Made by a program: the position numbers and the translations under genes. Below the pieces are notes generated by a model that saw nothing but the letters and a program-made list of their open reading frames with translations, had not been told where the DNA came from and searched no databases. Source: a virus. From it: 64,000 nucleotides of DNA. Position 1 is the stretch's first letter; every line of letters starts with the position of its first letter. Location of the stretch: IMG/VR virus record IMGVR_UViG_3300034050_000451, positions 186,001 through 250,000 of that record; one strand, given 5' to 3'. Positions 1 through 64,000 of the stretch are shown here, in pieces.

Positions 1-52
1 TTAGACCAAAGGATAATTTGTGTTACCAATATTTCAAAGAACTATACTTTTG

Positions 53-124
53 CGGGGAGGGAGAATTTCGAAATCTCGACCTGATGATTAACAGTCATCT
101 GCTCTTCCTCTGAGCTACCACCCC
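53..124 (-). tRNA. tRNA-Asn (anticodon GTT)
   Basis: The minus strand folds into a full cloverleaf: acceptor stem GGGGTGG (124-118) against CCTCCCC (60-54) with one T-T mismatch, D arm GCTC/GAGC, anticodon stem GATGA/TCATC around loop CTGTTAA (anticodon GTT), and a T loop TTCGAAA. The T stem has one T-T mismatch at its loop-closing pair. CCA is not encoded. Two mismatches are mild and fit a phage tRNA. It sits beyond a terminator, so it probably belongs to a separate transcript or a tRNA cluster that continues past base 1. Confidence 0.9.
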
Positions 125-132
125 AATAAATT

Positions 133-169
133 AAAAAACCCCTAACTAAATTTTCATCAGTTAGGGGTT
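133..169 (-). terminator. Intrinsic terminator
   Basis: A 9-bp inverted repeat (139-147 with 159-167, arms CCCCTAACT/AGTTAGGGG) has an 11-base loop and is followed on the minus strand by a run of T. It closes the transcript of the small gene at 204-329 before the tRNA. Confidence 0.85.
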
Positions 170-203
170 CTTAAATACTTTACTATTTAATCTCTACATT
201 ATA

Positions 204-329
204 TCATTCAAATATAATATCCCCTAACTTTGTATACGGTAATCTATTATCCGATTTGCGAATCGCACAATTACCAACCCAACTAAACGTTGATTGATTA
301 AGGCCCATATGTTGTATTAGAGTTTTCAT
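204..329 (-). CDS. Short HTH-like protein, 41 aa
   Basis: The start at 329 (MKTLIQHMG) is chosen because the longer reading frame up to 410 runs through the promoter. The C-terminal part (STFSWVGNCAIRKS...LPYTKLGDIIFE) resembles the wing end of excisionase/MerR-type helix-turn-helix proteins, where a 'LPYxKLGxxI' stretch is usual, but the protein is very short and the helix part is incomplete. It could be a small DNA-binding regulator. Function unproven. It is a single-gene transcript between its own promoter (380-411) and terminator. Confidence 0.5.
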   Translation of the reverse strand: MKTLIQHMGLNQSTFSWVGNCAIRKSDNRLPYTKLGDIIFE

Positions 330-379
330 TTTTATGAATGTTATATGTTTATATATATTGTGTTTTTTATTTAACGTTG

Positions 380-411
380 TAAATATACGAATAATATTTG
401 AATTAAACAAG
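380..411 (-). promoter_or_regulatory. Bacteroidota-type promoter (P1)
   Basis: Minus strand: CTTG, 20 bases, TATATTTA; the last base of the -7 box differs from consensus. The spacer is identical to that of the promoter at 790-821. It would drive the gene at 204-329. Confidence 0.75.
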
Positions 412-436
412 CTTTTTTTTATTTTTTTTTATTTTT

Positions 437-772
437 CTACAAAACTTCGGTTAAAATTCTCCATTCTTTTAGCGTATTACCATCAAATGTAACCTCTACT
501 GGTTTATTTTTGAGTTTATCTACACTATCTACTTTAGCTTCTTTTAAGAGTTTAGAAACGTATCTCATTGTTTCATCATATGATTTACTTCTGTCCTCTT
601 CAGTCCATTTAGTATGTTCAGTACATTTGATTTGTTCAGAATCCCAATTTCCTTTGAAATCACCAACTCCCCAACCACCATCACCCAATGTGAAACTGAT
701 ACCTAACATACATCCCTGATATCCACCAAGTCCAAATGAAACTGCTTCTATTTTTCCTAGTCTCTTTTCCAT
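437..772 (-). CDS. Conserved phage protein, 111 aa
   Basis: The protein has a recognisable family pattern: an N-terminal GKIEAVSFGLGGYQGCMLGI, a glycine-rich GDGGWGVGDF, and a C-terminal PVEVTFDGNTLKEWRILTEVL. I remember this pattern from many tailed-phage and some bacterial genomes as a domain of unknown function. No catalytic motif is evident. It is transcribed alone from the promoter at 790-821. No function is assigned. Confidence 0.8.
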   Translation of the reverse strand: MEKRLGKIEAVSFGLGGYQGCMLGISFTLGDGGWGVGDFKGNWDSEQIKCTEHTKWTEEDRSKSYDETMRYVSKLLKEAKVDSVDKLKNKPVEVTFDGNTLKEWRILTEVL

Positions 773-789
773 AACTTATTTTATTTATA

Positions 790-821
790 CAAATATACGA
801 ATAATATTTGAATTAAACAAG
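790..821 (-). promoter_or_regulatory. Bacteroidota-type promoter (P2)
   Basis: Minus strand: CTTG, 20 bases, TATATTTG. The leader up to the start at 772 is almost the same as the leader of the gene at 824-1423 (TATAAATAAAATAAGTTATG). Confidence 0.85.
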
Positions 822-823
822 CT

Positions 824-1423
824 TTATTTAATATTAATATTCCAACTGATTGAAATACGTGGTACTTCGGTTGAAGTGTACTCTAAAGTCCCATGCATTA
901 ACCACGATGGGAAAGATATAAGTAAACCTTCTTTTGGTTGGATATGTAATTGAGGTGCCAACTCCTGATTTGTATTATTTGGTAATAACTTAACCAATGT
1001 GTTTATCGGTGAATCTATAACAAACTCACCACCTTTATCATTTTCCAAATCAACATACAATACGGCTGAGAACCCATTCGATGGTTGCCCAGCTCCCAAA
1101 TGGTCATGCATCTCTTGATAACATCCCTTAGTTCCAATCGTCATCCAACAATCATCTACTGAAAATTTGGTTGTAGTAAATTCACCATCTACTAAATACT
1201 GAGATGTGTGATGTAATATCAAATCCTGCAAATAATCAGGGTAGAACTTCCGTTCAACTTCACAAAATATGTTTGTTCTCGTATTACACTTCCATTGGTT
1301 TGTATTAAACAAATCATCATTTTCCTTTATGTACTTATACACATCTGCTTTCAATCGATGATGTAATTCCGCATCAATTCTGTCAAAGTATATTGGTGTT
1401 GGGAATAGGTTTTGTATTGGCAT
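824..1423 (-). CDS. 2OG-Fe(II) oxygenase-like protein
   Basis: The 199-residue protein begins MPIQNLFPTPIY, the usual opening of the putative 2OG-Fe(II) oxygenases found in cyanophages and marine phages. The iron-binding region is visible as EMHDHLGAG...GFSAVLYVD near residue 105, followed by the distal histidine in WLMHGTLEY and the 2-oxoglutarate arginine in VPRISISWNI near the C-terminus. Such enzymes hydroxylate proteins, nucleic acids or small molecules; the substrate cannot be read from sequence. Own promoter at 1441-1472. Confidence 0.8.
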   Translation of the reverse strand: MPIQNLFPTPIYFDRIDAELHHRLKADVYKYIKENDDLFNTNQWKCNTRTNIFCEVERKFYPDYLQDLILHHTSQYLVDGEFTTTKFSVDDCWMTIGTKGCYQEMHDHLGAGQPSNGFSAVLYVDLENDKGGEFVIDSPINTLVKLLPNNTNQELAPQLHIQPKEGLLISFPSWLMHGTLEYTSTEVPRISISWNINIK

Positions 1424-1440
1424 AACTTATTTTATTTATA

Positions 1441-1472
1441 CAAATATACAAAAATTAATTCACATATCCAAA
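1441..1472 (-). promoter_or_regulatory. Bacteroidota-type promoter (P3)
   Basis: Minus strand: TTTG, 20 bases, TATATTTG, a perfect match. It directly follows the terminator of the upstream gene (1474-1509). Confidence 0.9.
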
Positions 1473-1473
1473 T

Positions 1474-1509
1474 AAAAAACCCAACTTTTTTTAGGAGTTG
1501 GGTTTTTAA
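1474..1509 (-). terminator. Intrinsic terminator
   Basis: Arms AACCCAACT/AGTTGGGTT with A and T runs on both sides, so it could work on both strands. It ends the operon 2930-1525 on the minus strand. Confidence 0.8.
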
Positions 1510-1524
1510 AAATGATTTGATAAT

Positions 1525-1809
1525 TTATTTTGTTTTTAATTCATTTATTGCATCTTCAACATACTTATCTCTTTGTTGTTGTAGATATTCAATTCGGTCT
1601 AATAGAATTTGTTTATCTTCTTTATCAGTTTGTTGGATATATGTTTTTTGCTCTTCGTATAGTTTTTGCCAATATGCAACCCTCTCTTCCATCATTCTAC
1701 CTTGATACCATATAATTCCTATCATAAGTACAATAGTAAATGATTGCTCTTTTAACTTAGAAAAGAATGTATCTGTAAATCCAGATATTGGACTGGTTGA
1801 TTCTTTCAT
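1525..1809 (-). CDS. Small membrane protein with coiled coil (holin/spanin-like topology)
   Basis: 94 residues with one membrane segment (SFTIVLMIGIIWYQ, about residues 23-37) followed by a charged, heptad-like helix to the end. This layout (short N-terminal part, one TM, long charged coiled coil) is that of BhlA/UviB-like holins and of inner-membrane spanins, but also of many unrelated small phage proteins. It is last in an operon with a methyltransferase and a tail-type protein and is followed by a terminator. The lysis role is only an inference from topology. Confidence 0.6.
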   Translation of the reverse strand: MKESTSPISGFTDTFFSKLKEQSFTIVLMIGIIWYQGRMMEERVAYWQKLYEEQKTYIQQTDKEDKQILLDRIEYLQQQRDKYVEDAINELKTK

Positions 1810-1820
1810 ATTATATAGTT

Positions 1821-2384
1821 TTATTTATACACAATGTAAGTGTTTGTGTCTTTACCATTAAATGGTTGATTTATTGGATAATATATAAAACCACCTTCAT
1901 TAACAAATGGTAGGTACATTGAGTTTAATGTATTAATTATATCATCATTTATTTTTCGCCACCAAATATCCATTACTACAATATCATACATTTTTGTAGG
2001 TTGGAATGTATATATATCACCCTCTATAATATTAACATTTGAACCCAATGCATCCAATTCTCTATTAATATCAATAATATCAGTATTAATTTCAATTACA
2101 TCAATAGTGGTGCAAAAATCCTGCACCACGAATGGTATTACACCAAGTCCTAATCCACCAATTAAGATTGAAGTAAATTCCTTATCTAATAATTCAGGTG
2201 AATATTCCGTAATATAATTTGGTACATCATCTAATAATAGTTTACCATCTGGATTTATTAATTCTAAATAATTAAAATCATTATTCATTTGTATTTTGTA
2301 TCCATTTTTTTCTATAACTGATGTTAATGATTTACCAAGTACACCCTCAATTTGATTATCTAATAATAATTGTTTATTTATCAT
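1821..2384 (-). CDS. Class I methyltransferase, spermidine-synthase-like
   Basis: The 187-residue protein carries a Rossmann-type methyltransferase core: ILIGGLGLGVIPF (motif I), VIEINTDII (acidic end of strand 2), IIEGDIYTF and YDIVVMDIWW (motif IV region). The DVIEIN pattern and the single-domain layout resemble polyamine/spermidine synthase folds. The substrate is unknown. It lies 12 bases downstream of the tail-type gene at 2397-2930, so it may modify a virion part or a metabolite. Confidence 0.7.
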   Translation of the reverse strand: MINKQLLLDNQIEGVLGKSLTSVIEKNGYKIQMNNDFNYLELINPDGKLLLDDVPNYITEYSPELLDKEFTSILIGGLGLGVIPFVVQDFCTTIDVIEINTDIIDINRELDALGSNVNIIEGDIYTFQPTKMYDIVVMDIWWRKINDDIINTLNSMYLPFVNEGGFIYYPINQPFNGKDTNTYIVYK

Positions 2385-2396
2385 TTTTTACTTAGT

Positions 2397-2930
2397 TTAA
2401 ATGAATGGGTCTTGTCTTGTCTGTATCAAATAATCACCATCTGGTACTTGTACAGTGAAAGTAAGCGACATGTCGGAATCATACTGGAAATCGACATAAT
2501 TAAAATTGTCAGAAGTTACAACAATTTCACAATAATCGGGGGTTTTTAAGGCTTCAAAAACCTGTACCAGAATAACATCAGATGGATTAGCGGTGAAATT
2601 TCCAATTTTTACCTGTGGTAGAGCAGCTGGATTATTAACTACAATTGAACCATTTTTGTATATTCGCATGCCCCCTCCAGTTGGCCCCCCTCTAAAGTGT
2701 TCCCAATATATATTTTGTGATGTAACAAGTGGTAAAGCTGAATGGTTATATTTACGCCACTCTGACATTGCTGCTGGGTTGGCTCCATTTGGTCTAAAAG
2801 TGCTGTTTACATTAATAGTAGCATATGTTCCATTCTCTGCTGCATCCAATGATATTTGAGCAGTGGCTGAACGTCCTAATTCTGTATTAATTGCAGACAT
2901 TGCTATTTGTCCTGATGCTGGTATTGTCAT
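2397..2930 (-). CDS. Tail fibre-type structural protein
   Basis: 177 residues. The N-terminus MTIPASGQIAMSAINTELGR followed by S-A-T-A-Q-I-S-L is a widely shared opening of phage tail fibre and baseplate-decoration proteins, and is followed by GTYATINVNSTF...MSEWRKYNH, also typical of that family. The C-terminal half is beta-rich with low charge. It probably forms part of a fibre or tip; the host-binding role is an inference. First gene of the operon 2930-1525. Confidence 0.7.
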   Translation of the reverse strand: MTIPASGQIAMSAINTELGRSATAQISLDAAENGTYATINVNSTFRPNGANPAAMSEWRKYNHSALPLVTSQNIYWEHFRGGPTGGGMRIYKNGSIVVNNPAALPQVKIGNFTANPSDVILVQVFEALKTPDYCEIVVTSDNFNYVDFQYDSDMSLTFTVQVPDGDYLIQTRQDPFI

Positions 2931-2957
2931 ATTTACTTATAAATTGATTATACTAAA

Positions 2958-3002
2958 AACAAAAAATCCCATATTATATGTTTAGTATAAATATGAGATT
3001 TC
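2958..3002 (-). terminator. Intrinsic terminator
   Basis: A 12-bp inverted repeat (2964-2975 with 2990-3001, one G-T pair) followed on the minus strand by TTTTTTGTTTTT. It ends the SPFH-gene transcript. Confidence 0.8.
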
Positions 3003-3025
3003 TTTGTTTTATGAATATAACGATG

Positions 3026-3958
3026 TTAGTTCATTCCTTTGTACAATTGAGGTGCTGTTCCATAAACAGGTAACTTACCATCCCATTTGTTAATCCACTC
3101 TAATTGTAATAACAATGGTGTTAATGTAACTTGCTTCATTCTATTTGCTTCAGCTTCAGCTTTTGCTGCGGTTAACATTGCCTGAGCGTTACCATTTGCG
3201 GTTGCTACTTTGATTTTTGCCTGTGCTTCTGCGGTTTTAACTTCATTCTCTGCTCTCAGTGCTGATTGAACTGCGTTGTTCTTAGCTTCAATTGAACGTT
3301 TGAATGTTTCAGGATATATTAAGTTAGATGTGAATTGATTGATAACAAATCCCTCTTTTAATAACTGAGCATCTAACAATCTACGAACTTCAATTTCGAA
3401 TATTGCTCTATTACTAATCAACTCATCAGCCGTATATTTATTGGTTGCCAAACGGAATGCATCATACACTGCCGTTTTTAAGAAACCTTCTTCAATATCT
3501 TCCAATGGTCTACGATACTTAGCGAAGATTGCCGGAACTTTATCCCTTTGTACTGAATAGTTCATAATTGGTGATACTGAAAATTCAGAACCATCTTTTG
3601 AGTTTACAATAAATGAATTGTCAACATCTTCAGTTTTCTTATACTCTTTGTGCTGAATGAATGTTGGAAACTCATACACCTTAGTTGTGATTGGATTGTA
3701 AAATACCATACCAGTAACTGCCGTTACATCATCAACTCCTTTGTTATCACCATACTGATTAACTTTTACACCAACGTGCCCAGCATCAATTCTTTCACAC
3801 GATTGTGATAATACTGCTAATCCAATAAATACTCCTACTCCGATTAAAATTCTCTTTACCATTTGTTTAATTTTTAATTGTTTATTTAATTTTTCTTGTT
3901 CTATTAATTGTTCTTGTTCTGGTGATAATCTATTACCCCATCTGTCATAACTTGCCAT
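3026..3958 (-). CDS. SPFH/prohibitin-like membrane protein
   Basis: 310 residues. After a charged N-terminus there is one membrane segment (ILIGVGVFIGLAVLS, residues 37-51) and then a Band-7/SPFH domain starting IDAGHVGVKVNQYG. The later part (RAENEVKTAEAQAKIKVATANGNAQ) is the alanine- and glutamate-rich helical region typical of prohibitin/HflC, ending QLEWINKWDGKLP, another family hallmark. SPFH proteins form membrane scaffolds and control proteases such as FtsH; here it might protect or remodel the host membrane. It is cotranscribed with a two-TM protein one base upstream. Confidence 0.85.
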   Translation of the reverse strand: MASYDRWGNRLSPEQEQLIEQEKLNKQLKIKQMVKRILIGVGVFIGLAVLSQSCERIDAGHVGVKVNQYGDNKGVDDVTAVTGMVFYNPITTKVYEFPTFIQHKEYKKTEDVDNSFIVNSKDGSEFSVSPIMNYSVQRDKVPAIFAKYRRPLEDIEEGFLKTAVYDAFRLATNKYTADELISNRAIFEIEVRRLLDAQLLKEGFVINQFTSNLIYPETFKRSIEAKNNAVQSALRAENEVKTAEAQAKIKVATANGNAQAMLTAAKAEAEANRMKQVTLTPLLLQLEWINKWDGKLPVYGTAPQLYKGMN

Positions 3959-3959
3959 A

Positions 3960-4301
3960 TTATTTTGTTGGTTTTGGTTTAGATGTTTTCACAGTTGTAC
4001 TGTGTGGTGGTAACGGATGTTCCGATTTAGTTACCTTTGGTTTACGTTTTGTTTTAGGTTTAGCGGCCATCTTAGCAGCTTCCTTTAATTCCTCTTTATC
4101 AACCAGTCCACCTTCATTTGATGTTATTAACTCTTTTAATTCCAATAAACCCCAGAATGATAATAATACTAAACCCACAAATCCTACGATGTTTAAAAGG
4201 GTATTAGCTGCTGTTAGTGCTGGAAAGATTCCATATGTTACCAATAAAAATATTGTAATAAAGGTAACGATTTGTTTTTGGTATTGCTTTAACTTATTCA
4301 T
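3960..4301 (-). CDS. Two-TM membrane protein with basic tail
   Basis: 113 residues. Two hydrophobic segments (about residues 10-30 and 33-53) are followed by an acidic helix and a lysine/proline-rich C-terminal tail (KPKTKRKPKVTKSEHPLPP). It is not a family I recognise. Its stop is one base before the SPFH gene start, so the two are translated together and may work as a membrane complex. A promoter lies at 4321-4352. Confidence 0.65.
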   Translation of the reverse strand: MNKLKQYQKQIVTFITIFLLVTYGIFPALTAANTLLNIVGFVGLVLLSFWGLLELKELITSNEGGLVDKEELKEAAKMAAKPKTKRKPKVTKSEHPLPPHSTTVKTSKPKPTK

Positions 4302-4320
4302 AATTTTATTTTTATTTATA

Positions 4321-4352
4321 CAAATATACGAAATTAATTCGATATATCCTAA
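4321..4352 (-). promoter_or_regulatory. Promoter, variant -33 box (P4)
   Basis: TATATTTG is preserved with a 20-base spacer, but the upstream box reads TTAG (TTAGGATATATC), as it does at 46396-46427. It would drive 4301-3026. Confidence 0.6.
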
Positions 4353-4742
4353 TTATTTATATTTTAATTTAACTCTATCTGAAATAGGAATGGGTTCGTT
4401 GCTTTCATCAATCCTTACAAATTTAATGTTAGTTGATAGGATTATGGTTTGCTGACCCGAATATACATTATGTGCTCTAGCTTCTAACATTAGAGTTAAA
4501 GAAGTATTCCCTATCTCCTTTACTCTTCCATATATTTTTAGAAGTTGCCCTTCTTTAGCGGGTCTTTTAAATAAACACTCATCAATTTTTACAGTCACTA
4601 TTCTGGGTGTATCACATACTTCCATTGCCATAGCGGCACCAGCAGCATCAATCCATGCTAAAAGTTTGCCACCAAATAGATTTGCATGAAACCCCAAATC
4701 AGCTTTCTTAATTGGATGGGTTGATATTAGTTGCATTTCCAT
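4353..4742 (-). CDS. Acyl-CoA thioesterase-like hotdog protein
   Basis: 129 residues with the pattern of the YciA/YkhA acyl-CoA thioesterases: NLFGGKLLAWIDAAGAAMA near residue 22 (the N...GG...WID helix), IVTVKIDECLFKRPAKEGQ, and LTLMLEARAHN. These hydrolase-fold proteins release CoA from acyl-CoA, and would redirect host lipid or CoA pools in infection. The catalytic Asp is present in the WID helix. It shares one base with the upstream gene (4742-4969). Thioesterases are unusual phage cargo. Confidence 0.75.
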   Translation of the reverse strand: MEMQLISTHPIKKADLGFHANLFGGKLLAWIDAAGAAMAMEVCDTPRIVTVKIDECLFKRPAKEGQLLKIYGRVKEIGNTSLTLMLEARAHNVYSGQQTIILSTNIKFVRIDESNEPIPISDRVKLKYK

Positions 4743-4969
4743 TAATCGAAACTTATATTTTCATCGTTCATAAATTCGTTGAGTTTACTTCTAGCCGTTT
4801 CATATGCTTTGTAAGCATCCTCACTATATTCAGCATCTGACATATATTTGTATTGTGCTCGTAACCATTGGTCCATTTCCCAAAGTACTGAGTGCATTGA
4901 TGCCCCCTGAATTGCCATTTGGAATTCATGTTCATCATCGGGTAAATTGAATTGTAATTTTGCTTTCAT
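4742..4969 (-). CDS. Conserved small phage protein, 75 aa
   Basis: The opening MKATLxFNLPDD-type strand followed by SVLWEMDQWLRAQYKY is a pattern found in small early proteins of many tailed phages. It is acidic and helical, with no known activity. It begins the run of short overlapping genes down to 4353. Confidence 0.75.
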   Translation of the reverse strand: MKAKLQFNLPDDEHEFQMAIQGASMHSVLWEMDQWLRAQYKYMSDAEYSEDAYKAYETARSKLNEFMNDENISFD

Positions 4970-4979
4970 TTAAATTTTA

Positions 4980-5168
4980 TTATAAGGAGTGTCCTAATTT
5001 CTGATGTATTGATTTCATATGTTTACATGGTGTGTATCTATTGAATGAACGAGCTGAACATTCACAATTGGTAATTTTCCAATCGGTTACTGTAACATTA
5101 TAGTAGGATAACTTTCCAGTCTTTTTATTCCTACTTCCCATTTCTCTATATTGCCAAGTCATACTCAT
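4980..5168 (-). CDS. SWIM-type zinc finger protein, 62 aa
   Basis: The protein ends in a compact SWIM zinc-binding motif: CEC...CKH (C-x-C, ten residues, C-x-H). SWIM fingers bind DNA or proteins. At 62 residues it is little more than the finger and a short beta N-terminus, so it is likely a regulator or recombination accessory. It is one base from the next upstream gene. Confidence 0.7.
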   Translation of the reverse strand: MSMTWQYREMGSRNKKTGKLSYYNVTVTDWKITNCECSARSFNRYTPCKHMKSIHQKLGHSL

Positions 5169-5169
5169 A

Positions 5170-5514
5170 TTAATCGAACCACTGTCTGCGGTTGGTTTTT
5201 AAGTTTTTAATACCTTCATCCCTATACTTAGGGTCATCTCCTAATTTCTCAGCTGCTTCAGCTATCCTACGAGCTATCTCATCATCACCTTCTTTTCCAA
5301 TTTCTTTAGCTCTCTTCAATTCCTTATCAGTTAATTCACCACCTTTGGATAAAGAGGCAAAGTTCTTTGTGTGATATTGACCTAATGGTTTAGTGAATTG
5401 TTTTAAATAGGCTGCCTTCTCATCCAAATATTGTAAAAAGGAATCGAAGTTTTCCTTAGCCAACTCATCAAGTTGGGTTTGGGTTAGTTCGTTTTCGGGA
5501 TTAAAAAGCTGCAT
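5170..5514 (-). CDS. Hypothetical helical protein, 114 aa
   Basis: Charged and almost wholly helical by composition (ELTDKELKRAKEIGKEGDDE). No family is recognised. It overlaps the end of the upstream gene (5501-5788) by 14 bases, so the two are translated as a pair. Confidence 0.7.
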   Translation of the reverse strand: MQLFNPENELTQTQLDELAKENFDSFLQYLDEKAAYLKQFTKPLGQYHTKNFASLSKGGELTDKELKRAKEIGKEGDDEIARRIAEAAEKLGDDPKYRDEGIKNLKTNRRQWFD

Positions 5515-5788
5515 CTTGCGCCATTATGAATCCAATACTATCTAACTCCTCTTTAACTTTCTTAACTCCACCACCAATCATCAACTCAGCTCCGATAGCA
5601 TCAATGGTTAATTGAGCCTTCATAGCGTTAATGAACTTTTTACCTTTAACACCTAATCGAACTGGTGCTTTTTCAATTTCAACTAATGATGGAAACTTCT
5701 CATTTCCAGCAGGAACTATTACACAATTCTTATAACGAACAGTTGATTCTAATGGTTCCGTACTTAATGTGATTACTTTACTTTTCAT
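5501..5788 (-). CDS. Hypothetical protein, 95 aa
   Basis: The ATG at 5788 (MKSKVITLSTEP) is chosen over a TTG three codons upstream, because the conserved 5' leader (5789-5822) abuts it. Mixed alpha/beta with a C-terminal glycine-rich segment (ELMIGGGVKKVKEELDS). No family recognised. It heads an operon from the promoter at 5832-5863. Confidence 0.7.
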   Translation of the reverse strand: MKSKVITLSTEPLESTVRYKNCVIVPAGNEKFPSLVEIEKAPVRLGVKGKKFINAMKAQLTIDAIGAELMIGGGVKKVKEELDSIGFIMAQDAAF

Positions 5789-5822
5789 ATTTTTCAATTT
5801 TAGGGGTTTAATTATCTCTTAA
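5789..5822 (-). promoter_or_regulatory. Conserved 5' leader element
   Basis: mRNA-sense TAAGAGATAATTAAACCCCT followed by AAAA lies between promoter and start codon. The same block precedes the genes starting at 7978, 8403, 29077, 29407, 31647 and 31872. Confidence 0.65.
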
Positions 5823-5831
5823 TCTTATAAC

Positions 5832-5863
5832 CAAATATAAGTAAAATAATTGAGACCTACAAG
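5832..5863 (-). promoter_or_regulatory. Bacteroidota-type promoter (P5)
   Basis: Minus strand: CTTG, 20 bases, TATATTTG. Drives 5788 and downstream genes. Confidence 0.85.
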
Positions 5864-5899
5864 CCTTTTTTCAATTATTTTCAAAAAAGTTATCAACAT

Positions 5900-6109
5900 T
5901 TATTTGTTAATAACTTGGGCATCATCTACTTTATCACATAAATAAAACAGCCCATCCTTACCTTTTAGTATTTTTTCACAATGGTAAGCTTCACATATTT
6001 CTTTTGATGTGAATTTCTGCATTACCTTCTCAAACTTTTCTCCTTTAAATGTTCGTTTTACAACAAACATCTCATTACCCATATGGATAAATTGTCTATT
6101 GTAAAACAT
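5900..6109 (-). CDS. Hypothetical protein, 69 aa
   Basis: Short basic/acidic protein (MFYNRQFIHMGNEMFVVKRT) without a recognised domain. Its start overlaps the stop of the upstream gene by one base (TAATG arrangement), which supports it as a real, coupled gene. Confidence 0.65.
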   Translation of the reverse strand: MFYNRQFIHMGNEMFVVKRTFKGEKFEKVMQKFTSKEICEAYHCEKILKGKDGLFYLCDKVDDAQVINK

Positions 6110-6303
6110 TAATCGTATCTTTTAAATCCATAAACCTCTTTACGAGTGGCCATGTCAATTAATGATTTAATTTCAGTTTCTCTAGCTGAAATCATACCTC
6201 CGGTCATTTGCAATAATTCCAAATCCCATTCTTTATCCACCCAACGCATGAATAACTTTGTTAGAATCTTTGATTCAATCTTTTGTATTAATTTTTGTAT
6301 CAT
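6109..6303 (-). CDS. Conserved small phage protein, 64 aa
   Basis: The start at 6303 (MIQKLIQKIESK) is preferred over codons further up because it lies one base after the stop of the HExxH gene. The sequence WVDKEWDLELLQMTGGMISARETEI resembles small helical phage proteins with a conserved RE-x-E. Function unknown. Confidence 0.65.
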   Translation of the reverse strand: MIQKLIQKIESKILTKLFMRWVDKEWDLELLQMTGGMISARETEIKSLIDMATRKEVYGFKRYD

Positions 6304-6304
6304 A

Positions 6305-6718
6305 TTACATAAACATTTTATAGTTATTTTCCTCAGCGTATGCTGCAACTTCATATGGGTGGTTTGAATATTCATAACCCATATTATAATACCTACTCAT
6401 CCAACAGGGTGATTGTAAATAATGTTGATATTCGTGAATGATTGTCCTTACCAAATCTCTCCTATTTTTTACATTATCAATTACAATAGTAAGTGTATTA
6501 TCCATACTCTCATACCAACCTTTCAATTCTTTATCCTCTTCAGATTTTGACTTTGTAGTTGAACCATAAAATTCCAAATCATCATCGGCCCAAATTTCAT
6601 CCGATTTTATAATTTCCAAATAAGGTAAAGTTGATTGAAAATTACTATATCCATAGTGTTTAGCAACCTTTTTTAACTTACTATTAATAAACTTTTCCAA
6701 CTCCTTAGTTAATATCAT
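6305..6718 (-). CDS. HExxH zinc metallopeptidase-like protein
   Basis: 137 residues. The zinc motif HEYQHY sits at about residue 94 in IIHEYQHYLQS, and a downstream glutamate is available in HPYEVAAYAEEN, as in SprT-like and other gluzincin-type phage proteins. The upstream strand TLTIVIDNVKN is usual for these folds. It likely cleaves a protein target or acts as a small zinc-bound scaffold; the target is unknown. Its promoter (6736-6767) belongs to the dyad subclass. Confidence 0.7.
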   Translation of the reverse strand: MILTKELEKFINSKLKKVAKHYGYSNFQSTLPYLEIIKSDEIWADDDLEFYGSTTKSKSEEDKELKGWYESMDNTLTIVIDNVKNRRDLVRTIIHEYQHYLQSPCWMSRYYNMGYEYSNHPYEVAAYAEENNYKMFM

Positions 6719-6735
6719 ATCTCTTAATTATATGT

Positions 6736-6767
6736 CTAATATACGAATAATATTTGGTATTTCCAAA
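6736..6767 (-). promoter_or_regulatory. Promoter with dyad at -33 (P6)
   Basis: TTTG, 20 bases, TATATTAG. A 6-bp inverted repeat ATTTGG-N5-CCAAAT (6752-6768) includes the -33 box, in the same register as at 17256, 20015 and 63580. Confidence 0.65.
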
Positions 6768-6770
6768 TTT

Positions 6771-7271
6771 TTAACAACAAATTAAGTGATTTTTAACCCT
6801 TTTTTTCTGAATTTTACCCATAAGAATCTGATATTCTTTGGTTTCCATCACATAGTTTAAATCTATCGTTGTAGCGTAATAGGAATCGCTTCCTGATGAT
6901 TTCCAATCGGATTCCATTAGATAGGTGTGTATAAAGAACCACTTAAGGTCAGCCCCAGAATCATCGTAGGATACCAATAGGTAGTCCGATTCCCTCTTAG
7001 AAAACTCACCACCCCTCCAAATATGGGTAGTTTTAGCGGTTTTAATCTCCAATGCGGTACCTTTCACATAAAGGTCAGGTTCACCATCGGAAAATGGGGA
7101 TATTACCTCAGGAACCACCTTAGAAAATGATGCTTCTAACATATTGGATATCAGTTCCGATTTCAACTTAGTAGATAGGGAACCATAATCCACAACAGAT
7201 TTGAAAATTTTGAATCTGTTATTAGCTTCCTCAACAACCTGTGGTAAATAACTTAAAATATACTCTCTCAT
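6771..7271 (-). CDS. PD-(D/E)XK nuclease-like protein
   Basis: 166 residues. EPDLYVKGTALEIKTAK (about residues 64-80) gives the PD...ExK catalytic signature of type II restriction-like nucleases, followed by HIWRGGEFSKRESDYLLVSYD, which fits the next core strand. No methylase gene is adjacent, so this is not an obvious restriction pair; it could degrade host DNA or process phage DNA. It lies between two HExxH genes. Confidence 0.7.
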   Translation of the reverse strand: MREYILSYLPQVVEEANNRFKIFKSVVDYGSLSTKLKSELISNMLEASFSKVVPEVISPFSDGEPDLYVKGTALEIKTAKTTHIWRGGEFSKRESDYLLVSYDDSGADLKWFFIHTYLMESDWKSSGSDSYYATTIDLNYVMETKEYQILMGKIQKKRVKNHLICC

Positions 7272-7275
7272 AGAT

Positions 7276-7668
7276 TTAAACGTAATAGGTTAACAATGCA
7301 ATTTCCCTTTCCTTACCCCATTCTTCTTTGTTAATGAAAATACCCAATTCATTAGCCAGATTTAACCCCCTATCCCATGCATCAACTTCATTCATAAACT
7401 GATACATATTGAATTTGGTAGGTTGTTCACAATCATCAACATTTTTATAGTGGTTAGCACTATACTTACCATGTGGTTGTAAAAAGTGACCAGCTTCATG
7501 TAAAAGTGCATACAATCCGTTTTTATTTAGATTATATCTCCTATGAATGTAAATTTTAGCATTATCAGAATTACCAATGTAACAGGTACTATTTGATAGT
7601 TCAACTGATATTGATTGGTTTTTAAGAAAATTAACAACTTTTTGAAAATTGTTAGGGAATTGGTTCAT
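7276..7668 (-). CDS. HExxH (HEAGH) metallopeptidase-like protein
   Basis: The start at 7668 (MNQFPNNFQKVV) is one base after the upstream stop. 130 residues. The zinc motif LLHEAGHFL is followed by an acidic NEVDAWDRGLNLA, the layout of ImmA/IrrE-like and related small zinc peptidases, in which the third ligand is a glutamate in that helix. No DNA-binding domain is attached. Target unknown. Confidence 0.7.
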   Translation of the reverse strand: MNQFPNNFQKVVNFLKNQSISVELSNSTCYIGNSDNAKIYIHRRYNLNKNGLYALLHEAGHFLQPHGKYSANHYKNVDDCEQPTKFNMYQFMNEVDAWDRGLNLANELGIFINKEEWGKEREIALLTYYV

Positions 7669-7669
7669 A

Positions 7670-7978
7670 TTATAGGTATTTAGGTCCGTACATACCATAT
7701 TTAGCAGTTCCATCAAAGATATTACCTCTACTATGTTTAGCAGCGGCTCTCCAACTAGCAGGTTTCATTAAATCACCTTTTTTGATTGGAGCTCCTAAGT
7801 GTTCACCATCAACCATTGATACGAACCCCCAAACAGTGGTTCCATGCATCATTTTAATAAATTTACTACCTTTATTGGGTAATATTGGAGTCCAAGCTTT
7901 GTGAGTAAAGGTATTGTTCCACTCAGTTTCTAACTCAGTATTAACATTTTCTAACCAGATTTCGAATTTTGTTTTCAT
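7670..7978 (-). CDS. Conserved phage protein, 102 aa
   Basis: The body MMHGTTVWGFVSMVDG...GDLMKPASWRAAAKHSRGNIFDG is a glycine- and tryptophan-bearing, conserved-looking domain that I associate with large phages, function unknown. It starts right after the conserved leader and promoter P7. Confidence 0.7.
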   Translation of the reverse strand: MKTKFEIWLENVNTELETEWNNTFTHKAWTPILPNKGSKFIKMMHGTTVWGFVSMVDGEHLGAPIKKGDLMKPASWRAAAKHSRGNIFDGTAKYGMYGPKYL

Positions 7979-8010
7979 TTTATTAGTTTTAGGGGTTTAA
8001 TTATCTCTTA
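7979..8010 (-). promoter_or_regulatory. Conserved 5' leader element
   Basis: mRNA-sense TAAGAGATAATTAAACCCCT then AAAACT, upstream of the start at 7978; same block as 5789-5822. Confidence 0.65.
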
Positions 8011-8018
8011 TTACTCTG

Positions 8019-8050
8019 TAAACATACGAATAATTCCTGATATAAACAAG
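8019..8050 (-). promoter_or_regulatory. Bacteroidota-type promoter (P7)
   Basis: CTTG, 20 bases, TATGTTTA. Spacer nearly identical to P8. Confidence 0.65.
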
Positions 8051-8061
8051 ACATTTCGTAA

Positions 8062-8403
8062 TTATTTTTTAACAAATGAACGTTCACAACTACCTGTTTT
8101 ACAAATAAACCAATTCCAATTTTCATTAGATACGAACCTATCCCAATTTGAACCTTTAACAAAATGACCTACACTTTTATCATAGGTACATACATCAATC
8201 TCTTTTAAACATCTACGGATTGATGAATAATATCCGCTACTCTTATATCCTAACATATCCTCAATAACATCCACCCACTTTGGTTTTGGATTATTATTAA
8301 TTACTTTGATAAGGGATGGATATACCCTAATTAAGAACTTTTTGTTCTCTGAATCATAGCCAACTTTTTTCTCAAATACTTCGTTAAATTTCTCTTTGTT
8401 CAT
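8062..8403 (-). CDS. Hypothetical protein, 113 aa
   Basis: The start at 8403 (MNKEKFNEVFEKK) follows the conserved leader; an ATG at 8433 lies inside the leader. The protein is basic, with a tryptophan-rich C-terminus (NWDRFVSNENWNWFICKTGS). No family recognised. It is a single-gene transcript from P8. Confidence 0.65.
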   Translation of the reverse strand: MNKEKFNEVFEKKVGYDSENKKFLIRVYPSLIKVINNNPKPKWVDVIEDMLGYKSSGYYSSIRRCLKEIDVCTYDKSVGHFVKGSNWDRFVSNENWNWFICKTGSCERSFVKK

Positions 8404-8439
8404 AATTTTTAATTTTAGGGGTTTAATTATCATCTCTTA
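8404..8439 (-). promoter_or_regulatory. Conserved 5' leader element
   Basis: mRNA-sense AAGAGATGATAATTAAACCC then CTAAAATT upstream of 8403; a three-base insertion separates it from the other copies. Confidence 0.65.
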
Positions 8440-8447
8440 TTACTATG

Positions 8448-8479
8448 TAAACCTACGAATAATTCCTGATATAAACAAG
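8448..8479 (-). promoter_or_regulatory. Bacteroidota-type promoter (P8)
   Basis: CTTG, 20 bases, TAGGTTTA. The -7 box keeps the TAnnTTT core. Confidence 0.6.
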
Positions 8480-8533
8480 CCTTTTGCCAATTATTTTTCA
8501 ACTTTTTTATAACGTGTTGATAATCAATGGCAC

Positions 8534-8564
8534 AAAAAATCCCCAACCTTACGGGGTTGGGGTT
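8534..8564 (-). terminator. Intrinsic terminator of groEL
   Basis: Arms CCCCAACC (8541-8548) and GGTTGGGG (8555-8562), 6-base loop, followed on the minus strand by ATTTTTT. Confidence 0.85.
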
Positions 8565-8613
8565 CTTGTTAGGTCCAGTCACTTTAAATTACGACAGGAT
8601 TCCTATATAAGTA

Positions 8614-10221
<1,608 letters not shown>

Positions 10222-10518
10222 TTATAATTTCATTAATAAATCCGAATCTCTAACAAGGTTATAACTAACCCCACCTAACTTAATTTTCTCACCAGGAGTT
10301 CCATTTGATATTAATACTTTATCACCTTCATTTACTGATAATTTAATCCACTCACCACCTTGTGATGGGTATCCATCACTAACTGCAATTACAACTGCTT
10401 CCACAACTGTTTGAGTTGATTGATTTAAGATGATACCACCAGATGATTTTTTATCTGAAGTATCTTCTAATTTTAAGAGAACTCTATCTCCTAATGGTTT
10501 TCCTACATTTTCTGCCAT
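10222..10518 (-). CDS. groES: Co-chaperonin GroES (10 kDa)
   Basis: 98 residues. GKPLGDRVLLKLEDTSDKKSSGGIIL is the N-terminal strand and mobile loop that contacts GroEL, followed by DKVLISNGTPGEKIKLGGV and a C-terminal LVRDSDLLMKL. Compared with bacterial GroES, the usual N-terminal MxIRPLxDRV is MAENVGKPLGDRV, a small divergence. It precedes groEL by six bases in the normal bacterial order. Confidence 0.95.
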   Translation of the reverse strand: MAENVGKPLGDRVLLKLEDTSDKKSSGGIILNQSTQTVVEAVVIAVSDGYPSQGGEWIKLSVNEGDKVLISNGTPGEKIKLGGVSYNLVRDSDLLMKL

Positions 10519-10523
10519 AATCT

Positions 10524-10784
10524 TTATTTGTTTTTATAATCATTTATTAAATCTCTGAAGATAGCACATAATTCGTACTCTTCAACTTGTTCATTATATT
10601 TCATAAGAAGTTCCACCCAATCAATACCAAACCCCTTAACCAATTCGAATGGGTCTGTACCATTCCTATGGTAAGCTTTGATGAATGTTTGAGTTATTCG
10701 ATGTAAATCATTATCTTTAGGCATATTTCCAAATGCTTCAAAAAATTCATTTACCGAAAATCTTCCTCCCTCCAATGCTCTCAT
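10524..10784 (-). CDS. Hypothetical protein, first gene of chaperonin operon
   Basis: 86 residues, helical (FSVNEFFEAFGNMPKDNDLH...VEEYELCAIFRDLINDYKNK). No family recognised. It lies five bases upstream of groES and is driven by P9, so it is coexpressed with the chaperonin and may be an accessory or simply an early gene. Confidence 0.7.
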   Translation of the reverse strand: MRALEGGRFSVNEFFEAFGNMPKDNDLHRITQTFIKAYHRNGTDPFELVKGFGIDWVELLMKYNEQVEEYELCAIFRDLINDYKNK

Positions 10785-10806
10785 ATGCGTTAATTTTATA
10801 TTTCTA

Positions 10807-10838
10807 CAAATATACGAAAAATATTTTAATCTACCAAA
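10807..10838 (-). promoter_or_regulatory. Bacteroidota-type promoter (P9), chaperonin operon
   Basis: Perfect TTTG, 20 bases, TATATTTG. It overlaps the 3' end of the gene at 10826-11140 and drives 10784, groES and groEL. Confidence 0.9.
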
Positions 10839-11140
10839 CTATTTTTAAGTTTTAGTAATTCTGCACATCTTTCGTAATATTCATCACCCTCATATGCCTT
10901 TAACAATTTTTCAACTGTATCATACAACTCTTCTTTTGTAATCAATAGATTAGTTACAATATCCATACCATTTGAATCTTTGTCATCAAATGAGTAGATT
11001 CGCATGATTGAAAATGACATTTTGTCAGATTTTGCGAAATCAAATACATTCTCATACAATAATTGGTTGATTGTATCCCTATTTAATTCTACCCATTTTA
11101 ATATGGAATCGTTGTTAAGATATAGTTTTTTGGTTTTCAA
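10826..11140 (-). CDS. Hypothetical protein, 104 aa
   Basis: Alpha/beta protein (MKTKKLYLNNDSILKWVELN) with an acidic C-terminal helix. No family recognised. It is the last gene of the operon that carries the bilin genes, five bases after the reductase, so it may be linked to them only by position. Confidence 0.65.
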   Translation of the reverse strand: MKTKKLYLNNDSILKWVELNRDTINQLLYENVFDFAKSDKMSFSIMRIYSFDDKDSNGMDIVTNLLITKEELYDTVEKLLKAYEGDEYYERCAELLKLKNSLVD

Positions 11141-11145
11141 TATTT

Positions 11146-11787
11146 TTATATTTCTGGAAATAGTACTTTTTGCATAAAGTAGGTAGCCCTCTCTTCTCCA
11201 ATTTCCGTTTTCAATGCACCAAATGTACGAGGATTATCAGCTTGGTGTCTACAATATATGTTTTGGTTTTCTATAATAATTCTCAACTCATTTGAATCGG
11301 ATGTAATATCTACTTCACTTCTTAATTGTTCAATATATCGTTGAAATACCCCCCAAGCAGTTTCAAATATTTTCTCATATTCATCTTCAGTAGGTCTTAC
11401 TGCTATGAATTGTTCCGAAAATACCGATGCCCAATAAGGTAACTTTCTATCGGTGTTCCATTCAGTATTATGCCAATCTTCATCATAAAGGACTGGGGAA
11501 CAATCTATAAATGCTCCACTTATCTTTCCACTATTAGTACCACCAACTACATCAAATCCAAAGATTGGTGCTTTTGAGTTCTTATGTGGGAAACAAGTGA
11601 TGTGACAAACTGCAAGTGAACCTACAAAGTATCTCTCTACGTGAGCTAATCTGAAAATTGGTGATTCGTATCGGTAGTTCTCCCAACCATAATCATCAGT
11701 ATGGAGTTCTTTAACCCCATCGATTGATTCGATGAGGTTTTTAAACTTCTCACTATGATATGTTATACGTTCTACTAAATCGTACAT
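11146..11787 (-). CDS. Ferredoxin-dependent bilin reductase (PcyX/PebS-like)
   Basis: 213 residues. The family core is clear: APIFGFDVVGG (residues 73-83), then GAFIDCSPVL (91-100), the FGxD...DxSP signature in which the second Asp (here 95) donates protons to biliverdin, and a C-terminal IYCRHQADNPRTFGALK...YFMQKVLFP, the substrate-pocket end of FDBRs. These enzymes reduce biliverdin with ferredoxin to phycobilins (phycoerythrobilin, phycocyanobilin). The gene overlaps heme oxygenase by 13 bases, so biliverdin would be made and used together. Which bilin it makes cannot be read. PcyA, PebS or PcyX subtype is unresolved. Confidence 0.88.
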   Translation of the reverse strand: MYDLVERITYHSEKFKNLIESIDGVKELHTDDYGWENYRYESPIFRLAHVERYFVGSLAVCHITCFPHKNSKAPIFGFDVVGGTNSGKISGAFIDCSPVLYDEDWHNTEWNTDRKLPYWASVFSEQFIAVRPTEDEYEKIFETAWGVFQRYIEQLRSEVDITSDSNELRIIIENQNIYCRHQADNPRTFGALKTEIGEERATYFMQKVLFPEI

Positions 11788-12287
11788 TTTTCTAATTCTT
11801 TAAAGATTTCAATCATAAAATCAAATCCTGCATTTACCTCATCTGCCCATTCATCTTTTTGAATAGCTCTGATTGAACCAGCACATTCCATCATATTTTC
11901 AAAATCATACATTTTACCTTGACCGGGTGTTTTCTCTTTCATCATCTGTCCACCAAACATAATTGCTAAGTAGTTAAGATAGATATGAGCATTTGCCTCA
12001 TCTTGTGTTAATCCTTTTAGATATTGAATATATGATTCGGTTGCTGAATCAGGTGAAACATCTGATACACCTAAGTATCCCAAATCCTCACTTACAGCTG
12101 ATACTCTCTTTAATCCCTCATTTGGAAATTCAAAGTTGTTTTCCAATGTTGAAAAGATTGCTAATTGTGATTTAAGATACTCACCATATTGAGATGCGGT
12201 TAATCTACCACTAAACATCAATCCGTTGAATGGCATTCTTTCAGCCAATTTGTGCTTTTCAGCAGTTGCTTCTTTTAAAGGTAACAT
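11775..12287 (-). CDS. ho1: Heme oxygenase
   Basis: 170 residues. LKEATAEKHKLAERMPF carries the proximal heme ligand (His12), followed by GRLTASQYGEYLKSQLAIF and the distal-helix glycine pair in LAIMFGGQMM. It opens heme to biliverdin, Fe2+ and CO with reducing equivalents from ferredoxin. It is short relative to bacterial/cyanobacterial HO (about 200-240), mainly at the C-terminus, but the catalytic helices are all there. It is coupled to the bilin reductase downstream by a 13-base overlap and lies one base after the PspC-like gene. Confidence 0.9.
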   Translation of the reverse strand: MLPLKEATAEKHKLAERMPFNGLMFSGRLTASQYGEYLKSQLAIFSTLENNFEFPNEGLKRVSAVSEDLGYLGVSDVSPDSATESYIQYLKGLTQDEANAHIYLNYLAIMFGGQMMKEKTPGQGKMYDFENMMECAGSIRAIQKDEWADEVNAGFDFMIEIFKELEKCTI

Positions 12288-12288
12288 A

Positions 12289-12459
12289 TTATTTATCTTC
12301 AGTTAAAAATGTTAAAACTATATATGGTATTACTGCTGCCGGTCCTAAGACAACTAATAACGCTCTCCATAAAATTGGGTCTACTTTAGTGTGGTAACCC
12401 AAACCACCACAAATACCACTTAGGAATTTGTTCTTACTACTTCTATAAAATTTTCTCAT
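12289..12459 (-). CDS. PspC-domain small membrane protein, 56 aa
   Basis: Read directly from the minus strand (too short for most ORF cut-offs). KFYRSSKNKFLSGICGGLGY...VDPILWRALLVVLGPAAVIPYIVL is the PspC domain (phage-shock-protein C) pattern: basic loop, GxCGGL, then a hydrophobic membrane helix. PspC proteins sense or buffer membrane stress in bacteria. Here it could guard the membrane during infection or keep a host stress response in check. One base before heme oxygenase. Confidence 0.75.
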   Translation of the reverse strand: MRKFYRSSKNKFLSGICGGLGYHTKVDPILWRALLVVLGPAAVIPYIVLTFLTEDK

Positions 12460-12469
12460 AATTTTGTTT

Positions 12470-12685
12470 TTATTTGTTATTTAATTTACCATCATCAAGT
12501 TGGGAATCTAAATTCCCAGCGTCTTGGTATGCATCGTATAATAATTCCAATGCTTTTTCAATTTTTGTTTGTATATCCGGATTAACTTCCGTAAGTGGAT
12601 GATTTAATATATGTTCATCAATTGTACAACATACTACATGAAGTCTATCCATTAATTCCAAATAGTGTCCATCGTTTATTTCCAT
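12470..12685 (-). CDS. Conserved small phage protein, 71 aa
   Basis: YLELMDRLHVVCCTIDEHILNHPL and a second helix EKALELLYDAYQDAGN form a pattern found in small all-helical proteins of many large phages. No activity is known. It overlaps the upstream gene by 10 bases. Confidence 0.75.
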   Translation of the reverse strand: MEINDGHYLELMDRLHVVCCTIDEHILNHPLTEVNPDIQTKIEKALELLYDAYQDAGNLDSQLDDGKLNNK

Positions 12686-12918
12686 AAGTTTGTAATTTCA
12701 ATTATTATTTCTGTTTTGTTTTTATGTAATACATAACCACTCCATCTGTTATCCATTCTACATACCCTATTAAAGTTAAATACTTCAATTTCGTTACCAT
12801 CATACCAACCAGTAATTGAGTTTGGCTGATAATCTATTCCTAAGCTTTGTATTTTATCTTCTAAATATAATTTACGAACTTTGGATTCTAAATCATATAC
12901 CGATATATGAATTGTCAT
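12676..12918 (-). CDS. Hypothetical protein, 80 aa
   Basis: Beta-rich small protein (MTIHISVYDLESKVRKLYLE...IEVFNFNRVCRMDNRWSGYV) with no recognised domain. Overlaps 12470-12685 by 10 bases, which supports coupled translation. Confidence 0.65.
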   Translation of the reverse strand: MTIHISVYDLESKVRKLYLEDKIQSLGIDYQPNSITGWYDGNEIEVFNFNRVCRMDNRWSGYVLHKNKTEIIIEITNLWK

Positions 12919-12924
12919 TTTAAT

Positions 12925-13071
12925 TTATTTTTTAAAAATATCGGATAGTTTTTTACCTTCTTTTATAATTCTACCCGTTTGTTCATCCATCTCAGGTGCT
13001 TTCCACATATGGTAAGCGATAAATAAAAAATTAACTATCGTACAAATTCCAATAATTTTAAATATAATCAT
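12925..13071 (-). CDS. Single-TM small protein, 48 aa
   Basis: Read from the minus strand: MIIFKIIGICTIVNFLFIAY gives one membrane helix, followed by a charged tail ending LSDIFKK. It fills the gap between 12918 and 13099 within an operon that is otherwise tightly packed. No family recognised. Confidence 0.55.
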   Translation of the reverse strand: MIIFKIIGICTIVNFLFIAYHMWKAPEMDEQTGRIIKEGKKLSDIFKK

Positions 13072-13098
13072 TATTTATGCTTTAATTGTTGGTTTTAA

Positions 13099-13659
13099 TT
13101 ATACTGCAGCGTATCTTAGTAAACATCCTATAAATCCATTTGGTCTATATTCTTCAGGATTATCTAATACTTTTTCTAAACGCTCTATTAAACTTTGTTT
13201 CAGCATCTCCTCATTGTTGTTAGTTGGAAAATCTTGTGCAAATTCAGGTGACCAAGTTAACGTGATACTTTGTGTAGGTTCGAATGTTTCTGGATTATAT
13301 ACAATAGGACCAAAAACACAACCATCTTTTACTGGTTTATATATTTCCATCGGGTCATACATTTTTGGAGTAAACATTATAGTGTAAACATACCCTACTT
13401 TACCCATATAAGGTGGTTCTTCAACATCTGACATTTTGTGAGTTTTCATAACAACTGCCTTTTCTCCATCTTCAGTCAAACCAGCTGGTAGGTCCATCCA
13501 TACTATCTTATCAAATCCTAAAGACTTGATTAATTCTGATTCTACTTGAATACGTTGTTCTTCAGTTAATTTAATAATAAATTCACTATCGAAGTATCCA
13601 TAAGTTTTATCTGCATCTCCGCAGATTGATAATAATTTTTCTGTTAAATTTGATTTCAT
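13099..13659 (-). CDS. Hypothetical protein, 186 aa
   Basis: Alpha/beta protein with a YVYTIMFTPKMYDPMEIYKP stretch and an extended C-terminal region. No motif or family recognised. It follows thyA by five bases on the same transcript. Confidence 0.65.
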   Translation of the reverse strand: MKSNLTEKLLSICGDADKTYGYFDSEFIIKLTEEQRIQVESELIKSLGFDKIVWMDLPAGLTEDGEKAVVMKTHKMSDVEEPPYMGKVGYVYTIMFTPKMYDPMEIYKPVKDGCVFGPIVYNPETFEPTQSITLTWSPEFAQDFPTNNNEEMLKQSLIERLEKVLDNPEEYRPNGFIGCLLRYAAV

Positions 13660-13664
13660 AATTT

Positions 13665-14768
13665 TTAATTTGATAATGGTGCTTTGATTGCTGGATGTGA
13701 TTGATAATTTTCAATTTCAAATTGCGCAATACTTTGGTATTCTATATCTATTCCTGTTATAGGACAAGGATTGAATTTTAGCGTAGGTAACTCAAATGGT
13801 TTTCTACTAATTTGTTCTTTTGCTTGTTCAATGTGATTTAAATACAAATGTGTATCACCTAAATTTCCAATCAATTCATCAGGTATCATATTTACTTCTT
13901 TAGCAATGATTTCTAATAACAATCCATAAGATGCTATGTTGAATGGTAAACCTAAGAATGTATCTACTGAGCGTTGATTCCACATTAATGAGATTGCTCG
14001 AGTTGGAATACCCCAATCGTTCATTAATATCTCATTTGTATCAACATGAGCTGCAAACTTAGATTCTGGTCTTTGACCTAAACATACACCTATTCTCTCT
14101 TCATGGCTCAACTCTCTCGTATAAACTTGAAATCCATAATGACAAGGTGGAAGAACCATTTGGTCTAATTCACCTACATTCCAAGCATTAACCATTAATC
14201 GTCTTGAGTCTGGATTTGTTTTAAGGTCATTGATTAGGTTTTGTATTTGGTCTACACCACCTTTGTTAATCTCACCCGCTTCATGTGCCCACTTCCTCCA
14301 TTGCTTACCATAAATTGGTCCTAATTCACCGTATCTACTAGCAAACTCATCATCTAATTTAATTGTATATATAAATTCTTCTTGAGTCAAAAGTCTTATT
14401 TCATCCCCTACAACAAGTAGTAGTCTGTCATAAATCATATCATCTAAATCCCCAATGTCAGATTTTAACCACATCTTATCAACAGTATCAACGTAGTTTT
14501 TATAGGCATCACCATTCCAAATGTTACAACCATTATCAACCAAATACTTAATATTAGTATCACCCTTCAAAAACCATAGTAATTCAGTTACAATAGTTTT
14601 AAATGGCATCTTCTTAGTTGTTAGAAGTGGAAATCCATCTTTCATATTGTGTCTGATAGTATAACCAAATATTGACTTTGTGCCAGTACCAGTTCTATCT
14701 TTCTTATCAATACCATAATCTAAAATGGTTTGAAGTAAATCCTGATATTGTTTATCTATTTTATTCAT
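13665..14768 (-). CDS. thyA: Thymidylate synthase ThyA, long form
   Basis: 367 residues against about 264 in E. coli. DRTGTGTKSIFG (phosphate loop), the dimer arginines in SRRLMVNAWN, the catalytic LPPCHYGFQVY (Cys209), QRSVDTFLGLPFNIASYG and the C-terminal DxHxYxNH are all present. It converts dUMP to dTMP with methylene-THF. The extra length is mainly an insertion of about 50 residues between NGDAY and GPIYGKQWRKW (near residues 90-146) and a further stretch around residues 212-230 (YTRELSHEERIGVCLGQRP). T4-like phages use ThyA for DNA precursor supply. Confidence 0.95.
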   Translation of the reverse strand: MNKIDKQYQDLLQTILDYGIDKKDRTGTGTKSIFGYTIRHNMKDGFPLLTTKKMPFKTIVTELLWFLKGDTNIKYLVDNGCNIWNGDAYKNYVDTVDKMWLKSDIGDLDDMIYDRLLLVVGDEIRLLTQEEFIYTIKLDDEFASRYGELGPIYGKQWRKWAHEAGEINKGGVDQIQNLINDLKTNPDSRRLMVNAWNVGELDQMVLPPCHYGFQVYTRELSHEERIGVCLGQRPESKFAAHVDTNEILMNDWGIPTRAISLMWNQRSVDTFLGLPFNIASYGLLLEIIAKEVNMIPDELIGNLGDTHLYLNHIEQAKEQISRKPFELPTLKFNPCPITGIDIEYQSIAQFEIENYQSHPAIKAPLSN

Positions 14769-14774
14769 ATCTTT

Positions 14775-15035
14775 CTATTCTTTTGTTGGTATTGTCCAAA
14801 TATGAATTGGAGTAAAATCACCTAAGTATGCTGATAGTACGTTAAACTCAACCCACTCAACAGCTTCCTCAAATGTCATATTTTCTTTATTCTCATCATA
14901 AACTAAGCATTCCATTTTATAGATATCATATATAACTCTACCACTATCGGAAATTCCAACAATAGCTTCATCCATATCATCCCATATATATGCGTCTGGG
15001 TTTACCTCATTAATTTTTTCTCTATTATAACTCAT
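14775..15035 (-). CDS. Conserved phage protein, 86 aa
   Basis: NPDAYIWDDMDEAIVGISDSGRVIYD then MTFEEAVEWVEFNVLSAYLGDFTPI is the pattern of a small acidic family common in tailed phages and some prophages. The activity is not known. Six bases upstream of thyA. Confidence 0.8.
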   Translation of the reverse strand: MSYNREKINEVNPDAYIWDDMDEAIVGISDSGRVIYDIYKMECLVYDENKENMTFEEAVEWVEFNVLSAYLGDFTPIHIWTIPTKE

Positions 15036-15038
15036 AGT

Positions 15039-15320
15039 TTATTTTTTATTTGGTGTTTGTTTAGCTTTTTCTCTTTTACGTTTTTCATCCAACTTAGCGA
15101 ACGCATCATGTAACTCACCCAACTTACCTTTTTTCTCTAATGCTGCCTGCTTTTGTGCATCTTTATATGCTTTATCCCAACCAGCTGGATATTTAATCTC
15201 AACAGAAACAGGTCCATTTGTAGTTCTATCTAAATCATACTTCCAAATAGATATACAACCATCATCATCTTTATAGATACGTTCAAATTTACGAGGTTGG
15301 TTTGTTGCACTTATTGCCAT
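15039..15320 (-). CDS. Hypothetical protein, 93 aa
   Basis: An N-terminal beta part (FERIYKDDDGCISIWKYD) is followed by a highly charged helix with lysine-rich end (EKRKREKAKQTPNKK). No family recognised. Four bases from 14775-15035. Confidence 0.65.
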   Translation of the reverse strand: MAISATNQPRKFERIYKDDDGCISIWKYDLDRTTNGPVSVEIKYPAGWDKAYKDAQKQAALEKKGKLGELHDAFAKLDEKRKREKAKQTPNKK

Positions 15321-15330
15321 ATTCTAATTT

Positions 15331-15990
15331 TTAATCCCACCAGCCCCTCATATCCGAACCATCAAACCATTCGTTCCATGTATCAGTTTTTAACATTTCT
15401 TCAGCTGATTTTGTAGTTTTGAATTTTTTATATCCATTTATATCCTGTCCTTCGAAGATTTTCCAAAGTTCTTTCCACTCTTGCGCTTCTAACTTTCTAG
15501 CTCTATCAAAAACTTTACGATTGTGTTTCTTTTCTGATGGAGTTTCATTATCTACTAATACATAAAGTTTTTCATTATTTTCTCCAAATGGATTATCAGT
15601 AGTTTCACCAGTTTCTTCAAATTGCCAATCTCTCATATAAAGAACCCCCAATTCCCCTTCAGCCATATCGATGTATTTATCATCGTTAATGTTTTTAAGA
15701 ATTTGGATTGCTCTTTGCATTTTGGCAATCTTCTTATCACGTGATTCTCTAACCTCTATACCATCATGCATCTTTGCTTCCATTATTTCTAATGAAGTTT
15801 GTAATGCCTCTAATGTGAATCGGTAATCATACCATCTATGGTTCCATAACATTTTACGGAATCTATAAATGTTTTTAAAAAATACCGGTATCTTATAACG
15901 AACTACTTCGTAAGTTTTATACCACCAACTTTCATGTCTAATCAGAGTTTTTAAGCTATCTCCAAAACTATCTGCAAATCCTACTTTCAT
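15331..15990 (-). CDS. Conserved large-phage protein, 219 aa
   Basis: The opening MKVGFADSFGDSLKTLIRHES and YRFRKMLWNHRWYDYRFTLEAL, followed by SRDKKIAKMQRAIQILKN and an acidic C-terminal half, is a pattern I associate with a conserved family in large phages. Function unknown; no catalytic motif. Basic N-terminal half, acidic C-terminus. Confidence 0.75.
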   Translation of the reverse strand: MKVGFADSFGDSLKTLIRHESWWYKTYEVVRYKIPVFFKNIYRFRKMLWNHRWYDYRFTLEALQTSLEIMEAKMHDGIEVRESRDKKIAKMQRAIQILKNINDDKYIDMAEGELGVLYMRDWQFEETGETTDNPFGENNEKLYVLVDNETPSEKKHNRKVFDRARKLEAQEWKELWKIFEGQDINGYKKFKTTKSAEEMLKTDTWNEWFDGSDMRGWWD

Positions 15991-15993
15991 AAT

Positions 15994-16248
15994 TTATTTT
16001 ATTAATTCAAATACGTGCCATACAAAGTATCCATCAATGTATGTTTCAATATATTTCATACCTTCATCAATATCCCAACCAGTACCCACAATGCAAATGT
16101 GTCTTTCTTCTACTTTCTCTTTAGGATTTACTACGGCCCAAAGACATGGAAATTCACCATGCAATTTAACTGTTAGGATTTCAGCACCTTTAGGTAATTT
16201 TAAAGTGCAGTCTTGTGAAGTTACCGGATATTTATAAATTGTTTTCAT
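15994..16248 (-). CDS. Conserved phage protein, 84 aa
   Basis: MKTIYKYPVTSQDCTLKLPKGAEILTVKLHGEFP-type opening with IVGTGWDIDEG and FVWHVFEL at the end matches a small beta-rich family common in phages and bacteria (a DUF without known activity). Three bases from 15331-15990. Confidence 0.8.
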   Translation of the reverse strand: MKTIYKYPVTSQDCTLKLPKGAEILTVKLHGEFPCLWAVVNPKEKVEERHICIVGTGWDIDEGMKYIETYIDGYFVWHVFELIK

Positions 16249-16251
16249 ATT

Positions 16252-16662
16252 TTATACTGTATGTTCTATTTGTACTCTTACACAATTTTGTGGTAATCTA
16301 CTAACGTGTCTATAATTGTTAATGTATCCCATCATATTTGCTGAACCAATTGCGTTTGCTGAATGTATTACAACATCAACAACAGCATGTCCGTCCAACC
16401 ATTGATTAACCAACCATTTAGTGCAATCCATTCCAGTCTTTTCCTTAATATTATCATAGTTTAATTCATAATTGTGATATACATTCTTATGCCACTCTGC
16501 CATTGCAGTATCTCCTAAATCGTGGTCCAATGAAATCAAGTCAATATTTTCCAATCCAATGTAAGTAACTGTATCAATAAATTGTTCATAGTTTCTAACA
16601 ACTACCCAAGATTCTTTATCTACTGGAGTTCTTACATCATCTAAGTAAATTCTTTTTTTCAT
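16252..16662 (-). CDS. Cyclic-phosphate-processing receiver-like protein
   Basis: 136 residues. KRIYLDDVRTPVDKESWVVV and ENIDLISLDHDLGDTAM form the acidic DD...DHDLG pocket of the small receiver-like (cREC) domain that occurs alone or with nucleotide-processing enzymes. The predicted role is metal-dependent handling of a phosphorylated or cyclic-phosphate nucleotide; that is from family context, not shown here. Contains a cysteine/tryptophan CTKWLVNQWLDGH stretch. Confidence 0.75.
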   Translation of the reverse strand: MKKRIYLDDVRTPVDKESWVVVRNYEQFIDTVTYIGLENIDLISLDHDLGDTAMAEWHKNVYHNYELNYDNIKEKTGMDCTKWLVNQWLDGHAVVDVVIHSANAIGSANMMGYINNYRHVSRLPQNCVRVQIEHTV

Positions 16663-16673
16663 AATTTAATTTT

Positions 16674-16880
16674 TTATCTTACGATATTAAATGAGTTAAT
16701 CTTATTACAATTTGTACATACGATGGTATCAATTCTACCCCTTACACAACTATCATGCTCCCAAAGTTCAACTAATGTGGGTGTAGAACATCCACATTTA
16801 TCATCTTGAACTGAACTTTTACCATTCCAATGTTTAAGTTGTGGGTCAACAGACCACTCTTCTTTTAATTTACTTACCAT
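16674..16880 (-). CDS. Small zinc-ribbon protein, 68 aa
   Basis: The start at 16880 (MVSKLKEEWSVDPQ) is one base after the upstream stop. Cysteines fall as CGCS...SCVR...VCTNCNK, a plausible zinc site of ribbon type. The longer upstream frame overlaps the real neighbouring gene and is rejected. Possible nucleic-acid or protein-binding role. Confidence 0.6.
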   Translation of the reverse strand: MVSKLKEEWSVDPQLKHWNGKSSVQDDKCGCSTPTLVELWEHDSCVRGRIDTIVCTNCNKINSFNIVR

Positions 16881-16881
16881 A

Positions 16882-17226
16882 TTAATAACCAATAAAAAAT
16901 ACATCCAACTTAGGTGCAAATCCATCTGAAACAATATCATCATAGATATCATTCAACCAATAGTTTTGAGCCATATCCAAATCATTCATAGTTTCATTAT
17001 AGATATCCTCAAATGAATACCCATCACCGAATCCATGTGCACATACCGATTTTGATATTTCACGAAGTGATTTTTCATCACCATCTTTAAAGATTTCAAA
17101 TAGTGCTTTTTCAATGTTTTGTTTAACAATTTCAGCTACCTTATCATTATGGTCATACATTTCTTTTGACCAAGGTTTGGTGATTTCGATACCATACTTA
17201 AACTGATTTTGTTTCCTTGCTGCCAT
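16882..17226 (-). CDS. Hypothetical protein, first gene of the thyA/bilin operon
   Basis: 114 residues, acidic and helical (DKVAEIVKQNIEKALFEIFKDG). No family recognised. P10 lies just upstream, and the genes from here down to 10826 have no other recognised promoter or terminator, so this appears to be the first gene of a ~6.4-kb operon. Confidence 0.65.
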   Translation of the reverse strand: MAARKQNQFKYGIEITKPWSKEMYDHNDKVAEIVKQNIEKALFEIFKDGDEKSLREISKSVCAHGFGDGYSFEDIYNETMNDLDMAQNYWLNDIYDDIVSDGFAPKLDVFFIGY

Positions 17227-17255
17227 ATATTTTAGAGTTTTAAGTTATTAATAAT

Positions 17256-17287
17256 CAAATATACGAAATTAATTTGGAATATCCAAA
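17256..17287 (-). promoter_or_regulatory. Promoter with dyad at -33 (P10), thyA/bilin operon
   Basis: TTTG, 20 bases, TATATTTG; inverted repeat ATTTGG-N5-CCAAAT (17272-17288) spans the -33 box. Confidence 0.8.
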
Positions 17288-17817
17288 TATTTTAGTATGT
17301 TTTTTAAAGTATCATCGTTAACATCTACATAAATAAATGGAATATGGTGTTTAATTAGGGTATTTTCTATCTCCAAATCCAGCATTTTGGATTCATTCAA
17401 TGATTGGTACCTTTCCTTTTCATTATACCCACCCTCAGAACGTTTTAGAACGATATTAAGCGTATCATATTGATTATGAATGTCTAACACCATTTTATCA
17501 AATGAATCACCATACAGCGTTGCTGGGTACTCAGTACCTTTATATACTGATTTATATACCAATGATAATACAATTGGTGAATCCAATATAATATAGTCAA
17601 CCTTCCCATAACTCTTAACAATTCCCCTATGTTGGTTTGCAAGTACATACAATTGGTCTTTGATAGCAGAATGATTCTCATCCCATGCCAATACTTTTGG
17701 AAACTCATATGGATTATCACAACTTATGTGTTTCTTTTTTAACTTATATGTAAGACCATTGGCAATGGATGATTTCCCAATACCAGGTCCTCCAAATAGA
17801 TTTACTATTTTACTCAT
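17269..17817 (-). CDS. P-loop nucleotide kinase/ATPase
   Basis: 182 residues. NLFGGPGIGKSSIANGL is a Walker A loop at the N-terminus; VDYIILDSPIVLSL is the Walker B-type strand with Asp-Ser-Pro as in nucleotide kinases, and KERYQSLNESKMLDLEI follows in the lid region. It resembles the small kinase-like ATPases (AAA_28-type) of large phages, likely acting on a nucleotide or small molecule. It overlaps the epimerase by 4 bases. Confidence 0.7.
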   Translation of the reverse strand: MSKIVNLFGGPGIGKSSIANGLTYKLKKKHISCDNPYEFPKVLAWDENHSAIKDQLYVLANQHRGIVKSYGKVDYIILDSPIVLSLVYKSVYKGTEYPATLYGDSFDKMVLDIHNQYDTLNIVLKRSEGGYNEKERYQSLNESKMLDLEIENTLIKHHIPFIYVDVNDDTLKNILKYLDIPN

Positions 17818-18665
17818 AGGGATTGTATGTATGAATGTAATTTATCAGATGGACTCCAACCTAATCGATTTAAAGTATCATAGTTTTCTCTTAAAGTTGA
17901 ACGATAATTTCCAGCTTGGTCTGGGATATGTACTTTTTGGATTTCACCAAATCTTTCTACCATCATATCATAAATTTCATTTATAGAATAGTTAACACCA
18001 GTTCCCAATTCCCAAGCATCATCATGCTTTTCTGAACCCATACCAACTCTATACAATCCATCAACAATATCTTCAACGTGAGTGAAATCTCTGCGTTGGT
18101 CACCATCACCAACTATTGTAAATGGTAATCCATTTTGAAGTTGATATCTCCAAATTCCAATTACAGCTGCCCATTTACCATCTACTAATTCATTTGGACC
18201 ATAGACATTATAGAATCTACAAATTTCAAAATCACAACCATAAGCAGTTTTGTACATCTTTAAGATATCCTCACCAATCTTCTTATCAGTTGCGTATGGT
18301 GAAGTTTGAGGGTTACACCAACGAGATGATGAACCTGCGTAAACTACCTTTACATTATTTTCTTTAGCCCATTCAGCTACCATTTGTGTACCACCCGCAT
18401 TTACCCTAAATGTTTCCATTGGGTCATCAAATGATGGTTGGATTCTACTTAGTGCAGCAAGATGGTAACATAAATCAAAGTTATCACCTTTCCAATACAT
18501 CAAATGTTCTATATCACCATACACATAATTACATCCTTCAATTTCATACTCCTTCAATCCAGTTGAAAGGTCATCCAATGAAACTACATGATGTCCTTCG
18601 GATAGTAATCGTTTAATTAAGTTTGAACCGATGAAGCCGTTCCCGCCTGTTACTAATACTTTCAT
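17814..18665 (-). CDS. NAD-dependent sugar-nucleotide epimerase (extended SDR)
   Basis: 283 residues. MKVLVTGGNGFIGSNLIK is the NAD-binding GxxGxxG; DLCYHLAALSRIQPSF and SPYATDKKIGED give the catalytic YxxxK (with Ser-Ser-Ser earlier). The end RRDFTHVEDIVDG is typical of UDP-glucose/GDP-sugar 4-epimerases or 4,6-dehydratases. It may supply an activated sugar to the glycosyltransferases encoded elsewhere in the window or to DNA modification. Exact substrate unknown. Confidence 0.85.
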   Translation of the reverse strand: MKVLVTGGNGFIGSNLIKRLLSEGHHVVSLDDLSTGLKEYEIEGCNYVYGDIEHLMYWKGDNFDLCYHLAALSRIQPSFDDPMETFRVNAGGTQMVAEWAKENNVKVVYAGSSSRWCNPQTSPYATDKKIGEDILKMYKTAYGCDFEICRFYNVYGPNELVDGKWAAVIGIWRYQLQNGLPFTIVGDGDQRRDFTHVEDIVDGLYRVGMGSEKHDDAWELGTGVNYSINEIYDMMVERFGEIQKVHIPDQAGNYRSTLRENYDTLNRLGWSPSDKLHSYIQSL

Positions 18666-18669
18666 AATT

Positions 18670-19995
18670 TTAATTGTCTAAATAAATCCAATCGGAATGT
18701 TTATCCGATTTTAGTTTCTGTCTTACTCTTTCAGATGAGATACCAAAATGGTTACCAGCATCTTCCATTGAATAGAATTCAATTCCATCACAACTTATAA
18801 CTGGTATTTCTAATCTAATATTATTATCCCACATATCCATCATTTCACCATAGGTAATATCATTACTATCCACCCGTTTCCAATGTCTATATTTGGGATT
18901 GTTTGATTCAATATAATTTCTAGCAATTTGTTCGGTGAAATCTCCACCAATTAAATCTGCTATTTGTTTTGGGTTCTCAAACGGAACTCCATCTACTTCG
19001 TATTTTATATGTGGGTTGGTTTCTTCACCAATGATTTGCCACTCTTTGTAAGATGATTTAGTACTTCTACATCTTCTCTCTACTTCAGATGCAACTAACT
19101 TATCTGCATCCACATCAATTGCCGCATGTCTAAATGATAGGTATTCCTTCCCATCTACTTTACACATAGGTTCACCACCTTCAATCTCAATAGTTGCGAT
19201 ATCAGGGTTTCCTTTTACAAAAATTAGAATGTTTTGATGAACTGATGGTATTTTACGATTTCTATCAAAGTAAGTTTTACCAACTCGTGAAGCTTGGTGT
19301 TGAGAATTGAATAGAATCATATCATTATAGAATTCCATTCCAGCTGATTCCAACATATCTATGGTTTTACGAACCAAACCTCTATATCTACCTTTAGAAT
19401 ACTTACCAGTTACGGATGGTTCTCTAACTTCAGATACTACAATCCCAAAGAATCGGTTATCTTTTAGTTTTTGAACTGATTTTAGGAGTATTGATTCATA
19501 TACTTTATCAAATGAATCCACATCCATATTGGAAATATCATTCACATCATCAGTATAAATCTCCAAATCGTAGTAAGGTGGGCATGTAAATACAAAATCA
19601 AATGATTCATCGGCTACCTTGTCCAATTCCTCATTCGAATCACCATTAATCCATAAGGGTTTTTTTGATTGCTCTTTGTTGGCTTTTACTTGTGATTTGG
19701 ATAAATCAATTCCAACGTATCTTCGGTTCATCTCTTCACATACGATACCTCTCACACTACCACCAGCGAATGGGTCTAATACCATTCCACCTTTGGGTGA
19801 GAACCAATCGTACATCAATTCACAAAGTACTGGGTCAAATACGGAAACTGAATTGGGTGTATCCCAAAAGATAGTTTTGGATTGAGTATCCTCTCTACCT
19901 AATTCAGATTGGATACCATAATTAGTAATCCAATATTCCTTTCTTTGCTTCCATTCCTTTGTTCTAGTATCTAATACTGAAAAGGGTGTAAACAT
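18670..19995 (-). CDS. DNA methyltransferase with three C-terminal NUMOD-like modules
   Basis: The start at 19995 (MFTPFSVLDTRTKEW) is chosen because the longer frame begins at the promoter. 441 residues. MVLDPFAGGSVRGIV is the SAM motif and FVFTCPPYYD the catalytic motif (SPPY-like), so it is an N4-cytosine or N6-adenine methylase. From about residue 275 there are three related modules with the pattern Y-x-S/N...A-A...L/V...I...R/V...W, as in the NUMOD/IENR1 DNA-binding repeats of homing endonucleases. These would bind a specific sequence. Shares an operon with the epimerase and the kinase. Confidence 0.8.
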   Translation of the reverse strand: MFTPFSVLDTRTKEWKQRKEYWITNYGIQSELGREDTQSKTIFWDTPNSVSVFDPVLCELMYDWFSPKGGMVLDPFAGGSVRGIVCEEMNRRYVGIDLSKSQVKANKEQSKKPLWINGDSNEELDKVADESFDFVFTCPPYYDLEIYTDDVNDISNMDVDSFDKVYESILLKSVQKLKDNRFFGIVVSEVREPSVTGKYSKGRYRGLVRKTIDMLESAGMEFYNDMILFNSQHQASRVGKTYFDRNRKIPSVHQNILIFVKGNPDIATIEIEGGEPMCKVDGKEYLSFRHAAIDVDADKLVASEVERRCRSTKSSYKEWQIIGEETNPHIKYEVDGVPFENPKQIADLIGGDFTEQIARNYIESNNPKYRHWKRVDSNDITYGEMMDMWDNNIRLEIPVISCDGIEFYSMEDAGNHFGISSERVRQKLKSDKHSDWIYLDN

Positions 19996-20014
19996 ATAAC
20001 ATATTTTATAAACA

Positions 20015-20046
20015 CAAAGATACAAAAAAAGCTTGGTATATCCAAG
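20015..20046 (-). promoter_or_regulatory. Promoter fused to terminator (P11)
   Basis: CTTG, 20 bases, TATCTTTG. The -33 box lies in the right arm of the hairpin 20028-20050. Confidence 0.8.
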
Positions 20047-20050
20047 CTTT
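20028..20050 (-). terminator. Intrinsic terminator inside promoter P11
   Basis: 9-bp stem AAAGCTTGG/CCAAGCTTT, 5-base loop, then TTTTG on the minus strand. It would end the transcript of 20078-20527 and shares bases with the promoter of the methylase. Confidence 0.75.
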
Positions 20051-20077
20051 TCTTTAATTATTTTTTATTAGGTGATA

Positions 20078-20527
20078 TTATTCACCATCAACCACAACTT
20101 CAGTTGTAGTTTCAGTTGTTGGAGCTGCTGTTGGTGCAGGTTCCATCGGACCAGCCGGAGTCACACTTCCAGATGTAGGTGACCAAGGTAAATCAGTTTC
20201 ACCAACTTCTTTAATAGCGTATTCTTTTTGGTTGATTTGCTTTAAGATTTGTTCATTGATGTGAGCCATATAATTAGTTGGTGCACTACCAGATACTATA
20301 TTTTGAATCCAACCTAATACAACTTCTTCAGTAAGTTGCTCATAAGGAATAAATCCCGCCTCATCAGCATCAGGAATATCCAATGGAGTTGCTCCACTAA
20401 ATGTACCTTCAGTACCATTTTCATTAGTACCAATTAATTTCCATTGGGTTCCAATTACTAAATCAGTTAAATCAGCAGTATCTTGCTTTTTTAAACCCGT
20501 TAATTTCCATTCGTATGTTAATGCCAT
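20078..20527 (-). CDS. Conserved phage structural-type protein
   Basis: 149 residues. MALTYEWKLTGLKKQDTADL...DLVIGTQWKLIGT...GTFSGATPLDI is a pattern common in small proteins of large phages (a DUF). The C-terminus is a proline/alanine/threonine-rich linker (PAGPMEPAPTAAPTTET), which often occurs in virion decoration proteins. It precedes the secreted nuclease and packaged-protein genes on a transcript. Function unknown. Confidence 0.7.
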   Translation of the reverse strand: MALTYEWKLTGLKKQDTADLTDLVIGTQWKLIGTNENGTEGTFSGATPLDIPDADEAGFIPYEQLTEEVVLGWIQNIVSGSAPTNYMAHINEQILKQINQKEYAIKEVGETDLPWSPTSGSVTPAGPMEPAPTAAPTTETTTEVVVDGE

Positions 20528-20587
20528 AATAAATCTTTTTTTGTTTTCTTATTATAAATATATATCTTTTTTGTTTTCGCTATTTTT

Positions 20588-21187
20588 TTAGTGAATATGT
20601 TTAACTTCATGCCCTTCCCAACCTTTAGTTGGTTTTGAATTAGGAAAATCAAAACATTTCCACTTCTTTTGTTTTGAAAAATAGATATGTTTAACCATTG
20701 ATGTTGGAACATGTCCTCCGGTTGGTAGGACTTTATGTCCTTTTCCAAATACCAACTCAACTTTAACTTTTAGTTTTTCGGTATCATCCCATTTTCTTTC
20801 CTGCTCTTCTAACATTCTCCACTCACCTCTATTCATATATTGGTCTTGTAGTGCACAATTCAAATATGAAAACGTTTGTTTTAAATTTTCTATATTATCA
20901 GAAAATGTAGCTGCTGGTGCTAAGTGACCCTTATCATATACATTTGTACGATAATCATTAGCATCTGATGTATGTACATCCTTTTCAGTATAAAAATCCA
21001 TAGAACCTCTATTCACATTTGTAGCTCTATTAGTTGATTCATATGTTAACCAAAGTGGTTGTTCGAATACCTCTGAATATAGTACTTCAAATATTGGGGT
21101 TTTTACCTTAACTTCATGTCGGTGAGAATCACCTGTAAATGAAAATAATATTAAAATAAATGGGATAAATAAACTTAATCTTTTCAT
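20588..21187 (-). CDS. Secreted DNA/RNA non-specific endonuclease
   Basis: 199 residues with an N-terminal signal-type segment (MKRLSLFIPFILILFSFTG). The catalytic motif VYDKGHLAPAATFS (DKGH at 85-88; the DRGH family) is followed by TFSYLNCALQDQYMNRGEW, with the Mg-binding Asn. It cleaves DNA and RNA and would act in the periplasm or outside. In a virus it could clear extracellular DNA, take part in host DNA breakdown, or be a virion cargo. It lies four bases downstream of the next gene. Confidence 0.85.
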   Translation of the reverse strand: MKRLSLFIPFILILFSFTGDSHRHEVKVKTPIFEVLYSEVFEQPLWLTYESTNRATNVNRGSMDFYTEKDVHTSDANDYRTNVYDKGHLAPAATFSDNIENLKQTFSYLNCALQDQYMNRGEWRMLEEQERKWDDTEKLKVKVELVFGKGHKVLPTGGHVPTSMVKHIYFSKQKKWKCFDFPNSKPTKGWEGHEVKHIH

Positions 21188-21190
21188 TTC

Positions 21191-22048
21191 TTATTTTGCT
21201 AGTTTCTTTTCATTATATGAATCTACGAATTTCTCCATCAACTCAGCCGGTATTGGTTCGTTAGCCAATTTCTCAGCAATCATCTGAGCGAATTTCTCCA
21301 TATATACATCTTCATTCTCTTCTTCATCTCCAGCAAATATTGCCGCTTTACCTACTCCTTTTAAAATCGTTTCACCTACTACGTGAGGAATAAACTCCAT
21401 AGCAACGTGTTGACCGAATGCAGCAGCTCCGTGTGCTAATCCACCGGTTGCAGCTCCAAATAGAGCAGTTGTTACAACTTTAATAGCTACTGCTTTTAAA
21501 GCCTTCTTTTGGTGGTCATTCATCTCTTCACCTTTAAATAGTGATTTAACTGCACCACCTGCAGTTTTGAATTCTTCTACTTCACCTTTAGCGCCCTTTT
21601 TAACAGCTTCCCAAGCTCCTTTAGCTTTATCTGAAATTGCGTGTCCCCAACTTCTTCTTTCCTTAGAACCTCCTTTATGTGAATCAGATTTAAAGAATTC
21701 TTTTTCTTCTTTGGCCCATCCTTTGATTTTATCACTAATTCTACCAACTGCTTCCTTAGCCTTAGCAGCCAATCCCTTTTCGTAATCGGTTTTCTCAGCC
21801 GGTTCCTTTGTAGGTTCTTCGGCCGCTTTTGGAGTTTCTCCTCCAGCTTTCTTATCAGCTGGTTTATCAAATATATTTACTTTAGGTTTAGGAGGTGCAC
21901 CAGCATCTCCCTTTTCAGGTTCTTCATAATCGCCGGATTTAATTGCAGCATCTCTGGTTTCTCTTGAACCAAAGTTTACTACCTTACCCGTTTTTGTTGA
22001 TTTTGCTACGAAGCTTTCTTCGTTCAACAAGTCCATTAATTTTATCAT
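21191..22048 (-). CDS. Virion protein with T4-like capsid-targeting N-terminus
   Basis: 285 residues. The first residues MIKLMDLLNE resemble the T4 capsid-targeting sequence with the LxE cut site for the prohead protease. Residues 11-60 (ESFVAKSTKTGKVVNFGSRE...VNIFDKP) are a module shared with the protein at 42533-43513. The rest is a charged linker and a C-terminal hydrophobic helical region (AVAIKVVTTALFGAATGGLA). It is likely packaged in the head and may insert in a membrane. Overlaps the kinase by 4 bases. Confidence 0.7.
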   Translation of the reverse strand: MIKLMDLLNEESFVAKSTKTGKVVNFGSRETRDAAIKSGDYEEPEKGDAGAPPKPKVNIFDKPADKKAGGETPKAAEEPTKEPAEKTDYEKGLAAKAKEAVGRISDKIKGWAKEEKEFFKSDSHKGGSKERRSWGHAISDKAKGAWEAVKKGAKGEVEEFKTAGGAVKSLFKGEEMNDHQKKALKAVAIKVVTTALFGAATGGLAHGAAAFGQHVAMEFIPHVVGETILKGVGKAAIFAGDEEENEDVYMEKFAQMIAEKLANEPIPAELMEKFVDSYNEKKLAK

Positions 22049-22797
22049 TTCTTAATCAGATTAGATTTTTTTAATATTCTAGCAGTTGCTACCCATTTTT
22101 TTCCAATTGGATTATAAAGTGGTTTTCTTAAGAACGCATCTACTGCTTGTTGTACTGGTCTATTTACCGGTTTGTAAACGGTATTATCTACAATTACAAA
22201 GTTACCACTAAACATACCTTGGAATGCTCCTAAGTTATTTTGACAATCTTTCCAAATTTTGGTTACCAACTCATCCGATAGAACTCTATCTCGGTTTTTA
22301 TTTCTTTCCAATGCTACTTCCAATGATGTATTTACAAACACCATTGAACAATCATATCCTAATGATTCAGCATGTTCCATTTTCTTTTTAATCTTAGATA
22401 CCTCATCTCCGGTTCCATCGATAATCATACCCAATCTACCAGCTTCATAAAAAGCTCTTTGTTTATCGGTAATCGCTTTTGCTTTTCCTCTAATTGAATT
22501 ATCTCCCTTAGTGATTAAATCCCAAAGTTCCGGGTCATTCTTTTCAATGTTACCCAACTCCTTCATATCAATACCATTATCTTTAAGACCCTTCTCAAAT
22601 GCAGTATCAGAATTTACTAATTTCAATCCACCAGCAGATACCGATGAAAATGCAGATTTACCCACTCCAAATATCTCTTTAGCAGTAAATGATTTCCCAC
22701 TTCCAGGTCCTCCTGCCATAAATACACATTTTAAGATTCCCGGGTCATCAACACCCTCACTTAGAATCCCTTTAATTATTTCCTTTAAACTTATCAT
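22045..22797 (-). CDS. P-loop kinase, zeta-toxin-like, capsid-targeted
   Basis: 250 residues. N-terminus MISLKEIIKGILSE|GV fits a head-targeting sequence with a cut after LSE. The kinase part has Walker A GGPGSGKSFTAKE (residues 29-41), a second strand GMIIDGTGDEVSKIKKKM, and a lid VALERNKNRDRVL, like AAA_33/zeta-toxin kinases. Zeta toxins phosphorylate UDP-N-acetyl sugars; that substrate is only a guess here. If packaged, it would be delivered into the cell with the DNA. Confidence 0.75.
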   Translation of the reverse strand: MISLKEIIKGILSEGVDDPGILKCVFMAGGPGSGKSFTAKEIFGVGKSAFSSVSAGGLKLVNSDTAFEKGLKDNGIDMKELGNIEKNDPELWDLITKGDNSIRGKAKAITDKQRAFYEAGRLGMIIDGTGDEVSKIKKKMEHAESLGYDCSMVFVNTSLEVALERNKNRDRVLSDELVTKIWKDCQNNLGAFQGMFSGNFVIVDNTVYKPVNRPVQQAVDAFLRKPLYNPIGKKWVATARILKKSNLIKK

Positions 22798-23210
22798 TAT
22801 CTTATTTTATTTAAATTCTTTACTATTGAGGTTACTTCACTATTATCAAAATTATGTTCCGATGATATTTGTGACCGGTTTATGGTTTTCCATATCGGAG
22901 TTCCATTTATAGTGATATCGGATAGTATATCGTTTTTACTTCTACATCCGTTATAATCACAATACTTCCCACCATACAAAACACAAACGTGAACCATCGC
23001 TTTCGTTTCCGGTTCTATTATAGCTACATACTTACCTCTATTTCCTAAATACTTATTCAGACCATCAGCAAATGTATAACATCCTCCACTCATATACCAA
23101 TCTGTCCAATTGGTATCTTTTCTATATTGTTCTAATGTATCATCTAAATCCGATACACTTATCACAACCTCATTTAGTACTTCATAGATAATTTCTTTTA
23201 AACTTATCAT
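22797..23210 (-). CDS. Cysteine-peptidase/transglutaminase-like, capsid-targeted
   Basis: 137 residues. N-terminus MISLKEIIYEVLNE|VV matches the head-targeting pattern and is almost the same as in the kinase next door. SGGCYTFADGLNKYLG (Cys44), AMVHVCVLYGGKYCDYNG (His74, Asp85) give a Cys-His-Asp triad in the order of papain-like/transglutaminase-like folds. It may be a protease, amidase or deamidase; activity is inferred. Overlaps the kinase by 1 base. Confidence 0.65.
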   Translation of the reverse strand: MISLKEIIYEVLNEVVISVSDLDDTLEQYRKDTNWTDWYMSGGCYTFADGLNKYLGNRGKYVAIIEPETKAMVHVCVLYGGKYCDYNGCRSKNDILSDITINGTPIWKTINRSQISSEHNFDNSEVTSIVKNLNKIR

Positions 23211-23211
23211 A

Positions 23212-23982
23212 TTAATACTTTTTAATTTGCTTATAATCTAATATAGATATTGGTTTTACAATTATTTCGTTCCAAAGTGAGGTTTTGTTCTCAGTACAAT
23301 TCACTAAATCCGTACATAGATTATTCTCATTATCCGGGTATGAAAAACGGAATAAGTTAGCTGCCCGATTTCCTCTATCAGTTGCAAATGATTTTACATC
23401 TGATTTAAATGCGGCTACTAACTCTCCTCTTATCTTTACCAATATATTACTCTCCGGTCTAAAGAACTCCTTTGCTTGGGTAGTAAACGTTGATATAGAA
23501 AAACTATACCCACTTCGGATACTATCTGCAAGGTTTCTGAATCCCTCCTCAGATGTCCAATGGTACGTTACCACCTCAGAACCTACGTTACCATAAGTAT
23601 CCTTAGTAAACGATTTATCCAATAGAATATAAGGTTCAATTGCTCCTCTACTATTAAAGAACGCAATCCTATCATTGTTTATGTTCTTTATATAATCCCC
23701 AAACTCATCTCTGATTCCCCATATCCTATGGTTTACAAAATCTTCAATAAAGTCTAAAACGTTTTTCTTGGTCAAATCCCCATACAAATCGGTTTCAACC
23801 CATAGTTGATATCCAAAATAAGTATCTATAAGTTCCATCATCTTCGGGTCCGTAGGTAAAACCCCACCCCTAGTATCGGAACCACCCTTTTGTAGGTCTA
23901 AAAAACGCTTAGAGATACGTTCCCACTCTCCAATAGTGTGGAACGAATCCTCCGGTTTTTGATATCCTCTTACTTTGTACAT
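23212..23982 (-). CDS. Unknown protein, possible ADP-ribosyltransferase-like
   Basis: 256 residues. The C-terminal half has VVTYHWTSEEGFRNLADSIR, then FSISTFTTQ (an S-T-S-like motif) and LWNEIIVKPISI (a possible E-x-x-V/P strand), reminiscent of ADP-ribosyltransferase-type folds in which STS and E residues line the NAD pocket. The match is partial and the catalytic Arg and ExE are not obvious. No head-targeting N-terminus is visible. Treat as unknown with a tentative fold idea. It follows the cysteine-peptidase-like gene by 1 base. Confidence 0.45.
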   Translation of the reverse strand: MYKVRGYQKPEDSFHTIGEWERISKRFLDLQKGGSDTRGGVLPTDPKMMELIDTYFGYQLWVETDLYGDLTKKNVLDFIEDFVNHRIWGIRDEFGDYIKNINNDRIAFFNSRGAIEPYILLDKSFTKDTYGNVGSEVVTYHWTSEEGFRNLADSIRSGYSFSISTFTTQAKEFFRPESNILVKIRGELVAAFKSDVKSFATDRGNRAANLFRFSYPDNENNLCTDLVNCTENKTSLWNEIIVKPISILDYKQIKKY

Positions 23983-24013
23983 AGACTCGAAATTGGGTTG
24001 TTACTTAACTCCC

Positions 24014-24121
24014 CTATAAATATGGATAATTTCCATTTTTGGTTGCTTCCCATATCCCTTCCCCAGCTTCTAATGTAAGAGATACTAACCTCTTCCAAAA
24101 CCTTTTTAGTTTATCCCTCAT
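24014..24121 (-). CDS. Short protein, 35 aa
   Basis: Read from the minus strand: MRDKLKRFWKRLVSLTLEAG...NYPYL. Basic, amphipathic N-terminal helix. The start overlaps the end of the 24111-24320 gene by 11 bases, and it fills a gap of about 130 bases. Function unknown. Confidence 0.45.
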   Translation of the reverse strand: MRDKLKRFWKRLVSLTLEAGEGIWEATKNGNYPYL

Positions 24122-24320
24122 ATGGTATCTCCATCTGCCTATCTACTAAAGTTCGTTCGGTTTCACCACTTTGACGGGAGTATATCGTTTTTCCCTTATC
24201 CGGGGATTCAAAGATTTTCTCCCCAGTTGTGGATTCTCTCCAATACGCTCTACGGATAACATTTCCCAACTCAGCATCGTTTGGGTATTTGTTGATTAAC
24301 TCTATAATTTTATTGTCCAT
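24111..24320 (-). CDS. Hypothetical protein, 69 aa
   Basis: MDNKIIELINKYPNDAELGNV, then a basic, hydrophilic tail (GKTIYSRQSGETERTLVDRQ). No domain recognised. It overlaps the next upstream gene by 19 bases. Confidence 0.6.
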   Translation of the reverse strand: MDNKIIELINKYPNDAELGNVIRRAYWRESTTGEKIFESPDKGKTIYSRQSGETERTLVDRQMEIPYEG

Positions 24321-24520
24321 CCTTTTAAAAAATTTATTCTTAAGTAATACAATGTACTACATATCCCCTTATCCTTAAACTCCTTATACGTCTTTAACTT
24401 CTCATCGGTTTGAAGTAAATCCCTTTCCCATTTTGGTTGTATTCCCAAGCGGCTTTGTATTTCGTATATAAATCTTTCTAATCTACTACGTTGTGGATTC
24501 GGATGTGCGGAGTTATTCAT
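24302..24520 (-). CDS. Hypothetical protein, 72 aa
   Basis: The start at 24520 (MNNSAHPNPQRSRLER) is preferred; the longer frame to 24589 begins in the promoter-like region. Helical and basic (RLERFIYEIQSRLGIQPKWERD). No family recognised. Confidence 0.55.
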   Translation of the reverse strand: MNNSAHPNPQRSRLERFIYEIQSRLGIQPKWERDLLQTDEKLKTYKEFKDKGICSTLYYLRINFLKGWTIKL

Positions 24521-24556
24521 ATAGTAATAAGTGTAAGGATAGCTAAATGTAATATT

Positions 24557-24590
24557 CAAATATAAGTATAAATATAACAAAACTATCAAA
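24557..24590 (-). promoter_or_regulatory. Possible promoter
   Basis: TTTG, 22 bases, TATATTTG; the spacer is longer than in the other sites. The rest of 24591-24657 has no gene or clear hairpin that I can support. Confidence 0.4.
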
Positions 24591-24657
24591 AAAATTAAGG
24601 TTGCGACTCACCCCCCACCGAATCGATGAAAAGGAGGTATCCCCTTAATCCCAATAA

Positions 24658-24768
24658 CTAAATTTCATCTACACCATCTACATGCGTATCTCCATACTCA
24701 TCATCGGTGTGGGGTTCGTTATTCCACTCTTCATTAAAATACTTAAAAGTTGGATATTTGATTTCCAT
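24658..24768 (-). CDS. Short acidic protein, 36 aa
   Basis: Read from the minus strand: MEIKYPTFKYFNEEWNNEPHT...DGVDEI. Acidic, no domain. It ends just before a non-coding stretch and begins one base after 24770, where the neighbour stops, so it is part of the same packed operon. Confidence 0.45.
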   Translation of the reverse strand: MEIKYPTFKYFNEEWNNEPHTDDEYGDTHVDGVDEI

Positions 24769-24769
24769 C

Positions 24770-24964
24770 TTAAAATATATTAATTACAATTTTTGCTATT
24801 TGATTTTGTGATACCCGAATGGGTACTATTGTATCCCCTGTTATAGGGTTGATTAGAAGTCTACCATCGTTCAACATTTTGTTTTGGGCCGCTGTAAGTG
24901 ATTCCAATATCTTTTTAGTGATAAGTGGGTCTTGTACTTCTGCCTCTGATAGTAAACCAAACAT
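24770..24964 (-). CDS. Hypothetical protein, 64 aa
   Basis: Helical N-terminus (MFGLLSEAEVQDPLITKKIL) and a short beta end (ITGDTIVPIRVSQNQIAKI). No family recognised. It lies within a packed series of small genes between 24.1 and 26.2 kb. Confidence 0.6.
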   Translation of the reverse strand: MFGLLSEAEVQDPLITKKILESLTAAQNKMLNDGRLLINPITGDTIVPIRVSQNQIAKIVINIF

Positions 24965-24975
24965 AATCTATTCTC

Positions 24976-25251
24976 CTAATAAGATAATTTAACCCCTACA
25001 ATGCATTCTACCAATCCTTCGTACTTTGAATCAATTGGTGTGATTGATGTTATAATCCATTTTGATTTTTGAAAATTAAGTACTCCTCCTACCGATAATA
25101 CCGGTCCACCTTCAAAGTCAAACATTACCGTTTCACCGGAATCATTTGTTGATGTTCTTTGAAATTGAGATTCCCCAGTAATCCTAAGTCTATTGGTATC
25201 TAATTTTTCGATAACTCTCTCTAATCCGTATCTGCTTTTAATCATTTCCAT
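24976..25251 (-). CDS. Hypothetical protein, 91 aa
   Basis: Beta-rich protein with VMFDFEGGPVLSVGGVLNFQ and WIITSITPIDSKYEGLVEC, which could be a small beta barrel. It is not a family I can name. Confidence 0.6.
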   Translation of the reverse strand: MEMIKSRYGLERVIEKLDTNRLRITGESQFQRTSTNDSGETVMFDFEGGPVLSVGGVLNFQKSKWIITSITPIDSKYEGLVECIVGVKLSY

Positions 25252-25262
25252 ATCAATAAGTA

Positions 25263-25439
25263 TTATAGTTGATATTCTTTTAGTTTTTCATTATAAATAG
25301 TATCCAAAGATTCAATTAAATCCTTGTCATCATACATATTACTAAAATTATTTATTAATTTTTTCACACTTCCATTTGCCATTGCAGCGTATTGTGCAGT
25401 TTTAATTGTATTTAGTACTTTAAAGTATGCTTCTTTCAT
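25263..25439 (-). CDS. Small helical protein, 58 aa
   Basis: Read from the minus strand: MKEAYFKVLNTIKTAQYAAM...NEKLKEYQL. Its start overlaps the stop of the next gene by 3-4 bases (ATGA), strong support for a coupled gene. Function unknown. Confidence 0.6.
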   Translation of the reverse strand: MKEAYFKVLNTIKTAQYAAMANGSVKKLINNFSNMYDDKDLIESLDTIYNEKLKEYQL

Positions 25440-25897
25440 ATGATTCCTCTAATTTGTAATTCTGATTTAGTGTAACCAAGCTTACATTGTTTTTTATACC
25501 ACCAATATAAATCTTCAGTAGTACCCTTACCCCGCTTTCTTTCCATAGCCTTCTCCCATAAATCCTTTTCGAATTCTTCGGCTAATGCTCTTTGTAATTC
25601 TCGCAATCGTTTATTCTCATCAGTATTACCTACTTCATCTAACTTAAGAGCTTTTACTCTTTTAATTCTACCAGCATACAATGCCTCCATCTCTAATTGA
25701 GCTGGGTCTGAAATAAGTGCATTCTTTTTAGTCAATTCATAAGCTTCAATCGCAAGTTCTCTATTATACTTTGCCTCATCAAAATAAGGTGAAACTTCAA
25801 AATCACCATTTTGAATCCTTCGGAGTAATGGAGCTGATTTTGGTAGTGGCTTCTTTCTAAGTTTAGATGTGTACCAACGGAATTTATTATATGCCAT
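25436..25897 (-). CDS. Hypothetical helical protein, 153 aa
   Basis: Basic, helical protein (FRWYTSKLRKKPLPKSAPLL...KRLRELQRALAEEFEKDLWEKA). Could be a nucleic-acid-binding or structural protein. No family recognised. One base from the next gene. Confidence 0.65.
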   Translation of the reverse strand: MAYNKFRWYTSKLRKKPLPKSAPLLRRIQNGDFEVSPYFDEAKYNRELAIEAYELTKKNALISDPAQLEMEALYAGRIKRVKALKLDEVGNTDENKRLRELQRALAEEFEKDLWEKAMERKRGKGTTEDLYWWYKKQCKLGYTKSELQIRGII

Positions 25898-25898
25898 A

Positions 25899-26162
25899 TT
25901 ACAATTTTTGGATTTGTTCTAATATATCAGTAACTTCTGTTTCTGATAAATACCCAATAACATCATCTGTAATTGGAGTATCATATGTCAAATCACCATC
26001 AGTACCTAATACTGCTAATTCATATTTTCCCCTATCACCACCATAGGTATATGGGGTCTTAACTACACTAGCACCATATCCATTTTCAAATATGATACGA
26101 CTCATCACACCTCCCATTCCGGCAGTATGTGGTTTAAATTCTAAATCTTTGAATGTTTTCAT
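25899..26162 (-). CDS. Conserved phage protein, 87 aa
   Basis: The start at 26162 (MKTFKDLEFKPHTAG) is chosen because P12 lies just upstream. MKTFKDLEFKPH...ENGYGASVVKTPYTYGGDRGKYELAVLG is the pattern of a small family common in tailed phages; function unknown. Confidence 0.75.
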   Translation of the reverse strand: MKTFKDLEFKPHTAGMGGVMSRIIFENGYGASVVKTPYTYGGDRGKYELAVLGTDGDLTYDTPITDDVIGYLSETEVTDILEQIQKL

Positions 26163-26208
26163 CTTTATCTTTTTTACGAATGCTTGTATATTATAGTAAT
26201 TCATATTT

Positions 26209-26240
26209 CAAATATACAAAAAATAATTCAAATAACCTAA
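26209..26240 (-). promoter_or_regulatory. Promoter, variant -33 box (P12)
   Basis: TTAG, 20 bases, TATATTTG. It drives 26162 and the genes downstream and overlaps the stop of the small gene at 26237-26383. Confidence 0.6.
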
Positions 26241-26383
26241 TTTCTTTCCAAAATCTTTTTTAATTGTGATTCTTTCAATAGTTTCTTTGGTTCTTGTTTT
26301 TTGGATTTGTCCTCTTCCAATGGAATTCGATAGTTCTTTACTAACTTTTCCATCCAATCTTTGGTGTCTTTACTCATACTCAT
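26237..26383 (-). CDS. Small basic protein, 48 aa
   Basis: Read from the minus strand: MSMSKDTKDWMEKLVKNYRI...LKKILERN, lysine-rich. It overlaps the end of the DNA ligase by 14 bases. Could be a ligase accessory; no evidence beyond position. Confidence 0.5.
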   Translation of the reverse strand: MSMSKDTKDWMEKLVKNYRIPLEEDKSKKQEPKKLLKESQLKKILERN

Positions 26384-27464
26384 TTCTATTTATTTTTATA
26401 ACATAAGGAAATCGGGGAATTCCATCCGGTGTTAGGTTAAAGTACTTAACAGTTGCTTCTTTACCTATCAAGGAATCTTTGTTTTCTAAAATCTCAGCTG
26501 TTTCAGCAAATGTCCCCTTTACATTTGATTTGAATCGCTTTCCATCTTTGGTATTAAATACCATATATCCACAAGTGCCGGTTCGGTTACCCTCACCTTC
26601 ACATATATCTAAAATCGTATATTCCTCATCTACAAAGGATTTATGCTTCAAAAGGTACTTACTTCGTTTATTCTCATAAAGTCCACCAGTACGAAGCATT
26701 TGCCCCTCATAACCCTGCTCAACATATTTACCATACAAATCCATAACACCAGCCTCATCCCTAACAGGGTGGGTTGTTACAAACTCACAAGTAGATGGTA
26801 ACTTAACACCATACAATGCTTTGAATCTTTCAACAAATTCACCACCATGTGATGGGAAATCATAGATATGGTATTTGATTACTTTTTTACATTCCTCTAA
26901 ATCAGATGGAGTTGGCTTTGTTTTTTTCACCAACGATACAATCTTATTGAAATCATTAGCGAACTTATCAGCGTACAATTCTCCATCAAATATTAGATTT
27001 GGATTCTCATCAAACAAATATTTCATTGATTCAAAAATGTGAGGTGCTGATACAATTGGTTTACCATTCCTACTAAACATACCATCTTTGGTAAGGATAC
27101 ATCGGATACCATCTAATTTTGGTTGAGAGAATATTGGGTATTCAATTTTATCTTTGTAATCTTCCCACTTGGCCGCCAACATAGGTTCAAAGTATTGTTT
27201 AGTATCAATGTTATTAATACTTTCAAAATAACCACTCTCTAACTTTTTAGTTCTCTTAGCTATTGCTTCTTTAAGAGCTTGTTCGTTATCAGTAGTACCA
27301 TTTGCTTTACCTTCATTTTTACCATACACAACTGTCCATGTGTTTGTGGTAATTACTCCACCACATTGTCCACTATGAGTTCTGTATTTATTATCGGATA
27401 CTTCAATTGTCCACTCTTGAGTTGCACCTGTCTTAGTTTTTTTGTAAATCGTTTCTAATTTCAT
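26370..27464 (-). CDS. ATP-dependent DNA ligase with N-terminal WGR-like domain
   Basis: 364 residues. Residues 1-80 (WTIEVSDNKYRTHSGQCGG...NEQALKEAIAKRTKK) resemble a WGR domain that binds DNA ends. The nucleotidyltransferase domain carries SQPKLDGIRC, where Lys116 takes AMP; LIFDGELYA, EGQMLRTGG and LLKHK are later motifs, and the C-terminal OB fold ends YFNLTPDGIPRFP. It seals nicks in phage DNA replication and repair. The 111-residue gene upstream overlaps it by 4 bases. Confidence 0.92.
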   Translation of the reverse strand: MKLETIYKKTKTGATQEWTIEVSDNKYRTHSGQCGGVITTNTWTVVYGKNEGKANGTTDNEQALKEAIAKRTKKLESGYFESINNIDTKQYFEPMLAAKWEDYKDKIEYPIFSQPKLDGIRCILTKDGMFSRNGKPIVSAPHIFESMKYLFDENPNLIFDGELYADKFANDFNKIVSLVKKTKPTPSDLEECKKVIKYHIYDFPSHGGEFVERFKALYGVKLPSTCEFVTTHPVRDEAGVMDLYGKYVEQGYEGQMLRTGGLYENKRSKYLLKHKSFVDEEYTILDICEGEGNRTGTCGYMVFNTKDGKRFKSNVKGTFAETAEILENKDSLIGKEATVKYFNLTPDGIPRFPYVIKINRNEYE

Positions 27465-27796
27465 CGTAATATGAATTTTAATACATTGTATTTTATTTTG
27501 TGGAATTTATTGAATGTTCGAGGTGACCATACTTTGTGGTCTTGCAACTCATCCAATTGCTTTGCTAAAGTATTCCTTAAAAAGAACAAATCACCCTCCC
27601 ATCTAAATCTAAATCGGTTTGTGTAATTTGGTAAGAAACATAAAAATTTAAATAAATAATAAGAATGCAATCCCTTTGTTATTTTCAGAATTTCAACACC
27701 CCATTGTTCATAAGGTCCGTTGATGTATATATTAAGTAATTTTATATTTAAATTGAACTTTCGCATTTTCCAATCTATTGTTTGGAGTATTTTCAT
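27461..27796 (-). CDS. Hypothetical basic protein, 111 aa
   Basis: Basic protein, rich in aromatic residues (YYLFKFLCFLPNYTNRFRFRW). A start at residue 11 (MRKFNLNIK, 27766) is also possible. No family recognised. It overlaps the ligase by four bases, so it may be a partner. Confidence 0.55.
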   Translation of the reverse strand: MKILQTIDWKMRKFNLNIKLLNIYINGPYEQWGVEILKITKGLHSYYLFKFLCFLPNYTNRFRFRWEGDLFFLRNTLAKQLDELQDHKVWSPRTFNKFHKIKYNVLKFILR

Positions 27797-27828
27797 AGTT
27801 AATCTTTTTTTTTGAATTTAGAGATTCA

Positions 27829-27845
27829 GGGGGGTATTACCCCCC
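27829..27845 (-). other. Strong GC hairpin downstream of the MoxR gene
   Basis: GGGGGG-N5-CCCCCC, a perfect 6-bp GC stem in an AT-rich gap, in the 23 bases after the MoxR stop. There is no U-run right after it, so it may be an attenuator, a 3' stabiliser or a weak terminator. Confidence 0.6.
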
Positions 27846-27868
27846 ATCTCATTTATAATTGATTAACC

Positions 27869-29077
27869 TTAGAACATTGGGATTTCATCTACTAACTCTT
27901 CTTTTTGTTCGGTAAAAAGAGCTTCTGCTGATGTATCTTTAACATATTTTTGAACCAGTTGTTTCACATAAGTTCTTTCAGAATCTACACCACCATCATT
28001 AGAGAAGAATGGGAAGATTGAAATTTCAGCTGATTCGAATAAATCGAATCCATCATAAATTAATCCAGCCATTTCAACACTAGCTCTCGTCGATACCATA
28101 GCGGTAACTTTACCAGAATCACTCATCGATTGAGTTCGAGTGTGGTGAGCGATTTCAGCGATTGCTTTCAAATCATAATCATTAACCTCAGGGAACATAA
28201 ACTTTAACAATCCAAATTCCTGCTCATCATTTAGAACATCCATTTCGATAGTTACGAAACGGTCTAAGATAGCCCTATCGATTACCCTAGTCGAAGTATA
28301 TTCAGAACCTATGTTAGCGGTAGCGATAAAGGTAACACCTTCAGCCACTTTAACAATTGGTGAACCTTCAGCCTCATCCAAACGTAAGTAACGTTGTCCA
28401 CCATCTAAAACGGTCATCAAAATGTTCCAAGCATCAGGGTGAGCTCTACTCAACTCATCTAATAGAATCACAGCGTTTGGAGTTTTAATTGCTTTAACGA
28501 ATGCCGATTCAGCGAAGAAAGTTCCTTTGTTTTTATCAAAGTGAGTATTACCAATCAAAGTAGCACGAGGGTCTTGCGTTGCTCCTAAGTTGAAGTAGAA
28601 ATCAGGTCGGTCAAGTGCTTTAACCAATGCTTTAGCTGCCATTGTTTTACCACAACCAGCAGGTCCAGTCATCATAATGTTTTTAGCTCTAACAGCTGAA
28701 CGAACTAAGTATTTCCACTTTAGAGGTGTCATCACCAATTCAATTGGTTTCAAATCAATTGAACTATTGTGAATGAAATCTTTGATTGCGTTATGGTCAC
28801 CTTTATCTTCAAATTGAACACCACCATTATCGGTATTCATTGGGGAAACTAAGTTATTATAAACTTCCATTCCCACTTTTCGGAAAACCTTCTTACCATT
28901 CTTTTGAACGAATGCCTGAAGAGCCAATCCCTGCTCAAATGCATCTTTACGAGTACCGGTTCCGATACCCATTGTACCAACTTTTTGACCTTTAGTGTCA
29001 ATTAACTTAAATGAGTTACCAAAAGCTTCTACTTTGTAAACCTCATTTCCTACGAATCCAATTTTTAAATCTTTCAT
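27869..29077 (-). CDS. MoxR-like AAA+ ATPase (CobS-like)
   Basis: 402 residues. Walker A GPAGCGKT (138-145), Walker B NAVILLDELSRAHP (201-214), sensor region VTFIATANIGSEY and an arginine finger region RAILDRFVTIEM fit the MoxR/CobS subfamily. These hexamers work with VWA proteins to remodel or insert metals in enzyme complexes. CobS-like ATPases are a regular part of cyanophage and marine T4-like genomes. Here its VWA partner is encoded just upstream (29530-31647). Confidence 0.88.
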   Translation of the reverse strand: MKDLKIGFVGNEVYKVEAFGNSFKLIDTKGQKVGTMGIGTGTRKDAFEQGLALQAFVQKNGKKVFRKVGMEVYNNLVSPMNTDNGGVQFEDKGDHNAIKDFIHNSSIDLKPIELVMTPLKWKYLVRSAVRAKNIMMTGPAGCGKTMAAKALVKALDRPDFYFNLGATQDPRATLIGNTHFDKNKGTFFAESAFVKAIKTPNAVILLDELSRAHPDAWNILMTVLDGGQRYLRLDEAEGSPIVKVAEGVTFIATANIGSEYTSTRVIDRAILDRFVTIEMDVLNDEQEFGLLKFMFPEVNDYDLKAIAEIAHHTRTQSMSDSGKVTAMVSTRASVEMAGLIYDGFDLFESAEISIFPFFSNDGGVDSERTYVKQLVQKYVKDTSAEALFTEQKEELVDEIPMF

Positions 29078-29115
29078 TTTTATTTATTTTAGGGTTTTAA
29101 TTAATTACTCTCTCA
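29078..29115 (-). promoter_or_regulatory. Conserved 5' leader element
   Basis: mRNA-sense GAGAGTAATTAATTAAAACC then CTAAAATAAA upstream of 29077, a variant of the shared leader (ACCCT instead of ACCCCT). Confidence 0.5.
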
Positions 29116-29124
29116 ATTACCTGT

Positions 29125-29156
29125 CTAATATACGAACAATTTCTGATATAAACAAG
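29125..29156 (-). promoter_or_regulatory. Bacteroidota-type promoter (P13)
   Basis: CTTG, 20 bases, TATATTAG. Drives the MoxR gene. Confidence 0.7.
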
Positions 29157-29182
29157 CTTTTTGCCAATTATTTTTGCTTTTT

Positions 29183-29407
29183 TTAATAATAAAATCGACT
29201 ATAATAACCTAATGTACCAGTATCCGAATCTGCGTTGTCTATAAACCCAAATCCTTTGTAATTATTGGTATTGAATAGGATTCTTTCAATGGTGGTGGCA
29301 ATGCCAGCCTTAAATGCCACTGTAGCGAACTCATCGGTTCGTTTTAGTTGTTCATTAGCCCAATCCAACATAGTACTAACTTCAATCGTTTTTTTACTTT
29401 TAGCCAT
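29183..29407 (-). CDS. Conserved small phage protein, 74 aa
   Basis: EVSTMLDWANEQLKRTDEFA, AGIATTIERILFNTNNYKGFGFI is a recurrent small phage family (a helix followed by a Y-x-G-F motif). Activity unknown. It stands between the VWA and MoxR genes with its own promoter. Confidence 0.7.
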   Translation of the reverse strand: MAKSKKTIEVSTMLDWANEQLKRTDEFATVAFKAGIATTIERILFNTNNYKGFGFIDNADSDTGTLGYYSRFYY

Positions 29408-29430
29408 AATTTAGGGGTTTTTTAAGTGAT
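29408..29430 (-). promoter_or_regulatory. Conserved 5' leader element (weak copy)
   Basis: mRNA-sense TCACTTAAAAAACCCCTAAA directly before the start at 29407; keeps the ACCCCTAAA core. Confidence 0.45.
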
Positions 29431-29455
29431 TTAATCTATCTATCAATCTTATACT

Positions 29456-29487
29456 CAAATATACAAAAAAGACTTGAGATAAACAAG
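29456..29487 (-). promoter_or_regulatory. Bacteroidota-type promoter (P14)
   Basis: CTTG, 20 bases, TATATTTG. Drives 29407. Confidence 0.85.
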
Positions 29488-29529
29488 CCTTTTTCTAATT
29501 ATTTTCAATAAAGTTATTAACAATTTGAA

Positions 29530-31647
29530 TTATTTTGTTAAGAACAACTCATTTATTGTTTTAGTTATTTGAGCCACATTTGTTACATCGATTTTCTTAG
29601 CTCCCTTACCATACATCTTCTTAAATCCTCGAGATGGTTCGGTTGTATTTGACCACTCATCTACAAAGTAAGAAAGAGTTTTAATTCCCATTCCTTCGAT
29701 TTGTTTAACCATTTTACGAGTGTGTTCGAATGCCGGTTCACCACTATATCGGAAAGAACCACCTTCAAAGTAAGGTTCACCATCTGAGATGTTTAGGAAG
29801 TAAGAATCCATATCGTTATTAGAACCTAAGAAATTCTTCATAATTGCCTCAAAACATAATCCCTCAGGAGTAGTACCACCAGCTCTAAGTGCCGGAAACA
29901 TTTGTTTTACCTTTGAGAACTTATCAATACGAGAATCGTAAGCCATAACCACATATGGTGAATTACCATGTGTAGTTCTGAATGAAACCTGAATTGATAG
30001 GTTTTGAATCATATCAACTGCTTTACAAAGTGCAACCACATTGGTTAAGGTATTAACCCATTTAGAACCACCCATTGAACCACTAGCATCAATTGAGATA
30101 TGTAGGTTAGCTTTTTTGTAAGAATCGGTTTCCATATATTGGAACACATTTTCATTACCAAATCCTAATGATGAAATCATTCGTTTATCAATACTACCAT
30201 TCTTTTGGCGATTGAACACCGTAGAACGGTCCTCACCTCTAACCTGAAGTTTCTTTCCTAATATAGTTCCAATTCGAATTCCATTTTGAACTTCAGTCTC
30301 ATAATGCATTTTAATCAATCCAGTCTCTTCAGGTTTGTACCAATTGTTATCAGTCATTGGGAACATTTGATTTTCAAATAATGATTTGGTAAGTTTCTTA
30401 ACTACTATACAAGTTGTACCCTTTCGAGAGTTACCCCAACCATCATTAACACCAGCACCAACTGAAGTAATTTCTGAACCACTTTCCTCAATTGCGTTAA
30501 CATTATTTGCTTCAGTTCGAGTGATAGATTTTTTACGAATTTCACCTCTCATAAACTCTTTCTGCTTTTGAATTTTCTTTTTAAGGAGGTTTTTTTGGTT
30601 ATCACTAAGAGTTAATTTATTTGATTCCTTACCACCTTCAGTTGATTCAGTTGCTTCACCACGCTCAACACCTTCAGGCATTTCAATTTCCATAGAAGAA
30701 CCACCAGTTGGTTTACTATCCATATCACCCGTCATTGGAGATGAACCATCCAATGAATCCATTAAATCATCAAATTCAGAATCACTCATTTCACGTGATT
30801 CATTTGAACTACCATTACCATTTCCATTTTGATTTTGATTTTCTTCAGAATCACCCTGTCCACCAGTACCCTCACCTTCACCATCAGATAATGATGGTAA
30901 GTTATTTAGAATAATTTGAAAAACTTCCATAGCCACATTAAATGTATCTAAGGTAGATTTCAATCGGTTAATAGTACCTAAACCAATTGTTTTATAGATT
31001 TCGGTGAAACCCGGTAAAGCGTTAAGGTTTGTATTTTTGTTGTGAATGTTAATGATTCGGAACATATAAGAATCAATTGTTGATTCAGTATATTCATCTG
31101 AAGTTAATCCCTTATCAATTAATGGGTCATTAAAGTATTTATCGTACATTGAACGATAGTAATCTCTATAACCCGGAGCGGAGGTAAAAACGTAGTAATC
31201 AATTCTACGGTCCTCAACCACATTCCAAATATCTTTGATAGTTGAAATTGGATTAGTAATACCTTTTTTGATTGCCCCATCTTTAATATGAGATGGAACC
31301 AAATTGTAAATATCACCTAATGTTTTAAAATCTGAAAGTTTAATGTGAGAACCTTCGTGCAATGCTAATCCAACAGCCACATCAAAATCCTTAGGGTCTA
31401 CGATTTGTGAACCAATTACCACAGTCTTACCATCGGTATAGGAATCACCACGTGTACTAAATTTAACAGGAATTGAATCGTTGGTAACGATATTAACGAA
31501 GTTGGAGATAGCTCGTTTAGAAGCGGCTAATTTGTAAAGGTCATGTGATTTACGTTCCACATCATTCATTTGATTAACAATGATGTCATCATCTTCCCAG
31601 TCCTTTAACCAATAAGAAGAATTTCCGTACTTTTTAAATTTACTCAT
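29530..31647 (-). CDS. VWA-domain protein with HExxH motif (CobT-like partner of MoxR)
   Basis: 705 residues. An HExxH zinc-type motif occurs at VGLALHEGSHIKLSDF (97-101), then an acidic, low-complexity linker (GEGEGTGGQGDSEENQNQNG, about 255-275), and a C-terminal VWA domain whose MIDAS is LHISIDASGSMGGSKW with GGTTPEG later. CobT in cobaltochelatases has the same order: acidic linker, then VWA. It likely forms a complex with the MoxR ATPase. The HExxH could be a real protease site or a structural zinc site. Confidence 0.82.
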   Translation of the reverse strand: MSKFKKYGNSSYWLKDWEDDDIIVNQMNDVERKSHDLYKLAASKRAISNFVNIVTNDSIPVKFSTRGDSYTDGKTVVIGSQIVDPKDFDVAVGLALHEGSHIKLSDFKTLGDIYNLVPSHIKDGAIKKGITNPISTIKDIWNVVEDRRIDYYVFTSAPGYRDYYRSMYDKYFNDPLIDKGLTSDEYTESTIDSYMFRIINIHNKNTNLNALPGFTEIYKTIGLGTINRLKSTLDTFNVAMEVFQIILNNLPSLSDGEGEGTGGQGDSEENQNQNGNGNGSSNESREMSDSEFDDLMDSLDGSSPMTGDMDSKPTGGSSMEIEMPEGVERGEATESTEGGKESNKLTLSDNQKNLLKKKIQKQKEFMRGEIRKKSITRTEANNVNAIEESGSEITSVGAGVNDGWGNSRKGTTCIVVKKLTKSLFENQMFPMTDNNWYKPEETGLIKMHYETEVQNGIRIGTILGKKLQVRGEDRSTVFNRQKNGSIDKRMISSLGFGNENVFQYMETDSYKKANLHISIDASGSMGGSKWVNTLTNVVALCKAVDMIQNLSIQVSFRTTHGNSPYVVMAYDSRIDKFSKVKQMFPALRAGGTTPEGLCFEAIMKNFLGSNNDMDSYFLNISDGEPYFEGGSFRYSGEPAFEHTRKMVKQIEGMGIKTLSYFVDEWSNTTEPSRGFKKMYGKGAKKIDVTNVAQITKTINELFLTK

Positions 31648-31680
31648 ATTTTTAGGGTTTTAATTAATTTATCTCTTAAT
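31648..31680 (-). promoter_or_regulatory. Conserved 5' leader element
   Basis: mRNA-sense TAAGAGATAAATTAATTAAA then ACCCTAAAAA upstream of 31647. Confidence 0.6.
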
Positions 31681-31688
31681 CTTATACT

Positions 31689-31720
31689 CAAATATACGAC
31701 AAATACCTGAGATATCCAAA
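31689..31720 (-). promoter_or_regulatory. Bacteroidota-type promoter (P15)
   Basis: TTTG, 20 bases, TATATTTG. Drives the VWA gene. Confidence 0.88.
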
Positions 31721-31731
31721 TAAAATTGAAG

Positions 31732-31872
31732 TTATTTTTGATAAAATTTATCAATCTCTAATTTGGCTTGTTTTAGTGTCTTTTTAGCTTTGGTTTTTTT
31801 ACCACTAAAAAGTAGTTCCATCGACTCGATTAACAATCGTCTGTGGGTTGGAAGGGTGTTTTTTGGTTTCAT
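31732..31872 (-). CDS. Short basic protein, 46 aa
   Basis: Read from the minus strand: MKPKNTLPTHRRLLIESMEL...KQAKLEIDKFYQK, lysine-rich. It has its own promoter and shared leader, which supports a real gene. Function unknown. Confidence 0.6.
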   Translation of the reverse strand: MKPKNTLPTHRRLLIESMELLFSGKKTKAKKTLKQAKLEIDKFYQK

Positions 31873-31905
31873 ATATTAGGGGTTTGATTAATTACTCTCT
31901 CAATT
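31873..31905 (-). promoter_or_regulatory. Conserved 5' leader element
   Basis: mRNA-sense AGAGAGTAATTAATCAAACC then CCTAATATAT before the start at 31872. Confidence 0.55.
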
Positions 31906-31911
31906 ACCTGT

Positions 31912-31943
31912 CTAATATACGAATAATATTTGATATAAACAAG
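31912..31943 (-). promoter_or_regulatory. Bacteroidota-type promoter (P16)
   Basis: CTTG, 20 bases, TATATTAG. Drives 31872. Confidence 0.7.
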
Positions 31944-31970
31944 GGTTTTCTTAAAAATCTTACGATTTTC

Positions 31971-32129
31971 TTAAAAATCTTCCTCAAATGTAGATGGAAA
32001 ATCTGAATCTAAGTCTGCTAATAGAAATAATAACTCTTTTCTAGCATCCTCTACCTGTTTCCACTCTTCATATGATATTGCCTCCTCTAAACCATCAATA
32101 ATATCTTGAATTCTTTCACTTATATCCAT
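31971..32129 (-). CDS. Short acidic protein, 52 aa
   Basis: Read from the minus strand: MDISERIQDIIDGLEEAISY...DSDFPSTFEEDF. Helical and acidic. It lies alone between the VWA region and the CpeT-like gene. Function unknown. Confidence 0.55.
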   Translation of the reverse strand: MDISERIQDIIDGLEEAISYEEWKQVEDARKELLFLLADLDSDFPSTFEEDF

Positions 32130-32176
32130 AATAATGTTTTTATTTATATGGGTTTAAATATAAGATATTTGAAAAA

Positions 32177-32863
32177 TTAGTGATTTGCAACTTTTGAGTA
32201 GATATATGGACCTGTTTTTGGCCCCCATATTTGAGTTCCAGAATCATCCCAACCCCTCTCCCAACTAATAACTTCGTGTTGGTATATTACAAACTCAGTT
32301 GTAGTGTAGGTTGCTCCCTTAAATGAGCCTTTACAATCCGATTCATTGGTACTACCTCTAAATGCCCCTAAGTTATCTTTGTATATCTTTATATCACACC
32401 CCACTTTATATGGTAGGTCATAGATGGCAAGTGCCTTTAGTTTGTTGGTATCAACTTTAAATGTTATATCATCTAAATTAAACTTACCAGACGCAACTTT
32501 GGTATCAGTTAGTACATTCCAAAAATCAACTTCATTTGGTATTGAGAATATGTTTAAACCAATGTAATAATCATCAATTTGGTATATTGCGTATATACGT
32601 TGTCTATATGGATAGTACTTACCCTCAATTAGTTCACCTTGCTGAGTATAGATTAGAGTCGCTTCATCATGTGTATCATACTCTACAGTCCTTACTAATA
32701 CATCACCTCTGGTGGTATCAATGGTTGAATGGTATTTAGTTGAAAACCTACCTGTAATTGAATGTATGTACTTATCAAAATCAAGTGAGTCCAATTTGGT
32801 TTGAGAATATCCAAATATTGGTAGTAATACTACGGAAATGGTTATAAAAATAAACTTTTTCAT
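32177..32863 (-). CDS. CpcT/CpeT-like bilin lyase homologue, secreted
   Basis: 228 residues. The signal peptide MKKFIFITISVVLLPIFGYS is followed at once by Q, a common Bacteroidota end. The body follows the CpeT family: ITGRFSTKYH (36-45), YYPYRQRIYAI (83-93), a conserved Cys in LPYKVGCDIKIYKDNLGAFRG, ESDCKGSFKGATYTTTEFVI and ISWERGWDDSGTQIWGPKTG. In cyanobacteria CpeT/CpcT attaches bilins to phycobiliprotein cysteines, but Bacteroidota have many CpeT-like proteins of unknown role. In this window it may handle a bilin made by the heme oxygenase and reductase at 11-12 kb. Confidence 0.82.
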   Translation of the reverse strand: MKKFIFITISVVLLPIFGYSQTKLDSLDFDKYIHSITGRFSTKYHSTIDTTRGDVLVRTVEYDTHDEATLIYTQQGELIEGKYYPYRQRIYAIYQIDDYYIGLNIFSIPNEVDFWNVLTDTKVASGKFNLDDITFKVDTNKLKALAIYDLPYKVGCDIKIYKDNLGAFRGSTNESDCKGSFKGATYTTTEFVIYQHEVISWERGWDDSGTQIWGPKTGPYIYSKVANH

Positions 32864-34353
32864 ATTTTGAATTTTTCTTTAATATTTGCTTTGTAGAATA
32901 AATCTTTTTGTGGTTCCAGTTCCATAAAATCCGATTGTAAAATCTCTTCATTTATATCAACACCATTACAATATACTTCATCCTCAGTTCCTCTGGATGT
33001 TCTTGTGATTGTTATGTTATTAACCATAAATCTAATTGGAACGTTTATTTTGTTCATATGAATATGCAACATATGCTCATGTGGAACCAAATAATACCCT
33101 TCAGTTAAATAATTCATTATGAAAAAATAGCACGTTGAATAATAATCCATCATCTTTGGTGAACCATATGCAAATAGGTCCGATATACCCTCCGATTTAT
33201 CGTGATTATTTAACCTAACCCTACCATGTGGTAAATTTAACATATCATTAATGGATATATCTAAATTATCATCAAAATAAGTATCAGTTCTAGCTCTTAT
33301 TACAATATCATAATCAATACCCAAATCCTTTGTTAATAAATTTGCTCTCCAAATTTTGTACCACATACTCATTGTACCAAAGTTCACACAGGAATCTCTT
33401 AAAAAATACAATAATGAAGTTGGTGGTTCAATACCAATTCTTAGAATAGATAAGGTAGATTCATTAAATGAATTATAATTTTCAACCTCCACCTTCTTAA
33501 CATTGTATATCCTATGAAAGTTTTCAATAGTATCACCACATTCAGTATTATAAGTGTCCCAGAATGAACCATATACATCAATGTCATACTTCTTAATCAA
33601 TTCACCCCAATACTCCTTAGTTCTATCTAAATCTCTTATTTCACCAGAGAAACACAATGCTATCTTTGGCTTATGTAAACTGTTAGTTTGTTTTTTTGTG
33701 TTCATTTCTGATTTATTAAATGAATATCCGAAATAATCCAAGTCAGATTTCCATAATTTTGTTAATCTCTCAATTTGGTCATCTCTATATGTTATAACGT
33801 TATCAACCTTTGGTTGTGTGAATTCAAGCGATATTGGTAAATTTATTGTTTCTGAGAATTTAGCTAAATCCTCATTAATATATTCACTCCTTATTATAAT
33901 ACTATTATCATCAAATAACCAATTACCATTGATATCCTTTAATTGTGAAAACATTGAGTTACGAAATGCGGGTGCATGAAATACAATAGATTTATTTAGA
34001 TAGATATCCACAAATTTTTGGAAATCATCAACTGAATTTATATCAGCTAGATTATAATGAGTCTTTAGATTAGCCCAGTTTTCTTTATAATAATCTACCA
34101 AAATATTAAATGGATTTCTAATAGTTGTAATAAATACATCATTTGGACTTAACTTAAATGTAGCTACATCTCTAAATATATTAGGTGTTTGTTGTGGGTA
34201 ATCCCAATCTTGCCAACCTTTTATTTTAGTAGGATAGTTCCAACTATGTCCTGCTGAATGTATTTTGTATTCATTGGCTCTTTTGCCATGAAATAAATTT
34301 TCAAATAACCCAAAATCGGATGCTGGTATTTTTATGTAAACGTAATTTATCAT
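32860..34353 (-). CDS. Sulfotransferase-like plus glycosyltransferase-like fusion
   Basis: 497 residues. The first ~215 residues look like a sulfotransferase-type P-loop protein (VYIKIPASDFGLFENLF at the start, VFITTIRNPFNILVDYYKEN near residue 75). From about residue 230 a second domain begins KPKIALCFSGEIRDLDRTKE with IVIRARTDTYFDD (a DxD-type motif), the pattern of a WavE/DUF glycosyltransferase-like family. It is probably a surface-glycan modifier. The second half is similar in layout to 52722-53447. Overlaps the CpeT-like gene by four bases. Confidence 0.6.
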   Translation of the reverse strand: MINYVYIKIPASDFGLFENLFHGKRANEYKIHSAGHSWNYPTKIKGWQDWDYPQQTPNIFRDVATFKLSPNDVFITTIRNPFNILVDYYKENWANLKTHYNLADINSVDDFQKFVDIYLNKSIVFHAPAFRNSMFSQLKDINGNWLFDDNSIIIRSEYINEDLAKFSETINLPISLEFTQPKVDNVITYRDDQIERLTKLWKSDLDYFGYSFNKSEMNTKKQTNSLHKPKIALCFSGEIRDLDRTKEYWGELIKKYDIDVYGSFWDTYNTECGDTIENFHRIYNVKKVEVENYNSFNESTLSILRIGIEPPTSLLYFLRDSCVNFGTMSMWYKIWRANLLTKDLGIDYDIVIRARTDTYFDDNLDISINDMLNLPHGRVRLNNHDKSEGISDLFAYGSPKMMDYYSTCYFFIMNYLTEGYYLVPHEHMLHIHMNKINVPIRFMVNNITITRTSRGTEDEVYCNGVDINEEILQSDFMELEPQKDLFYKANIKEKFKI

Positions 34354-34670
34354 AGTAAATATTTATCACCCTCTACACAAGGGAATTTAATAACTGTTGT
34401 TGTTGTATTATCTAAAACTTTAAAATCAGTAGATTCACCGGGTTCGATTGTAATTACATCACCCTTTGTATAAACAGTACCATTCATACGAACCAATCCT
34501 TGTGTTATAATTGTTATTTCAGTTGCAACTTTGTGATAATGGGCTACTTCATAATCCCCTGTTTTATATTCCTTAACAGCTACCTCAAAATCGTTCGTTT
34601 TGAAAAGAGATGGGTTGAAGTTTCCAACTACCCATCCTTTAAAAAAATCATTTAATTTATCTACTTTCAT
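34350..34670 (-). CDS. Cupin-fold protein, 106 aa
   Basis: HYHKVATEITIITQGLVRMNG with GDVITIEPGESTDF is the double-motif cupin core (His-x-His and Glu at the metal site, G-x-x-x-x-P-G later). Likely a small sugar- or metabolite-binding or isomerase-type enzyme in the glycan group. Overlaps the fusion gene by 4 bases. Confidence 0.75.
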   Translation of the reverse strand: MKVDKLNDFFKGWVVGNFNPSLFKTNDFEVAVKEYKTGDYEVAHYHKVATEITIITQGLVRMNGTVYTKGDVITIEPGESTDFKVLDNTTTTVIKFPCVEGDKYLL

Positions 34671-35056
34671 TATAAATAATCTTGCATTAATAAGTTAGCA
34701 ACTATATAGTTTGTAGATGCCATTGGAATTGAATCCAAATTAGAAATATCAAACCAAGTTACATCAATATGTTCTTTTGCTTTTGCTCCACTACCATCAT
34801 TATCATCTTTGGTAAGTTCTACATTATAGAACCAAACATCATATGGATGTTCTTGTACGCTGGTATAAAATTCACCAACTTTAACAATTGCATCTAATTC
34901 CTCTATCCACTCCCTTTCAAGAGCTTGTTTATCAATTTCACCAACTTCCACCTTTCCACCAGGAAATTCCCAATGCCCATCAGGTTTCAATCCTAATAAC
35001 ACATATGGTGTGTTATCAATATACTTAATACAAATCCCCGCTACTACTTTTTTCAT
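34670..35056 (-). CDS. Nudix hydrolase
   Basis: 128 residues. The Nudix box is complete: GGKVEVGEIDKQALEREWIE followed by ELDA, and the N-terminal strand VVAGICIKYIDNTPYVLLG fits the family. It hydrolyses nucleoside-diphosphate derivatives, for example oxidised nucleotides or nucleotide sugars. It shares one base with the cupin gene. Confidence 0.9.
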   Translation of the reverse strand: MKKVVAGICIKYIDNTPYVLLGLKPDGHWEFPGGKVEVGEIDKQALEREWIEELDAIVKVGEFYTSVQEHPYDVWFYNVELTKDDNDGSGAKAKEHIDVTWFDISNLDSIPMASTNYIVANLLMQDYL

Positions 35057-35495
35057 CTTTGTAATTTTTTATATAATCCGAACAAACTCCTTTACATTCT
35101 GAAATATCATCATTATGAATTTCAGGCATTACTGCAATACTATTTTTAACAGGTTGTTTTCCTGGATACACCCACATATAACCATGTGATGTTAATGTCA
35201 TTGTATCTTCTTCATGCCAAAAGTAATTGAATCCACCAATCATATTAAACCACTCTATTGCTTCTACATTTTTACAATGTATCCACAACTTAGAATGTCT
35301 TTCGTTTAACCAGTGTTGTGAGATTCCATATTGTGGTTCATCATGTCCTAATAAAAGAACACCTTCTATCATCCACACATCAATTTCAACATCATATCCA
35401 GCATTAAGTGCTTCATCTATATAATCAGGTCTATTTTCAACATCCGTTAATTTACCTTCTAAATTTCCCCTATGTGATATTAGTATCATTTCCAT
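35025..35495 (-). CDS. Glycerophosphodiester phosphodiesterase-like protein
   Basis: 156 residues. ISHRGNLEGKL, then ENRPDYIDEALNAGYDVEID, and LLLGHDEPQYG give the HRG...E-x-D...GHD site of GDPD/PI-PLC-like TIM barrels. It is shorter than usual (about 240), perhaps only half a barrel. It overlaps the Nudix gene by 32 bases; if the Nudix gene starts at 35056 the overlap is long for this genome. Phosphodiester or glycan-lipid substrates are plausible. Confidence 0.65.
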   Translation of the reverse strand: MEMILISHRGNLEGKLTDVENRPDYIDEALNAGYDVEIDVWMIEGVLLLGHDEPQYGISQHWLNERHSKLWIHCKNVEAIEWFNMIGGFNYFWHEEDTMTLTSHGYMWVYPGKQPVKNSIAVMPEIHNDDISECKGVCSDYIKNYKDEKSSSGDLY

Positions 35496-36235
35496 TTGTT
35501 ATAAGGCAATATTTCATCAAATAATTCATTTATATTTTCTATACTTTCATTATTATGTGGTGAAAAATCACTATACCAATGCGTTTTAAATATATTTGCA
35601 ATTACTTTATATGGTTTTAATTTATCCAATTTTAATATATCAAAATTTTCAAACATTATTTCTGCTGGGGTTTCATTTACCAAATCAGTTTTATACTTAG
35701 CCATTAAAAATGAACGAGTTAGATGGATTTCAGGTTCCCAATATTTATGTTTAACCCCATCCTTTACATGAAATATCAATTCATTATCAAATGCATACTT
35801 AGCTGCACTATACATAAATTTAAGAGATTCGATTGTACCACCAATGATGTGGTCTGATATATGATATTTGAAATGTAATGGGTGTCTAAAAAATATAGGT
35901 GCTGACCATATCTTTGATGGGTTACTTTTTATAGATTCACTAATGGTATTTATATTTGAAAAATACTCATCTCCTCTAAATTTTATTACATATTTAGTTT
36001 TAACATTACTAAGTCCATTTAACGTAGATATGAATTGATAGTTCATATTCTGGTCACCTGATTTTTCAGGTAAATGAGATTGAACTATTGTTAAATTATT
36101 AGGAAAATAAGAAAGGTCTAATTGATGATTAGACCAAGTTGAAATTACAATTGGATATTGAGGATAGGCCTCAACATAGAAATTATAGGTTTCTTGGGTA
36201 ATTTTACCCTGAATTAAAATTGTAACATCTTCCAT
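35486..36235 (-). CDS. WavE-like polysaccharide synthesis protein
   Basis: 249 residues. VTILIQGKITQETYNFYVEA at the start, then KTKYVIKFRGDEYFSNINTI (an RGDE acid site) and EPEIHLTRSFLMAKYKTD suggest the WavE-type LPS core synthesis family, a glycosyltransferase-like fold. Together with the fusion gene at 32860-34353 it forms a small surface-glycan group. Acceptor unknown. Confidence 0.6.
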   Translation of the reverse strand: MEDVTILIQGKITQETYNFYVEAYPQYPIVISTWSNHQLDLSYFPNNLTIVQSHLPEKSGDQNMNYQFISTLNGLSNVKTKYVIKFRGDEYFSNINTISESIKSNPSKIWSAPIFFRHPLHFKYHISDHIIGGTIESLKFMYSAAKYAFDNELIFHVKDGVKHKYWEPEIHLTRSFLMAKYKTDLVNETPAEIMFENFDILKLDKLKPYKVIANIFKTHWYSDFSPHNNESIENINELFDEILPYNKWK

Positions 36236-36256
36236 TAAACAAGTATAACCTAATGA

Positions 36257-36397
36257 TTAGTAATCATCTGAGAATCTATCCTTACGATACTTCTCTTTTC
36301 TTTTATATTCAGTTTTTTTCTTATTTGCGAGTTTCTTTTTCATTCCATCAAACTCATTATCCCAATGGTTTGAAGAAAGTGAATTATTCTGCTTCAT
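36257..36397 (-). CDS. Short lysine-rich protein, 46 aa
   Basis: Read from the minus strand: MKQNNSLSSNHWDNEFDGMK, then KKKLANKKKTEYKRKEKYRK and RFSDDY. Strongly basic middle. It fills the gap between the WavE-like gene and the small membrane protein. Could bind nucleic acid; function unknown. Confidence 0.5.
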   Translation of the reverse strand: MKQNNSLSSNHWDNEFDGMKKKLANKKKTEYKRKEKYRKDRFSDDY

Positions 36398-36416
36398 AAT
36401 AAACTAATACTTAAAT

Positions 36417-36698
36417 TTATTTTTGTGAATCAAATTTATTGACTTGTGAATCAATCAACTTAGCTAAAGTGTTTTGCAACTTTTCTAATTTTTGGATTTC
36501 ATTAAAATAGTATGAACTATCTTTATGTACCAATTGATTAATTTTATCTTCAATTCTATCCAAATCCTTTTGGCAATTTACTTTAGCCAATTTTAGTTCA
36601 TATTTCAATTCATTAGTTTGATACATCATTCTAATGATTACAAAAATCCCTAATATGAATATAATTGCGATTATACTAAAAATCAATAAATAATCCAT
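36417..36698 (-). CDS. Small membrane protein with coiled coil, 93 aa
   Basis: One N-terminal TM (LLIFSIIAIIFILGIFVIIR, residues 4-23) and a charged coiled coil (LKYELKLAKVNCQKDLDRIE). The topology is like the genes at 1525-1809 and 46432-46749. One base from the next gene. No certain function; holin or spanin-like is possible. Confidence 0.55.
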   Translation of the reverse strand: MDYLLIFSIIAIIFILGIFVIIRMMYQTNELKYELKLAKVNCQKDLDRIEDKINQLVHKDSSYYFNEIQKLEKLQNTLAKLIDSQVNKFDSQK

Positions 36699-36998
36699 TT
36701 ATTTTTTTGTAGATGGTTTTCTTTTTCCTTTAGAAGTTCCTTTAACTGCATCAATTACATCTTTAGATTCTTTAGCAACTTTCTTAACCGCTGCAACAAC
36801 TTCTTTAGATTCTTTAGCAATATTATTAGCTCTAACCTTAACTTGCTTAGTTACTTCTTTAACTTTAGCTGCTGTATCTTCAATTGAGTCTGGAATTAAA
36901 TCTCCATCCTTATCTTCTATTTTACCTGTCTTTTGTAAATAGATTACGATACCAATAGCTACAGCTAATACTCCAATAATAATTAAAATTGTGTTCAT
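36699..36998 (-). CDS. Small membrane protein with repeats, 99 aa
   Basis: One TM (ILIIIGVLAVAIGIVIYLQ, residues 4-22), then DKDGDLIPDSIED, a short calcium-like acidic loop (DxDxDxIxD), and a lysine/alanine/valine-rich repeat region (KESKEVVAAVKKVAKESKDV) with a basic end. The acidic loop is like a thrombospondin-3/dockerin type Ca site. It may be an anchored host-surface or lysis-accessory protein. Confidence 0.55.
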   Translation of the reverse strand: MNTILIIIGVLAVAIGIVIYLQKTGKIEDKDGDLIPDSIEDTAAKVKEVTKQVKVRANNIAKESKEVVAAVKKVAKESKDVIDAVKGTSKGKRKPSTKK

Positions 36999-37045
36999 TC
37001 TTTTTTTTTTTAAATTAATTTACTTTGATATAAATATTATCAAAA

Positions 37046-37192
37046 TTAGATAAACATATGAAAATCATCATCAACTGAATCCGAAACCATATCTTTGTTT
37101 ATTACATGTAGTTTCTTATCTGATAAGATGGTTACAAATGTTATTGCTAATCCTAATAATAATCTTTTAAAATAGGTTCTAATACTCTCCAT
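37046..37192 (-). CDS. Short membrane-type protein, 48 aa
   Basis: Read from the minus strand: MESIRTYFKRLLLGLAITFVTILSD (first 20 residues form a hydrophobic segment), then KKLHVINKDMVSDSVDDDF. Its start lies in the end of 37179-37442 (14-base overlap). Function unknown. Confidence 0.5.
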   Translation of the reverse strand: MESIRTYFKRLLLGLAITFVTILSDKKLHVINKDMVSDSVDDDFHMFI

Positions 37193-37442
37193 ACAATGAA
37201 TACTTTTTATCGGGTTGTGGTTCTATTACTTTTTGTTCTTTTTCAATCACGTAAGTGAAACCATCCTTAGCATCCATGTAAAATTGTGTATTGCCTCTTT
37301 TCTGATAAACATACTCTAATAAATCGGTCAACGATTCAAGTATGACTGAAGTGTTGTCTAAGGGAGTCCACCTGTCTCCAGGTGCTACTCTCTTAGCAAC
37401 TTTTATTTTCACCTCTTCGGTAATAACTTCAGGTTCTTTCAT
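37179..37442 (-). CDS. Hypothetical protein, 87 aa
   Basis: Basic/beta protein (PEVITEEVKIKVAKRVAPGD...NTQFYMDAKDGFTYVIEKEQ). No named family. It shares one base with the DUF4494 gene. Confidence 0.6.
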   Translation of the reverse strand: MKEPEVITEEVKIKVAKRVAPGDRWTPLDNTSVILESLTDLLEYVYQKRGNTQFYMDAKDGFTYVIEKEQKVIEPQPDKKYSLYGEY

Positions 37443-37654
37443 TATTCAATAACTCTGATAATTCTGCTTTCTCTTGCTCCACTTACTTTGTAGTCTACAA
37501 CCACACCCGCATCCATAAAGTCTTTTACAACTCTTGCTTCAGCTTCTGTTACCGATTGTGCATCTACTAAATAAATTTCTTTGTTCTTCTTGTCTTTACC
37601 ATTCTTAAGAGTGGCAACTACAACTTCTACTGTAACTTCAAAATACTTGTTCAT
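37442..37654 (-). CDS. DUF4494-like protein, 70 aa
   Basis: FEVTVEVVVATLKNGKDKKN, EIYLVDAQSVTEAEARVVKD then DYKVSGARESRIIRVIE fits the DUF4494 pattern (EYLVDAxSVTEAEAR), a family of small proteins of Bacteroidota phages and prophages. Function unknown. Driven by P18. Confidence 0.8.
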   Translation of the reverse strand: MNKYFEVTVEVVVATLKNGKDKKNKEIYLVDAQSVTEAEARVVKDFMDAGVVVDYKVSGARESRIIRVIE

Positions 37655-37692
37655 AATTTGTGTTTTATATTTATATATATTGTTTATTTATG

Positions 37693-37724
37693 TAAAGATA
37701 CGAAAAAAATCTGAATTTACCAAA
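37693..37724 (-). promoter_or_regulatory. Bacteroidota-type promoter (P18)
   Basis: TTTG, 20 bases, TATCTTTA. Drives the DUF4494 gene. Confidence 0.7.
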
Positions 37725-37736
37725 CTTTTTTTAAAA

Positions 37737-38309
37737 TTAATATTCGTACTCCGCTTTTGGACCTGTAAGGTTCCCATTTATAAGGAATGAGCAATTAAAA
37801 CATAGCATTCTAAGGTTCTCATATTTGTGGTTGCATCTATCTCCATCAATAAAATCTAATACTAATGGAACCTTGAAATCGGTTACCCGTTTTTCTTCAA
37901 ATCCACAACTATTACATTTTTCTAACATATATCCATTATTCAATAATCTCTTTTTGAATTTATGTATTGGGTAATTGGGATACATACCAGCTAAGATATC
38001 ATCCAATGCATGGGTACTACCCTTATCAGATGAACCTTTGGTTATACCAAGTCCAAATGGATTCTTCAAATCTTCAAAGATACCATAATCTCTTGCGTAT
38101 TTCTTATATGTATTGTATGATACTCCCAACATTCTAGCAGCTTCCATAGCGGAACGTGCTTTTTGTTGTACATCTCTAATTTCAGATTCCATTAGAGGTT
38201 TTGCACCTAACCCACGTTTAGTTCGTTGTTTGGGTGCTTTCGATAAATCTTTGGTTGGGTCAAAGTTTGGGAACATTGGTTCCTCATTTGTAACATCTTC
38301 CATTTTCAT
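37737..38309 (-). CDS. HNH endonuclease with HTH
   Basis: 190 residues. An HTH-like region (ARSAMEAARMLGVSYNTYKK, about residues 51-70) precedes a C-terminal zinc-bound HNH: CNSCGFEE, VLDFIDGDRCNHKYENLRML, CFNC. The D...N...N layout and ENLRMLCFNC are typical of phage HNH nucleases. Possible homing or packaging nuclease. The gene is free-standing, not inserted in another. Confidence 0.8.
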   Translation of the reverse strand: MKMEDVTNEEPMFPNFDPTKDLSKAPKQRTKRGLGAKPLMESEIRDVQQKARSAMEAARMLGVSYNTYKKYARDYGIFEDLKNPFGLGITKGSSDKGSTHALDDILAGMYPNYPIHKFKKRLLNNGYMLEKCNSCGFEEKRVTDFKVPLVLDFIDGDRCNHKYENLRMLCFNCSFLINGNLTGPKAEYEY

Positions 38310-38361
38310 ATACTATTTTAAGTTTCTACTATATGTATATAAATATAGGTTATTTGATTTT

Positions 38362-38832
38362 TTATAATTTATGATTATCTATTAGATAATTAACTATACT
38401 CCCAAATGAAAGTTCAAAATTATTTCGGAATGTATCAACTGATATGAAGTTTTCGGTTGGTGCACCATATGTGGAATAATCCAATGGTTGCTTTGAATTG
38501 TGAACATAAAATTCAGAAAAGTTAGTCAAACCTATTCTACGTTTAAACTCCTCTCTAACCTCTTTATATGGTGATATATCAGATACTACTACATCACAAC
38601 CCGTTGTGTGTAGGTATTGGGCAATCATTTGTAAATGTCTTATGTGTTTGATTGTACCAGAATCAGTATAATCTGTATTATTTGTAATCTTTCTTAACTC
38701 TTCACTATCTAAGTAAAATACATCCCTTCTCCAATTTCTTTTTTCAGATTGGAGAAGTGTGTGAAGTCTTTTTCCCAATTCTCTACTATTACTAGCTTCA
38801 CCAGTAAACCAATAGATTCTACCTTTTGACAT
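38362..38832 (-). CDS. APS-kinase-like protein with degenerate P-loop
   Basis: 156 residues. The layout follows adenylyl-sulfate kinase (CysC): RIYWFTGEASNSRELGKRL, FYLDSEELRKIT, GTIKHIRHLQMIAQYLHTTG, CDVVVSDISPYKEVREEFK and FSEFYVHN. But the Walker A is GEASNSREL instead of GLSGSGKST, so it cannot bind ATP in the usual way. It may be a non-catalytic regulator or bind a nucleotide sulphate. A sulfotransferase-like domain is encoded at 32860-34353. Confidence 0.7.
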   Translation of the reverse strand: MSKGRIYWFTGEASNSRELGKRLHTLLQSEKRNWRRDVFYLDSEELRKITNNTDYTDSGTIKHIRHLQMIAQYLHTTGCDVVVSDISPYKEVREEFKRRIGLTNFSEFYVHNSKQPLDYSTYGAPTENFISVDTFRNNFELSFGSIVNYLIDNHKL

Positions 38833-38849
38833 AACTTTTATTTATTTTA

Positions 38850-38881
38850 CAAATATACGAAATTAATTTGGATTATACAAA
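38850..38881 (-). promoter_or_regulatory. Bacteroidota-type promoter (P19)
   Basis: TTTG, 20 bases, TATATTTG, overlapping the end of the tail fibre gene. Drives 38832. Confidence 0.88.
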
Positions 38882-41383
38882 ATTATTTTTTACCGAAGTT
38901 ACATAAACATCAGTAGAATTGAATTTTGTAAGTGTTATAATATCAATACTACCAACCAAAGATGCGGTGTAGAATGAACCAAATGGTTGTCTTACGTTTG
39001 AACTAAATGATGCAGTAGATTGATTAGCAGTTGTAATTAATACCGTTGCAGTTTGACCGAATGATATATTACTAGCTGATATGTGTGTTATAGCATTTCC
39101 GTCTAAATTTATTTCAAATAAATTACCTATACTAAAATCTAAAGATGCCGTAAATCCATTTACTGATATGGCTGTTATTTCATTAATAACAGGGTTATTA
39201 AATGTAGATGTACCAGCAAAGGTAGCTGCTCCTTGAAAGTCACTAATACCAGTTACAGTTAAATCGGTAGTTTGAACTTCACCATTTACAGTTTGATTAC
39301 CATAGAATGTATTTGTAGAACCAGTCTTAGCAAATAAATTATATCCATCTACTTGTAATGATGATGATACCAAATTATTTGGTTTTGATGTTATACTATT
39401 CCACGTAGGTGCCGATGCGTTATTTGTTATAGTAATTGCGTTCTCTAAACTTTGAGATATTAAAATACCATCTCCAGGTGCGAATGTTGGTGTATTTTGA
39501 ATAAAATCATAATCAATTTGTGCAGATGCGGTTAATACTACATTTGATAAATTAACAATTCTACTTGCTAATGATGATGATGTTAACCCAAATCCACCAC
39601 TTGAACCCGTCCAATTATTTAATCCTGCTAAACTTCCGTTACTCACAAATCCTAAATTGGATATTTGTGTTGATGATGATACTATACCATTAGTTAATAA
39701 TGAACTACTAATCGATGATACTAATGATGAAAATTGAGTTAATGTAGGTGATAGTACCTCAATAATAACCCAAGGACTACTATATCCAGAGGAGCCAGAT
39801 GTAATAAAAACATTATTAGAACCAGTATAGAATACTGGTTTGTTATATATTAGTTGGTAATCTATTTGAGATGATGAACTAACCGAACCAGATGGTAATC
39901 CGAATGAACCAGATACTAATGTTAATCCATTTAGTACATTTTGAACTCTAGCATCAGTATAATATTTATAATTTACATTTTCAGCAACATAGGATGTATC
40001 AAATCCACCAGTGTTAGAATTTGTTAATGTAATTTGTGCGGATGATGATATAAACCCATTACCAATCAAAGATGATGTTGTTGCAAATCCTAAATTAGTT
40101 ATTTGAGTTGAACCACTAATAACTCCGCTTGGTAATCTATTAACTATGTATGTTGAATTAACATCTGTTGATGTAAGGAATCCAAATCCATTTAATTGTG
40201 CGGATGATGATACCAATCCATTTGGAAATTGAACAAAATCATTAAATGCTGAACCAACCCCAGTAAATGTTAATCTATTATTACCAAATGTAACATTTGA
40301 AATATAATCAGAACCACCACCAGCTCCAAACCTAGAATCTAACGATGCTGAAAATTGTGAAAATGTTATTGTTCTGGTTTTATCTACATATACCGATGAT
40401 AATAATAAATTAGAATCAATAGGGTCAGTAGCTATTATAGATTGTGATATTATATGGAAATTTGGCCCAGTTGCTAATGAACTTGTAGTTACAAATCCTA
40501 AACCAACTATTTGTTGAGAACCAGAAACAGTCCCCTGAGGAATTGTTGTACCACCAGATGCGCTTATAAACCCAAAATCACTTATTTGTTGTGATGATGA
40601 TATTAGACCAAATGAACTACTTAAAAAACCTAAATTAGTTATTTGTTGTGATGATGATACAATAGATGCTGCTTTTAATGATGAAGTATATGCTTCAATA
40701 CTATTAACCTCACCTCTAATAGAACCAGTAAATGAATTAATAGAACCAGTAGTTAAATTAATAGAACCAGTAGTTGAATTAATTGAATTAATAGATGAAT
40801 TTGCTGATGATGTGAATGAATTTAATGCAGATATATTCGTAGCTGTACCTGATATAGTAACAGTTATATCACCATTAGTGTTATCAGCAATTGTTGCGCC
40901 TGGAAATGTAATAGTATCAACACTACTAATAGGTATTCCTGAACCATTACCAACAGTTAATGAAGATGGTACAGTTACAGTCACATCACCACTACCAGCA
41001 TTGAAAACAGTTGCATTATTAAATGTAATTTTATCAACAGCAGTTACGTTTGTACTTCCATCAGAAACAATCAATGAAGTAGATGAACCAGATAATACAT
41101 TAAGTACGTTTAATCTATCAGTTACCCTAGCATCGGTATAATATTTATAAGATGCGTTCTCAGAGATATTAGCAGTTGTTAATCCACTAATGGTGGAGTT
41201 AACCGCTGATATTTGCGATGCTAATTCAGCATCCGTTGCTAAATCCGAACTAACGTATGCTTTTATAGATGATGCCTGTGCATATAACGTTGTCCCACCA
41301 TCCACAACTGGTATCTTAGTTGTACCAACTATGGAACCTGATACTAACTGACTTAAATCTGATATTTTTATACTTGCTGCCAT
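38873..41383 (-). CDS. Large repetitive tail fibre protein
   Basis: 836 residues, beta-rich, low charge, almost Cys-free. The N-terminus (MAASIKISDLSQLVSGSIVG) is followed by at least ten copies of a short motif S-S-x-Q-I/L/V-x3-G-F (for example VSSSQQITNLGF, ISSSAQITLT), and two copies of YKYYTDARV. The C-terminal part (residues about 720-836) is a different, non-repetitive beta domain, likely the receptor-binding tip. Such fibres attach to the host surface. bS21 and the packaged proteins follow upstream in the same direction. Confidence 0.85.
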   Translation of the reverse strand: MAASIKISDLSQLVSGSIVGTTKIPVVDGGTTLYAQASSIKAYVSSDLATDAELASQISAVNSTISGLTTANISENASYKYYTDARVTDRLNVLNVLSGSSTSLIVSDGSTNVTAVDKITFNNATVFNAGSGDVTVTVPSSLTVGNGSGIPISSVDTITFPGATIADNTNGDITVTISGTATNISALNSFTSSANSSINSINSTTGSINLTTGSINSFTGSIRGEVNSIEAYTSSLKAASIVSSSQQITNLGFLSSSFGLISSSQQISDFGFISASGGTTIPQGTVSGSQQIVGLGFVTTSSLATGPNFHIISQSIIATDPIDSNLLLSSVYVDKTRTITFSQFSASLDSRFGAGGGSDYISNVTFGNNRLTFTGVGSAFNDFVQFPNGLVSSSAQLNGFGFLTSTDVNSTYIVNRLPSGVISGSTQITNLGFATTSSLIGNGFISSSAQITLTNSNTGGFDTSYVAENVNYKYYTDARVQNVLNGLTLVSGSFGLPSGSVSSSSQIDYQLIYNKPVFYTGSNNVFITSGSSGYSSPWVIIEVLSPTLTQFSSLVSSISSSLLTNGIVSSSTQISNLGFVSNGSLAGLNNWTGSSGGFGLTSSSLASRIVNLSNVVLTASAQIDYDFIQNTPTFAPGDGILISQSLENAITITNNASAPTWNSITSKPNNLVSSSLQVDGYNLFAKTGSTNTFYGNQTVNGEVQTTDLTVTGISDFQGAATFAGTSTFNNPVINEITAISVNGFTASLDFSIGNLFEINLDGNAITHISASNISFGQTATVLITTANQSTASFSSNVRQPFGSFYTASLVGSIDIITLTKFNSTDVYVTSVKNNFV

Positions 41384-41410
41384 ATCTATAAATATTCTCT
41401 TTTTGAGATA

Positions 41411-41677
41411 TTACTTTTTATTTTTAACTTTCTTTTCCGGAACCTTTATTGTTGTATCTCCATTGGATATTTTATCCAATATAGTTAATAATTCTTGCCT
41501 ACGAATAGCATCTTTCATTTGCTTTCTCCTTTTAGTAGTTGGTTTAGTAAATTCCTTCCTATCTCTCAACTCCAAAAGATGACCTGATTCAAATGTTTTG
41601 TTTTTGAATATCTTAAGAGCTTTATTTATATCACCATTTTTAACATAAACTGTAACCAAAGATTTTTCTTTACTCAT
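41411..41677 (-). CDS. rpsU: Ribosomal protein bS21 homologue
   Basis: 88 residues. LVTVYVKNGDINKALKIFKN, KTFESGHLLELRDRKEFTKP and TTKRRKQMKDAIRRQE follow bS21: an N-terminal strand, a first helix, and a second helix with the basic KP-T-K-R-R pattern. bS21 sits near the 3' end of 16S rRNA. Phage-encoded bS21 is known in large phages and could change mRNA choice by the host ribosome. It lies five bases after a virion protein gene. Confidence 0.88.
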   Translation of the reverse strand: MSKEKSLVTVYVKNGDINKALKIFKNKTFESGHLLELRDRKEFTKPTTKRRKQMKDAIRRQELLTILDKISNGDTTIKVPEKKVKNKK

Positions 41678-41681
41678 TATA

Positions 41682-42536
41682 TCAATTAATATAATTAGTT
41701 AATTCAAAGTTTCCACTAGCCATACCATATACTGAAATATGTAGTGCCTTTCTTTGGGGTTTACCATTTCTCAATAATCCAACAGTAAATGAATTAGTCT
41801 TACCAATAGATGGTCTTGAACGAGAATACTTACCTCCCATTGCTATTTGTGTTTGCCAATCATTCTCATCAATTTCATACCCTTTTTTCATAGCGTATGC
41901 TTTAGCAGCTGATGCCGCATCGGTAAATGATTTGAAATAAGTTTCGTTTGATTCTGACATCAAATCAGTTAATTTTATCATCGTATTTTCGGTTTTTCTA
42001 TTTTGTGTTATTTTAGCAGATACAAACATTACAACTGCAATTATAAAAAATATAAAAAATGCGTACATTCCCAACTTAGCCCATAAAGAACCTTCAGCTG
42101 CTTGTGCACCATATACATCTTCCATTATTTTCATTACCTCAGGTTCTGCTAATCTTTGGATTTCAGAATAATACCATTGTGAAAATGATGCTGTTGCGTA
42201 TTGAGTCCAACTACCAGCAGTTAATACAGCTGATATAATTGCTCCCAATGCTGATTTACTTCCTACATTAACTGAAAATTTATTAATTGTACTTCGTAAA
42301 TCCTCATTCATTCCAGTTTGCTTTGAAAAAACCGATTGAGCTTTATTCATTGCTGCCTTTGTATCCGGTTTATCTTTACTAATTTTATCTAAGTTAAGAT
42401 GCTTTACCGCATTTCCAGCTTTCTTATCAGCTATCCTTATTGCTAAATTCCTAATCTTAGAAATAGCATCACCCAACCCCTCATTTAAGTTGGGTTGGGT
42501 GTTTTTATTTTCAGTTAACTGATTTAATTTTATCAT
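41682..42536 (-). CDS. Virion protein with two capsid-targeting-like sequences
   Basis: 284 residues. N-terminus MIKLNQLTE|NKN and PNLNE|GLGDA. Two hydrophobic segments (about 93-110, 154-174) follow. Internally, at residue 186 (ATG at 41981), there is a second targeting-like start MIKLTDLMSE|SNET, which heads a separate C-terminal domain (FTDAASAAKAYAMKKGYEID...QRKALHISVYG) that I recognise as a conserved phage domain. It reads as a fusion of two head-targeted proteins, or a nested gene. Overlaps the next gene by 4 bases. Confidence 0.7.
   Translation of the reverse strand: MIKLNQLTENKNTQPNLNEGLGDAISKIRNLAIRIADKKAGNAVKHLNLDKISKDKPDTKAAMNKAQSVFSKQTGMNEDLRSTINKFSVNVGSKSALGAIISAVLTAGSWTQYATASFSQWYYSEIQRLAEPEVMKIMEDVYGAQAAEGSLWAKLGMYAFFIFFIIAVVMFVSAKITQNRKTENTMIKLTDLMSESNETYFKSFTDAASAAKAYAMKKGYEIDENDWQTQIAMGGKYSRSRPSIGKTNSFTVGLLRNGKPQRKALHISVYGMASGNFELTNYIN
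42470..42506 (+). terminator. Plus-strand intrinsic terminator inside a minus-strand CDS
   Basis: 10-bp stem CACCCAACCC/GGGTTGGGTG (42470-42479, 42492-42501) with a 12-base loop followed by TTTTT on the plus strand. It lies near the start of the 41682-42536 gene. Could end antisense transcripts or regulate the mRNA as a hairpin. Confidence 0.5.
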
Positions 42537-43513
42537 TTCATTAAGTTCTTAAGTGAAGTTCTATTAACTTTACCTTCTTTAATTACTGATTGTATCTTAT
42601 CTGCTAATTTATGAAATCCGTTCATTCTTAATTCAAATGCAATTCCATCAATTGCGGTATCTCCACTCCATCCGGCTGCTTGTGATGCGGCTACCCCCAA
42701 ATCTTGTGCATCATCATCAGGTGAACTATATACTGAATCATATTTAGCTCTGATTACATCCATCTTTTCTCTGAACTTAGGGTCTGATGGGTTGGGGTAA
42801 TCTGGCTTCTCTGCTAATTCAGGTTTCCCTTCTAATGCTGCTACTAACTCTCTTGCTTCACTATGGAAGTTTGAATCAGTAAGTGCCGCAACTGCTGCTT
42901 GAGCCATTTTCTTTTGATACTCAGTTTTATCCATCTTATCAGATGAAATTCCCATCTTTTGAGCTATCTTTCTAACTTCTTTATTTACCGTTGGGTCACC
43001 TTTTCTTGGTGCTTTTGGTTCAGCTGCTTTTGGTTCATCACTATCAGGTGCAAATGGATTCCATAAACCTCTACTATCTACCTCTTTTTGAGTAGATGGT
43101 GCAACTTTAGCATCTTTTTGATGTGGATACTTTGTTGGGTTATATGGTTCTAATTCAGATGTATTTACATTACCATCTGCATCGGTTTTTGTTTCACCTC
43201 TTTCATCTGCCATTCTTACAATACCAACTGATTTAGTTCTCGTATTATAAACAACTTTATCAACAGCTAAACTAGCAGGAGTTGCTTTGGGTGTATCCGA
43301 TTTTGGTTCATCTTTAGATGGTGTATTAAAGATATTCACACCAGACTTAGCATCACCACCCTTTGATGTTTTTGCAGTTGGGTCCTCATGTGAACCAGCC
43401 TTAATAGCTTTATCATAAGAATCTTTTGATTTGAAGTGTACTAACTTTCCACTTTCCTTACTCTTAGCAGTGAAATCACTAGCCTCATTTATCAATTGTT
43501 TTAATTGTATCAT
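42533..43513 (-). CDS. Capsid-targeted virion protein, 326 aa
   Basis: N-terminus MIQLKQLINE|AS is a close match to a T4-type targeting and cut sequence. Residues 12-60 (DFTAKSKESGKLVHFKSKDS...VNIFNTP) form the same module as at 21191-22048. The middle is a charged, proline-rich linker, and the C-terminus (about 175-326) is a helical domain (AAVAALTDSNFHSEARELVA, AASQAAGWSGDTAIDGIAFE). Likely head-interior protein. Function unknown. Confidence 0.7.
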   Translation of the reverse strand: MIQLKQLINEASDFTAKSKESGKLVHFKSKDSYDKAIKAGSHEDPTAKTSKGGDAKSGVNIFNTPSKDEPKSDTPKATPASLAVDKVVYNTRTKSVGIVRMADERGETKTDADGNVNTSELEPYNPTKYPHQKDAKVAPSTQKEVDSRGLWNPFAPDSDEPKAAEPKAPRKGDPTVNKEVRKIAQKMGISSDKMDKTEYQKKMAQAAVAALTDSNFHSEARELVAALEGKPELAEKPDYPNPSDPKFREKMDVIRAKYDSVYSSPDDDAQDLGVAASQAAGWSGDTAIDGIAFELRMNGFHKLADKIQSVIKEGKVNRTSLKNLMK

Positions 43514-43528
43514 AATTATATTTTGTTA

Positions 43529-43804
43529 TTAAAATCCTATACTAACTCGTTTACCCAAATCTTCTTCAACCCAACGAACTTTTGCTGCTATTAATTTTTT
43601 CATAGTATCTACATCAAATCGATATGCACCATGATAATTTTGTAATTTTATAGCAACTACAAAACCATGTATACCATCCCAAATCATTTCGGCCTTTCCA
43701 CCGATTATTGATTCGAATGCTTTAATTTGCTTTTGTTGAATTGGAGTTAATTCACTTAATTCAACAACAGATGCTTCGTTTATTAATTTACTTAATCGTA
43801 TCAT
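43529..43804 (-). CDS. Small capsid-targeted protein, 91 aa
   Basis: The start at 43804 (MIRLSKLINE|ASVV) is chosen because it lies one base after the upstream stop and because the N-terminus matches the other targeting sequences. The rest (ELSELTPIQQKQIKAFESII...KLIAAKVRWVEEDLG) is a small mixed alpha/beta domain of unknown function. Confidence 0.7.
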   Translation of the reverse strand: MIRLSKLINEASVVELSELTPIQQKQIKAFESIIGGKAEMIWDGIHGFVVAIKLQNYHGAYRFDVDTMKKLIAAKVRWVEEDLGKRVSIGF

Positions 43805-43805
43805 A

Positions 43806-44330
43806 TTATTTTGAAAATTTTGTATATTTGAAATTACTATCGGTAAATCTTCTATCCACCCCATGTTTCTTATAAAACATATTTAATGTACTCACCAAAT
43901 CTCTTACAAATGATGTATATCTTTCTTTAGATTCTGGTGTTACTACATTAACTATATCTCTTGGAATTAAATCAGTTGCCACATTTTGTATTGACATTTG
44001 AACTAACTCATCTATACTTTCAGTAACTCCACTTAGTTTTAAAAATTCAGTTGGATTATATTTTACATTTTCATAATCAAACTTTTTCATCATTTTAGCA
44101 GCTATCTCTTTTCTATTTTCGGTATCACTTACCATAGAAACAATTTCAGCTACACCAACTACCATTTCTCTATCATTATCAGGTTGAGTTACTACTTCTT
44201 CCTCTTCTCTGATTTGTTGTGGAGTTTTGAATGGTGGAATATCTTTAAATGTATAAACTTTTCCAAGCTCAACTTTCATACCCTTCCATTCTATTTCCGA
44301 TAATATGGTTTTTAATTTAGATGAGCTCAT
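43806..44330 (-). CDS. Virion protein with targeting-like N-terminus, 174 aa
   Basis: MSSSKLKTILSE|IEWKG is a weaker member of the targeting set (LSE cut site at residue 12). The remaining part is helical with an EEE-rich segment (PQQIREEEEVVTQPDNDREM). No known function. It shares one base with the next gene. Confidence 0.6.
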   Translation of the reverse strand: MSSSKLKTILSEIEWKGMKVELGKVYTFKDIPPFKTPQQIREEEEVVTQPDNDREMVVGVAEIVSMVSDTENRKEIAAKMMKKFDYENVKYNPTEFLKLSGVTESIDELVQMSIQNVATDLIPRDIVNVVTPESKERYTSFVRDLVSTLNMFYKKHGVDRRFTDSNFKYTKFSK

Positions 44331-45517
44331 TACTTTAATAATTTAAATGCCATTGATTGCATACCCATTAATCCAGTACTTACGAATTTATCTTTGTTTG
44401 ATTGTTGCTTAAGTGCATCATATACTTTAGTTATTGCTGATGCTGAGTACAAATCAACTCTTACTTTTTTACCACTCTTTGGGTCTACTAAAACTTTATT
44501 TGAACTAGTCTTAACTATATCCTTTAATTGGGTTATAATAGTTGGTTCGGTGTTTTCTGTTAACTTAGAACCACCACACCCACAACCACAACCACATCCG
44601 GCTCCTTCATTTACAGAACTACCACCAATCAATTCATTATATGAACTCATATCGATTGTACCCTTTTCCTTTGTAAGCTTAATAGCTCTTTCAGCAAAAT
44701 CATGCAAATCCATATCAGTTTTAGCATCTTCTCTTGCAAATTCCAATGTTCTAATAAACAATGGTATATCCATAGTGATTGTATCAATTACATCACCTAC
44801 TTCAGTTAACCCTTGCTCTTTGTTTTTCATATCAGCGAATGCTTGAGCTTCAGGTTGTGTTTCAAATCCCTTTACTCTAATATCACCTTCCCATACAGCC
44901 CATTTTTCAATTGGGTCTTTACAAGGTTTTACAACGTATTTATCGGATGGGTCTCCGCTATGGTCTTCGTTATTTATTTTCTTACCAGCTTTAACTGCAT
45001 CTTTATGTGCATCAGAATTACCATGTGCAGGTTTCTCACCTCTCGCTCTTTTAGCTCGGATGTTTGCCCAAAGACCAGGTTTTTCTTCGTTTATTGATTC
45101 AAATTTCAATCCAAATCCAGTAGCCTCATCTCTTAACTCATCCCAATCACGACCACCATTACTTCTAATATAATCAACTGCACCTTTAAAATTAGAAAAT
45201 CCTAATTTCTTTAGTATTTTGTTATTACGATACAACGCTCTTAAAAAATCTCTAACACCAGCTGATGATAAAGAAATTTCATTAATCATTTCTTCAACAG
45301 TTTGAGGAAGTGCATCTGCCACTCTTTCCAATTCATCAGATTCAGTACCTTCACTAACTGATTTATAGGTATCTTCCAACCATTTCATCGCATCTCTATT
45401 TTTAGGGAAGTCTTTGAATTCTTTGTAAAATTCCTTAACGAATTCTTTAAATGATGATGCCTCTTTAGCCATCAAATCTACATCACTCATCGAACCCTCT
45501 TTTATTGATTTTTTCAT
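44330..45517 (-). CDS. Multi-domain virion protein with Cys-Gly cluster, 395 aa
   Basis: Starts MKKSIKEGSMSDVDLMAKEA. Middle parts are phage modules: GLWANIRAKRARGEKPAHG (about 152-170), DKYVVKPCKDPIEKWAVWEG, and LEFAREDAKTDMDLHDFAER. A CGCGCGCGG cluster (near residue 310) is between NEGAG and SKLTEN, and there are several LTE/INE/VNE sites (for example MINE|ISL, SINE|EKP, LTE|NTE) that fit the head-protease rule, suggesting maturation into pieces. The Cys cluster may bind metal. Confidence 0.65.
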   Translation of the reverse strand: MKKSIKEGSMSDVDLMAKEASSFKEFVKEFYKEFKDFPKNRDAMKWLEDTYKSVSEGTESDELERVADALPQTVEEMINEISLSSAGVRDFLRALYRNNKILKKLGFSNFKGAVDYIRSNGGRDWDELRDEATGFGLKFESINEEKPGLWANIRAKRARGEKPAHGNSDAHKDAVKAGKKINNEDHSGDPSDKYVVKPCKDPIEKWAVWEGDIRVKGFETQPEAQAFADMKNKEQGLTEVGDVIDTITMDIPLFIRTLEFAREDAKTDMDLHDFAERAIKLTKEKGTIDMSSYNELIGGSSVNEGAGCGCGCGCGGSKLTENTEPTIITQLKDIVKTSSNKVLVDPKSGKKVRVDLYSASAITKVYDALKQQSNKDKFVSTGLMGMQSMAFKLLK

Positions 45518-45523
45518 AATCTT

Positions 45524-45805
45524 CTATAATTTCTTTAATAAGCTGTACATATCTATTTTAAACCCATATCCAGCACCTTTATAATCAAAATCAATATCAA
45601 TTGGTAATTTTAATTTTGATTCCAAATAACTTTGTAATGCCTTTGGAATAACTAATGCTTCATTTGAATCAGATATTATATTTTGTAAAACATCCAAATC
45701 TTTTGAAGTTTTTGCAATACAAGCAATCCCACCATCTTTAATGTTGGGATGTACACCAAATTCAGCTGAATATGTATTACCTTTTAGTTTAAAGTTTAAT
45801 TTCAT
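45524..45805 (-). CDS. Small virion-region protein, 93 aa
   Basis: Beta-rich start (MKLNFKLKGNTYSAEFGVHP) and a C-terminal amphipathic region. No targeting sequence. Unknown function; lies six bases from the previous gene. Confidence 0.6.
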   Translation of the reverse strand: MKLNFKLKGNTYSAEFGVHPNIKDGGIACIAKTSKDLDVLQNIISDSNEALVIPKALQSYLESKLKLPIDIDFDYKGAGYGFKIDMYSLLKKL

Positions 45806-45839
45806 AGTTGTACTTTGTTATTCTTATAAATATATCTTT

Positions 45840-46370
45840 TTAATGTTTTATATGTTGTACTCTCCATCTAACATCCTTACCTCTTAACATTGCTTTGGTT
45901 GCCTCTACATTCTTTTCAGAATCATCCGCAAAGTAAACATCATCATAACCTTCGTTATCGATTTTATCTTCTATCCAATCTGCTTTATCTTTCGGGTTGT
46001 TAGATGCTAATGCAACTACAAATATTTTATTAGAATTAATACCAATATCCTTTAGATATTGTTTAATAGGTTGATATGCTGCTCTTGCAGTTAGGATGTA
46101 AACACCATCTCCACCACTACTACCCATTACTCTACGAAGTACATTCGTAATCTTTTTTATTTCTTGAGGATTCTGAACTTTTTGAAAATCAGAAAAATCA
46201 AATTCATCACCAGGTTTTTCATTATAAACAGCGTATTGACCTGGAGTTAATTTTGATTTTTTTCCATTAGAATGCGTTATGTATATAAATGATGTTGTTT
46301 TTACTAATGTATCATCAAAATCAAATATTCTTAACTTCTTAGATTCCACTAATAAACTCCTTGCTATCAT
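45840..46370 (-). CDS. HAD-family phosphatase with targeting-like N-terminus
   Basis: The start at 46370 (MIARSLLVE|SKKLRIFDFDDTL) is chosen because the promoter P20 puts the transcript start near 46390. 176 residues. HAD motif I is FDFDDTLVKTT (D17-x-D19); motif II VYILTARAAYQP; motif III/IV VYFADDSEKNVEAT. If cut after LVE, the mature enzyme would begin just before the active site. Substrate unknown; nucleotide or nucleic-acid phosphatase activity is possible. Confidence 0.75.
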   Translation of the reverse strand: MIARSLLVESKKLRIFDFDDTLVKTTSFIYITHSNGKKSKLTPGQYAVYNEKPGDEFDFSDFQKVQNPQEIKKITNVLRRVMGSSGGDGVYILTARAAYQPIKQYLKDIGINSNKIFVVALASNNPKDKADWIEDKIDNEGYDDVYFADDSEKNVEATKAMLRGKDVRWRVQHIKH

Positions 46371-46395
46371 ATTTTCTTGTTTGATTGTTAACATA

Positions 46396-46427
46396 CAAAT
46401 ATACAATTTTTTTCTGATATATCCTAA
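46396..46427 (-). promoter_or_regulatory. Promoter, variant -33 box (P20)
   Basis: TTAG, 20 bases, TATATTTG; upstream half TTAGGATATATC equals that at 4321-4352. Drives the HAD gene. Confidence 0.65.
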
Positions 46428-46431
46428 TAAA

Positions 46432-46749
46432 TTAGGAGCTTTGTTTCAGAAATTGAGTATTTAATTCTAACAATTTTTTATTTTCCATTTCAAGATATTG
46501 AACTTTAATAGTTAATTCTGCCAAATCTCTAGTAAGATTTAGTATCTTATCCCTAAGTTCATCTTTTTCTTGACTACTTCTTTCTAACAATTGTTCCAAT
46601 CTATCAATTCTCTTAGAGCAATCATGTTTAATAAATTCATCTTCCTTTTCCTGTCTTTCGGCTTTTTTCTCATAAAACCTCCAAGCTCCAGCTGAACCTA
46701 ATACTGTTATTAGTGTTATTATTACTGCGTAAATTGATTCTGATTGCAT
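46432..46749 (-). CDS. Holin-like membrane protein, 105 aa
   Basis: One N-terminal TM (YAVIITLITVLGSAGAWRF, residues 7-25) then a long, heptad-rich coiled coil (RIDRLEQLLERSSQEKDELR). The layout is of BhlA/UviB-like holins. It is next to a two-TM holin-like gene at 47411, so it may be a lysis pair. Confidence 0.6.
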   Translation of the reverse strand: MQSESIYAVIITLITVLGSAGAWRFYEKKAERQEKEDEFIKHDCSKRIDRLEQLLERSSQEKDELRDKILNLTRDLAELTIKVQYLEMENKKLLELNTQFLKQSS

Positions 46750-46761
46750 TGTTAGTTATTT

Positions 46762-47322
46762 TTAATTATTTTTTTCTAATTCTGACCTTAAGTAGTGTTT
46801 AGCCGCAATCATATCTTCTTTAGCATTAACTATCTTAGCTTGCCACCAATGTGGAAAATCAACTTCTTCACCAGTACTATCAAACTGAGCCAACATCTCA
46901 CCTAATTCTTCAGCATATCTTTCGATAATACTTAAATCAGCTCTTAACATACCCGGTTCATCATCCTGATGACCTAAATCCGTATCTTCGGAAACTACCA
47001 ATTCATCATCTTTACCTAAATCCTTTATGTATCTTTCCTCCATATCATACAAATCGATAAGATTTTTGTGTAGTGCATTTATTTTTTTGGTGATGTCTAA
47101 AATTGGTTTAACCAATGTATTTCTTTTATTTACATCCGTTTCACTATTAACTTTAGCAGCATATGCTCCACCAAATTTTTGTTTTCTTTCTGCAGTTAAT
47201 TTTTCTATTTGTTTCTTAACTGCTTCAATTTTTAGAAATAATTTAGGAATACCCTCACTCATTAATTTTGATGCGGTTCTTTTCCCATAATTCTCTACAA
47301 TGTATTTTTCAACTGATTTCAT
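46762..47322 (-). CDS. Conserved virion protein, 186 aa
   Basis: N-terminus MKSVEKYIVE|NYGKR and SKLMSE|GIPK carry possible cut sites. A C-terminal module (DLGHQDDEPGMLRADLSIIE, then EVDFPHWWQAKIVNAKEDMI) is a clear family hallmark of large-phage virion proteins. Likely part of the head or its internal proteins. It follows the terminator at 47381 by some 60 bases. Confidence 0.7.
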   Translation of the reverse strand: MKSVEKYIVENYGKRTASKLMSEGIPKLFLKIEAVKKQIEKLTAERKQKFGGAYAAKVNSETDVNKRNTLVKPILDITKKINALHKNLIDLYDMEERYIKDLGKDDELVVSEDTDLGHQDDEPGMLRADLSIIERYAEELGEMLAQFDSTGEEVDFPHWWQAKIVNAKEDMIAAKHYLRSELEKNN

Positions 47323-47380
47323 ACTTTAATCCTTTTTATATCATTTACAATAAATATAAAGATATTTTTATTTAACAATA

Positions 47381-47404
47381 AAAGCCCCCCAATTGGGAGG
47401 CTTT
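47381..47404 (-). terminator. Intrinsic terminator
   Basis: Stem AAAGCC(T/C)CCC/GGG(A/G)GGCTTT with one G-U pair, 4-base loop, followed on the minus strand by TATT. Directly after the holin-like gene at 47411. Confidence 0.75.
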
Positions 47405-47410
47405 ATGTTA

Positions 47411-47644
47411 TTACTCTTCTCTCTTTCCAGCAAACTTTTGTAATCCATCGATTCCAAATGAACCCAACGTAATTATTACGAATGAATTATAAATGAATTC
47501 TTGAACCATTAAGTCTTTTCCTAAAAATCCAGTTACGATATCAGCTAATGCGAATATTACCATTACTGCGAATGATGCAAATCCTACTACATTTTTTTCG
47601 TTAATTTCGTTACTGTCTTTAAACATGTCTTTGATAAATCCCAT
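47411..47644 (-). CDS. Two-TM holin-like protein, 77 aa
   Basis: Two hydrophobic segments (FASFAVMVIFALADIVTGFL and FIYNSFVIITLGSFGI) with a short charged end. The pattern NEINEKNVVGFASF...LADIVTGFLG is a small family I associate with Bacteroidota phages, holin-like in topology. Own terminator at 47381-47404. Confidence 0.65.
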   Translation of the reverse strand: MGFIKDMFKDSNEINEKNVVGFASFAVMVIFALADIVTGFLGKDLMVQEFIYNSFVIITLGSFGIDGLQKFAGKREE

Positions 47645-47715
47645 AATTTTGTTTCTTAATTAGATTTAATGTAACCAATTCTGAAACGTATTTGGTATAA
47701 ATATCAAATTAATGA

Positions 47716-48600
47716 TTAAGTGATACTTTTTTGTTTTAATCTTTCTACAAATGCCACCAATTCATCTCTACCAATTGCTTCTGCGTTTTTGTAAAATTCA
47801 GATTTTTTGTCAATAGTTTTAATTTTACCATCAAATGATGGAACTCTATTTATATAATCTTCTGTAATGTATAATCCATCTAAAACGTATTGATTCACTA
47901 CATAACCAGCTTCTAATGCTATTCTACCAGCTGTCATACCATAAGTATCTTCGGGTCCATAACCACCAAATGATTCAGGTATTCCAACAAACTGCCAAAA
48001 TGATTTAGAATATAGAGTATGCATACCACATCCAAATTTAATATATGGTAACTTCTTAAGTTGCATATTAGTTGGAGTTTGTGTAAATGCACCTAACATA
48101 GTTTCTTCACTAAATGCTTCGGCATTTTTCATTGAATCACTTACTAAACCATCCCAACTCATATCCCACCACTTTGGAATTGATGGTGAAAGTATATACA
48201 TACCCTCCAATCTTTCTGCTGCTTGTAATTGGTATATTAACTGATGTTCATGCATCACAATATCCGTATCACAAAATATAAATTGGTCAAAGTAATCAAT
48301 TTTAATAGATTCTCTCTTTTGTTGAGTTGTACCCCACATAGATTCATCTAATATAATTTGATTTATATTTTTCAATTCTTTATATTGAAACTGAGCATTG
48401 AAGATATTCATAAAGTAATCTTGCTTTAACTCACTATTTTCCCAATCCGTAAGTTTTGGGTTTAAATTCAAAGTTGCTTTTATAGTAACATCATATTCTC
48501 TACAATACGATAATGCTTTTCTATATTGTTCCATAAACCTTTGAAACATTTCTATTTCAGATGGCATTATATGGATACATACTAATGTCTTTTTTTTCAT
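47716..48600 (-). CDS. Glycosyltransferase (GT2/GT27-like)
   Basis: 294 residues. YFDQFIFCDTDIVMHEHQL gives a DxD-type site and GIPESFGGYGPEDTYGMTAG the ED motif of GT-A enzymes. Its C-terminal helix is charged. First gene downstream of the island in transcription order's end; overlaps 48600 by 1 base. Acceptor unknown. Confidence 0.75.
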   Translation of the reverse strand: MKKKTLVCIHIMPSEIEMFQRFMEQYRKALSYCREYDVTIKATLNLNPKLTDWENSELKQDYFMNIFNAQFQYKELKNINQIILDESMWGTTQQKRESIKIDYFDQFIFCDTDIVMHEHQLIYQLQAAERLEGMYILSPSIPKWWDMSWDGLVSDSMKNAEAFSEETMLGAFTQTPTNMQLKKLPYIKFGCGMHTLYSKSFWQFVGIPESFGGYGPEDTYGMTAGRIALEAGYVVNQYVLDGLYITEDYINRVPSFDGKIKTIDKKSEFYKNAEAIGRDELVAFVERLKQKSIT

Positions 48601-49838
48601 TAAAATACGTTTTTAAAGTGAGGTTTAATCATGTCAATTGTATTTAAAGATAAAATACTTATTTCAAATATATCCCAATTGAATGTACCCAATTGCCCAG
48701 TTTGTTCAATAATAAATGGTAATTTTTTAATAAATTCAGTAAAATGTTGATTAGTTAATTTACTAGCATCAAATTTAATGTGTACATTATTTTTAACATC
48801 ATTACCAATTGAATGAACTTTATCGGATATTATATATTCCGATTTAGAATCTTCATTCATAATATATGAGTTAAATTCACAATCTACATAGATATCATCA
48901 CACCAGGGTTCTAATATTGAAAGTAGTTGTGGTCTACAATTTTCAATTATAAATGATGTTGAATATCTTTTAGGAACTATTGGCATCATATTATCATCAT
49001 GTAAAACATCAGTATGCCACTTTCTCCACCACTCTCTAAATTTGGTTGCTCTTAGTTGTAAATATTCTTCAGAGTCTTTTGGTTTGAACCATATTGTACC
49101 ATCTGGTAGTGGTATCTCTTTTTCTATTTCGATACCATCTTTAAATCTACTACCTCTACAAGTCATATGATATACAAATGCATCTCTACTCTGAATTAAT
49201 TGGTACCCATTCAAATGGAACCTATTAAATATATCAGAATCTTCCAACTCCATAGGTGCAAATAATTTATCATGCCCACCAATAGATACAAAATCTTCTT
49301 TATATAACATCCAAGGTGCAAAGATACCATTAGTAACTTTACCCTCATTTAGATACTCAGCTTCATATACAAATTTTAAGAAATTGGATTTGGCATCAGT
49401 AAACTCATCCACATCCATTCCAAAATTCTTAACATATTTTTCAGGACCAGGTGGATGCAATGGTGGTTCGATTCTAGTGGCTGAAACTACACTCATTGGT
49501 TTAAGGTGTTTCAACATATTCCCAACATAGTTTGGTGTTACAATCATATCTGAATGTAATATTGTTACGATTGGTGTTCTAGCTAATTGAATACCTATAT
49601 CGTATAAAACAGTATGCCCAACTCTATCTTTTCCACCATTTCTATAAGTTAAAATATGATTCTTATCCGAACCATATTTTTCAATCCATTCCCAACTATC
49701 ATCAGTTGATGCATCATCCATTATCACAATATCATGCCCATCACCATAATGTTCTTCAATTGATGAAACGGCTTGTTGTAAAAATCTTAAATTATTCCTA
49801 CAAGGTATAATAAAGGTAACTCTTTGATAATTTGTCAT
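48600..49838 (-). CDS. Family 2 glycosyltransferase, two-domain
   Basis: 412 residues. VTFIIPCRNNLRFLQQAVSS, HDIVIMDDASTDDSWEWIEK and VTILHSDMIVTPNYVGN are GT2 core motifs; MELEDSDIFNRF is the later acid. The C-terminal ~120 residues (IVPKRYSTSFIIENCRPQLL) are an extra domain with no known match. Shares one base with 47716-48600. Confidence 0.85.
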   Translation of the reverse strand: MTNYQRVTFIIPCRNNLRFLQQAVSSIEEHYGDGHDIVIMDDASTDDSWEWIEKYGSDKNHILTYRNGGKDRVGHTVLYDIGIQLARTPIVTILHSDMIVTPNYVGNMLKHLKPMSVVSATRIEPPLHPPGPEKYVKNFGMDVDEFTDAKSNFLKFVYEAEYLNEGKVTNGIFAPWMLYKEDFVSIGGHDKLFAPMELEDSDIFNRFHLNGYQLIQSRDAFVYHMTCRGSRFKDGIEIEKEIPLPDGTIWFKPKDSEEYLQLRATKFREWWRKWHTDVLHDDNMMPIVPKRYSTSFIIENCRPQLLSILEPWCDDIYVDCEFNSYIMNEDSKSEYIISDKVHSIGNDVKNNVHIKFDASKLTNQHFTEFIKKLPFIIEQTGQLGTFNWDIFEISILSLNTIDMIKPHFKNVF

Positions 49839-49848
49839 TATTATTTTT

Positions 49849-50676
49849 TTATTTATCTATATATCCAGCATTATCCGAATGTACTATTAATTTTATATTA
49901 TCATACTTTTTATGGTTTACACCATTTACAGACCAATACGATTGAAATTCATTACTAACAATATCCTTTTGTTCTTGTGTTAATCTAAAATCCTCAACTG
50001 CTGAAATTTCGGATTTAAATGGTAATTCAATATGTTTGATTTTAAAATTTTTAAAACAAACTAACCATATTATATAAACCAAATAATCAAATGCATAATA
50101 TTCTGATTGTAATGTATTTAAATTTTCAGATGATTTATACCAATCATAGAAATCTATAAACAATTCTTTTTTATAAACAGGTATTTCACTAAACCACCAA
50201 TATAGAGAATAATTTTTAGTTTGATTTATTAATATTTCATTAGTATCCAATCCCATATATCCTGCTGCTAACTTTATTATATTACCTCCAATTTCAGATT
50301 CGTTAGCCTTTACATAATCATATGATGCAATATTTTCATATATGGTATCTAAGTTACAATTTTTAACAAATTCAGATTCACAATCATATACACCAACATA
50401 ATCATAATCGTTAATTATAGATTGTAATGCAAACATTTTTTTAACATTAACAATACTTTTTTTATCTCTCAATGATTCATCCAATATTAATGGTTTATAA
50501 TTATCCATATATTTGTATTCGGATTTCCAATTAAAATCAAACATTTCATTTTCATTTGTAAAAATAAAATATAAGTCATGTGGTTTCTCTACATATTTTA
50601 TATAGGATTCCAATAAATTAAATGCATGATGAAATTTAGGATTATGAGTTGTTATTATAGTAGCTGTTTTAATCAT
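49849..50676 (-). CDS. GT-A-like protein, 275 aa
   Basis: MIKTATIITTHNPKFHHAFN, DYDYVGVYDCESEFVKN (a D-x-E/D-type site) and YALDYLVYIIW suggest a family-like glycosyltransferase with a partly degenerate core. It overlaps the HAD/nucleotidyltransferase gene by 8 bases. Role in glycan assembly by context. Confidence 0.6.
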   Translation of the reverse strand: MIKTATIITTHNPKFHHAFNLLESYIKYVEKPHDLYFIFTNENEMFDFNWKSEYKYMDNYKPLILDESLRDKKSIVNVKKMFALQSIINDYDYVGVYDCESEFVKNCNLDTIYENIASYDYVKANESEIGGNIIKLAAGYMGLDTNEILINQTKNYSLYWWFSEIPVYKKELFIDFYDWYKSSENLNTLQSEYYAFDYLVYIIWLVCFKNFKIKHIELPFKSEISAVEDFRLTQEQKDIVSNEFQSYWSVNGVNHKKYDNIKLIVHSDNAGYIDK

Positions 50677-52036
50677 TTTTATAATTTTCTAAATAATATT
50701 TTAAATCCTCAGGGGTTCCCAATCCCCACATTTTAGGTACATCGAATGTTCTAACCTTTAATCCAGCTTTAATTGCGTTGTTATAAACAGGACAAACATA
50801 GAATTCTCCATTCACTCTAATATCTTGCTCAATCATCTCTTCAGCGTATTTCACAAAATCCGAACCATGTTTCCAATAATAAAAACCAATTGTTGCCAAA
50901 TCAGATATTGGGTTTTTCTCTTGTACTTCGGTTACAAATCCATCATCATCTAACTTAGCAAAACTCCATTTTGGGTGAGTTGCTTTAAATGTTGGTATTC
51001 CACCATCACAATCGTTCTCATTCATTTTGTAAAAGAATTCGTTTGAATCCCATTCTACAAATTGGTCTGAATTTGCAAAGAAAAGTGGTGCCTCTGAATC
51101 AATAAATTCTTTAGCCAATAATGCCGTACAAGCAGCTCCTTCGGTTAATGTATCTACTTCTACTACTTTACAACCAGGTGTAATTAAATTTAGTAAGGTA
51201 TCTAAGTTATATTGCTCTCTATGTGCTTTCTGAACTACATATATGTAATTTGCATCTATGTTCAAATTTTCTACCACAACTTGAATCATTGGTTTACCCT
51301 CTACATCAATTAGTGGTTTTGGGAATGTATAACCAGCAGTTTGGAATCTACTTCCAGCACCAGCCATTGGAATTAATACATTCAACTTTTTATCTACCCA
51401 TTTAGGTGTTGTTTCTATTTTACCCATTTGTATTTCAGTTAATTTTTTAAATATGTTCGTATAGGTTACTTCTTGTGGATTTCTAACTCTCAAAATATGA
51501 GATTTGGAACGAGATGCCGCAAGTAACCCATAAGGTGAATCCTCTACAATTAGAGTTTCTTCTGGTAAACAACTCATCATTGAAATTGCTTTCCAATACA
51601 TCTCAGGGTGTGGTTTAGAATTCTTAACATCTTCATTTGAGATAATTAAATCCATAAACTCCATTATTCCCAATTTTGAAAGTACAGTCAAAACTGTCTT
51701 TCTGATTGAATTAGAACAAACTGCTAATTTGTATCCATCTTCAGAAAGTGCATTCATTACCGATTGTAGAGTTTGATTTGGTTTCAACTCTTTTAACATC
51801 TGTAATGTGTACTTTTGTTTTTTATCCCATACTTGTTTATGTAATTCAGTTGGTAATCCCTTTTGTTCACTCAACATATTCAACTTTTGGTTTGTTTTCA
51901 AACCATCATAAGTTGAAAGGTGTTCAGCCCAACTTATTTCATATTCAGGTCCTAATGCATTATTTAGTGCATCAAAGTGGATATTCTTAGCTTCTACTAA
52001 AACTCCATCTAAATCAAATACTATTAATTTTATCAT
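50669..52036 (-). CDS. HAD phosphatase fused to sugar nucleotidyltransferase
   Basis: 455 residues. N-terminal HAD domain (IVFDLDGVLVEAKNIHFDA; VCSNSIRKTVL; NSKPHPEMYWKA; LIVEDSPYGLLAA), beta-phosphoglucomutase-like, about residues 1-205. From 220 a nucleotidyltransferase domain begins LNVLIPMAGAGSRFQTAGYT and FPKPLIDVEGKPMIQVVVEN, with FANSDQFVEWDS as the metal site. The two activities could remove a sugar phosphate and activate a sugar, giving an NDP-sugar for the island. A natural fusion that deserves checking. Confidence 0.8.
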   Translation of the reverse strand: MIKLIVFDLDGVLVEAKNIHFDALNNALGPEYEISWAEHLSTYDGLKTNQKLNMLSEQKGLPTELHKQVWDKKQKYTLQMLKELKPNQTLQSVMNALSEDGYKLAVCSNSIRKTVLTVLSKLGIMEFMDLIISNEDVKNSKPHPEMYWKAISMMSCLPEETLIVEDSPYGLLAASRSKSHILRVRNPQEVTYTNIFKKLTEIQMGKIETTPKWVDKKLNVLIPMAGAGSRFQTAGYTFPKPLIDVEGKPMIQVVVENLNIDANYIYVVQKAHREQYNLDTLLNLITPGCKVVEVDTLTEGAACTALLAKEFIDSEAPLFFANSDQFVEWDSNEFFYKMNENDCDGGIPTFKATHPKWSFAKLDDDGFVTEVQEKNPISDLATIGFYYWKHGSDFVKYAEEMIEQDIRVNGEFYVCPVYNNAIKAGLKVRTFDVPKMWGLGTPEDLKYYLENYKND

Positions 52037-52731
52037 ACTATTCCTCTTTCAAATGGCATTACACCATATTCATTAAACATTTTATCCAATTCTTTTTGGT
52101 ATTCACTCATATTCCATTTTCCTTTATTAATAGCAGTTGCTATATAAGGGAAAACAATACTATCATAGTGATACATACCTCTTTTTTTCTCACTACCAAC
52201 TCGTATCATAAAATCCCGACCATATGAAATAATAGCTTCTTCAAATTGCCAAATATTTAACGAACCAATAGTATTAACTAAATTTTGAAATATTTCCTTT
52301 TTAACTAGTGTTGGTTGGATTGAAAACTTTGCGTATTGATTGGTAACTAATGTACTATCTATGGTTGATGGAAGAAATGAATCACCTGCTAATATCATTT
52401 TAATACTCTCAACTACTCCACTTTTAACATAACCATAATACTTTTCTAATAATTCAAAATTAGGTGTATCGAATAATATCATATCCTCATGCAAAAACAT
52501 AATAACATCTTCCTCAATTTGTGGAAGTATTTGTCTCCAGCGCTCTGTATATGATTTTGAATCATCATATACCAATTGGATATAATCCGATGGTATTTGC
52601 GTATCTATTTGATTAACAGCCACATACACTTTATAACCATTGATATATTTTTTGAATTGTCCAAAAAACATTGGCCATACATCCTTCATATCGGTGTGAG
52701 TGTACACTACTATTGGTAATTCTATTCCCAT
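52033..52731 (-). CDS. GT-A-like glycosyltransferase, 232 aa
   Basis: MGIELPIVVYTHTDMKDVWP and EEDVIMFLHEDMILFDTPNF (HEDM acid site) suggest a GT-A-like fold; no close family recognised. Overlaps the genes on both sides by 4 and 10 bases. Confidence 0.6.
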   Translation of the reverse strand: MGIELPIVVYTHTDMKDVWPMFFGQFKKYINGYKVYVAVNQIDTQIPSDYIQLVYDDSKSYTERWRQILPQIEEDVIMFLHEDMILFDTPNFELLEKYYGYVKSGVVESIKMILAGDSFLPSTIDSTLVTNQYAKFSIQPTLVKKEIFQNLVNTIGSLNIWQFEEAIISYGRDFMIRVGSEKKRGMYHYDSIVFPYIATAINKGKWNMSEYQKELDKMFNEYGVMPFERGIV

Positions 52732-53447
52732 ATTGTTTGTAAATTTATTCTATTTTCCCAAAGTCCATTTTGTATCATCCACCATTTATAAAATGCTATG
52801 GAATTTGAAAGGTCACCAGGGTTTCCTTCTATCTGAGCTGCAAATGTGTGAAATGGACTTCTAAATTCCATTTGCTCCTCTAATGAATTATATAATGATG
52901 TAAATGGTTTCATAGTTTCCATTGTACCATAAAACCACATATCCGCTGGTCCCATTTTGAAATGATTCCAATCTGCCATATATATTTTATCAGATTCGAT
53001 TTCAGTTTGAAAATTAATACATTGAACTGGGTATGGGTTACCTCTACCTGGTCCAGATGTATCTCTATTTATTCTACCCAAATCAAAACGAGCTTTAATA
53101 ATGATATCATATTCTGAATTAGTTATATATGGTAACTTCATTGATTCAGTTACACTATAAAGATGGGATAATACACTTTGAGGTGAACGTGGTGTTCCAC
53201 TCAAATTATTTAAACCTCTACCATTTACCAATTCATTAAAATCTTTTGGGGCTTCAAATATGGCTGACGTTGGATTATATAACTTAGTGATTTCACTCTC
53301 TTTTTCAATATCCCAACTATGGATAAACACATCAGTATCAGTAATATCTAAAATGTGTTTTTTAATATGGTTGTATCCATCATAACCATTGGAACTACCA
53401 TCAGTTGTTGAATCAAATAAACCATGTAAACATAGTGCTATTTTCAT
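52722..53447 (-). CDS. Glycosyltransferase-like (WavE-type) protein, 241 aa
   Basis: MKIALCLHGLFDSTTDGSSN, VFIHSWDIEKESEITKLYNP, and YDIIIKARFDLGRINRDTSG (RxD site) match the layout of the second domain of 32860-34353, so the two share a family. Surface-glycan role inferred. Confidence 0.65.
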   Translation of the reverse strand: MKIALCLHGLFDSTTDGSSNGYDGYNHIKKHILDITDTDVFIHSWDIEKESEITKLYNPTSAIFEAPKDFNELVNGRGLNNLSGTPRSPQSVLSHLYSVTESMKLPYITNSEYDIIIKARFDLGRINRDTSGPGRGNPYPVQCINFQTEIESDKIYMADWNHFKMGPADMWFYGTMETMKPFTSLYNSLEEQMEFRSPFHTFAAQIEGNPGDLSNSIAFYKWWMIQNGLWENRINLQTIWE

Positions 53448-53448
53448 A

Positions 53449-54114
53449 CTATTTTCTTTTCCACATTTTTATAAAATGAGAACTAACACCATCACCAACA
53501 GAATATATTTCAGTATGAGTATTACCAATCCATCCAAATAATTTTGATTGATTTTCTTTACCAATAAAATTATGGAATTCTCCAGTTATGTAATTTACTT
53601 TTGATAAATCCTTTTGGTACAATACATCCACTTCAGCACCTTCTATATCAATTTTCAACAAACCAATAGTACCAACCATTTCTAAAATGGTTTCTAAACT
53701 AATAGTTTCAACCTCTTCATATTCATCACCCCTAAATCCATGTTTGTTATGTTCATTTACAAAACCTGTTATTGAAAAGTTTCCAGAATTAGTATCATCA
53801 TCATTGTTACCCATATATTTTTTTAACTTTACAATTTCACCATCTTTAGATGATACTGCTTTGTGTAAAATTTGATGAGAATGTCTACTTTTATATTGTT
53901 CAACATTATATGAGGCTGCATCAATTGCTAAGATATTATGAAAGCGATAATTCCATGCTTCACTAAAACCACCAACATTACATCCCATATCAACGAGTTT
54001 TTCCGATGCATCTATGTCAACTAAATGAATTGGATATTCATCCCTACATTCTTTTGTTATTTGATTAAACCAATTTGATGGTTGATTTTTACTAATTAAT
54101 TTTTCTACTTTCAT
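53449..54114 (-). CDS. FkbM-type methyltransferase
   Basis: 221 residues. LVDMGCNVGGFSEAWNYRF is the SAM loop, and TISLETILEMVGTIGLLKID then IEGAEVDVLY is the FkbM signature (LKIDIEGAE). O-methylation of sugars is its usual role. Shares one base with the aminotransferase gene. Confidence 0.88.
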   Translation of the reverse strand: MKVEKLISKNQPSNWFNQITKECRDEYPIHLVDIDASEKLVDMGCNVGGFSEAWNYRFHNILAIDAASYNVEQYKSRHSHQILHKAVSSKDGEIVKLKKYMGNNDDDTNSGNFSITGFVNEHNKHGFRGDEYEEVETISLETILEMVGTIGLLKIDIEGAEVDVLYQKDLSKVNYITGEFHNFIGKENQSKLFGWIGNTHTEIYSVGDGVSSHFIKMWKRK

Positions 54115-54740
54115 TATTCTATAACTTTATTGCTTTTGAAAACAGTAAATTCGGTTAAATCTCTATAACCATTATCTTCACCTAAATCACTCATATGTTC
54201 TGGATAGTTTTGAAACATAGCCAAACCTTGAGCTGCTTGTTGTGGAGTCATATACATATTCCAACCATGGAATGTAATATCATCCTCTTTGTAATATTTT
54301 TCACTTCTACCTTCATAACGAGCTTTTTTAAACCAATCAGCCGCATCAGCATTATCGGTTAGAATCATACCACCTTTCCAAATTGGAAGTAACTTTTTAA
54401 TGTGGAATGATAACCCCATATAAGTTCCGGGTATGTACATACCGCTTGTTAATCGTTTTGCGGCATCGTAGATAGGATATGGTTTGAATTGGTATAAACC
54501 CTTCCAATGGTTTGTTTCTGCTCTCTTATCGAAGATAACTGTACCACCAGCATGTATAATCGATTGAGGTACTGATAGATACGTTTTTGATGGGATTGTA
54601 ACTTCCTTCACCTCATTGTATTTACAAATAAGGAATAATGCGTTTGTACAACTATCAATTGAGATAGCGTAAGGAGCGCCGGTATAATTAGCGATTTCCT
54701 CTTCAAACATTCTTACAATTTTGTATGGATTGTGTAACAT
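54114..54740 (-). CDS. DegT/DnrJ-type aminotransferase, short form
   Basis: 208 residues. EEEIANYTGAPYAISIDSCT, SLPQSIIHAGGT-like, YDAAKRLTSGMYI and LSFHIKKLLPIWKGGMILTD (the lysine region for PLP) follow sugar aminotransferases. It lacks the C-terminal domain: the usual length is about 370. It may be a truncated but folded form, or inactive. PLP lysine is present in LSFHIKK. Confidence 0.72.
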   Translation of the reverse strand: MLHNPYKIVRMFEEEIANYTGAPYAISIDSCTNALFLICKYNEVKEVTIPSKTYLSVPQSIIHAGGTVIFDKRAETNHWKGLYQFKPYPIYDAAKRLTSGMYIPGTYMGLSFHIKKLLPIWKGGMILTDNADAADWFKKARYEGRSEKYYKEDDITFHGWNMYMTPQQAAQGLAMFQNYPEHMSDLGEDNGYRDLTEFTVFKSNKVIE

Positions 54741-54743
54741 AAT

Positions 54744-55127
54744 TTAATCTTTAGTTAATATATAATATTTTTTTGTAAATCCACAAGCTTCGAATAATTT
54801 CATACTTGCTTCATTATCTATTTTTACTTTTGCAAATGCGGTAGGCCATGTAACCATACATTGGTTTATCATAAACTTACCAACTCCCAAACCTTGAAAA
54901 TCAGGATGTGTACATACTCTGATATCATCTTCAATAACACCAACGTATCCAGCAGGTTTACCATTAACCAATGCTATACGATAAAACTGAGAATGTGTTT
55001 TCATATATGAATTCTGCATTTCTTCAGTAATATGAGTTGATTTGATAAATCCACTCAATACTCTTTTATCATTTCTAAGAACTCTTACAAATTCCCAATA
55101 TCCGCTTGTACATTCTACTAATTCCAT
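54744..55127 (-). CDS. GNAT acetyltransferase
   Basis: The start at 55127 (MELVECTSGYWEFVR) shortens the overlap with the next gene to 10 bases. 127 residues. VCTHPDFQGLGVGKFMIN is the acetyl-CoA loop and NEASMKLFEACGFTKKYYIL the C-terminal end. N-acetylation of an amino sugar made by the aminotransferase is a natural link. Confidence 0.85.
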   Translation of the reverse strand: MELVECTSGYWEFVRVLRNDKRVLSGFIKSTHITEEMQNSYMKTHSQFYRIALVNGKPAGYVGVIEDDIRVCTHPDFQGLGVGKFMINQCMVTWPTAFAKVKIDNEASMKLFEACGFTKKYYILTKD

Positions 55128-55894
55128 ATGCAAATCTTTTGAATATCTTGTGTGTTTTGGTAATTCCAAAATGATTGTAAATACCCTCTATGAGTTGGCA
55201 TATCCATCATTGGTGTTAAACAAGTCCCAATATCAACATAAGTGTTATCAGGGTAATCTCTAAACAACTCCACAATTGCCAAATTGGTAAAAGTAGAAGC
55301 CGAAAAAAGGAATATGTGGTTTTTAACATTATTTGTTCTAATCCACTCTTTAATATTTTCAATTTTTCCATAATCATTAATCATTGCGTTATAACCCACT
55401 CTAAAGTCTTTCACAAAAAATGGTAATCTATTTAAGTTAGCATCCTCATGTCCAATAAACACACAATCTCTACTATAAAAAATTGGTAGAATATGTGTTA
55501 TGAATATAGGATAGTTTCCGTTTACCCAAAGATTAGCCCAAGTTAGTGATTCATCATCACCACCAGCTAAATCAACCTGCCAATCAAATGCTTCCTTACC
55601 TACACAACAACTACAACTAATTCCTTTGTAATAATTGTGTTGTTTGTATTGAAGTGATTCAACTAACTTCTGTTGATAAAATGAATGTTCTTTTGGGTCA
55701 AAGTGTTTGAAATCAGGTGACTGATAAACACCACCTTGCTTTTCATTTCCAATCTGAATTAGCCCATTATCTAATACTAATTCTTTATTTTGTAAGATAT
55801 ACATTTCACCATCTGAATAACGTGAAAATGCGAAGTTTTCTTTATTATCCAATTTGGATTTAAATTTAAAAAAGTGTTCTCTAAAATTTTTCAT
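55118..55894 (-). CDS. GT-D-fold glycosyltransferase-like protein
   Basis: 258 residues. NFAFSRYSDGEMYILQNKEL carries the D-x-E of GT-D (DUF1792-type) enzymes, and HIFLFSASTFTNLAIVELFR, TYVDIGTCLTPMMD the end of the core. A Cys cluster ISCSCCVGKE is odd. Sugar transfer role inferred. Overlaps the epimerase by 14 bases. Confidence 0.7.
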   Translation of the reverse strand: MKNFREHFFKFKSKLDNKENFAFSRYSDGEMYILQNKELVLDNGLIQIGNEKQGGVYQSPDFKHFDPKEHSFYQQKLVESLQYKQHNYYKGISCSCCVGKEAFDWQVDLAGGDDESLTWANLWVNGNYPIFITHILPIFYSRDCVFIGHEDANLNRLPFFVKDFRVGYNAMINDYGKIENIKEWIRTNNVKNHIFLFSASTFTNLAIVELFRDYPDNTYVDIGTCLTPMMDMPTHRGYLQSFWNYQNTQDIQKICIWN

Positions 55895-56882
55895 CTCTTA
55901 ATATATTTAAAACTTTAATAGCAGTATCACCATCACCATATGGACAATTTTCACTAATATACGGATTATTATTAACTTTTCCAAATAATTTTTTTAAATC
56001 ATTTGGATTTTTACATAAATGTAAATGACCTGTATATAATCCTTCAGGTCTTTCGGTTGTAGTTCTACATACAATTACTTGCTTATTAAAAAATGAGCCC
56101 TCTTCTTGTAATCCACCACTATCCGAAATAATGAATCTACATTTCTTAATATGTAAAATCATATCAGTATGTTCCATTGGTTCAACCACATTAACACTGG
56201 TTAATAGATGTTTCCATTTTTGAACATTTGGATTTGGATGAATTGGTAAAATAAATTCCAAATCAGGATTAGCTATTGCTAAATCATTAAGTTCTGTAAA
56301 CCACTTATCCATCCAATAATGATTTTCTCTACGATGTAAAGTAATCAGTACAAAGTTTTCATAAGTTGGGTCACCAAAATCTACCAAATTATCCAATACA
56401 GAGTTTCCAACTACATGAATTTTACCATGTACTTTTTCTTTTATTAGATTATTAGCCGATAATTGAGTTGGTGCAAGATTCACATCTGCTATTCTTGCTA
56501 TCATTTGTCTATATCCCTCTTCAGGGTATGGGTGTTGTAAATCACCACTTCTTAACCCAGCTTCCAAATAGTAAATCTTTAACTGTCTATTGAATGCTGC
56601 TAATGCACAGCCAAATGCTGAACCAGTATCACCTTGAACTAATACTGAACTGAATTCCCCATTAGGGAATTGTAACATACAATCTGATATAATTGAATCC
56701 AATCTATTATCAGAATTGTTTATATTAATTTTATAATCTACTTTAACATTTTGAAGTAAATCAGGGTGTTGACCTGTAAATAGAAGTTTATATTCACTTC
56801 TATCCATAATCTTAATCAATGGTTTAATTTTTAACCATTCGGGTCTTGTCCCAAAACAGAGTAATATTGTATTATTTTTCAT
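55881..56882 (-). CDS. wecB: UDP-GlcNAc 2-epimerase-like (WecB)
   Basis: 333 residues. LLCFGTRPEWLKIKPLIKIM, VQGDTGSAFGCALAAFN, YYLEAGLRSGDLQHPYPEEG, VVGNSVLDNL and ISDSGGLQEEGSFF are the GT-B-fold WecB motifs. It makes UDP-ManNAc from UDP-GlcNAc. A Ser-Gly-Gly UDP site is intact. Product would feed an amino-sugar containing glycan. Confidence 0.9.
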   Translation of the reverse strand: MKNNTILLCFGTRPEWLKIKPLIKIMDRSEYKLLFTGQHPDLLQNVKVDYKININNSDNRLDSIISDCMLQFPNGEFSSVLVQGDTGSAFGCALAAFNRQLKIYYLEAGLRSGDLQHPYPEEGYRQMIARIADVNLAPTQLSANNLIKEKVHGKIHVVGNSVLDNLVDFGDPTYENFVLITLHRRENHYWMDKWFTELNDLAIANPDLEFILPIHPNPNVQKWKHLLTSVNVVEPMEHTDMILHIKKCRFIISDSGGLQEEGSFFNKQVIVCRTTTERPEGLYTGHLHLCKNPNDLKKLFGKVNNNPYISENCPYGDGDTAIKVLNILRDEKF

Positions 56883-57642
56883 TTACTAATTTCCAACCTT
56901 TAATTCTTTGTTCGTGAAAATATTGATTCATTAATTGTTTAAATGGTGTACCTTCTACACTAGCTTGGTTTGATTCCCATAGTGAGTTAGCATCACCACC
57001 ATATTCAGCTCCTTTGATACTCCCCCATAGGGATTTATCATCTTTAGGATGTGGCGGTACAAATGTAGGTATTCCTGCATACTTTTGTAACATATACGAA
57101 AAGTGCATATCTTCACCACAGGTATTGTATTTTGGGTCAGGTAATTCTCTCACCATATGAGATAACCATTCTTTCTTAAAGAACCAACTATGTCCAACTA
57201 AATCAACTTGTACAGTTCTTTCATTGTTACCTAATTCCGGCCATCCGAATCTTAAGTAGTGTTCGTAATAAGATGAATGTTCCGCTGGTAATGGGTTTGG
57301 ATAAAGTAATCCAACTGAACCCAATAAACCTTCATGTGTTTTCATAGTTTCCATACAATTTTCTAACCATCTTTCGCCAGGGATTGTATCATCATCAAAT
57401 ACACAAACATAAGGATTTCTAGCGTTCATTGCGAAGTAGAATCTTGCCCATACACCAAAGTTGTAATTACAATATGCAACTGGAATTTCCGTTCCAATAT
57501 CATAATTCAACAAATCGTTATCACCTGGATTATTATACCATAAAAGAATCTCATCCGGCTTTACCGTTTGATTCCTTAGAGCTTCTAATTGTTCGTTGAG
57601 GTTTTCGCCTCTCTTATAACCATTTAATATAACTGTTATCAT
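56872..57642 (-). CDS. Family 2 glycosyltransferase
   Basis: 256 residues. MITVILNGYKRGENLNEQLE, ALRNQTVKPDEILLWYNN, VCVFDDDTIPGERWLEN (DDD metal site) and EDMHFSYMLQKYAGIPTFVP are GT2 features. It overlaps the genes on both sides by 11 and 4 bases. Confidence 0.85.
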   Translation of the reverse strand: MITVILNGYKRGENLNEQLEALRNQTVKPDEILLWYNNPGDNDLLNYDIGTEIPVAYCNYNFGVWARFYFAMNARNPYVCVFDDDTIPGERWLENCMETMKTHEGLLGSVGLLYPNPLPAEHSSYYEHYLRFGWPELGNNERTVQVDLVGHSWFFKKEWLSHMVRELPDPKYNTCGEDMHFSYMLQKYAGIPTFVPPHPKDDKSLWGSIKGAEYGGDANSLWESNQASVEGTPFKQLMNQYFHEQRIKGWKLVNEK

Positions 57643-58616
57643 ATTTTATTCATCATTTGTTTTAACCAAACTTCTTTTGTATAGTAAGTTTGGTAATTAT
57701 CTTTTGCTTCTTCACTTTTCTTTTTGTAGAAAATGGGGTCTTTTAACATCTCAACCATTAACATAGCTGATTCAATATCAGATACATCTACTGATAAGTT
57801 TGGATGTAGCAATCGTTGTGTATCTAACTTTTCATTACCAATTACAGGTATCCCAAAATATGCACAATTAAGTGAGAATGTACCAGCTGCTACCGTTGGC
57901 ATTAGATGTACACCATATTTGAATTTAGATACTTCTACCATCCAATCGTTCCAATTCATTCTTGGGAAGTGGGATAGGTTACCAATACCACCTTCATTTA
58001 CTCTTTTTGAGTGAGATTCTTGTCCCCATATTGGTAATCCAAATTCAGATGCTACCATATAAGATTCAAACCCACCATACCATCGGGAGAAGTTACCACC
58101 AATCAGTACTTTATCCTCAGTAATAGGTTGAATATCTTTGATGAAATCCTCTATCATAAGTGAATGAATTATCTCTACCTTTTTATTCCAGAATAATCCT
58201 CTATAATATTGAGAATCTGATAGATTGTGTGCAAATATACCATCAGTAAGTGATAAAAAGTTATAGAACTGAATTTGGTCTATAACTTCATAATCATTCC
58301 ACCACCAATGTGGTCCTTCTTGAATGTAATATACTTTAGTATTACTTTCTTTTAAAGTTGGTATTATTGGTTGTTGTAAATATTTAGATACTGGATTTAC
58401 TCCATTTACTAATGTACTACCTTCAGAATTTAAATAGGTTTTTCCTTTTGGAAATATGATAAATACAACATCATAGTTTTTAACCGAATCATAAGTTTCT
58501 AATGGATAGTGAACCGCATTAAGAGCGTTCATCCAAGCAAACTCAGTTCTCATATTATTATGAGTTGGTGGGATAGTTCCACTAAATCCCATTTCAGTTA
58601 AAAATGCTATTCTCAT
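57639..58616 (-). CDS. GT-B-like glycosyltransferase
   Basis: 325 residues. MRIAFLTEMGFSGTIPPTHN and a C-terminal half with VHLMPTVAAGTFSLNCAYFG then IPVIGNEKLDT suggest a GT-B (GT4/GT1-like) enzyme. The E-x7-E pattern is not clear. Context supports glycan assembly. Confidence 0.7.
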   Translation of the reverse strand: MRIAFLTEMGFSGTIPPTHNNMRTEFAWMNALNAVHYPLETYDSVKNYDVVFIIFPKGKTYLNSEGSTLVNGVNPVSKYLQQPIIPTLKESNTKVYYIQEGPHWWWNDYEVIDQIQFYNFLSLTDGIFAHNLSDSQYYRGLFWNKKVEIIHSLMIEDFIKDIQPITEDKVLIGGNFSRWYGGFESYMVASEFGLPIWGQESHSKRVNEGGIGNLSHFPRMNWNDWMVEVSKFKYGVHLMPTVAAGTFSLNCAYFGIPVIGNEKLDTQRLLHPNLSVDVSDIESAMLMVEMLKDPIFYKKKSEEAKDNYQTYYTKEVWLKQMMNKI

Positions 58617-59242
58617 ATAGTATCGTACAATTCGTTTTGTTTTTCTTGTCTTTCTATTCCTTTAGGGTGATAGATAGCGTATTCCTCTTGCAATGGTAGG
58701 ATAGTTAATGTATTATAACCTTTGATTCTTTCATGTACTTTACCATCCCACTCAATCTCCGATGTTCTTCGGTAAATTCTAGTTTGTAAATCAGGCCAGT
58801 TAATCCAACCATTTGGATTTAATTGCCATCCCCATTTTTTAATATGTTCATCGGTTAATCCTTCAACGGTATTAACTCTTGGTACAAAGAATAAATCAAT
58901 ATCTAAGTTAGCTTCGATTAAATCGTGCATATTTTCAATCAAAAATTCCGATGGGATTTCATCTGCATCCAATTGGAAAATAAAGATACCATTTGCATGA
59001 TTCTTTAAGTTGTTTTTAAAACTTGCAAAATCCTTATTAAGTGGAAAACTTATTATGTTTATGTTTTGATGTAATTCACCTATAATTCTTAGATAGTTTA
59101 CCACATCTTCAGTAGCCCCATCTGAATCATATTGAATCAAAATCTCATCCTCTTTTTGAATTCTCGGATGTATGAAATTGATTAATTTTGTAATCTCTTC
59201 AATTTCATTACAAACTGTAACTGCATATGTTATATTAACCAT
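58613..59242 (-). CDS. Family 2 glycosyltransferase
   Basis: 209 residues. ITYAVTVCNEIEEITKLINF, IFQLDADEIPSEFLIENMHD (DxD) and RIYRRTSEIEWDGKVHERIK are typical of the short GT2 enzymes of the SpsA/WaaE-like group. Overlaps neighbours by 4 and 8 bases. Confidence 0.85.
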   Translation of the reverse strand: MVNITYAVTVCNEIEEITKLINFIHPRIQKEDEILIQYDSDGATEDVVNYLRIIGELHQNINIISFPLNKDFASFKNNLKNHANGIFIFQLDADEIPSEFLIENMHDLIEANLDIDLFFVPRVNTVEGLTDEHIKKWGWQLNPNGWINWPDLQTRIYRRTSEIEWDGKVHERIKGYNTLTILPLQEEYAIYHPKGIERQEKQNELYDTI

Positions 59243-59720
59243 AATATTCTTCTAATACATTTTTCTTAAAAAATACTTCACTCATATATTGAATCCCATC
59301 TTTGTTATATGTACGATATGGATTTTCAATCTTTTTTAATTCAATACCAGTTTTAACGTAACTATTATAGATACGTTCTCCACCTCTATCATATACAGTT
59401 GCTATATCATATAATCCAACATTTGTAGTTTTTTGTTCATTTAAAACTTTATTAGCTTTATCTTCCAATTTCTTAAACCATTTGAAAAAATCTTCCGGTT
59501 TAATTGATGATAATTTAATTGCTGAGAACTTTTGTTCATATATTCCCGTTACGAATATAATAGTTGAATCGGCTCCACTTAGGGATTCCTTATTACCATC
59601 CGCATATTTGTAAGTAGATATACGATATACCCCATACGGCTGTACAGCCGAACGGGATACACGTTTTTCTTCTAATATTAGTGGTTTATACTTTATTGCC
59701 TGATTTGGAGTAGTTGCCAT
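59235..59720 (-). CDS. Conserved phage protein in the glycan island, 161 aa
   Basis: EKRVSRSAVQPYGVYRISTY, DSTIIFVTGIYEQKFSAIKL and SSIKPEDFFKWFKKLEDKAN form a conserved-looking alpha/beta protein that I recall from large phages; function unknown. It is not a glycosyltransferase; it sits between two of them with short overlaps. Confidence 0.65.
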   Translation of the reverse strand: MATTPNQAIKYKPLILEEKRVSRSAVQPYGVYRISTYKYADGNKESLSGADSTIIFVTGIYEQKFSAIKLSSIKPEDFFKWFKKLEDKANKVLNEQKTTNVGLYDIATVYDRGGERIYNSYVKTGIELKKIENPYRTYNKDGIQYMSEVFFKKNVLEEYYG

Positions 59721-61015
59721 TATACTTTATTTAGTTTAGGTAATTCCATTTTGTTTTTGTTTAAATTTGGTAGGTTGAATGGTTTTACCTGCGGTATTCC
59801 CTTTTCATATCTTTCCATCATTTGTTTAAAAACTTCATGCATTTTTTCTAATGTAAAATTCTTTAATGTGTTGGATTTTAATCCAGCCGATTGTTTTAAA
59901 TGTACATCGTAATCATTAAATACCTTATATAATTTGTTGGCCGCATCTGAGTAGTTTACACTAAACCATTGTGCATTTGCTAATATAAATGTATCAACTG
60001 CGGATTCATCAATATTTGTTAATGAACCCTCTAAAAATATAGTGTGTTCTTTTGGTAAGAAATCCATTTGTCCGCTCCACCCAGAAACAACAATTGGTTT
60101 ACCGGTCATAGTGAATTCAGCTAATGGTCTACCATATCCTTCACCTTTAGTAAATGAAACCATTGCTTTAACTTTTGGATGATGGTATAATGATGCCATT
60201 TCATCATCAGTTAAATCACCATGTAAAAGATATACTTTAGGTGCATCCTTACCAAATGGTTTTAATATATTATCAATCTTATCTCTTGTAGCTTCTCTAT
60301 CCATTACTGAAAATCCAGCATGTGAGGTTTTCATAATAAGACCAGGTCTTTTATCTTTAGGTAGATATTTGAATACTGTAGCGAATGTTTTAATAACCAT
60401 ACCTACATCTTTCCTATCTTGCCCTAAATTTCCCTTTAACCAATGCCCAACAAATAAGAAATTAAAATCAGTTTCTAATTTATCTAACTCAGTTAATGAG
60501 TTGACCGGGTTTGAGTAAATTTCAGTATTTACACCTTCGAACAAAACTTCAACTGGTTTACTAATTCTGAACTCATTTACTATCTGCCCCGTTTGATTAT
60601 TTTTTTCTTGATATGCAGTACCTAACATCAAATTCTTTGTGAATTGAGATGGTACTATAACCATATCCATTTTATTTGAACCATCAATAAATTCCTTTGG
60701 TAAAATAGTAGTTTCTACACCAGCAGTAATACCAATGTTAAAATTACCCTTTGCTTCAAATTCATTAGCAACGGACATCTGCATAAAGATATCCGGCTTT
60801 CGGTTCAATTCGGTAATTACATTTGCAAATACCTTTTTACCAAATTCAGTTGTTTGGTCAACTTGATTTTGTGGAGTATTTCCCCATCTGGTTGGTACAA
60901 CTTTAACATCGTACTTATCCATTTCAAATAAGCTTCGTAAGATATCTCTCGCATGGTCACCATAACCACTTCGAGTGAATACTGGAGCTTGATATACTAA
61001 TAATGGTTTATTCAT
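59720..61015 (-). CDS. Family 4 glycosyltransferase
   Basis: 431 residues. VYQAPVFTRSGYGDHARDIL, VEVLFEGVNTEIYSN-type middle (KPVEVLFEGVNTEIYSNPVN), FLFVGHWLKGNLGQDRKD and MVSFTKGEGYGRPLAEFTMT (E-x7-E) are GT4 motifs. Transfers an NDP-sugar to an unknown acceptor. Confidence 0.85.
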   Translation of the reverse strand: MNKPLLVYQAPVFTRSGYGDHARDILRSLFEMDKYDVKVVPTRWGNTPQNQVDQTTEFGKKVFANVITELNRKPDIFMQMSVANEFEAKGNFNIGITAGVETTILPKEFIDGSNKMDMVIVPSQFTKNLMLGTAYQEKNNQTGQIVNEFRISKPVEVLFEGVNTEIYSNPVNSLTELDKLETDFNFLFVGHWLKGNLGQDRKDVGMVIKTFATVFKYLPKDKRPGLIMKTSHAGFSVMDREATRDKIDNILKPFGKDAPKVYLLHGDLTDDEMASLYHHPKVKAMVSFTKGEGYGRPLAEFTMTGKPIVVSGWSGQMDFLPKEHTIFLEGSLTNIDESAVDTFILANAQWFSVNYSDAANKLYKVFNDYDVHLKQSAGLKSNTLKNFTLEKMHEVFKQMMERYEKGIPQVKPFNLPNLNKNKMELPKLNKV

Positions 61016-61032
61016 AACTTTTTATTTTCTTC

Positions 61033-62424
61033 TTAATTCAATTTAAATAGTTCGTATGATTTACGAGGTTTCCAATTTTCAAAGGTTCCTTCCATTCCAT
61101 CAACTAATGTTTTACACATATTTTCTGAACTTAATCCTATTTCACCAATGAAAGCTTCTCTTCCCTTTAATCCATTCTCTAAAAGAGTTTCTTTTGGTGT
61201 ATTGTACATATCCATCATTGCTTTAGCAACATCATAGATATCAACTTTATCATCCCAAATATATGGTGTTGGAACTGAACCTGTTAATGATTGTGCTCTA
61301 CTCCATACAGGTCTAACCCAAGGTCCTGGTTCTAATTTATCTTCCCAATCTCTCCAATTGTGAAGTGAACCAATTTTGATATAATCTTCCGAATTAACCA
61401 ATTTTCCACTATCTTTATACCTAAAACCACATTGGTCTTGCAAACCACCAGTTACGTTTACGATAATTGGGGTACCAGCCATTATAGATTCAGCGGTTGT
61501 TAATCCAAATCCCTCATTACCAGCGATATTGATTGTTACATCAGCCATATTGTATAGGTAATTTAATTCATTTGTAGTTCTACGTTTATCTGAAAATATA
61601 ACGTTACAATTTGGTGCTAATGTACTATAAACCGTTGGTAAATCGGTACCATTTTCATCGATAGGTTGTGTGTGCATCACTAAGCAAACTTTAGATGCTT
61701 TTTCTTCACCCAATTCCTCACAAAATTGTTTAAATGCCATAATAACATCAGATGGTTGTTTTCTACGAATATTTCGGTTTGACCAAAAGAATACAAAATC
61801 ATATTCTTTACCACCTAATATCTCAGAACGAAATTCGGCTGGTACTTCTGTTGGGAAATATTCTTTTGAATTAATACCATGTGGTACATAGGATACCTGC
61901 CAATCTGAATGAGGTTTCCAAGTTGGCTTGTCCGTTAATGCGGTTAAACGGGATACGATACCATAGGTTTGACGAGAAATGCATCCAATCCAATCACAAC
62001 TTTCGTAATAGTTACGATTATATAATGGGTCTGGTAAATCATCCCAAATAGCGTAAAACATAATTGGAACATTTTGTCTAATCTCATGCTCCATCTCATA
62101 TAACCAAATCCAATATCTCGGGTCGGTAAAGTGTAATATAGCATCAGGTTGTTCAGCGTTGATTAATTGTCTAACCAATCCAGCATCACCATATCCAGTC
62201 CAAGGTAGTATTTTAACACTAGCATCTGCTACACCAGTTTGAGCGGCAACATCAACAGATACATCCAATACTTTACCTTGCTCAGGGTGATTAATTGCGG
62301 CTCCTACTTGGAACCAATCGTACTTGTCAACAGTACCCATTACTAATGCTTTGCTCATAGTGGCAATACCACTTGCCATTCGCAAATCATCAGAAAGCAA
62401 TAAAATCTTTTTCTTTTTATTCAT
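61033..62424 (-). CDS. Family 4 glycosyltransferase
   Basis: 463 residues. ILLLSDDLRMASGIATMSKA at the start, SYVPHGINSKEYFP, DFVFFWSNRNIRRKQPSDVI and NIAGNEGFGLTTAESIMAGT (E-x7-E) are GT4 features. It is the first gene of the island in transcription order, and has an AT-rich upstream region but no -33/-7 promoter that I can see. Confidence 0.85.
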   Translation of the reverse strand: MNKKKKILLLSDDLRMASGIATMSKALVMGTVDKYDWFQVGAAINHPEQGKVLDVSVDVAAQTGVADASVKILPWTGYGDAGLVRQLINAEQPDAILHFTDPRYWIWLYEMEHEIRQNVPIMFYAIWDDLPDPLYNRNYYESCDWIGCISRQTYGIVSRLTALTDKPTWKPHSDWQVSYVPHGINSKEYFPTEVPAEFRSEILGGKEYDFVFFWSNRNIRRKQPSDVIMAFKQFCEELGEEKASKVCLVMHTQPIDENGTDLPTVYSTLAPNCNVIFSDKRRTTNELNYLYNMADVTINIAGNEGFGLTTAESIMAGTPIIVNVTGGLQDQCGFRYKDSGKLVNSEDYIKIGSLHNWRDWEDKLEPGPWVRPVWSRAQSLTGSVPTPYIWDDKVDIYDVAKAMMDMYNTPKETLLENGLKGREAFIGEIGLSSENMCKTLVDGMEGTFENWKPRKSYELFKLN

Positions 62425-62447
62425 AACTTATTGAAATAACTTTTTTT

Positions 62448-62645
62448 TTAAAATTGAGAACCAGAGATTTGTAATTTCAGATATTCGTTCATTTCGTTTC
62501 TGAATTTTTCATCTGTAACATATCTCTCTACAGTTCTATTTACTAATTTTTGTAAGGTAACATCCGATTCAAAAGATACACTTTTAAAATTCGAATATAC
62601 TCCCTTTAGAATCTTAACAGTTGTTAATTTTGTTTGGGTTTCCAT
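62448..62645 (-). CDS. RHH-like small protein, 65 aa
   Basis: TVKILKGVYSNFKSVSFESD, VTLQKLVNRTVERYVTDEKF look like a ribbon-helix-helix strand followed by two helices, though shifted to the middle of the protein. It may repress or activate nearby promoters. No promoter box is seen in 62646-62694. Confidence 0.6.
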   Translation of the reverse strand: METQTKLTTVKILKGVYSNFKSVSFESDVTLQKLVNRTVERYVTDEKFRNEMNEYLKLQISGSQF

Positions 62646-62694
62646 ATTGTTTATATTAATTTATATATATAAGTATATGGATATTTATTTTTCG

Positions 62695-63561
62695 TTAAGA
62701 AATCCCATCACATAAACCTCGTTGGCCGAATTCACAAAATTTACAATTCTTTTTTCGTTCTCCGGGGTTTTTTGGATATGGAACATCTCTAAATTTACCC
62801 TCATCATCAAATACACTATTCACAAATTCCATAAACTCACCATATACTTTATTTACAGTTGGTTTTCCAGATGCAGGAATGTGTTTTGACATATATGGAA
62901 TTGGAAATGGAGCCTCTTCAGGCATTTTCCTTCTCATAATCTGATACTCTACTTTGATTTTATCCAAAGGAATATTAAATAATTCAGAATAATATTTTTT
63001 ATAGATTATAATCTGAGCGTTCTTTAACTTATCAGCTTTTTGGTACTTATTCCATCCCATTGTTGATGTTTTTAAATCAATGATGATAATTTCACCAGTT
63101 GATAAATCTCTCATTACAATATCGATAAATCCAATAAGATATACACCTTCTTTAATAGGTGCATTAAGTGGAATTTCAATTCCAACTAATTCAAACCCAG
63201 TTTTAGTGTAGAACTTATCTAATTTCTTTTTGAACCACTCAAGGATTCTTCTACCATCACCATAGAACTCTTCTAACTCCAATTGGGTACATATTACACC
63301 CGAACTAAGTTTTTCAGTTTCTTTGATATATTCTTTACGCATCCATTCTAATAATAACTTATCAGTATCAATTAGTTCCGCTTGCTTTTTAGAAACCCCA
63401 TACATAACCGAAAGGAAATGTTGGATTGTTTCGTGCATTGCGGTTCCAAAGAGTGTATGAATATTGGCAGAACTTTCACCCAACTTATCGATGTATCTCA
63501 ACTTATATTGTTGAGGACATGAACTCCATGTTGAGAATTGTGAAAAACTTACTTTTGCCAT
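62695..63561 (-). CDS. Cas4/RecB-like PD-(D/E)XK nuclease with Fe-S cysteines
   Basis: 288 residues. FSQFSTWSSCPQQYKLRYID gives the N-terminal Cys15, IGFIDIVMRDLSTGEIIIID with LKTS gives the GxxD...D-x-K nuclease site, and a C-terminal CKFCEFGQRGLCDG supplies three more cysteines, as in the 4Fe-4S AddB/Cas4 fold. Likely a DNA-end-processing exonuclease used in recombination or packaging. No Cas1/Cas2 or repeats are near. P21 upstream. Confidence 0.88.
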   Translation of the reverse strand: MAKVSFSQFSTWSSCPQQYKLRYIDKLGESSANIHTLFGTAMHETIQHFLSVMYGVSKKQAELIDTDKLLLEWMRKEYIKETEKLSSGVICTQLELEEFYGDGRRILEWFKKKLDKFYTKTGFELVGIEIPLNAPIKEGVYLIGFIDIVMRDLSTGEIIIIDLKTSTMGWNKYQKADKLKNAQIIIYKKYYSELFNIPLDKIKVEYQIMRRKMPEEAPFPIPYMSKHIPASGKPTVNKVYGEFMEFVNSVFDDEGKFRDVPYPKNPGERKKNCKFCEFGQRGLCDGIS

Positions 63562-63579
63562 AACTTTAATTTTATATTA

Positions 63580-63611
63580 CAAATATACAAAAAAAGTTTG
63601 GATTTTCCAAA
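63580..63611 (-). promoter_or_regulatory. Promoter fused to terminator (P21)
   Basis: TTTG, 20 bases, TATATTTG. The -33 box lies in the right arm of the hairpin 63593-63615, in the same register as P11. Confidence 0.85.
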
Positions 63612-63615
63612 CTTT
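63593..63615 (-). terminator. Intrinsic terminator inside promoter P21
   Basis: 9-bp stem AAAGTTTGG/CCAAACTTT, 5-base loop, followed on the minus strand by TTTTG. It would end the gp62-like transcript. Confidence 0.75.
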
Positions 63616-63625
63616 AATTGATTTA

Positions 63626-64000
63626 TTATACGTTTATTTTTAGTTTTTTTATCACTTTTGGGTCTGTCCCATAGTTTTCAGCCAACTCAATAATTTTTTG
63701 TTTACCAGTGTGAGATGCATATAATATCTTTAGATAATCTTCTGCTTCTATCTTTGATACTTCATAGTTTTTAGCTACCAAATCTATTAACCATCCCTCA
63801 TACTTATCAGCACCCTTTGGTTTGATGTATTTCATAAAATGTCTACCCTTTGGGAGTAAATCAATTAAAGCCAAATACATTGCTTTAGGTGGTACTTCCT
63901 GAAGATATGGTTGAACACTAGCGATAGTTTCTACCCACTCATATTTCATAGATAGAAAACGGAGTACCATATAGTTTGACCAGGTCTTACGGTCACTCTC
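63626..64000 (-). CDS. Clamp-loader small subunit (T4 gp62-like), 5' end outside window
   Basis: The frame is open to the window edge (DRKTWSNYMVLRFLSMKYEW), so the start lies beyond base 64000. The visible 124 residues follow the T4 gp62 C-terminal half: a helix, then LALIDLLPKGRHFMKYIKPK, EGWLIDLVAKNYEVSKIEAE and KQKIIELAENYGTDPKVIKK, where T4 has VPRGKRYGKWAK and LLAKRYQVNTND. With gp44 it loads the sliding clamp. This ties the window to T4-type replication. No catalytic site is expected in this subunit. Confidence 0.7.
   Translation of the reverse strand, partial: ESDRKTWSNYMVLRFLSMKYEWVETIASVQPYLQEVPPKAMYLALIDLLPKGRHFMKYIKPKGADKYEGWLIDLVAKNYEVSKIEAEDYLKILYASHTGKQKIIELAENYGTDPKVIKKLKINV

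Follow-up and report, generated by a model that had tools for sequence, protein, structure and literature searches.

Cassettes that pair a heme oxygenase (HO) with a ferredoxin-dependent bilin reductase (FDBR) are already known from pelagiphages and from a freshwater phage (PMC11480375 and earlier work cited there), and the 2024 paper describing them called bilin genes in phages of hosts without phycobilisomes enigmatic (PMC11480375). PcyX, the marine reductase, and alphaproteobacterial PcyA have been united as an 'AX' clade, and Glu76 is missing from both PcyX and pre-PcyA (PMC10151467). The enzyme of the freshwater phage CB_2, which is without the Asp55 of PcyX, yields phycocyanobilin (PCB) (PMC11480375).

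Here we describe such a pair in a stretch of 64,000 nucleotides (the window), which corresponds to positions 186001-250000 of the 270,865-base virus record IMGVR_UViG_3300034050_000451. The record encodes a T4-type terminase and a tail sheath, and the virus is a giant (jumbo) bacteriophage, most likely with a Bacteroidota host. The broadest claim that we draw from the locus and its relatives is that there is a distinct class of HO without an ionisable distal residue, which spans jumbo phages and Bacteroidota chromosomes and is joined in viruses to a PCB-forming reductase, with phages making a phycobilin in non-photosynthetic bacteria; we would give this claim an even chance of being correct. 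The features on which the analysis rests are collected in Table 1.

Table 1. Features of the window, with positions counted from its first nucleotide.
Feature	Position	Strand	Basis
Bilin reductase (FDBR), 213 aa	11146..11787	-	PF05996, PDB alignment, column check, tree, model and fold match
Heme oxygenase (HO), 170 aa	11775..12287	-	PF01126, model and fold match, alignments
HO distal-helix motif codons, YLAIMFGGQ (canonical YLGDLSGGQ)	11946..11972	-	Alignments
HO/FDBR frame overlap, 13 nt	11775..11787	-	Frames read in the window
PspC-domain small membrane protein, 56 aa	12289..12459	-	PF04024, 2.2e-14
Thymidylate synthase ThyA, in the closely spaced gene run upstream of the pair	13665..14768	-	PF00303
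ORF of 104 aa, 5 nt after FDBR	10826..11140	-	Frame read
Bacteroidota sigma-A-type promoter, TTTG-N20-TATATTTG	17256..17287	-	Closest match of this type ahead of the thyA/HO/FDBR run
Second promoter of the same type	10807..10838	-	After FDBR, before ORF86-groES-groEL

The two predicted enzymes and their active sites

The reductase matches Pfam family PF05996 (E=4.5e-23; 82.5 bits against a curated cut-off of 31) and PHROG 7278, 'ferredoxin oxidoreductase' (1e-18), its best matches in a sequence search of the PDB are PcyX and PcyA, and its AlphaFold model (pLDDT 92.5) has Nostoc PcyA as top fold match (TM 0.84). Profile score and fold thus place it in the FDBR family, as the initial annotation had proposed from the sequence. 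In the PDB alignment, its Glu51, His62 and Asp79 align with Glu76, His88 and Asp105 of PcyA, and this triad is kept in all 47 distinct viral sequences of the window's family; one of our search patterns includes the Glu, and loci found by HO alone show the same triad. In all 16 marine PcyX sequences, by contrast, the Glu76 position is taken by Asp.

In the FDBR tree, the window's family (support 91/93) is sister to marine PcyX (100/99), and the branch that joins them (100/100) is separate from cyanobacterial and cyanophage PcyA. The tree compares the family with marine PcyX, cyanobacterial and cyanophage PcyA and PebS/PebA, and only its PcyA/PcyX side was used because long branches split PebS/PebA from the rest. 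The window protein falls outside the cyanobacterial PcyA group, and its score against the NCBIfam PcyA equivalog (95.4 bits) lies below the cut-off of 206. The likeness to known phage pairs that the initial annotation drew therefore holds in part: the family adjoins PcyX in the tree but carries PcyA-type residues. An identification as PcyX itself was ruled out, given Glu in place of Asp55 in every member and a position sister to the PcyX clade. Because the PcyA-type triad is kept, and because the CB_2 enzyme forms PCB in spite of lacking Asp55, the predicted product is most likely PCB.

The neighbouring protein belongs to the HO family by its profile (PF01126, E=2e-12; 47.8 bits, cut-off 23), by its predicted structure (pLDDT 94.5; top PDB fold match Synechocystis HO-1, TM 0.83) and by its proximal His12, which bears out its initial identification. 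Textbook heme oxygenases depend on an acidic distal residue, Asp140. The initial annotation overlooked that the window HO has Ile109 at this position, together with Ala108 at that of Gly139 and Asn105 at that of Arg136, so that the canonical distal motif GD[LM]SGGQ reads A-I-M-F-G-G-Q. This is a property of the whole family: among 49 HO relatives, the Asp140 position holds Ile (20), Leu (26) or Met (3) and never Asp, the Arg136 position holds Asn (46) or His (3), and the Ser142 position holds Phe or Tyr; no variation is seen at the proximal His, at His132, or at Gly143 or Gly144. The family thus lacks the distal Asp140/Arg136 hydrogen-bond network of canonical HOs. The segment from GGQ to the last helix is also shorter in the alignment. 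The patterns used to find the loci did not select for the distal motif, and Asp140 is retained in 71 of 71 HOs linked to marine PcyX.

What this substitution means for catalysis can be read in two ways. Human HO-1 becomes a peroxidase when it carries the D140A mutation (PMC5623701), and with both Asp140 and Arg136 missing, heme oxygenation by the window HO is not assured. Plant HO-1, on the other hand, is naturally without Asp and Arg yet active, with Ala-His in an alternative network (PMC7948506). A search of the literature, limited to the open PMC subset, found no natural HO with a hydrophobic residue at the Asp140 position, a silence that is absence of evidence and no proof of novelty. On balance, the window HO would probably convert heme to biliverdin.

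Gene neighbourhood, promoters and host

The initial annotation described adjacent, overlapping genes, and the pairing extends well beyond the window. When IMG/VR was scanned with HO alone, 29 relatives came back, each followed directly by FDBR, and the 58 viral loci retrieved with the FDBR profile all have HO directly upstream. In 54 of the 55 loci that were measured, the two frames overlap. Additional viral scans seeded by the divergent members L043 and L067 gave no new loci. Both genes are under purifying selection (dN/dS 0.04-0.43 in ten near-relative pairs). An intact PspC ORF, unmentioned in the initial annotation, lies 1 nt upstream of HO. In 17 loci thyA is close to the pair, and in five of these it comes immediately after FDBR; the ORF that follows FDBR in the window belongs to a homology cluster covering 11 of the compared loci and has no Pfam family above its cut-off.

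Several further observations concern the virus and related loci. The window's gene run includes a cREC_REC domain protein (PF20274, 1.4e-21; cyclic-phosphate processing receiver; 16252-16662, minus strand). Just outside the window, a dense cluster (L100, virus record 180001-186100) holds 23 tRNAs, a tmRNA with the tag AVELSTMTFEDAMSFVGADYAVAA and a GOLLD RNA (257 bits), and one further tRNA (Asn) lies inside the window at 52-124. Giant ORFs of 3,927 and 3,994 aa were seen at L092 6246-18029 and L093 104-12088, respectively. In L086 (5992-6595), FDBR is broken across two frames and a gap follows HO; L015 has a partial fragment of a second FDBR copy downstream (7674-7823). The sub-group L041, L043, L044, L045 and L046 has 40-44% GC and more Shine-Dalgarno (SD) motifs. 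Its FDBR is close to that of the window, but its HO branches off below almost all the rest, so that reassortment of the two genes may have occurred there, and the host may be different.

The TATATTTG box occurs within 10.1-18.5 kb only at the two promoters of Table 1, which flank the thyA/HO/FDBR run, so that co-transcription of the pair with thyA, suggested initially, is soundly inferred. Boxes of the form TAnnTTTG mark the Bacteroidota sigma-A promoter type (PMC9723704). Across the whole virus, TTG-N19-22-TAnnTTTG stands upstream of 26 of 277 genes, far above chance (antisense control 2; shuffled controls mean 0.94, maximum 4), and just 6% of genes are preceded by an SD-like motif; the promoter architecture and the lack of SD sequences that were initially noted are thus borne out in counts. 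The same promoters were absent from the controls, namely Prochlorococcus phage P-SSM4 (0/53, 30% SD), Pelagibacter phage Mosig (0/11, 55% SD, that is 6/11 genes in the one stretch checked) and Flavobacterium phage immuto (0/69, 3% SD). The result for immuto means that the motif is no universal mark of Bacteroidota phages.

The terminases nearest to that of the virus are those of Microcystis phage Mel-JY01 (55.7%) and immuto (54.7%), the latter of which likewise encodes thyA and groES-groEL. A GroEL search among plasmids, aimed at the host, had Parabacteroides as top match and Rhizobium next. Among 396 Bacteroidota genomes, the HO family was matched in 44, the phytochrome domain PHY in 40 and FDBR in one, as a broken copy. 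This copy, an FDBR fragment with an internal stop (L034 5272-5911), shares 80% identity over 139 aa with virus L084, and the gene after it is 64% identical to the post-FDBR gene of virus L085; the contig is titled as a Bacteroidetes MAG and may be chimeric. Close kin of the viral HO (57-60% identity to their best viral matches) occur in three Bacteroidota genomes, in one case in a 3.3-Mb contig; they share the Asp140-less motif, stand without FDBR alongside and group inside the viral HOs, with L017 (98/88). In two of the three genomes (G082 and G219), neither FDBR nor PHY was matched. We do not claim a viral origin for the Bacteroidota HOs, since a single clade of viral HOs was not rejected by AU tests (p 0.14 and 0.09) and transfer may have run in either direction. 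Taken together, the sigma-A promoters, the lack of SD bias, the kinship with a Flavobacterium phage, the close HO kin in three Bacteroidota genomes and the decayed FDBR in a fourth make the Bacteroidota host put forward in the initial annotation well supported, if not proven.

Proposed heme breakdown and its rivals

We consider it fairly probable that the pair would carry out both steps from heme through biliverdin to PCB. In the mechanism we propose, HO would cleave heme of the host, yielding biliverdin IXalpha, CO and Fe2+, and FDBR would reduce biliverdin by four electrons, most likely to PCB. The initial annotation had proposed looking for a ferredoxin elsewhere in the virus; as no Fer2 ferredoxin was found in 33 viral records (the window's own of 270 kb among them, several others being fragments), the electrons would come from host ferredoxin. 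By draining biliverdin, FDBR would pull the HO reaction, and the gain for the phage would be the dismantling of heme, be it for iron, heme detoxification or CO. That the pair serves a jumbo phage as a module of two genes for heme catabolism, with heme breakdown as the benefit and FDBR removing biliverdin, is a proposal to which we give an even chance. Heme dismantling is favoured because the virus has no bilin-using protein of the families searched, because no intact FDBR was found in the putative host phylum, and because solo HO kin sit in chromosomal settings in Bacteroidota genomes without FDBR or phytochrome. However, the missing Asp140 and Arg136 and the lack of a viral Fer2 ferredoxin in the records searched count against the proposal. 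Moreover, if iron were the sole need, HO would suffice, and the constant linkage to FDBR suggests that the bilin itself may matter; this linkage speaks most strongly for a bilin role.

One such role, raised in the initial annotation, is chromophore supply, in which PCB would load a host bacteriophytochrome that normally binds biliverdin and so alter host light signalling during infection. We consider this unlikely, although FDBR is missing from no viral locus and PHY occurs in about 10% of the sampled Bacteroidota genomes (40/396), often near an HO gene, which leaves room for a host phytochrome. The majority of these genomes are without one. Moreover, bacteriophytochromes bind biliverdin through a cysteine other than the PCB-binding one. 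On the viral side, PHY was absent from 33 records (several of them fragments), and GAF, flavodoxin and phycobiliprotein from 19, making a viral bilin-binding partner of the PHY, GAF or phycobiliprotein families unlikely. Still, in E. coli a phytochrome assembled with the product of the CB_2 phage PcyA is photoactive (PMC11480375).

The substitutions at Asp140 and Arg136, found in 49 of 49 relatives, and the peroxidase activity of D140A human HO-1 (PMC5623701) would also fit an HO-like protein that acts as a heme-binding peroxidase, chaperone or sequestration protein, with FDBR taking biliverdin from elsewhere. This we hold to be quite improbable, given that plant HO-1 is active without both residues (PMC7948506), that the proximal His and Gly143/Gly144 are invariant, that in the viruses the gene is always accompanied by an FDBR whose biliverdin-reducing triad is intact, and that most candidate hosts lack another source of biliverdin, with any HO in just 44 of 396 Bacteroidota genomes. 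A cyanobacterial host, whose phycobilisomes the pair would keep supplied, as proposed for cyanophages, is very improbable. Mel-JY01 is indeed among the closest phages by terminase and sheath in the phage collection, but in the 50 kb that were read, this phage (L104, PP395634.1) itself has sigma-A-type promoters ahead of 8 of 79 genes, and it shows no HO or FDBR match. Its cyanobacterial label therefore deserves checking: it may stem from a non-axenic culture, and the true host may be a Bacteroidota companion. The promoter counts, set against those of the cyanophage control, the lack of phycobiliproteins in the 19 records and an FDBR clade different from the cyanobacterial one also speak against cyanobacteria.

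Comparison with known cassettes

The pair is predicted to make a blue-green bilin in bacteria that would have no light-harvesting use for such a pigment. What appears to be new, within the open PMC subset of the literature, is a large clade beside marine PcyX in Bacteroidota-type viruses, with an Asp140-less HO that is common to Bacteroidota chromosomes. The breadth of this clade, its probable placement in another host phylum, the lack of AlaS and of any viral protein recognisable as bilin-binding, and the stand-alone HO kin together make the question of iron versus chromophore testable. In addition, the window-type HO could show whether heme oxygenation requires Asp140 or some polar residue in its place.

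Among cyanophages, pcyA and pebS encode viral FDBRs of the same fold, and pcyA shares the catalytic triad with the window FDBR, but these phages infect cyanobacteria, their enzymes belong to another clade, and no HO gene is annotated in the regions examined. The phage CB_2, with vhemO and vpcyA, resembles the window virus in its freshwater origin, in having a PcyA-like FDBR without Asp55 and in a host without phycobilisomes, which for the window virus is the most likely case (PMC11480375). It is compared here by its published description. CB_2 is assigned to Methylocystis and carries valaS (PMC11480375), whereas AlaS (TIGR01821) had no match in the window's 270-kb record or 32 others, several of them fragments; the window virus therefore does not have the three-gene hemO-pcyA/X-alaS cassette. 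A motif search of the marine PcyX loci for AlaS-like ORFs, which might have linked them to CB_2-like phages, likewise found none.

A close relative is the marine hemO-pcyX cassette of Mosig-type pelagiphages (PcyX_EBK42635), which shares with the window an HO directly upstream of FDBR, a T4-like phage and a non-cyanobacterial host, and whose FDBRs form the sister clade. The two differ in Asp versus Glu76 in the reductase, in the distal residue of HO (Asp140 in 71/71 versus 0/49) and in expression signals, the Mosig stretch being SD-rich and free of Bacteroidota-type promoters. For the HO itself, a close parallel is plant plastid HO-1 (GmHO-1, AtHO-1), which has also lost Asp140 and Arg136 and has Ala at the Gly139 position; the plant enzymes place His at the Asp140 position within their alternative hydrogen-bond network, whereas the phage family has only Ile, Leu or Met there.
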